From positions 1-23,137 of the IMG/VR virus record IMGVR_UViG_3300046388_000002: DNA of 23,137 nucleotides; one strand, given 5' to 3'. Shown here piece by piece: positions 1-23,137 of this stretch. The notes under the pieces were generated by a model that was given only the letters and a program-made list of their open reading frames with translations, was not told the DNA's origin and ran no database searches. Each line of letters begins with the position of its first letter. The first letter of the stretch is position 1. This stretch comes from a virus. A program made the position numbers and the translations under genes.

Positions 1-2
1 AG

Positions 3-503
3 ATGACCAAAGGAAAGACTAAAACAGAAGAAGCTGAAAAAATTTTAATAACTAAAATTTTAGTAGTTATTGGAATTATGTTATTTGTCGGAATATTTTG
101 TCAAAATCTTTGGGCAGATCAGTTAGTTCATAAATTTAAGTCTCCTAGTTTTAACGGCATGGGTACCAGCTCACACTATCTTACGATTGAAAACCAAGAG
201 TTCTCAAGAAAATTAACCATTAAGGAAGAGATTAAGGCCTTACAGGATGAGATAGAAAGAGAAAAAGAAAACTCTACTCTTGCAAGATTTATGCGTAACC
301 TAGAATCAAGAGTTTATGCTGAGTTATCAAGACAGTTAGTAAATAACTTATTTGGCGAAACACCATCAAGTTCTGGAACCATTACATTAGAAGGTAATAC
401 TATAGAGTATACTAGCGATGGCGTAACATTAACCCTTAAGATAACGGAAGCAGATGGCACAGTTACAGAAATCACAATACCTATTGGTACTTTTACTTTC
501 TAG
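3..503 (+). CDS. csgF: CsgF-like curli assembly factor
   Basis: CsgF is the periplasmic/outer-membrane factor that binds CsgG and positions the curli nucleator at the cell surface. The 166-residue protein has a charged N-terminus, a hydrophobic segment at about residues 18-37 ending in a likely cleavage site (LWA/DQ), and then the CsgF signature: LVHKFKSPSFNG resembles the E. coli FQFRNPNFGG start of mature CsgF. The C-terminal half (an SRVYAELSRQLVNNLFG helix, then an ITLEGNTIEYTSDGVTL strand region) follows the CsgF order of helix then beta strands. E. coli CsgF is 138 residues, so the extra length is mainly N-terminal. The ATG is the first codon visible at the window edge; the true start could lie upstream. 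The last 50 bases overlap csgG, which supports the pairing. No CsgE is visible; it could lie upstream of the window. Confidence 0.82.
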   Translation: MTKGKTKTEEAEKILITKILVVIGIMLFVGIFCQNLWADQLVHKFKSPSFNGMGTSSHYLTIENQEFSRKLTIKEEIKALQDEIEREKENSTLARFMRNLESRVYAELSRQLVNNLFGETPSSSGTITLEGNTIEYTSDGVTLTLKITEADGTVTEITIPIGTFTF

Positions 504-1353
504 TTGTTCTATATTTGATCAATACGAAGATACTTACGAACAAAGATATAGTTCTAATAACGTAGTATCTATACAAGATTTACAATCTAAAGAACTTAAG
601 AACGTACCAATACCAGAAGTTAGTCCAGTAGTAGCGGTATACCCTACAGCATTTACAGATCAAACTGGTCAACGTAAGAGCAATAGTGAGTTTGCATTAT
701 TTAGTACGGCTATTACCCAACAACCCAATGCACTACTTATACGAGCTTTAAAACACGCAGGAGATGGCAAGTTCTTTAGAGTTGTAGAAAGAGTTGGCTT
801 AGATAATCTTACTAAAGAACGCCAGCTTATAAGGTCAGCTAGAGAACAAACAGCTACAGAAGAAGATAAAAAGAAAGCTCTTAGACCATTATTATTTGCA
901 GGTATTTTAATAGAGGGAGCTGTTATATCTTACGAAGCTAACCTAGAATCTGGTGGCGTAGGAGCTAGGTATCTTGGTATTGGCAATAGCGTACAGTATA
1001 GAGAGGACAATATAACAGTTTCACTTAGAATGGTGTCTGTAGCTACAGGCGAAGTATTGCTAGAAGTATTAAGTCAAAAGACCATATTTAGCTATGGTAA
1101 ATCTGAAGATGTATTTAGATTTATTGAGGCAAATACTGAGCTAGTAGAAATAGAATTAGGTAACGCTAGAAATGAATCTTCTACCATAGCTTTAATGAAA
1201 GCTATAGAAGGTGCTGTCCTTGAACTGGTGCAAATAGGTTATAACAGAAAATATTGGATTTTACAAAAACAAAATCAAGGAGTAAAATTAAATGATGAAG
1301 AAATTAATAAGCCTACTTGTGATGCTGAGTGTATCGACAAGTTACGCGGCTGA
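454..1353 (+). CDS. csgG: CsgG-like outer-membrane secretion channel lipoprotein
   Basis: CsgG is a lipoprotein that assembles as a nonameric outer-membrane channel exporting curli subunits. The N-terminus is a lipoprotein signal with lipobox L15-S16-S17-C18. The CsgG core is clear: NALLIRALKHAGDGKFFRVVER corresponds to the E. coli segment before the constriction, and SGGVGARYLGIG at residues 166-177 is nearly identical to E. coli SGGVGARYFGIG. ITVSLRMVSVATGEVL and KTIFSYGKSEDVFRFI also follow the family. At 299 residues it is slightly longer than the E. coli protein (277), mostly at the C-terminus (GVKLNDEEINKPTCDAECI). The start is inside csgF in the +1 frame; it is the only start that supplies the lipobox, and the 50-base overlap corresponds almost exactly to the signal peptide. 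Family assignment is firm; what it exports here is inferred. Confidence 0.93.
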   Translation: MAQLQKSQYLLVLLLSSCSIFDQYEDTYEQRYSSNNVVSIQDLQSKELKNVPIPEVSPVVAVYPTAFTDQTGQRKSNSEFALFSTAITQQPNALLIRALKHAGDGKFFRVVERVGLDNLTKERQLIRSAREQTATEEDKKKALRPLLFAGILIEGAVISYEANLESGGVGARYLGIGNSVQYREDNITVSLRMVSVATGEVLLEVLSQKTIFSYGKSEDVFRFIEANTELVEIELGNARNESSTIALMKAIEGAVLELVQIGYNRKYWILQKQNQGVKLNDEEINKPTCDAECIDKLRG

Positions 1354-2020
1354 CAACGAAATATATGTAGATCAGTCTGGTACTGGTGCGAATATAGACC
1401 TAGAACAATTAGGTATATCAAATATTATTGGTGGTTTAAATTCAACGGCTGGAAGCGTTAATGCTTTCGATTTGGATGGAAACACTATGACTTTAGACAT
1501 CAACATGATTGGTGCAACTAATAAGTTTCTTGGTGATATATTTGCAGATAACTTCACAGGTTTATATAACTTTACTGGTGGTACAAACTCTTTTACTATT
1601 CAAGTAGATCCAACAGATACCTACAGTTCAGATGGCTCTAATCAAAACGTAGCTGTTACTGGTAGTGGTAATACATTTACTTTAAACCAAGGTACAACTG
1701 CAATAGCTGCATCACTAGATTTAGATTGGATTATTCAGGGATCTAATAACACAGTAACATCTAACATTAATATTGATGGTGCTACCAACTATATGGATAT
1801 AGATGGTTCTGATAATACAGTAACTTACACAGGTACTGGTGTTAATGCCTCAGCAGGTGGATATTTTTACTTAGACCATACAGGCGGTTCAAGAACTTTT
1901 AATATCTCACAACTGAGTACCCAAGATAATGACTGGCTCAAAATTATGTCAATCTCTGGCACTGCTGCTTCTACTGTTTGTGTCGTTCAAAACGACCAAG
2001 GTACAAGCACAAGCTGTTGA
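1292..2020 (+). CDS. Curlin-like secreted beta-repeat protein (putative CsgG substrate)
   Basis: The 242-residue protein has a Sec signal peptide (MMKKLISLLVMLSVSTSYA/AD, cut near residue 19) followed by degenerate curlin-type repeats. The best are Q28-S-G-T-G-A-N34 and Q39-L-G-I-S-N44, matching the Q-x-G-x-x-N core of CsgA/CsgB. Looser G-x-x-N-x-hydrophobic-x-hydrophobic units follow: DGNTMTLDI (62), GTNSFTIQV (97), GSGNTFTLNQ (124), QGSNNTVTSNI (149), DGSDNTVTY (171) and GSRTFNISQ (199). Two cysteines (C230, C242) close the protein and could form a disulfide. The protein is poor in Lys and rich in Asn, Ser, Thr and Gly, as expected of an extracellular amyloid or beta-solenoid. It starts in the +1 frame inside csgG, and its signal peptide occupies the overlap. 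Sitting directly after csgF-csgG it is the natural cargo. Alternative: a virion appendage protein using the same fold. Confidence 0.72.
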   Translation: MMKKLISLLVMLSVSTSYAADNEIYVDQSGTGANIDLEQLGISNIIGGLNSTAGSVNAFDLDGNTMTLDINMIGATNKFLGDIFADNFTGLYNFTGGTNSFTIQVDPTDTYSSDGSNQNVAVTGSGNTFTLNQGTTAIAASLDLDWIIQGSNNTVTSNINIDGATNYMDIDGSDNTVTYTGTGVNASAGGYFYLDHTGGSRTFNISQLSTQDNDWLKIMSISGTAASTVCVVQNDQGTSTSC

Positions 2021-3047
2021 TATTGGGGATATTTCTGAGCTAAACGGTTCAGCCCAAATAGTAAGAGACAAACCTTACGATGCAAACTTAAAGTTTGCTA
2101 TACAAAGTAATGATGAAGCCATAACTACTAATGGCAGAATGGCTATAACATTTCTTGATGACTCTGTTGTAAAATTAACTGAACATTCACAATTATTAAT
2201 AGATGAATACATTTACGATCCTGATCCAAGCAAATCTAAAATGGCTATTACCTTTGGTCTTGGGACAGCACGCTTTATTACTGGCAATCTAAATCGTATA
2301 GATAAACAAAATATTACTCTTAAGACTCCTACAGCCAATATAGCTATAAGAGGTACAGACTTTACAGCCACAGTAGATGAGCTAGGTCGAAGTCTTATAA
2401 TACTATTACCAGACGCTTTAGGCTTATCTAGTGGCGAAATACTGGTAACTACAGCTATGGGTACTGTCACTCTTAATAAACCATATCAAGCTACAACTGT
2501 TAGCGTTTTTGAATCATCTCCTAGTAAACCCGTTATTTTAGATTTAACGCTAGATGTTATAGACAATATGCTTATTGTGACTCCCCCAAAAGAAGAGGTA
2601 GTTATAGAAGAAGAAAGTACAAATACAAAAACAGATAGCGTATTAAATTTTAACGATCTTGATATAGATTATTTAGCAGATGATTATTTAAAAGAAGACA
2701 GTTTAGAATTTACAGAACTTGATATAAATTACCTAGATGTAAATTATCTTGAAGATTTGTTAAATGTACTAGATGCTTTAGCTGTAAGTGAAGATGAAGA
2801 TCAACTAGCTCAAGCAACCAGCACTCAAGTTAGTGGTACTTTACTGGGCAAGGATCCTGATACTCAAATAACTACAATTATTACAGGTAATGTTATTAGC
2901 TTACGCAGACAGGTAAACGAGTCTGTGCAATTAGACTTAGATGGTAGTACATCTTATACTGTTATCTTTATACAAGATGGCATATCAAATGTTATCAAGG
3001 TAAATGGAGGGAGCGACAGTGTTATTACTATCACTCAAAGTGATTAA
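1929..3047 (+). CDS. Secreted FecR-domain protein with acidic tandem repeat and curlin-like C-terminus
   Basis: A signal peptide (hydrophobic run at residues 10-20, likely cut after VQA27) is followed by a FecR domain at about residues 35-150: NDEAITTNGRMAITFLDDS, LTEHSQLLIDEYIYDP and the conserved LKTPTANIAIRGTDFTATVD. FecR domains are periplasmic sensor/ligand-binding modules, and in bacteria they often lie beside CHASE2 cyclases, exactly as here. Residues 239-258 and 259-278 form a 20-residue tandem repeat (L-x-F-x-x-L-D-I-x-Y-L-x-x-x-Y-L) rich in Asp and Glu. The C-terminus holds a curlin-type strand, Q349-D-G-I-S-N354-V-I-K-V, followed by VITITQ, resembling a single CsgA/CsgB repeat. The gene begins in the +1 frame within the curlin-like gene (92-base overlap covering the signal peptide) and ends in TAATG with the cyclase. 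Role as linker between surface fibre and cyclase is inference. Confidence 0.85.
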   Translation: MTGSKLCQSLALLLLLFVSFKTTKVQAQAVDIGDISELNGSAQIVRDKPYDANLKFAIQSNDEAITTNGRMAITFLDDSVVKLTEHSQLLIDEYIYDPDPSKSKMAITFGLGTARFITGNLNRIDKQNITLKTPTANIAIRGTDFTATVDELGRSLIILLPDALGLSSGEILVTTAMGTVTLNKPYQATTVSVFESSPSKPVILDLTLDVIDNMLIVTPPKEEVVIEEESTNTKTDSVLNFNDLDIDYLADDYLKEDSLEFTELDINYLDVNYLEDLLNVLDALAVSEDEDQLAQATSTQVSGTLLGKDPDTQITTIITGNVISLRRQVNESVQLDLDGSTSYTVIFIQDGISNVIKVNGGSDSVITITQSD

Positions 3048-4798
3048 TGAATAAACTTTTATTACCTATACTTATAATACTAAGCTTACCTTTAGTATTT
3101 CAATCTACACCTACAGAGATACTTAAACTAAAAATCTTTGATGCTTTTGTAACAACACCAGAGCCAAGTGGTAATTTTGTCATACTTAACATAACCGAAG
3201 AAGATGTAGAACGAGAGGGCGGTTGGCCATTACCTAGACAAAGACTTGCACAAATACAAGCAGACTTAATTAACAAAGGTGCAGTAGGCATTGGTTGGGT
3301 TGTATCCTTTCCACAACCAGATCGCATGGGTGGTGATGAAGTGTTTGCAGAAGCATTAGGTTATGCACCTTCTGTTATAGCAATGTTTGAAGATGGCAAA
3401 GGTAACTTTCCTGCATCACCAGGTACGGTTGTTATGGGTAATAATAATGGTGGTATACTTAGTTCGGGAGTAAAACAAAACCAGCCTCTATTAGCAAATA
3501 ACACGCTAACTGGTTTAGCTATTGCTCCCACTGATGTAGATCAACTTGTAAGAAGAATACCTCTTTTAGTCAAAACACCTAACAATGAATGGATACCTAG
3601 TTTTGGTACACAAATATATAAGGCTTTGTTTAATGTAAAAACCTACATTATAAAAACTAATGATAATGGTATAGAGGAAATATCAATCAGAGGAATACCA
3701 CCAATTAAGACGGATAGCCTTGGTCGTAAATGGATCAGTTGGGTAGATACACCACAAACTGATTTAAAAGAAATGAATGTTGCAGGTAAGTTTGTTTTTG
3801 TTGGCGTAACTGCTAACGGAGTGATGCCACAAGTTGCAACTCCAGTTGGTTTATTAGAACCACATAAGATTCAAGCAGCATTATCTGAGTCAATCTTGAT
3901 ACAAAACTCTCCAATAATTCCAGATTTTGCTTTAGCTTTGGAAATTTTAATTTTTGGAATTTTTGTGTCGTTGACATGGCTTGTAATAAATTATCTTGGT
4001 GTAACTAAGGGCGTAAGTATAGCTGTAATTTTGCTTTTAACCACAGGCTTTACAGGAGCTTACAGCATTCAGAAGGGTTATTTAATAGATTTTTCTTGGA
4101 CTTTTATATCACAATTTATAACTGGAGCTATTGCCTTCTATATAAACTTTAGAAAACAGTTTAAGTTACGTCAATTAATTAAAAAACAATTTGAACATTA
4201 TCTTGATCCAAGACAAGTTAAACAACTACAAGATAATCCTAATCTATTAAAACTTGGTGGCGAAAAAAGATACGCTACATTTTTGTTTACAGATGTTAGA
4301 GGCTTTACCAGTCTTTCAGAAAAACTAAAACCAGAAGAAGTTACTGAGATAATGAACAAAGCATTAACAGTACAAGTAGAATGCGTACAAAAAAATGGAG
4401 GCATGGTAGATAAATTTATTGGTGATGCTTGCATGGCTATATTCTCAGCACCTTTAGATTTAGAAGATCACGAAGACAAAGCAGTAAAGACTGCTATTGA
4501 AATGCAGGATCGTATAAAAGAACTTAATAAAGAATTATCACATAAGATTGCTATTGGGGTGGGAGTAAATACTGGTACAGCTGTGGTAGGTAACATGGGA
4601 TCTGATACTAGATTTGACTTTTCAGCTATCGGAGACTGCGTAAATATAGCAGCTAGACTTGAGTCTGGTACAAAAGAAGCTGGAGTTGATATACTTATAG
4701 GAGAAGAGACTGCCAAAAACTGTAGTTTTGAGTTAAAATCTTTAGAAGCAATTAAAGTTAAAGGTAAAGAAAAATCTTTAAACGTATATACAATTTGA
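3047..4798 (+). CDS. CHASE2-domain class III adenylate cyclase
   Basis: A 583-residue inner-membrane sensor cyclase expected to make cAMP from ATP. Residues 4-20 form an N-terminal membrane anchor; residues about 25-290 are a periplasmic CHASE2 sensor domain (VILNITEEDVEREGGWPLPR, GAVGIGWVVSFPQPDRMGGD); three membrane segments lie at about 295-367; the cytoplasmic cyclase domain fills about 400-583. Catalytic residues appear intact: metal-binding D416 (FTDVRGF) and D460 (FIGDACMAIF), purine-selecting K456, and transition-state N533 and R537 (VNIAARLES). The second specificity position is S526, where adenylate cyclases usually have Asp or Thr; Lys plus Ser still favours ATP over GTP, but specificity is inferred. 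It is coupled to the FecR gene by TAATG, and bacterial FecR/CHASE2-cyclase neighbours are common. In a phage operon this is unusual. A nearly family-length, apparently functional enzyme rather than a remnant. Confidence 0.93.
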   Translation: MNKLLLPILIILSLPLVFQSTPTEILKLKIFDAFVTTPEPSGNFVILNITEEDVEREGGWPLPRQRLAQIQADLINKGAVGIGWVVSFPQPDRMGGDEVFAEALGYAPSVIAMFEDGKGNFPASPGTVVMGNNNGGILSSGVKQNQPLLANNTLTGLAIAPTDVDQLVRRIPLLVKTPNNEWIPSFGTQIYKALFNVKTYIIKTNDNGIEEISIRGIPPIKTDSLGRKWISWVDTPQTDLKEMNVAGKFVFVGVTANGVMPQVATPVGLLEPHKIQAALSESILIQNSPIIPDFALALEILIFGIFVSLTWLVINYLGVTKGVSIAVILLLTTGFTGAYSIQKGYLIDFSWTFISQFITGAIAFYINFRKQFKLRQLIKKQFEHYLDPRQVKQLQDNPNLLKLGGEKRYATFLFTDVRGFTSLSEKLKPEEVTEIMNKALTVQVECVQKNGGMVDKFIGDACMAIFSAPLDLEDHEDKAVKTAIEMQDRIKELNKELSHKIAIGVGVNTGTAVVGNMGSDTRFDFSAIGDCVNIAARLESGTKEAGVDILIGEETAKNCSFELKSLEAIKVKGKEKSLNVYTI

Positions 4799-4806
4799 GG
4801 AAAGAT

Positions 4807-4992
4807 ATGGCAACAGCAAAAGATGCTCTTACTGCAATAGAATCTCATGAAAGAGAATGCAAAGCATTATACAAAAGTATTGATAGAAGACTAGAAGACG
4901 GTGCAAAGCGTTTTGATAAGCTAGAGAATATGATTTGGGCTGTGTATCCATTCATACTAGTATCAATAGTTTTGTCGCAGGTTATTAGTTAA
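4807..4992 (+). CDS. Holin-like single-membrane-span protein (XhlA-type)
   Basis: A 61-residue protein with a charged, probably helical N-terminal part (ESHERECKALYKSIDRRLEDG, KRFDKLENMIW) and one C-terminal membrane segment (about residues 41-60, VYPFILVSIVLSQVIS). This layout, cytoplasmic coiled-coil helix then terminal membrane span, is that of XhlA-type haemolysin/holin accessory proteins. Its place immediately before spanins and a lysozyme lacking any export signal argues for a role in opening the inner membrane. I choose ATG 4807 rather than the in-frame TTG at 4795 because AGGA at 4799-4802 is correctly spaced for 4807. The cyclase stop is 8 bases upstream and the next gene overlaps by TAATG. 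It could instead be a small membrane protein of unknown lysis role. Confidence 0.6.
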   Translation: MATAKDALTAIESHERECKALYKSIDRRLEDGAKRFDKLENMIWAVYPFILVSIVLSQVIS

Positions 4993-5387
4993 TGTCTAAA
5001 GTTTTGATAGGAATTATAGTAGTTATGGGATTAGCTACTTATTTACTATGGAATGAAAACTCTAAACTATCTGCTCTTAATCAAGCATTTGAAATAAGAA
5101 ATCAAGAACAAAGGTTAGCAATAGAATCATTACAAAATGATTTTGCTTTACAAACATCGAGCTTACTAGACTTACAAAGTAGAAATCAAGAGATTCAACA
5201 AGAGATGTCAAGATACCTTGACATATTTAAACGACATAACTTAACTAAATTAGCCGCAGCTAAACCAGGTTTGATTGAACCAAGAGTAAACAAAGGAACT
5301 AAAGATGTATTTGATAGCATTGAAGAAGACAGCCGTAACATTGACAGTCTTGATGATGGCTTGCAGTTGCAGCCTGATACCAAGTAA
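4992..5387 (+). CDS. i-spanin-like inner-membrane lysis protein (Rz-type)
   Basis: Spanins join inner and outer membranes in the last step of lysis of Gram-negative hosts. This 131-residue protein has an N-terminal membrane anchor (about residues 4-20) with a short cytoplasmic tail, a long periplasmic coiled coil (about 22-80, rich in Leu, Gln, Asn and Glu), and a conserved-looking tail (LAAAKPGLIEPRVNKGT, then DVFDSIEEDS) of a kind seen in phage Rz-type proteins. It starts at a TAATG junction with the holin-like gene. The next gene, a small lipoprotein, begins inside its 3' end in the +1 frame, the classical overlapping Rz/Rz1 arrangement, which is the strongest support. Only the topology and gene order are directly visible. 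Confidence 0.75.
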   Translation: MSKVLIGIIVVMGLATYLLWNENSKLSALNQAFEIRNQEQRLAIESLQNDFALQTSSLLDLQSRNQEIQQEMSRYLDIFKRHNLTKLAAAKPGLIEPRVNKGTKDVFDSIEEDSRNIDSLDDGLQLQPDTK

Positions 5388-5676
5388 ACAACAGGTTGAG
5401 GTTATATCTAAACCTATAGAAAGAACTATAGTTCAACCTGTAATGCCTAGAGAAATAGATCTAAAAGATCCGTATTGGTATGTAGTGTCAGATAAAAATT
5501 TAGAAGAGTTCTTAGCAAGAGTTGAGAAAGACCAAGGTCAAGTGGTATTCTTAGCTATGTCTGTGCCCGATTACGAGCTCATGTCATATAATATGCAGGA
5601 ATTAAAGAGGTATATAAATGAACTTAAAGAAGTTGTTGTCTATTACAAAAAAGTTACTACAAAAGAAAAGGAGTAA
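5305..5676 (+). CDS. o-spanin-like outer-membrane lipoprotein (Rz1-type)
   Basis: This 123-residue protein begins with a lipoprotein-like signal: K7-K8, a hydrophobic run, then MMAC20 or ACSC22 as possible lipobox cysteines. The mature part is short, with a Pro-containing linker (VISKPIERTIVQPVMPREID) and a C-terminal helical region (YELMSYNMQELKRYINELKE). It overlaps the i-spanin gene by 83 bases in the +1 frame; the overlap spans the signal and the first few mature residues. Together with lysozyme immediately downstream this fits the outer-membrane partner of a two-component spanin. It is longer than lambda Rz1 and not Pro-rich throughout, so the call depends on topology and position. The start could also be the TTG at 5320, which would keep the lipobox. 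Confidence 0.65.
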   Translation: MYLIALKKTAVTLTVLMMACSCSLIPSKQQVEVISKPIERTIVQPVMPREIDLKDPYWYVVSDKNLEEFLARVEKDQGQVVFLAMSVPDYELMSYNMQELKRYINELKEVVVYYKKVTTKEKE

Positions 5677-5680
5677 AAAT

Positions 5681-6124
5681 ATGAATATATCGCAAGAAGG
5701 ATTAAGTTTAATTAAAAAGTTTGAAGGTGTTGAATACAATGCTTACAAATGTGCAGCAGGCGTATGGACAATAGGATATGGTCATACTGCTGGAGTTAAA
5801 GAAGGTGATTTAGTTTGTCAAAGAGAAGCAGAAGAAATATTAGATCAAGATATAAAAGAGTTTGAAGGTTATGTTAAAGATAGCGTTACTGTTGATCTTG
5901 ATCAAAATCAATTTGATGCTTTAGTATCTTGGGTGTTTAACCTAGGGCCTGCTAACTTAAAAGCCTCAACCATGCTTAAAGTATTGAACTCAAGTGATTT
6001 TGATAATGTGCCTACACAAATTAAAAGATGGAATAAAGCTGGTGGCAAAGTGCTTGAAGGACTTATAAGACGTAGAGAAGCAGAAGCCTTACTATTTGAA
6101 GGCAAGGAATGGCACGAGGTTTAA
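5681..6124 (+). CDS. Phage lysozyme (GH24 endolysin)
   Basis: A 147-residue muramidase that cuts peptidoglycan glycan strands. The GH24 active site is complete: E15 (LIKKFEG), C24 and T30 (CAAGVWTIGYGHT), with the same spacing as E11-D20-T26 of T4 lysozyme; Cys in place of Asp is a known variant of the triad. The rest of the fold is recognisable (QFDALVSWVFNLGP, RWNKAGGKVLEGLIRRREAE). There is no signal peptide or signal-anchor sequence, so release needs a holin, consistent with the gene at 4807. I place the start at ATG 5681 because AAGGAG at 5668-5673 is ideally spaced; an in-frame upstream ATG at 5618 would add a Lys-rich 21-residue extension overlapping the o-spanin and has no good ribosome-binding site. 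Confidence 0.95.
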   Translation: MNISQEGLSLIKKFEGVEYNAYKCAAGVWTIGYGHTAGVKEGDLVCQREAEEILDQDIKEFEGYVKDSVTVDLDQNQFDALVSWVFNLGPANLKASTMLKVLNSSDFDNVPTQIKRWNKAGGKVLEGLIRRREAEALLFEGKEWHEV

Positions 6125-6125
6125 T

Positions 6126-7991
6126 ATGCCGTTAAGTAAATTACAATTTACCCCAGGAATCAATAAAGAGATGACTGATCTTGTAGATAAAGGCGGTTGG
6201 GCTGACGGTAATTTAGTTAGATTTAGAAAAGGATTACCAGAAAAAATAGGAGGTTGGGAAAAATCAAACAACAACTCTTACTTAGGAACAGGCAGAGCAC
6301 TGTTAGCATGGGTTGATTTAGACTCTACAAAGTATATGGGACTAGGAACAACTTTTAAATATTACGTTAATCTTGGATCAAATTATTTTGATGTAACACC
6401 TATTAGAGCCACGACTACTAATGGTATTGTTTTTTCTGCTACTAACGGCAGTGCAACTATAACCGCAACTGACAATGCACATGGAGCTGTAGTAAATGAT
6501 TTTGTAACTATTAGTGGTGCAGTAAGTCTTGGCGGTAACATAACAGCAACAGTTTTAAATAAAGAGTATCAAATAACTTCTATACCAAGTGCAGATACAT
6601 TTACTTTTACAGCAACAGCCACAGCAAATGGAAGTGATACAGGTAATGGTGGATCAGGTGCTGATGCAGCCTATCAAATAAACGTAGGATTAGATGTGTA
6701 TGTTCCATCAACAGGTTGGGGTGCAGGCACATGGGGATCTAGCACATGGGGTTCTTCTGTTGCTTTATCAGAAACAGGACAGTTAAGGCTTTGGTCACAC
6801 GATGCGTTTGGAGAAGATCTTATCTTTAATCCTAGAGCTGGTGGTATTTACTATTGGGATGAGTCTAGTGGTACAGATAACAGAGCTGTAGCTATTAACA
6901 CTTTAAGTGGTGCTAATCTTGCACCAACAAAAGGTTTGCAAACCATAGTAAGCGATATTGATAGACACGTAATTGTTTTGGGTGCTGATCCTATTGTTGG
7001 TAGCTCTAGGTCTGGTTCTATAGATCCTTTGCTTATAGCATTCTCAGATCAAGAAAGTGTTACAAATTGGGAGCCAACAGCTACCAATACCGCAGGGTCA
7101 CTAAGACTTTCATCTGGATCGCAGATAGTTGGCGGATTAAGATCAAGACAAGAAATACTTATATGGACTGATACTTCTTTGTATAGTATGCAATTTATTG
7201 GTGCTCCGTTTACTTTTGGATTAAACCTAGTTAATGAGAATGTAGGTCTTATATCTCCTAACGGCATGATCAACGCACCAGATGGTGTCTATTGGATGGC
7301 TAGAGATGGCTTCTATACTTACTCAGGATCAGTTAAAAGATTAGTTTGTAGCGTATTAAATTATGTATTAGATGATATTAATACTACTCAATCATTTAAA
7401 ACATTAGCTTTTACTAACAGAGAATTTAATGAGGTTGGTTGGTTCTATTGTTCTTCTTCTTCTGAAGAGATAGATAGGTATGTAACTTATAACTACTTAG
7501 AAGGTGCATGGAGCATAGGCAATCTATCAAGAACAGCATGGATAGATGATGGTGTATTTGAAAAGCCTAGAGCTACAGGTAAAGACAGCGATGGTGATGG
7601 CTATGTATATATACATGAAAGCACTGATGATGATGACGGATCACCTATGGATAATGTTTTCATAGAGTCTGGTGATATAGATATAGAAGAAGGTAATCAA
7701 CTGGGTTTTGTTAGCAGAATTATTCCAGATGTTAAGTTTTTTGGCACAGCACCTACAGATGGACAGATTAATTTTGTATTAAAAACTCGTAACTTTCCTG
7801 GAGAAAGCTTAACAACTAATTCAACTAACAATATTACAAGCACTACCCAACAAGCGTTTACACGTGCTAGAGGCAGACAGCTTGTTCTTAGAGTTGAATC
7901 AGATGATGATGCGGCAACAGGATCAAGAACTGGTTTTAAATGGAGACTAGGTGCAAACAGGATTGATATTAGAACTGACGGCAGAAGATAA
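6126..7991 (+). CDS. P22 gp10-like tail/packaged-DNA stabilisation protein
   Basis: A 621-residue protein of the family annotated as phage stabilisation protein, which in P22-like phages closes the portal and builds the tail machine after packaging. Support: the N-terminus (LQFTPGINKEMTDLVDKGGW, LVRFRKGLPEKIGGWE), the Gly/Trp segment (STGWGAGTWGSSTWGSS), then DAFGEDLIFNPRAGGIYYWD, RQEILIWTDTSLYSMQFIG and YWMARDGFYTYSG, a pattern shared by these proteins. Residues about 95-185 look like an inserted beta domain (repeats of T/S-x-T with DNAHGAVVNDFVTISGA) breaking the family core. The start is ATG 6126, with GAGG at 6116-6119; the in-frame TTG at 6096 lies inside lysozyme and is not needed. It follows lysozyme by one base and overlaps the next gene by TAATG. 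It suggests short-tailed (podovirus) morphology. Confidence 0.78.
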   Translation: MPLSKLQFTPGINKEMTDLVDKGGWADGNLVRFRKGLPEKIGGWEKSNNNSYLGTGRALLAWVDLDSTKYMGLGTTFKYYVNLGSNYFDVTPIRATTTNGIVFSATNGSATITATDNAHGAVVNDFVTISGAVSLGGNITATVLNKEYQITSIPSADTFTFTATATANGSDTGNGGSGADAAYQINVGLDVYVPSTGWGAGTWGSSTWGSSVALSETGQLRLWSHDAFGEDLIFNPRAGGIYYWDESSGTDNRAVAINTLSGANLAPTKGLQTIVSDIDRHVIVLGADPIVGSSRSGSIDPLLIAFSDQESVTNWEPTATNTAGSLRLSSGSQIVGGLRSRQEILIWTDTSLYSMQFIGAPFTFGLNLVNENVGLISPNGMINAPDGVYWMARDGFYTYSGSVKRLVCSVLNYVLDDINTTQSFKTLAFTNREFNEVGWFYCSSSSEEIDRYVTYNYLEGAWSIGNLSRTAWIDDGVFEKPRATGKDSDGDGYVYIHESTDDDDGSPMDNVFIESGDIDIEEGNQLGFVSRIIPDVKFFGTAPTDGQINFVLKTRNFPGESLTTNSTNNITSTTQQAFTRARGRQLVLRVESDDDAATGSRTGFKWRLGANRIDIRTDGRR

Positions 7992-8326
7992 TGGCCAAGC
8001 TTCTTGCAAGTAGATTACCGCAGGCTATTGGTGATGTTGATGCTAATGTATTCAACAGATTAATCAGAATCCTTGAGTTAAACCTAGGAACATTCGATCC
8101 AAACTCAACACCACAGTTTAATGATTCTCAAATTTCTACTTTAGCTTTTAACGTAGGTGATGTAATATGGAATACATCTATTGGTGTTTTACAAGTATAT
8201 ATAGGCAACCAATGGGTACAGTTACACACTCCGAAGAATCCACAAGGCTTCGAGACAACTGCATCACTAGGATCTGTTTCCGTTAAGACAGATGGAAACA
8301 TATCAATTAATGTAACAACCTCATAA
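7991..8326 (+). CDS. Small virion-associated protein, unknown function
   Basis: A 111-residue protein I do not recognise by family. The N-terminal half is helical and the C-terminal half beta-rich, with a VGDVIWNTSIGVLQVYIGNQW stretch resembling small carbohydrate-binding or fibre-tip modules that end phage tail proteins; this resemblance is weak. There is no signal peptide, cysteine or membrane span. It is joined by TAATG to the gp10-like gene and is followed by the only sizeable gap in the rightward block (8327-8382), so it is probably the last gene of that translational unit. A structural or tail-accessory role is inferred from position only. Confidence 0.6.
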   Translation: MAKLLASRLPQAIGDVDANVFNRLIRILELNLGTFDPNSTPQFNDSQISTLAFNVGDVIWNTSIGVLQVYIGNQWVQLHTPKNPQGFETTASLGSVSVKTDGNISINVTTS

Positions 8327-8347
8327 GAGATGATACATAGAAAAAAT

Positions 8348-8376
8348 GGTACACTTAAAACAATATTGTATATAAT
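8348..8376 (+). promoter_or_regulatory. Putative sigma70-like promoter; transcript may be leaderless
   Basis: The 56-bp gap 8327-8382 is A+T-rich and holds a perfect TATAAT at 8371-8376. A poor -35 candidate (GGTACA, 8348-8353) lies 17 bases upstream. Transcription would start around 8383, which is the A of the next gene's ATG, and no Shine-Dalgarno-like purine run precedes that ATG. Either the mRNA is leaderless or translation depends on read-through from upstream. It is the only promoter-like element I can support on the plus strand. Confidence 0.45.
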
Positions 8377-8382
8377 TTAGTT

Positions 8383-9720
8383 ATGAAGAAAATATCAGAA
8401 GGTAATAAAGGAATACAAGCACTAGCAAAGAAGAATCCTGCTTTAGTAGAAAACAAGTTTGGGTACGATGTACCAGGATATATGAATGGAGGTATGCCAT
8501 TACAATATTTTCAAAGCGGTGGAATGCCTTTTGATCCATCAACTCTTGCGAACCTTGGCAACATGATGCCTAAACCTGGGCCAATGTCATCAGGTTCTTC
8601 CATAGGTTCTGCAAACATAAACATACCAGATAATATACCAGGGGATCCTAGAGGATTAGAAGCAATATTATCAGGAGATATGACAGGTGGAGATCCATAT
8701 AATGTAACAGATCCAAACTTTAAGTTTGAACCAGACTTATCAGTAGAATACGATGAAGACAATCCTTATGATACAGACAAGTCTGCTTACGATAACTACA
8801 TGGAAAACACAAGAACAGTAGAAGATGATGCTAGAGATGATTTAGAGCAATCAGTAGAAAATGCAGAGCAACAAGCAAAACAGGATAAAATAGATAGAAT
8901 AATGCAAGGCTTAGGTGCTTTAGGAGATATGGAAAGTATGATGGGCGATACTCCAGAAATGACACAAGGTTATTCTATAGGTGGAACAAAAGCATCAAAG
9001 GTTGGCATACAAAGATTTAGAAGGGGTGGCATGGCTGATGAAAGAAAATTTGAAGATGAAAGAGAGTTTAGGTTTAATGATTATATGTTTGATGATTTTG
9101 ATTTTAGTGATATAGATTTTGGTGATTTTGGTGGAATTATAAACCTACCAGGTGGAGGTGGAGGATATAACTATACACCACCAACAGAAGAAGAGATTGC
9201 AGAACAACAAGCAAAACAAGCAGCAGCTAGATTAGCAAAAGGTTATGGAGGATCAGGTGCAGCAGGTCGTAGTAGTTATGGCTTTCAAACTCCTGGAGCA
9301 TCTATATCTATTGATGCTAGAGATGAAACACCAGATGCTTACAAATTCTACCCTAGTGAAGTATCAAAACTTTATTCACAAATGAAAGGCACGCCTTTCT
9401 CACCATTAGTAGCACCTCCTAAAGAAGCTACTTATGTAGATGATCTACAACCAAGAAGAATAGCCAGTCAGTTATATGCAGCTGACGGTAAATTTGTAGA
9501 TAGAAGCGAATTAATTACAGGCCCAGGCGGAGAGCGTGGCGACAAGATACCAGCAATGTTAAGCGATGGCGAGTTTGTTGTTAATGCTGAAGCTGTAAGA
9601 GGTATGGGTGTTGCAGCAGGTGCTAATCCACAAGACGAATACGAACAACGCCTAGAAGGTGCACGTCAAATGTATGCTCTACAAAAAGAAGGCGAACAAA
9701 TGATGAGGAAATACAGATAA
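8383..9720 (+). CDS. Virion-region protein with Gly-Gly motifs and a conserved phage C-terminal motif
   Basis: A 445-residue protein of unknown function. It carries repeated short motifs built on aromatic/basic-x-x-GG-Met (GYMNGGM, YFQSGGM, FRRGGM) in otherwise low-complexity, acidic, Gly-rich sequence, including a run alternating Asp/Phe (FDDFDFSDIDFGDFGG). The C-terminus has GDKIPAMLSDGEFVVNAEAV, a motif I recognise from the ends of many phage tail-region and tape-measure-like proteins, followed by a helix ending in MMRKYR. No membrane span or enzyme motif is visible. The start has no ribosome-binding site (see promoter at 8348), but the N-terminus MKKISEGNKGIQALAKKNP looks natural. It overlaps the next gene by TAATG. 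A structural or assembly role is inferred from the neighbours. Confidence 0.65.
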   Translation: MKKISEGNKGIQALAKKNPALVENKFGYDVPGYMNGGMPLQYFQSGGMPFDPSTLANLGNMMPKPGPMSSGSSIGSANINIPDNIPGDPRGLEAILSGDMTGGDPYNVTDPNFKFEPDLSVEYDEDNPYDTDKSAYDNYMENTRTVEDDARDDLEQSVENAEQQAKQDKIDRIMQGLGALGDMESMMGDTPEMTQGYSIGGTKASKVGIQRFRRGGMADERKFEDEREFRFNDYMFDDFDFSDIDFGDFGGIINLPGGGGGYNYTPPTEEEIAEQQAKQAAARLAKGYGGSGAAGRSSYGFQTPGASISIDARDETPDAYKFYPSEVSKLYSQMKGTPFSPLVAPPKEATYVDDLQPRRIASQLYAADGKFVDRSELITGPGGERGDKIPAMLSDGEFVVNAEAVRGMGVAAGANPQDEYEQRLEGARQMYALQKEGEQMMRKYR

Positions 9721-11276
9721 TGGGAATATTTAGTAGCAAAACTAAACAAGGGCCAGAAGCAGATGTAATAACAACTCCAGAAACAGGTTATTCTTTTATA
9801 TCTCCTTACATGGAGGATTACTCAAGAAGACTTCTTGCTTCCTACTTTGGCTCTCCTGGTGAATACGAAGGACTAATATCTCGAGCTAGAGATATACCTA
9901 TAGAACAAACAGCAGGTCTTACACCATTACAAATACAAGCACGTCAAGCAGCAGGTGGTTTAGGAGAATTTAAACCTTATATAGAAGATGCTGGTAGATT
10001 ATACGGCAGACAAGAAGATGCACTAGATCAAGCCATGGGTTTTGTGCCACAGGCTCAAGCTGGTATTGAAGAAGGTATGGGCTTTCAAAGAGAAGGATCT
10101 GATTTAGCAAGAGGTGCTGGAAGATTCTCAGATGCAGCAGAAAGAATGATAGGTACAGGAGCTGATACTGTAGCAGGTGGTATAGGTGCATTACAAAGAG
10201 CAGAACAAAGTGCAATGGGTGCTACTAAAATGTTTGATCCTAGTAGCTCATCTGCTTTTTATAATCCATACGAAGATCAAGTAGTACAACAAACATTAGA
10301 AGATATAAACAGACAATCAGCAAAACAAGACATAGGACTACGTGATAGAGCTGTATCCGCTGGTGCCTTTGGTGGATCAAGAGGTAGGATAACTCAAGAA
10401 GAATTAGCAAGACAAACAGGAAGAGGGGCCGCTGAAGCAGTTGGTGCTCTTAGAAGTCAAGGATTTGGCAGAGCTCAAGATGCTGCAAGACAATCCTTTG
10501 AATCACAACAAGGTAGACAAGCTGGATTAGGTCAAATGCAAGCAAGTTTAGGCGGACAACAAGCAGCTATAGGTGGTCAGCAGGCCGCACTAGGTAGTCA
10601 GATGGCTGGTCTAGGTCAACAACAAGTACAAAGAGGACAAGCCCTAGGTGGTTTTGGTTCTAGCCTTATGCAAGGTGGGCAACAACTAGGTGGCTTAGGT
10701 CAATTAGCTAGTGGTATGGGACAACAGTTTGGTCAGATAGGTCAAGGCATTGCAGGTCTAGGACAAAAAGGACAAGGAATGTTAGGCAACCAAATCAATA
10801 TGTTGAATCAACTCGGTCAACAAGGTCAAGCAACTCAACAAGCTGCACTATCAAGACAGTTCCAAGGAGCACAGCAACTTGCGAACGAGCCAATGCAAAG
10901 ACTACAACAAGGTCAAGCATTACTTGCTGGATCACCAATGGGAGGAATCTCTGGTGGTACTGGTACAAATGCTTATCAACGTGGATCTTATCAAGAGCCA
11001 AGTAGTGCATCAAAAGCAGCTGGTGCAATAGGAACGATTGGAACTTTGATTGGTATGTTCTCTGACTCAGAGTTAAAAACTAATATCACTAAAGTAACAA
11101 ACATTGAACCTAACATTGGTTGGTATACATGGGATTGGAATGACAAAGCTAAAGAGCTTGGAATAGACGCAGAGCCAACAGAAGGTGTTTTAGCTCAAGA
11201 AGTATTAGAAGTTAAACCAGATGCAGTAGTAGTTAAAGATGGTTACTACGCTGTTGACTACGCTAAGGTATTGTAA
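9720..11276 (+). CDS. Virion protein with Gly/Gln heptad repeats and C-terminal S74 self-chaperone domain
   Basis: A 518-residue probable tail or fibre-like structural protein. The N-terminal part (about 1-260) includes a motif I associate with marine phage virion proteins (YNPYEDQVVQQTLEDI, then AVSAGAFGGSRGRITQEELAR). Residues about 265-365 consist of a seven-residue repeat, roughly [G/S]-Q-x-x-x-[L/I/F]-G (GQQAAIG, GQQAALG, SQMAGLG, QQLGGLG, QQFGQIG, QGIAGLG), expected to form an extended helical or Gly-packed trimer stalk. From S448 (SDSELKTNITKV) to the end is an endosialidase-type intramolecular chaperone (peptidase S74): GIDAEPTEGVLAQEVLEVKP and the closing YYAVDYAKVL match the family. 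Such domains trimerise fibres and then cut themselves off at the serine of the SD motif. TAATG junctions join it to both neighbours. Confidence 0.78.
   Translation: MGIFSSKTKQGPEADVITTPETGYSFISPYMEDYSRRLLASYFGSPGEYEGLISRARDIPIEQTAGLTPLQIQARQAAGGLGEFKPYIEDAGRLYGRQEDALDQAMGFVPQAQAGIEEGMGFQREGSDLARGAGRFSDAAERMIGTGADTVAGGIGALQRAEQSAMGATKMFDPSSSSAFYNPYEDQVVQQTLEDINRQSAKQDIGLRDRAVSAGAFGGSRGRITQEELARQTGRGAAEAVGALRSQGFGRAQDAARQSFESQQGRQAGLGQMQASLGGQQAAIGGQQAALGSQMAGLGQQQVQRGQALGGFGSSLMQGGQQLGGLGQLASGMGQQFGQIGQGIAGLGQKGQGMLGNQINMLNQLGQQGQATQQAALSRQFQGAQQLANEPMQRLQQGQALLAGSPMGGISGGTGTNAYQRGSYQEPSSASKAAGAIGTIGTLIGMFSDSELKTNITKVTNIEPNIGWYTWDWNDKAKELGIDAEPTEGVLAQEVLEVKPDAVVVKDGYYAVDYAKVL
10513..10800 (+). 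repeat. Seven-codon repeat region encoding Gly/Gln heptads
   Basis: About thirteen consecutive 21-base units encode a Gly-terminated heptad with Gln near its start. Units share cores such as GGTCAACAA and GGTGGTCAGCAG but vary at third positions, so the repeat is conserved at the protein level more than at the DNA level. The region continues into a looser Gln-rich stretch to about 10930. Confidence 0.7.
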
Positions 11277-13372
11277 TGCAAGGAATAATGTCGGGCATGA
11301 CTCCAGTAAGATTAAAAGACGGTGGCTTTCCTGATTTAACAGGTGATGGCAAAGTAACTCAGAAGGATATTCTTAAAGGACGTGGCATAGAAGGATTTGC
11401 TGATGGCGGTGATGCTGATAAAAGATTTATGAATCTTCAAAGAACTGCTGAAGGTTCGGGTGCAAACCTTAGAGACTTTACTGATCTTGTATTTGATCCA
11501 ACCGATCCTGTTGATTATGCAATAGCAGGTCTAATGATTTTTCCTCCAGCAGCAATAGCAGCTAGGCTTATTAAATTAGGTGTTAAAGGAAATAAACTTA
11601 AAAATAAAATGAAAAAAGTTGAGGTCATGAAAGATGCTCAACGATCAATGGGTAAAAAAGCAAAAGATTTATTTACCACCAATCCAATAGACAATATGGC
11701 AGCTGCTAACGGTTTAGTTCTTGGAGGTACAAGAGCAACAGCTTTAGGTGCAACAGGACAACTAGCATTAAGAAATGAATTGGCTGACATGGCAACTACA
11801 AACGAAAGAAGCATATCAAGAATTGGGCCTGCTGAACTTTATAGCTATGAAGCTAGAGATCAAATTAAAGAAGATCCTTCTTTAGTTAAGAAAGGTGGCA
11901 TAAGTGATTATGTTGAAATAGCTAAAATGGTTCCAGAGTTTTATGATATTGCAAAAGATCCTGAAGGAAGAGAAGCAATGGCTGAGGTAATAAAAGAATC
12001 TTTACCTTCTATGCCTAATGTATTTGGAACAGTCGATGATGAAATTCTTAACAGAAGAGATGGAGGCATAATTGGATTTGCGAAAGGTGGTGGTGTAAAA
12101 AAAGGTGGTAGAGCTTTCTTAGATAAAACTAAAGAAAAAATTAATAAGCTTGAAAGTACAACAAAAAAAATTAACGAACTTAATAAACAAATAAAAAAAG
12201 ATCGAATTAAATTAAAAAAAGATGGCACACCAGATAAAAGATATAAACCTGAAACTAAAACTCCAGACAAACCTAAGTCTAGTGGTACAAAGATTAATGA
12301 AAAAATAAAAGAATCTAAACCTAAACAAACTCAAGCTCAAAAGAAAGCAGCGGCAGAAAGAAAAAGACAAGCAGCAAATAAGAAAGCAGCAAAACAAAGA
12401 CAAGCTGATATAGATGCTAAAGCTAAAGCTAATGCAGATGCTAGAAGAAAAGCAGATACAGATGAGTTTAATCAAAGCAGACAACAAACTCCTGCTACTA
12501 AAGTAGATGATGCAGCTACAGGCGGTACCCCTAAAACAGGTGGAGGAGTTCCAGAAACTCCTATGACAACAGGAAACACTTTGCGTAATAATATTATTAC
12601 AAGAAACCCTGTTAAATCTACAATAGCTGGTGGAGTAATTGCTACTGGAATGGGATTCAATCCGTTTGCAGGCGATGGCTCTGAAGAAGATAGACCTGTT
12701 GTAGAAGATGTAACCATTACAGATAGCCCATTTGATTTTAATAATTCTGGCGGAAACACAACTCTTGTTGATACAGATCCTACTGCATGGGCACAAATCA
12801 TGAAGGATAGAATAGTTAATGACAGAGGCATTCCATTAGATGACCAAGGTAACTTTACTGAGAAGCCTAAGTTTATGGACTACTTAAAGTCATTACCTGG
12901 TGCATACTCTGACAAGGTACAAAGAGATCCTGACTTTGCTAAGAAAATGATGGCAGGTTTCTTAAACATGATGAAGCCAGTAGAAGGATATGTTCCTATT
13001 AACTCAGCCGTTGCATTCGGTGAGGGATACCTAGGAGAAGAGACAAGACAAGCTGATATGCTACCTGCTGACGCTAAAATGCTTAAGTTCTTACAAGCTA
13101 ATCCAGATCTTTATGATAAGTATTTGGAATCTGAATCAGCTAAAGCTGGTGTGTTATTGTCAGATATAAAAGCAGAACAAGGGACAACACTCTTTAATCA
13201 ATTAGTAGATACAGTAGCAGGAAAACAAAATATATCATTAGATCAAGTAGCCAAAGGTAACTATCAACTTACGTACCAAGGAATACCTGTTGGGCCTTCT
13301 GACATAACATCTATACTTGATCAAGGTGTAAGCATTGTTGGTAATCCTGACTTTAAACTAGAAATAAAATAA
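11276..13372 (+). CDS. Large virion-region protein with dockerin-like Ca loop and Lys/Ala-rich segment
   Basis: A 698-residue protein of unknown function. Near the N-terminus is one calcium-loop motif of the dockerin/EF-hand type, D20-L-T22-G-D24-G-K26-V-T-Q-K-D31, a form recurrent in marine phage virion proteins. Gly-Gly motifs like those of the gene at 8383 recur (RLKDGGF, GFADGGD, RRDGGIIGFAKGGG). Residues about 275-400 are strongly Lys-rich and TolA-like (KKAAAERKRQAANKKAAKQR), preceded by a coiled coil (KEKINKLESTTKKINEL). A hydrophobic stretch at about 80-105 (AIAGLMIFPPAAIAARLIK) could insert in a membrane. The C-terminal third looks folded (MKDRIVNDRGIPLDDQGNF). It starts and ends at TAATG junctions. 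An internal or ejection protein is possible given the basic, membrane-prone composition; this is inference. Confidence 0.62.
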   Translation: MQGIMSGMTPVRLKDGGFPDLTGDGKVTQKDILKGRGIEGFADGGDADKRFMNLQRTAEGSGANLRDFTDLVFDPTDPVDYAIAGLMIFPPAAIAARLIKLGVKGNKLKNKMKKVEVMKDAQRSMGKKAKDLFTTNPIDNMAAANGLVLGGTRATALGATGQLALRNELADMATTNERSISRIGPAELYSYEARDQIKEDPSLVKKGGISDYVEIAKMVPEFYDIAKDPEGREAMAEVIKESLPSMPNVFGTVDDEILNRRDGGIIGFAKGGGVKKGGRAFLDKTKEKINKLESTTKKINELNKQIKKDRIKLKKDGTPDKRYKPETKTPDKPKSSGTKINEKIKESKPKQTQAQKKAAAERKRQAANKKAAKQRQADIDAKAKANADARRKADTDEFNQSRQQTPATKVDDAATGGTPKTGGGVPETPMTTGNTLRNNIITRNPVKSTIAGGVIATGMGFNPFAGDGSEEDRPVVEDVTITDSPFDFNNSGGNTTLVDTDPTAWAQIMKDRIVNDRGIPLDDQGNFTEKPKFMDYLKSLPGAYSDKVQRDPDFAKKMMAGFLNMMKPVEGYVPINSAVAFGEGYLGEETRQADMLPADAKMLKFLQANPDLYDKYLESESAKAGVLLSDIKAEQGTTLFNQLVDTVAGKQNISLDQVAKGNYQLTYQGIPVGPSDITSILDQGVSIVGNPDFKLEIK

Positions 13373-16300
13373 TGCCTACCATTACCTTTGCTGATGGTTC
13401 TTCTTCTTACATACCTGATAAAAAACCAGAAACTATAGCTGAAGCTAAAAGACGTTACGAACTAAGCAGAAAAGGTGAAGCTAGTGTCTTGGGTGATGTT
13501 GGTCGTCAAGCTGTTAGAGGTTTACAAAAAATTGGAGAAGGTCTAGCTACTACAGTAACTTCAGGTGTTGATCTTTTTGCTGACACTGACCTAACTAAAG
13601 ACGTTACAGAATACTATCAAGGCATTGATCCAGGCGAAGCTGAAACTACAGCGGGTGAAGTAACAAGATACATGGTTCAGTTTGGATTACCTGGCTTTGG
13701 CGTAGCAGGAGTTTTATCAAGATATGGCAAGATGGGTAAAATTAAATCAGCAGTAGCTGGTGGACTTGTAGATGGAGCTGTAGCTACAGACGATGTAAAG
13801 ACTCTTGCTGATACATTCATAACTAAAAGCGAATCAGATCAAGATAGATTAGCTAGACTCAGCGGTGCAGATGCAGCCAAAGCTAGGCTAACAGATAGAC
13901 TAGAAGTAGCAGGAGAAGGTGCAGCATTTATACTAGGGCTACCACTTGCAGGTAAACTTGCATTAACTGTAGGAGGTACAGCAATAGATGCTTTAGCTCC
14001 CGCTGCATCTTATGCAACTAAAGCTTTAACATCTAGTAAAAGCGGAGAGTTACAAAAGACAGCCTTTGATTCTAATACAGGTATGGCTAATACAATTAAA
14101 AAATATTTTACTTTTGCTGGAGAAAGACCAGACAATCTTACAGCTCAAGCAATGGCTACTAAAACATTTCAAGTTAAAGCAGCTCAAGAATCAGTTGATG
14201 CTACCTTTGATACTGTAATTAATACAACACAAAAGGCTATGGATCAAGGAACAATAAATCAAACCAATGCTTTAGCTTTATCAAGAAACATAGAAGACTT
14301 TATGTTTCCTAGAATCAGAGTTGACTTTCAATCTCCCAACATGAAAGCAGCAGACAAAATTAAAGAAGCAAGAAAGTTACAGAAACAAGCTGAACAAAAC
14401 ATTAAAGACTTAGAGAATAGATACATTAACTACAACTCTATGGGACTTGGAAAAGGATTAGAAATATCTACACTATTAAAAAACAATAGAGATGTGTTTG
14501 ATACTTACTCTCAAAATGTTTTAAATTATAGTGACGAAGGTGCAGATGGTTTTATGCACTTATTTATACCAGATGAACTTAGAACTGCTATAGCAGAAAA
14601 TGCAGGATTGTATGGAACTAGAGCTTACAAAGCTATGGTTGATAATACTTACACTATAAATCCAGAGTTTCAAAAAAAAGCTATAAAAGAAATACAAGAT
14701 ACATTTGGTATTAATCAAGAACAAGCATACAGAGAGTTCTCTAGCTTATTAAATCCTGGGCCTAAGAATAAAAATGCTTTTAGTTTTGAAACAGATCAAA
14801 TGATCTTGCAAGGATTAAATGCAGACAAGGGTATATTAAAAGGTAGAACATTAAACAACTTACCAGAAACAAGGAGAGCATTAGGTGAATCAGCTGGTTA
14901 CTTGCAAGGAGATTGGAAGTCTGCTTTAAATAATACCAAGCTTACCGCTAGTGTTACATCACAAAAACTTTCTAGTTTAGTAGCTAAAACAGAAATGTTT
15001 AATAACTTAAAACAATTAGATGATGTTGCTGATAAGACAGGCGGAGTTAAATTTTTAAGACCAAAAGAATTTGGCATGTCTCAAGATGGAACATTTGCAA
15101 AAGAAATAACTCAACCCAATCCTACAAACCCAAGAGAACAAATTGTATTTAAACAGTTTGATGATGACGCTGGTGCACTTGCAGGATCTTATGCAAGAGC
15201 AGATGTTCACGATGCTTTAATGGATGCGGTGACTGATCAAAAATCTAACTGGCCCATCCTTGGAAGAGCATACACAGGATTTTTAGGAGTTAAAGCAGCA
15301 TCACAGTATGGTAAAACAGTTCTCTCTCCTGGTGCACAGGTAAGAAACTTTACTAGTATTCCTTTCTTCTCTTTACTTAATGGTAATGTTGGTACTACTG
15401 GCAGGTTTACTGATGCAGTATCAACAAGTTTCGCTGGTTTGTTTGATCCAAAGAAAAGAATATTAAAAGCTGACAAGATCAACGAGCTTATAGAAGAAGG
15501 CATAATGCAAAAGGGTGGTGCTCAACTTGGTGAGATAAGAGAGATAGCAAGACTAGCTAGTGATGAGTTTAAATTAGCAGCACAAATAGGTAAAGCTAAA
15601 GATGCTAGTAGTATAAAAGTATTTGAGAAAGCATACGGTATGACTGATGATGCTGGTCGTGTGTTCGGATACTTAAATGAAAAAGAAAGACTTATGCAAT
15701 CTTTAATTAAAGAGTCTGATTCTTTAGTGCCAGTAGAAGCTTCTAAAAATATTATAAGATTTGCTGACGACATACAATCAGGTACAGGTGGTGCCATGAT
15801 AAGGCCATCTGAACTTATTAGTAAGTATGGCGATGAAGGATTAGAAATGTTTGTAAGAGGTGAGGCAGGAGAGATAGCTGCCAACACTATACAGAACTAT
15901 AAGAGAGTAGTTCCTATAGTCGGCGAAGTAATAAGAAGATCTCCTTTTGGTAACTTCGTTGCTTTCCCTGCTGAGATCATGAGAAATACAAGCAATGCTG
16001 TATCAAGAGCTATAAAAGAATTATCTAGTGATAACAAAGAGATACAAAAAATAGGCATGAGAAGATTGACTGGAGCTGTTACTACTACCAGTGCACTGCC
16101 CTCTGGCTTAGTAGCTCTTGGATCAGCACTAACAGGAGTAGATAAAGAAAAAGTAGATTCATATAAAAGATCATTTGCTGCACCTTGGGATAGAACAGCG
16201 TCATTAATACCTATAGCATCTGATAAGAATGGTAATCCTACACAGTTTATAAACTTTAGTTACATGAACCCATACGACTATCTTAAAAGACCTATAACAA

Positions 16301-17247
16301 GAGTCATGCAAGAAGTTGCTAATGGAGAAAGAGACGAAGAGACGTTACAAAAAATATTATTTGATGGCACAGTTGGTGCTGTTGGTGAGTTGTTTCAACC
16401 ATTTGTAGAGCCAGCCTTTTCTTTACAAGCAATTAATGATTCTATAAGAGGTGAAACATCTACAGGTAAAAAGATATGGGGATCTTCAGATAGCACTGGA
16501 GATAAAATAGCTAAAGGTATGTATCACTTTGCAGATACAGCCATACCAACTCTTAGTCCTTACAGAATACAACCAAACTTAGGTGCTGACAAAGGCGTGT
16601 TTGGAGTATCTCCACCAGAGTTTGTAGATAAAAACTTTCCCCGTGCAGTTTTTGGTAGCACCAATAAAAAAGGCGAAGATAAAATCCTAGATAGAATGGG
16701 TAATGTTATAGATGTAGAAGAGACATTGGTACAAGCATTCAGTGGATTAAAAGTAGTCAAGCCACAGATTGATAGATCTTTAAGATACAGAGGCTTTGAA
16801 GCTAATGATGCTATAAGAGATGCTACTAATACTTTTAATAGATTGCTTAGAAGCAATGATCCAAAGCAAGCAGAAGAATTATTACAAGGCTACATGAATC
16901 AAAATGAAAATAGATTTAGAGCTTTAAGAGATTTGTATACATCAATAGAAGACGCTAGAACTTTAGGCTTATCTGAGCAACAGATTAAAGAACAATTAAA
17001 AGAAGCTAAGGTTGCCAACTACGAGACAGTCATGAGAGGAATATTTAAACCTATAACAGTAGACCAAGGGTTAGTAAGAGAAGCACGTATGAAAGGTACA
17101 CAAGTTAATCCATCAGCATTCCCTGTTGCTGAACAAAGACTAAGACAAGACCTTACAGGTAGATTTATTAATCCATTAGATATAGAAAGATCAAGAGCAT
17201 CTCAACTATTAAGAGAAGAAGAAGAAAAGAAAATACTAGGAATCTAA
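13372..17247 (+). CDS. Giant virion protein, probable internal/DNA-ejection protein
   Basis: At 1291 residues this is the largest gene in the window. No enzyme motif is obvious. The N-terminal 230 residues contain Gly/Ala-rich, membrane-prone segments (MVQFGLPGFGVAGVLSRYG at about 103; AAFILGLPLAGKLALTVGG at about 184), the middle is mostly helical and Gln/Lys/Asp-rich, and the C-terminus is a charged helical region (SRASQLLREEEEKKI). Size, position last in the virion block, and alternating amphipathic and hydrophobic segments resemble the large internal virion proteins that short-tailed phages inject to bridge the host envelope. Such proteins sometimes carry a lytic transglycosylase domain; I see none here. 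It begins at a TAATG junction and ends two bases before the DUF1064 gene. Confidence 0.62.
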   Translation: MPTITFADGSSSYIPDKKPETIAEAKRRYELSRKGEASVLGDVGRQAVRGLQKIGEGLATTVTSGVDLFADTDLTKDVTEYYQGIDPGEAETTAGEVTRYMVQFGLPGFGVAGVLSRYGKMGKIKSAVAGGLVDGAVATDDVKTLADTFITKSESDQDRLARLSGADAAKARLTDRLEVAGEGAAFILGLPLAGKLALTVGGTAIDALAPAASYATKALTSSKSGELQKTAFDSNTGMANTIKKYFTFAGERPDNLTAQAMATKTFQVKAAQESVDATFDTVINTTQKAMDQGTINQTNALALSRNIEDFMFPRIRVDFQSPNMKAADKIKEARKLQKQAEQNIKDLENRYINYNSMGLGKGLEISTLLKNNRDVFDTYSQNVLNYSDEGADGFMHLFIPDELRTAIAENAGLYGTRAYKAMVDNTYTINPEFQKKAIKEIQDTFGINQEQAYREFSSLLNPGPKNKNAFSFETDQMILQGLNADKGILKGRTLNNLPETRRALGESAGYLQGDWKSALNNTKLTASVTSQKLSSLVAKTEMFNNLKQLDDVADKTGGVKFLRPKEFGMSQDGTFAKEITQPNPTNPREQIVFKQFDDDAGALAGSYARADVHDALMDAVTDQKSNWPILGRAYTGFLGVKAASQYGKTVLSPGAQVRNFTSIPFFSLLNGNVGTTGRFTDAVSTSFAGLFDPKKRILKADKINELIEEGIMQKGGAQLGEIREIARLASDEFKLAAQIGKAKDASSIKVFEKAYGMTDDAGRVFGYLNEKERLMQSLIKESDSLVPVEASKNIIRFADDIQSGTGGAMIRPSELISKYGDEGLEMFVRGEAGEIAANTIQNYKRVVPIVGEVIRRSPFGNFVAFPAEIMRNTSNAVSRAIKELSSDNKEIQKIGMRRLTGAVTTTSALPSGLVALGSALTGVDKEKVDSYKRSFAAPWDRTASLIPIASDKNGNPTQFINFSYMNPYDYLKRPITRVMQEVANGERDEETLQKILFDGTVGAVGELFQPFVEPAFSLQAINDSIRGETSTGKKIWGSSDSTGDKIAKGMYHFADTAIPTLSPYRIQPNLGADKGVFGVSPPEFVDKNFPRAVFGSTNKKGEDKILDRMGNVIDVEETLVQAFSGLKVVKPQIDRSLRYRGFEANDAIRDATNTFNRLLRSNDPKQAEELLQGYMNQNENRFRALRDLYTSIEDARTLGLSEQQIKEQLKEAKVANYETVMRGIFKPITVDQGLVREARMKGTQVNPSAFPVAEQRLRQDLTGRFINPLDIERSRASQLLREEEEKKILGI

Positions 17248-17248
17248 C

Positions 17249-17578
17249 TTGTATAACAAATACGGAGCAAAGAAAGTAAGACTTGATGGCTATACTTTTG
17301 ATAGCAAACTTGAGGCAGCTCGATACAATCATCTTAAAGAACTAGAAGAGCAAGGTCTAATTTCTGACATAGAGATACACCCACCCTTCCCATGCTTTGT
17401 TAATGAAAAGAAAGTATGTCTTTACAAGGCTGACTTTAAATACAAGAACATCAATGGCGATGAGATCATAGAAGATACCAAGGGTATAGAGACACCTATG
17501 TTTAGATTAAAGAAGAAACTTGTTGAAGCCCTGTATCCTAGCGTAGAAATTATAGTAATAAAAAAAGCCAAAGCCTAG
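17249..17578 (+). CDS. DUF1064-family PD-(D/E)XK-like phage protein
   Basis: A 109-residue protein closely following the DUF1064 pattern: a YGAKKVRLDGYTFDSKLEAA start, YNHLKELEEQGLISDIEIHP, then YKADFKY and IIEDTKGIETPMFRLKKKL. The residues E(AARY), D of ADF, and E-D-T-K form a PD-(D/E)XK-type nuclease centre, so it may cut or resolve DNA junctions; activity in this family is poorly known. The start is TTG 17249, supported by AGGA at 17238-17241 and by the family's usual beginning just before YGxKK. It is the last plus-strand gene, and its stop overlaps the end of the opposing nuclease gene by four bases. Confidence 0.82.
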   Translation: MYNKYGAKKVRLDGYTFDSKLEAARYNHLKELEEQGLISDIEIHPPFPCFVNEKKVCLYKADFKYKNINGDEIIEDTKGIETPMFRLKKKLVEALYPSVEIIVIKKAKA

Positions 17579-18654
17579 AAAGGCACACCTGTTTCAACCC
17601 AAGGTCTTATACTAGATATTGTTCCATTCAAAAGCTTTTTAACATTCTCACACTGAACGATCAGTTCTTTTGGAAAGTTACTGTTGACAATCTCTATCAG
17701 CTCCTCACTAGAATAAAAGTTATCTCCTGTAGATTGTTTGCCCTTAGCTACATTGACAAACCTAAAGTCATCTTTCTCGTAGATCACAAAGGTATCATCA
17801 ACCTGTAATACTTTGGCTGGTATTAGTTCAGGTATGTAGTTGTGGTTTGCACAACCTGTGGTTTGTCTTTCTTTGCTTATCACTCTATTGTCTTGAGAAC
17901 AAACCCACTCGCCTGTTTCAATATCTGGATTAGAAAAACGACAAGACCTACAGTGTAGTTTCTCAGGCAAAGACCTACCAAGATATGCGGCCTGTTGTTT
18001 CTTTGACATATAGTTGCGTATTCTGTAATCAGTTACAGGTATGTTGTTGTCTGGTGGTGTCTTAGTTTTTAATATGTTTTCAGCTTTCTCCATAAACATT
18101 TCAAACTTTAAATAATCAAAGTCGATAACCTCTGTATACAAAGCTGAATTGTTCTTGTTATAAACAATAGCTATACAGTGATCTAGTTTAAACAACCCCA
18201 TATACAAATGGATCTGTGCATCATACTCCTCTGACCAATTACAATAGCTACCTAGTTTTTCTAGCTTGTTAAAACGATTGTCGTTAGCTGTCTTGAACTC
18301 TAGTAGGTATGGCTTGTTTGGTTTTAGTCCAGGTAAGTTCTTAGCTACACCGTCTATGTGTCCCTTTACATGTCCACCTAATGCTTTAGTCTCAAACTGT
18401 CTGCCGTCCTTTTGCACATCATATATAGTTGCACCTGGTATCTTGCGTAGCTTTTCGATCAAGTGATCTTCTACTACATTACCTAAGTCTAGTAACCTAA
18501 GAACTCTTGGCTCCCATTCATCAGGCATGAGCCAGCGGTATCGCATCCAGAGGAGCCTTTGATTTGGATTACCGATACCACTGATACCCAAATAAAATCT
18601 TTGGTGTCTCTCAGTATTTGTTTCTACTTCATCAAGCAGATGATTGATTGTCAT
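17575..18654 (-). CDS. Cas4/RecB-like PD-(D/E)XK nuclease with cysteine cluster
   Basis: A 359-residue probable DNA exonuclease for replication or recombination. The core reads D101 (GHIDGVAK), E119 and K121 (YLLEFKTAN), then a Q147 motif (EEYDAQIHLYMGL), the order used by RecB/Cas4-type nucleases. A later cysteine set, C235-x2-C238, C252 and C268 (TGCANH), may bind an Fe-S cluster or zinc as in Cas4 and AddB relatives; which is not decidable here. I start at 18654 because GGAG precedes it at proper spacing; the in-frame upstream ATG at 18678 only adds eight residues within the preceding gene. It overlaps the previous small gene by 23 bases. It is the last gene of the leftward block and ends against the plus-strand DUF1064 gene. 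Confidence 0.82.
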   Translation of the reverse strand: MTINHLLDEVETNTERHQRFYLGISGIGNPNQRLLWMRYRWLMPDEWEPRVLRLLDLGNVVEDHLIEKLRKIPGATIYDVQKDGRQFETKALGGHVKGHIDGVAKNLPGLKPNKPYLLEFKTANDNRFNKLEKLGSYCNWSEEYDAQIHLYMGLFKLDHCIAIVYNKNNSALYTEVIDFDYLKFEMFMEKAENILKTKTPPDNNIPVTDYRIRNYMSKKQQAAYLGRSLPEKLHCRSCRFSNPDIETGEWVCSQDNRVISKERQTTGCANHNYIPELIPAKVLQVDDTFVIYEKDDFRFVNVAKGKQSTGDNFYSSEELIEIVNSNFPKELIVQCENVKKLLNGTISSIRPWVETGVPF

Positions 18655-18874
18655 TTTGTTTCTCCAACATTTCATCAAAAGATTCTCTAATTAATACAAA
18701 CAAACTATCTCTTAAATTAGTATGTAATTTGTCAGAGGAGTTAGGATTTCCAAGAGCTAACCACATTTCTCTAGCCACTTGACACACATAATACTGCTTT
18801 GTTCGTTCCATAGATTCTTTTTCTGCTTCTTCAAAAGCATCAATACATATTTCTTTTAATTTGGCTTTGTTCAT
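18632..18874 (-). CDS. Small acidic helical protein, paralogue A
   Basis: An 80-residue, mostly helical protein of unknown function (EICIDAFEEAEKESMERTKQ). It begins MNKAKL, the same as the 84-residue protein encoded immediately upstream, and the two share a rough pattern of E/D-rich first helix, a central Cys followed by an Arg-containing helix, and a DS-x-x-x-L terminal helix; I read them as diverged tandem duplicates. GGAG lies before the ATG. Its stop lies 23 bases inside the nuclease gene. Small, unrecognised genes in the replication block are often host-takeover or defence-evasion factors, but nothing here shows that. Confidence 0.68.
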   Translation of the reverse strand: MNKAKLKEICIDAFEEAEKESMERTKQYYVCQVAREMWLALGNPNSSDKLHTNLRDSLFVLIRESFDEMLEKQNDNQSSA

Positions 18875-18887
18875 TTTGTTTCTCCAA
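18651..18887 (-). repeat. 17-bp direct repeat spanning two ribosome-binding sites and start codons
   Basis: The 17 bases read on the plus strand as TCATTTTGTTTCTCCAA occur at 18651-18667 and again at 18871-18887, 220 bases apart. On the coding (minus) strand each copy is TTGGAGAAACAAAATGA, holding the Shine-Dalgarno sequence and ATG of the nuclease gene and of paralogue A. Exact identity over 17 bases suggests duplication of the translation-start region. Confidence 0.75.
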
Positions 18888-19125
18888 GATATTTATCTAT
18901 ACAATCATCAAGTAATGGTTTTACAGAGTCATAAGCATACGCATAGTTTTTTCTTTCTATACCCTCTTTTGATGTATCTCTTGAATAATAATAAGCATGT
19001 AAAAATCTTCTACTAAGTGCATAACACATATTCGGTTCTAATTCTTGTCTTAATGAATCCTTTGATGCTTCATCAATATCAGTTAATACTTCTTCCGCTA
19101 GTTCTACTAATTTAGCTTTGTTCAT
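18871..19125 (-). CDS. Small acidic helical protein, paralogue B
   Basis: An 84-residue helical protein with the same MNKAKL start as its downstream neighbour and a similar layout (EEVLTDIDEASKDSLRQ, MCYALSRRFLHAYYYSR, YDSVKPLLDDCIDKYL). No known family is recognised. GAGGAG at 19133-19138 (minus-strand sense) precedes the ATG, and the start overlaps the helicase stop as ATGA, so its translation is probably coupled to the helicase. Its stop overlaps the start of paralogue A by four bases. Confidence 0.68.
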   Translation of the reverse strand: MNKAKLVELAEEVLTDIDEASKDSLRQELEPNMCYALSRRFLHAYYYSRDTSKEGIERKNYAYAYDSVKPLLDDCIDKYLGETK

Positions 19126-20792
19126 AATAATATCTCCTCGTTTTGTTTTGTTCTGATTCCTATAACATTCTCATACTTGCCCTGCTTTTGTAAGACAATC
19201 TCTGCTATGTTTTCAAAGGCACCACTGTTTATTAATTCAGCGGCCATCCATGGTTGCTTGGGCGATCCCCACTTCTCTGCTATCTTCTTCCACTTACGTA
19301 CTGCCATGTGGTGTGCTTTGGGATGTCCAAACATCAACGGCATTTTCTTAGGGAAAAATTCATTCTTAACTGTAAAGATTACTTGACAATACTCACTGCC
19401 ATTCTGTGACTTGGTTACTGTTGCATAGATGTCAGTGACAGGTTTGTATCTAGGCTTGGCCTTCTCTCTCTCATCAGATAACACAGCTTGTCTCTCTGCC
19501 TTAGTTCTTTTAGCAACTTCTTTTTCTTTCTTAGTCTGTAGTTCTTCAAACTTTTTAGATCCTTCAAACTCTTGACCACACTCAATACATTTCTTGGCTG
19601 AGGGTAAATTAATTGCACTACAGTTAGAACATATCTTAGGATGGTATCTAGCTGGAGCTGACTGATCAGGTTGTATCTCATCAAGACAACCATGCCTAGC
19701 TACATTTTCTCCATAGTCAAGTAGTAGGCAGTTGTCTTTCTCCTCGTGCAGTCTCATCCCCCTTCCGCACATTTGAACAAACAAGCCAACGCTTTGTGTT
19801 GGTCTAAGTAATGCTACGCAGTCAGCTCTTGGAGCATCCCAACCTTCAGTCAGCACACCCACATTACATATAGCATGTATAGATCCAGCGTTGAATCTTT
19901 TTAATACATCTTCTCTTTTATCTTTTGGTGTCTCACCTGTAACGCATTCAGCTTCGATCCCATAGGTCTTCAAACATTGAGTCATTTTCTCTGCATGTAA
20001 TACTGATACACAAAAGAATACTGTAGCTGTTCTACCTTTGGTATAAGCGTTATCAATCCAGTCATTAATAACCTGTAAGATCGTATCATCGACCATAGCT
20101 ATTTTTTCTAGTTCGCTTTCCTTAAAGTCTCCATTCTTAAACTTTAATGCAACAGCTCCTGCATCAATAATGGCATCCTCATTCACAGCATAGGCTGATA
20201 ACCTACACAAAAATCCATTACGGATCAGCTCAGGTATTGATACTGAATAAGCTAGTCCTTTAAAGAAATGATCTTTACGATTGCCATAGATATAACCTTG
20301 TCCCATACGATATGGTGTGGCAGTACAGCCCATAACCTTCATAGGATTCCTGTCTGATAGGGTTGTTATAATCTTTTTGTATCTAGTATGAGAGCTTGGC
20401 GGTACGTTATGTGCTTCATCTATGATCATGTAATCAAAGCTACCGACAGCATCTAATCTCTTGGGTGATGCTAGGGTATCTCTACTTGCTATAAGGATCT
20501 GTGAATCTATCTCAAAGCGTTTCATTCCTGCTGCCAATACACCCACTGGAGCATCGGGCCATACAGTTTTAAGTTTAGTCTCTGCTTGTTCTACTAATTC
20601 TTTTCTATGAGCCATAACCAAGAACCTGGCTGTAGGATCTTTGGCTAGTATCTCTTTAATAAAATGAGAAAAGATAATGGTTTTACCAGCAGCCGTTGGC
20701 AGTACGATCAAAGCATGATCCTCTGCTGGACGATTGGCAAACCAATGGTGTAGGGAATCTATTGCATCCCTTTGGTAGTATCTAAGTTTCAA
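19122..20792 (-). CDS. SF2 DEAD/H-box helicase with C-terminal zinc ribbon
   Basis: A 556-residue ATP-dependent helicase/translocase for phage DNA replication or recombination. Motifs in order: Q-like YYQRDAI (5-11), I PTAAGKT (32-38, K37), Ia MAHRKEL, II DEAH (125-128), III TATP (157-160), V LTEGWDAPRADC (314-325), VI QMCGRGMR (340-347). After the helicase core comes a four-cysteine zinc ribbon, C388-x2-C391-x10-C402-x2-C405, then a Lys/Glu-rich linker and a C-terminal domain of about 120 residues (PRYKPVTDIYATVTKSQNGS) resembling domains appended to phage helicases. The start is TTG 20792, overlapping the preceding stop as TTGA; no ATG before motif I exists in this frame, so TTG is needed. 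No good ribosome-binding site is seen, so it probably depends on coupled translation. Confidence 0.93.
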   Translation of the reverse strand: MKLRYYQRDAIDSLHHWFANRPAEDHALIVLPTAAGKTIIFSHFIKEILAKDPTARFLVMAHRKELVEQAETKLKTVWPDAPVGVLAAGMKRFEIDSQILIASRDTLASPKRLDAVGSFDYMIIDEAHNVPPSSHTRYKKIITTLSDRNPMKVMGCTATPYRMGQGYIYGNRKDHFFKGLAYSVSIPELIRNGFLCRLSAYAVNEDAIIDAGAVALKFKNGDFKESELEKIAMVDDTILQVINDWIDNAYTKGRTATVFFCVSVLHAEKMTQCLKTYGIEAECVTGETPKDKREDVLKRFNAGSIHAICNVGVLTEGWDAPRADCVALLRPTQSVGLFVQMCGRGMRLHEEKDNCLLLDYGENVARHGCLDEIQPDQSAPARYHPKICSNCSAINLPSAKKCIECGQEFEGSKKFEELQTKKEKEVAKRTKAERQAVLSDEREKAKPRYKPVTDIYATVTKSQNGSEYCQVIFTVKNEFFPKKMPLMFGHPKAHHMAVRKWKKIAEKWGSPKQPWMAAELINSGAFENIAEIVLQKQGKYENVIGIRTKQNEEILL

Positions 20793-21076
20793 TGTAGTAT
20801 TTTTATTTCTTCTACAGGATCTTCTGATCCTGGTTTTTCAAATCCTAGTATGTCCATGTGGTCTTGTACCATACTTAGTATTAACTCTAAGGCTTCTTTT
20901 TGTGTGAAAGAAAACTTAAAGGTAAGATCAACAGCAAATCTTGTTAGTGTAATGATTGCTGATCGTGAGTCTAATTCTTTCATTGACCAACCATCAACAC
21001 ATTGCTGCACGTCATCAATAACTGTGTCGCAAGTTTTACTGTCTAAATATTCTATAAATTTTTCTTTGTCTATCAT
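20789..21076 (-). CDS. Small conserved-looking replication-block protein, unknown
   Basis: A 95-residue soluble protein, mainly helical (MIDKEKFIEYLDSKT, IITLTRFAVDLTFKFSFTQK, EALELILSMVQDHMDIL), acidic, with Cys at 16 and 26. I do not recognise the family. It starts 41 bases inside the preceding gene and its stop overlaps the helicase's TTG start (TTGA), so its translation probably drives helicase translation. A weak purine run (GGA) lies upstream of the ATG. Confidence 0.65.
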   Translation of the reverse strand: MIDKEKFIEYLDSKTCDTVIDDVQQCVDGWSMKELDSRSAIITLTRFAVDLTFKFSFTQKEALELILSMVQDHMDILGFEKPGSEDPVEEIKILH

Positions 21077-21227
21077 CTTTAGTATCCACGTTTAATAATG
21101 TTAATTTAGCTTCCTTTACTACAGTATCTAACCCAGAGGGTAGGCTGTCAAAGTTTTGATCTAAAGAATCTAATAGTGATGTCATTGATTCTACTAAAGC
21201 ATTCGCTTCTCTTTTATCTATTGCCAT
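21036..21227 (-). CDS. Small acidic protein, unknown
   Basis: A 63-residue protein (MAIDKREANALVESMTSLLD, then LPSGLDTVVKEAKLTLLNVD) with predicted helices and a basic tail (DDRQRKIYRIFRQ). It is the first gene after the 112-base gap with inverted repeats. GGAG is found 9 bases before the ATG. No family is recognised. The overlap with the next gene is 41 bases. Confidence 0.58.
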   Translation of the reverse strand: MAIDKREANALVESMTSLLDSLDQNFDSLPSGLDTVVKEAKLTLLNVDTKDDRQRKIYRIFRQ

Positions 21228-21249
21228 TTATATTTCTCCAAAAATACAT

Positions 21250-21269
21250 TAGGGTATACAATAACCCTA
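21250..21269 (-). other. Inverted repeat 1 of the replication-block gap
   Basis: TAGGGT and ACCCTA form a 6-bp stem with an 8-base loop. In the minus-strand direction it is followed within about 5 bases by TATTTTT, just before the ribosome-binding site of the 63-residue gene. It is too weak for a confident terminator; an operator or attenuator is possible. Confidence 0.4.
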
Positions 21270-21273
21270 GGTG

Positions 21274-21308
21274 CGAGGAGTAGTCTTGGTATTAAGACTA
21301 CTCACTCG
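21274..21308 (-). other. Strong inverted repeat 2 of the replication-block gap
   Basis: A perfect 10-bp stem (GAGTAGTCTT / AAGACTACTC) with a six-base loop GGTATT, extended outward by CGAG/CTCG with a single bulged A, giving about 14 pairs. No U-tract follows directly on either strand, so it does not look like a standard intrinsic terminator; an RNA processing site, protein-binding site or structured leader are alternatives. Confidence 0.65.
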
Positions 21309-21312
21309 AGTT

Positions 21313-21340
21313 ATTTATTTACTCTCTCTGGTAAATAAAT
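21313..21340 (-). other. Inverted repeat 3 at the end of the DUF669 gene
   Basis: A perfect 10-bp A+T-rich stem (ATTTATTTAC / GTAAATAAAT) around an eight-base loop TCTCTCTG. It touches the stop codon of the SSB-like gene. Position at a gene end suits an mRNA 3'-end stabiliser or weak terminator; the following bases are not T-rich in the minus direction. Confidence 0.6.
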
Positions 21341-21840
21341 TATTTGTCCCAATCGAAATCATCGTCATCTGACTTTGATTCTTCTTTAGGACTTTGCGAA
21401 GGAACTGACTTACTGCTTGTCTCAACTGCAAGAAACTTAGCAATCTTGTTCTTGTCGTCCCACTTCGTTCCGTCTCCCTTATCTCTACCAACTTCAACAC
21501 TGACCTTGGCTTTGAAAGGAATGTTCAACATGCTCTCTAACTGTTCAAGACCAAAGGCATCAACATCAGCTTCCATGCCCATGGATCTTCTCCAGTCTCT
21601 TATTCTGCTGATAGATACGTTTAACCCAGCTCCTTCGAGCATGAATGTTTCCCATATCTTACGACCTGAATGAGAAGGGCCTGTCACATCAAAGGTAATT
21701 GATAAGTATCTATCACCCTTAGCACTAGTTTTATTCTCCCATCCAGTAGCTACAAATTCGTAGTCACCGACTGGCATAAGATCAAACGATCCACCTGTAT
21801 CCTCGACATCAGTCAAGTTTAAATTAAAATCATCAGACAT
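21340..21840 (-). CDS. DUF669-family single-stranded-DNA-binding-like protein
   Basis: A 166-residue protein of the DUF669 type found beside RecA-like ATPases in phage recombination modules. Typical features: GSFDLMPVGDYEFVATGWEN, LSITFDVTGPSHSGRKIWE, then a DWRRSMGMEADVDAFGLEQL segment and a KAKVSVEVGRDKGDGTKW strand. It ends in an acidic tail, DDDDFDWDK, like the partner-binding tip of bacterial SSB. It would coat single-stranded DNA and recruit the ATPase or nuclease; that role is inferred from family context. A perfect AAAGGAGA precedes the ATG, and the ATPase stop is one base upstream. Confidence 0.82.
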   Translation of the reverse strand: MSDDFNLNLTDVEDTGGSFDLMPVGDYEFVATGWENKTSAKGDRYLSITFDVTGPSHSGRKIWETFMLEGAGLNVSISRIRDWRRSMGMEADVDAFGLEQLESMLNIPFKAKVSVEVGRDKGDGTKWDDKNKIAKFLAVETSSKSVPSQSPKEESKSDDDDFDWDK

Positions 21841-21841
21841 A

Positions 21842-22600
21842 TTATTCTCCTTTTTTAGATTTTAAAGATTCTTTAAATGCAGACATGAACGCTGTCCAAT
21901 CAAGATCCAAGGGAGCATTCCCTAAATCAACTCGACTCTTGGCATCAAATGCTGCGGTGTATTTATGAAACAACTTACGCTTGCCGTATGACACAGCCCT
22001 GGTTGTTTCCTTGAAACCCTGTCCACTAGTACGAGTTGATACCTCGTAGTTTGCAAACAGGTTGAAGTCTACCCACTCACGTATCATTGCTGATACTTTC
22101 TTATGAGTAGCCATCTCCCAACGATCATAGGGCTCACGCTCTGGATCATTAAAAGTTCTTATGCCTACATGAGATAGTAAGATGATGTGCATCTTCTTCT
22201 TTTGTAGGGCATCAAACATTCTTAGTAGTCTACCGAATAACTCAGCAGATTCTGTAAAACCTTTTCCATATCCCATGGACTCAATAGATTTCTGACCATG
22301 AATCTGACATACCTTTTGCTGTACTAATTTCTCAGCCCAGTCAGTTGTATCAAAGACCACTGTCTTGTAGTCATGATCTTCTTCATACAAAGTTTTGATT
22401 TGTATTAGTATGTCGTCATAACTTTCACACAAAGGAAAGGATGCTGTATCTATATAGTTAGTACCAGCTTCTGTCTTAATAAAGATAGGATTAGGTGCTT
22501 GACTAGCAAAGGTAGTCTTACCTATGCCATCGGTACCAGATAGGTTTATCTTTATAGAAGGGATCTGTATTCCCGTAGTCACGCTATTCAATAGACTCAT
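21842..22600 (-). CDS. Sak4-like RecA-fold ATPase (recombinase)
   Basis: A 252-residue single-domain P-loop ATPase. Walker A is G22-T-D-G-I-G-K28-T29; Walker B is TVVFD84 followed by TTDWAE; IHILLSHVGIRTF carries the polar sensor strand, and an Arg-rich segment follows (YEVSTRTSGQGFKETTRAV). This is the phage AAA_24/Sak4 layout, a minimal RecA-like core that promotes strand annealing or exchange together with an SSB, and the SSB-like gene directly follows. The start is ATG 22600 because GGAGGT is eight bases upstream; the in-frame ATG at 22621 adds only seven residues with no ribosome-binding site. It overlaps the preceding small gene by 17 bases. Confidence 0.85.
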   Translation of the reverse strand: MSLLNSVTTGIQIPSIKINLSGTDGIGKTTFASQAPNPIFIKTEAGTNYIDTASFPLCESYDDILIQIKTLYEEDHDYKTVVFDTTDWAEKLVQQKVCQIHGQKSIESMGYGKGFTESAELFGRLLRMFDALQKKKMHIILLSHVGIRTFNDPEREPYDRWEMATHKKVSAMIREWVDFNLFANYEVSTRTSGQGFKETTRAVSYGKRKLFHKYTAAFDAKSRVDLGNAPLDLDWTAFMSAFKESLKSKKGE

Positions 22601-22784
22601 ACTTGTCGACCTCCAAATCATTCATAGAAATTAAACCTTGAGAAGTCATTTCATCTGCAACTGTTTCTACATCATCTATGATAGTTAATATTTTATTAAC
22701 CCAAGCAGAATGTAAACCAGGTGCTACCTCTCTTTTAATCGTATCTTTAATTTGCATTATGACTGCACTGTAATGTATGTTCAT
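22584..22784 (-). CDS. Small helical protein, unknown
   Basis: A 66-residue acidic protein (MQIKDTIKREVAPGLHSAWV, NKILTIIDDVETVADEM), probably two or three helices; family unknown. Purine-rich GAGGGGGTG precedes the ATG, which overlaps the preceding stop as ATGA. Its end overlaps the ATPase start by 17 bases, so the genes are probably co-translated. Confidence 0.58.
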   Translation of the reverse strand: MNIHYSAVIMQIKDTIKREVAPGLHSAWVNKILTIIDDVETVADEMTSQGLISMNDLEVDKYESIE

Positions 22785-22981
22785 TTTGACACCCCCTCTA
22801 TATGTCTTTTGTTATCTTGAAAATCAAAGTTTGTATGAAAAAGATATTTATCTGTAGAATTATTTTCCCAAACAGATACAAAATCTTCTGCACAATTAGG
22901 TGAGTGCTCAACATAAATAGTTAAGCTACCCGTTTCAATGTAAGTAGAATACTTACTTCGTTTATCTATTTTAATAGCCAT
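22781..22981 (-). CDS. Small beta-rich protein, unknown
   Basis: A 66-residue protein likely to be beta-rich (YSTYIETGSLTIYVEHSPN, then FVSVWENNSTDKYLFHTNFD); no family recognised. AAGGAG precedes the ATG at good spacing, and the start overlaps the upstream stop as TAATG. It lies at the head of the visible part of the recombination block. Confidence 0.58.
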   Translation of the reverse strand: MAIKIDKRSKYSTYIETGSLTIYVEHSPNCAEDFVSVWENNSTDKYLFHTNFDFQDNKRHIEGVSK

Positions 22982-23137
22982 TACTCAGCTCCTTTTAATG
23001 GATCAACGAACTGGATGTATGGTCGTTCATTAATCTTGGTTTGTAATCCTTCTTGAAACTTATCAAAGATGTCTTGATGATTTGCTTCTATCATTTTAGA
23101 TAGAGCAGCATCTTCTTTGTATACAGTTGTGAAAGGA
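22981..23137 (-). CDS. Partial gene at window edge, C-terminal 51 residues
   Basis: An open frame enters from the right edge and ends in TAA at 22983-22981, overlapping the next ATG as TAATG. The visible sequence (DAALSKMIEANHQDIFDKFQ, then NERPYIQFVDPLKGAE) is soluble and mostly helical. The start lies outside the window and the family is not recognisable from this piece. Its stop-start coupling to the next gene supports it being real. Confidence 0.6.
   Translation of the reverse strand, partial: PFTTVYKEDAALSKMIEANHQDIFDKFQEGLQTKINERPYIQFVDPLKGAE

Follow-up and report, generated by a model that had tools for sequence, protein, structure and literature searches.

A phage curli-export cassette linked to a FecR protein and a CHASE2 adenylate cyclase

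Why would a phage carry genes for a curli-type secretion channel next to genes for a membrane signalling pair, and do the two halves of such a locus serve one function? The question is raised by a linear IMG/VR record of 23,137 bases from a virus of marine bacteria (IMGVR_UViG_3300046388_000002; its full length is called the window here). Five open reading frames, all on the + strand, encode a CsgF homologue of 166 amino acids, the putative accessory factor of the CsgG pore (3-503; PF10614, E 7e-16; phrog_35372, E 6e-44); a 299-residue CsgG homologue, the predicted outer-membrane curli pore (454-1353; PF03783, E 6e-46); a curlin-like cargo of 242 residues (1292-2020); a FecR-domain protein of 372 residues (1929-3047; PF04773, E 2e-9); and a 583-residue protein that joins a CHASE2 sensor to a class III adenylate cyclase (3047-4798; PF05226, E 2e-28; PF00211, Guanylate_cyc, E 5e-23). 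Each of the first four frames overlaps the next, the FecR and cyclase frames by one base. Downstream on the same strand follow a small membrane protein of 65 amino acids with a coiled coil and a C-terminal membrane segment, a holin candidate by position and shape (4795-4992; weak PHROG match, E 0.011), an Rz-like inner-membrane spanin (4992-5387; phrog_739, E 3e-12), an Rz1-like lipoprotein spanin (5305-5676; phrog_812, E 8e-12) and an endolysin of the phage lysozyme type (5618-6124; PF00959, E 2e-48; phrog_7). A preliminary description of this DNA had reported five co-oriented, overlapping phage genes in this order beside lysis genes; the reading frames and domain matches agree with it on both points, and the cassette is confirmed as real. 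The same description allowed for an assembly chimera of host and phage, which we reject because a second contig, L004, covers cassette, lysis genes and virion genes alike and shows 95-100% identity where they join. All five genes are under purifying selection among the relatives of set A (median dN/dS 0.06-0.18), with the lowest median in the curlin-like gene (0.062).

The five-gene unit had been thought unreported, but the available text of Wittmers et al. (2022; PMC9599517) already describes the order CsgF-CsgG-CsgA/B-FecR-(CsgA/B)-AC from both podo- and myo-pelagiphages, with superinfection defence, aggregation and import as proposed roles, and the records of HTVC008M and Melnitz carry the CsgF-CsgG-curlin-FecR-cyclase module. 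The window matches the gene order of this pelagiphage type VIII secretion module (HTVC023P-type podoviruses and pelagimyophages), and differs in lacking a second curlin in the FecR-cyclase interval, in running into lysis genes and in belonging to a phage distant from HTVC023P/027P (33-35% in one virion protein). Its nearest named phages are distant and differ in their hosts, and a megablast search with the window phage returned no match; it thus adds a further example of the phage type VIII secretion module, and the podovirus-like phage that carries it has no close relative in the searched collection. With the E. coli CsgA-G curli system the window shares the CsgG and CsgF families and a candidate curlin-like substrate; it adds FecR and the CHASE2-cyclase, and Pfam scans of ten window proteins found no CsgE, CsgC or CsgD. 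A FecR protein beside a CHASE2 protein is a known bacterial pairing (PMC5192318; PMC5498481): Burkholderia BiofilmReg and S. meliloti cyaD1 both set a secreted FecR-domain protein beside a CHASE2 membrane sensor, as the window does. The output of BiofilmReg is a histidine kinase, and the accessible part of its source describes no curli genes (PMC5192318); in S. meliloti the FecR gene adjoining cyaD1 was dispensable for signal perception, according to the portion of that report at hand (PMC5498481). What is new here is the strength of the linkage, the FecR tail motif, the lack of a detected kinase domain in the protein encoded before CsgF in relatives, the absence of both tested cyclase classes and near-absence of receptor domains in Pelagibacterales genomes, and the Caulobacteraceae cassettes, each taken up below.

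Of the two export proteins, CsgG aligns with E. coli CsgG structures over residues 45-278 (E 1e-46) and carries, by eye, a lipoprotein-type signal (LSSC), while CsgF conserves an F-x-x-P-x-F segment following its signal peptide in an alignment of 11; a CsgF profile had no match in the PDB at E 0.01. The cargo combines a signal peptide (by eye) with beta repeats and two cysteines at its C-terminal end, and has no significant Pfam match of its own (Curlin_rpt, E = 4). It aligns with curlin-type proteins of HTVC008M-like phages and Caulobacteraceae in which the Q/G/N repeat positions are invariant, and eight of the 35 members of this alignment match Curlin_rpt at E <= 0.05. Among named BFVD entries, those closest to its AlphaFold2 model (pLDDT 78, pTM 0.75) are phage proteins labelled 'Curlin associated' (TM 0.71-0.77; E 1.2e-3 and 1.4e-3); a nameless entry ranks first by E (3.5e-4), with a TM of 0.34-0.37. 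A fold search of the PDB gave nothing at E <= 0.001, and a profile search of PDB sequences no credible relative. The curlin-like character that the preliminary description had proposed thus appears to hold by relatives and predicted fold, not by the protein's own Pfam score.

Curli-export loci of phages are common in IMG/VR, where each search gave hundreds, and their association with the signalling genes can be followed from several sides. We analysed sets of 80 loci, the best-scoring 80 of 381, at least 588, 305 and at least 598 relatives, with eligibility of a locus decided by its distance to the contig end and at least 10 contigs common to the CsgG-anchored and cyclase-anchored sets. Loci retrieved through CsgG carry FecR in 72/72 and the cyclase in 69/69 eligible cases; those retrieved through the cyclase carry CsgG in 42/42 and CsgF in 35/35; and those retrieved through FecR carry CsgF in 65/65 and the cyclase in 41/42, with the same gene order from all three anchors. 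A divergent set, also of the best 80, has FecR in 43/43 loci and the cyclase in 33/33 within about 8 kb on each side, and here the linkage persists despite inserted genes. Three of these 33 cyclases lie on the opposite strand and are still nearby, and therefore the linkage outlives the operon. Six of the 46 loci in this set have no recognised cargo gene next to the module. A second gene of the curlin-like type is present in many loci. Linkage of the cyclase to CsgG or FecR is near-absolute. The co-occurrence in order that the preliminary description had predicted is thus present, and the contrary case it had named, in which related phages carry the genes singly at unrelated loci, was not what the retrieved phages showed.

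A possible point of contact between the two halves lies in FecR. Its layout comprises a signal peptide (by eye), a FecR beta domain at about residues 31-191, an acidic linker and a C-terminal beta region; AlphaFold2 gives a mean pLDDT of 65.6, with ten-residue means of 65-88 across residues 31-200, and leaves the tail unfolded, residues 360-372 lying mostly below pLDDT 50. The FecARI iron-citrate system has a FecR domain in common with the window, but its FecR has a cytoplasmic anti-sigma part where the window protein has a signal peptide; regulation of that kind is rejected on this ground and because no ECF sigma factor and no FecA-type or other TonB receptor was found among the ten scanned proteins, all downstream of the contig start. 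The tail (residues 343-372; 2955-3044, + strand) ends in ITITQSD and resembles a curlin repeat by motif counts and hhalign. The C-terminal motif [VIL]x[VIL]xQx0-4 is present in 210/210 distinct FecRs from curli loci (161/161 in sets A-C, which had been seen before the motif was defined, and 49/49 in set D, out of sample and without overlap with the 161), in 0/75 other FecRs and in 5/939 other ORFs (4/680 and 1/259); because the FecRs are homologous, the 210 are not 210 independent events. The counts exclude ORFs that contain an X or have an open end, FecRs of set D were at least 300 aa long, and a limit of 340-420 aa reduced the others from 163 to 161, leaving out two pieces of 275 and 87 aa (at locus L343 FecR is split into pieces of these sizes). 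By hhalign, the tail matched the curlin repeat at E 1.3e-4 in the divergent set, where the five sliding windows closest to the FecR C-terminus took the top five places among 47, and reached only Prob 7% and P 0.005 in the first sets, for the best of 37 windows; the controls used with the divergent set excluded ORFs with at least four strand-Q motifs, which the motif counts kept. Single-sequence profile searches gave no significant homology between tail and curlin, with reversed FecRs and unrelated ORFs scoring equally high. Profile support for a curlin-like tail is moderate, and the tail offers a concrete and cheaply testable tie between secretion and signal.

The cyclase has its catalytic residues intact. 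D416, K456, D460 and R537 are present in 150/150 relatives, and N533 and a serine or threonine at 526 in 148/150 each (150 of 156 relatives after a length filter); the window protein has all six, with serine at 526. We take the two aspartates to bind metal, the lysine and Ser/Thr to form the base pocket and the asparagine and arginine to be the transition-state pair of class III enzymes. The nearest solved chains are adenylate cyclases, and the residues point to cAMP as the most likely product. Which molecule would read the signal is a pointed question where the host has no known source of cAMP and, in most genomes, no receptor: among 97 Pelagibacterales genomes (the order that includes the host of HTVC008M), which may be incomplete and may not include HTCC1062, class III and class I adenylate cyclases were each found in 0/97 and a cNMP_binding domain in 7/97 (90/97 without). 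The preliminary description had imagined a reprogramming of cAMP-CRP regulation, which finds no support in Pelagibacterales, possibly not the host group of the window phage, nor in 16 phage records, none of which encodes a cNMP_binding protein. In SAR11-type hosts the receptor is probably not a CRP.

The joined cassette also occurs outside phages. Two Caulobacteraceae MAGs (L086 and L087) carry CsgF-CsgG-curlin-curlin-FecR-CHASE2 cyclase among genes of bacterial appearance; they differ from the window in their two curlins, and their gene lists show no small membrane protein immediately ahead of CsgF. These cassettes are 87% identical to each other in unrelated flanks, and their FecRs share the C-terminal tail motif; in the CsgG tree they adjoin podophage CsgG with weak support (84/76), and a search with the Caulobacteraceae FecR found no viral contigs. 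The other bacterial CsgF/CsgG loci examined had no FecR or cyclase match (24/24), and bacterial loci L091-L162 have FecR without any CsgG or CsgF match, about a third of them with a cyclase-profile match nearby. In SAR11 this match is a CHASE2-PP2C-like protein: at locus L110 the CHASE2 partner looks, by eye, like a PP2C phosphatase. The cassette thus has relatives among bacteria to look to.

Because the export genes are linked to FecR and the cyclase in nearly every eligible locus, we think it fairly probable that the export module and the FecR/CHASE2-cyclase pair form one secretion-signalling device, and since the linkage holds even where the cyclase is encoded on the opposite strand, signalling looks integral to the function and not an add-on. 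Late in infection, CsgG and CsgF would assemble a pore in the outer membrane through which the curlin-like protein reaches the surface of the infected cell, and the periplasmic FecR and inner-membrane CHASE2-cyclase would be a sensor pair watching export or envelope state. FecR is proposed as the curlin reader because its tail ends like a curlin repeat: by strand addition it could read curlin that is still unexported or is assembling, and signal to the cyclase, which would then make a cyclic nucleotide, most likely cAMP. Counting against this reading are the dispensable FecR of the S. meliloti cyaD1 locus, the Melnitz infections reported below without clumping, the failure of single-sequence searches to join tail and curlin, the poorly modelled end of FecR, the 16 phage records without a cNMP_binding protein and the six divergent loci without a recognised adjacent cargo. 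A bolder version makes FecR a built-in curlin sensor whose tail, a single curlin repeat, joins growing or stalled periplasmic curlin and switches the CHASE2 cyclase, so that the phage brings a closed circuit of secretion and second messenger, in a cassette that enters bacterial chromosomes in one piece; since SAR11 has no known cyclase and mostly no cAMP receptor, its signal would act through a novel receptor or extracellularly. In this full form the proposal is doubtful. The FecR-CHASE2-cyclase pair might instead be an independent envelope-stress reporter, uncoupled from export and travelling with it by chance or through joint acquisition from bacteria, as bacterial FecRs without curli genes and the two joined Caulobacteraceae cassettes would allow. 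We consider this unlikely in view of a linkage that survives inserted genes and strand changes in very divergent phages, of a curlin-like end confined to curli-locus FecRs as against other FecRs, and of the 24 other bacterial CsgF/CsgG loci examined, in which no match to either partner was found.

The single-device reading also has to be set against explanations in which the amyloid or the pore has another purpose. On lines suggested by Buchholz et al. (2022) and by Zaragoza-Solas et al. (2020), the pore itself is the point, as a late lysis-timing channel of the outer membrane, a pinholin- or secretin-like device or an uptake pore, with the curlin a plug or vestige. In the podophage-like sets, 35/39 and 36/48 loci do have a relative of the window lysozyme no more than 3.5 kb downstream of the cyclase, two of seven proteins encoded directly before CsgF weakly match a holin PHROG (E 7e-5 and 1.1e-4), and the ten scanned window proteins include no CsgE. 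Near HTVC008M-like loci, however, such a relative was found in 0/19, where a different lysozyme family would escape detection, with the module unchanged; because of this difference, placement in a lysis operon seems not to be an inherent property of the module. The second curlin-like gene in many loci and the low dN/dS of the curlin-like gene likewise argue against the pore reading, which we regard as improbable. A biofilm-type device of the kind put forward in published hypotheses, with a surface amyloid for sibling capture or superinfection exclusion and a cyclase that reprograms host cAMP-CRP, would suit the conservation of the module under purifying selection and the aggregation that curli promote in other bacteria (as cited in the available text of PMC9599517). 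It seems less probable still, given the Pelagibacterales counts above, for what may be another host group, and the available account of Buchholz et al., in which Melnitz infections produced no clumping under their culture conditions (PMC9004378).

One further gene accompanies the module. The record starts at CsgF, so any gene upstream is cut off in the window, but 68/68, 29/29 and 63/64 eligible loci of relatives encode a small coiled-coil membrane protein directly before CsgF, and the seven inspected are 91-116 aa long and all match phrog_18771. The available text of Wittmers et al. (2022; PMC9599517) places one or two 'histidine kinase' genes ahead of the module, and the small membrane gene is probably what that annotation denotes. 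A true histidine kinase before CsgF is rejected for these relatives, since scans detected no HisKA or HATPase domain by Pfam in three of these proteins (from L005 and two from L082) and no kinase domain by NCBIfam in five (those three and two from L010), which suggests that the published annotation should be rechecked.

The five cassette genes of the window lie contiguously on the + strand, each overlapping the next: CsgF (3-503), CsgG (454-1353; matching the solved E. coli pore at 1e-46), a secreted-looking cargo of 242 aa (1292-2020), a FecR-domain protein (1929-3047), and a CHASE2 cyclase (3047-4798). The window is a linear IMG/VR virus record of 23,137 bases whose contig start falls at CsgF, and downstream of the cyclase come a 65-aa membrane protein, Rz and Rz1 spanins, an endolysin, and virion-type genes, with replication-type genes (assigned by eye) on the opposite strand. 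The arrangement beside lysis genes proposed in the preliminary description is thus seen in ORFs and in Pfam and PHROG searches, which directly confirmed four of the five genes. Passages of earlier papers already describe phage CsgF and CsgG (Zaragoza-Solas et al., 2020, PMC7029224; Buchholz et al., 2022, PMC9004378), and those of a third add curlin, FecR, and cyclase in an order identical to that of the window, together with possible roles (Wittmers et al., 2022, PMC9599517), so the supposition that such a five-gene unit had not been noted before does not hold. The window is a further example of this published phage curli module. Among open-licence full texts, Wittmers et al. was the sole paper to combine FecR with csgG and adenylate cyclase, or FecR and bacteriophage with type VIII secretion; three other papers mention FecR together with curlin and repeat. 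Beyond the published core, the strict linkage, the likely curlin-like end of FecR, and the lack of a receptor form a puzzle open to testing.

The window's cassette could have been an assembly chimera, but contigs of other metagenomes bear it as well: one (L002) is 100% identical from CsgF through FecR and over its portion of the cyclase, and carries 8 kb upstream, and another (L004) spans cassette, lysis genes, and a virion gene at 95-100% identity, which rules the chimera out. On a third contig (L005, 9319-14123), CsgF through FecR match the window at 99-100% identity and the cyclase at 77%, a drop that on sequence grounds is a mosaic or recombination boundary near the FecR/cyclase junction. 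DNA-methyltransferase-like genes (by eye) stand between FecR and cyclase at L075 (5636-6313) and L084 (1694-2857), so this junction takes insertions.

Nor do the related phages retrieved carry the genes singly: they occur together in four IMG/VR sets. Three sets of 80 loci were counted over contigs reaching far enough, and, as numbers of retrieved relatives rather than independent events (the loci are the best-scoring ones and some contigs are common to sets), neighbors were present as follows: around the CsgG anchor (best 80 of 381), CsgF in 73/73, cargo in 75/75, FecR in 72/72, and cyclase in 69/69; around the cyclase anchor (best 80 of at least 588), FecR in 66/66, cargo in 44/44, CsgG in 42/42, and CsgF in 35/35; and around the FecR of phage HTVC008M (best 80 of 305), CsgF in 65/65, CsgG in 69/69, cargo in 73/73, and cyclase in 41/42, the sole exception (L359) having a cyclase some 6 kb more distant. 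Anchoring on CsgG of phage Melnitz gave a fourth set (best 80 of at least 598) of 30 close loci, with FecR in 17/17 and cyclase in 4/4, and 50 divergent loci, with CsgF in 49/49, FecR in 43/43, a recognized adjacent cargo in 40/46, and a cyclase within the stretch available around the anchor in 33/33, three times in the opposite orientation. Median dN/dS in the CsgG-anchored set was 0.178 for CsgF, 0.073 for CsgG, 0.062 for cargo, 0.093 for FecR, and 0.171 for cyclase.

By itself, the window cargo falls below significance against Pfam Curlin_rpt (E = 4), as does the syntenic HTVC008M cargo (E = 1.1); the syntenic Melnitz cargo reaches 8.6e-6. Across an alignment of 35 syntenic cargos, two of them from Caulobacteraceae metagenome-assembled genomes (MAGs), the Q/G/N repeat positions are kept, and eight match Curlin_rpt at E <= 0.05. 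The AF2 model of the window cargo is a beta-repeat protein (pLDDT 78) whose best named viral fold neighbors are 'Curlin associated' (TM 0.71-0.77, E about 1e-3); a PDB fold search gave nothing under E 0.001. HTVC008M has a second curlin (gp018, L082:5139-6464, annotated 'hypothetical protein') with a PA14 domain and five curlin repeats.

In the FecR protein, a signal peptide precedes a FecR beta domain, which an acidic linker joins to a beta region at the C-terminus (AF2, with low confidence beyond the FecR domain). All 161 complete FecRs of curli loci, whether from phages or from Caulobacteraceae, terminate with [VIL]x[VIL]xQ plus 0-4 residues, as against 4/680 other ORFs and 0/75 other bacterial FecRs. 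The fourth set, out of sample for this motif and sharing no FecR sequence with the 161, gave 49/49 FecRs against 1/259 other ORFs. The same ending occurs in 58/65 cargo-profile matches of the fourth set and in 67/164 of the first three sets; the window cargo lacks it and ends in cysteine. A first hhalign attempt to relate the FecR tail to curlin was weak, and single-sequence profile tests were not significant; profile comparison lent moderate support, the divergent FecR tail matching the curlin C-terminal profile (E 1.3e-4, Prob 54%) and the five FecR windows nearest the C-terminus scoring best out of 47. FecR thus likely bears a curlin-like strand at its C-terminus, and we hypothesize that it senses curlin.

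Adenylate cyclases are the nearest solved chains to the window cyclase. Among 150 relatives, the equivalents of D416, K456, D460, and R537 never vary, 148 retain N533, and 148 carry Ser or Thr at position 526. In class III cyclases, Lys plus Ser/Thr denotes ATP specificity, which is accordingly the predicted specificity here. The Melnitz cyclase (L083:6326-8377) has Ser at the expected catalytic Asn, as in 2/150 relatives, so its activity may differ.

The proposal that the signal is read through cAMP-CRP is unsupported for SAR11. The module-bearing phage HTVC008M has Pelagibacter HTCC1062 as its host. A sample of genomes, possibly incomplete and not necessarily including HTCC1062, from the order to which a Pelagibacteraceae genome belongs (here Pelagibacterales) contained no CsgF (0/147), class III cyclase (0/97), or class I cyclase (0/97), with a cNMP_binding domain in 7/97, in long frames unlike CRP in size (six of 870 aa, and one of 372 aa cut by a contig edge). 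Fourteen named genomes used as positive controls yielded CsgF in 1, class III cyclase in 5, class I cyclase in 1, and cNMP_binding in 10. The domain was also absent from 16 phage records, namely the window, HTVC008M, Melnitz, and 13 other, possibly fragmentary IMG/VR contigs. FecR genes (about 191 aa) also occur in SAR11 genomes themselves, some of them near a CHASE2-PP2C-like gene, as at L110:6443-10378 (domains by eye). As to the window's own host, megablast found no match, and one of the window's virion proteins shares 32-40% identity with phages that infect Gammaproteobacteria, Roseobacter, Pelagibacter, and cyanobacteria.

A FecR scan of a species-genome collection kept 79 loci of 283 relatives. 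Two contigs whose other genes look bacterial, each from a Caulobacteraceae MAG (L086, L087), have the joined cassette, and five phage-looking MAG contigs (L084, L085, L088-L090) have the whole or a part of it. These five, filed under Neomarinimicrobiota, Flavobacteriaceae, and Pirellulales, seem to be phage sequences that were binned with bacterial genomes (L090 by cassette alone). Across the cassette (L086 7151-13105), L086 and L087 are 87% identical in DNA, with no match outside, and these unrelated flanks suggest that it is mobile; by the CsgG tree, transfer between phage and Caulobacteraceae may have run in either direction. CsgF was found in 7/385 alphaproteobacteria (six over the cut-off) and in 21/299 genomes of L086's family, both including L086's genome. 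Of the further CsgF-CsgG loci from these searches, 24 were inspected; 17 have curlin-like ORFs (the other seven may not be curli loci), and none had FecR or cyclase matches in the stretch read (under 14 kb in five). CsgG is also matched, at 43%, by 1,499 bases recorded as Salmonella phage S.Kent 1-2-1 (OR851715.1), possibly host DNA.

Directly before CsgF, a small coiled-coil membrane protein, frequently as a tandem pair, is encoded in 68/68 eligible loci of the CsgG-anchored set, 29/29 found only with the cyclase anchor, and 63/64 of the HTVC008M FecR set; among divergent loci, the stretch available contains one copy or more in 16/27 and two copies in 13/27, in some cases on the opposite strand. 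All seven tested belong to phrog_18771 (function not annotated), two also matching a holin PHROG weakly, and neither the Pfam scan of three nor the NCBIfam scan of five detected a kinase domain. Passages of Wittmers et al. (2022; PMC9599517) state that the curli genes are always preceded by a 'histidine kinase, sometimes two', and that HK and CsgA/B were omitted from trees as short, diverged, and/or having paralogs. We infer that these are the same small membrane proteins and that the kinase name is doubtful. On three divergent phage contigs of 56-236 kb (L413, L418, L420), the cyclase is near and on the opposite strand, with the small membrane pair between FecR and cyclase.
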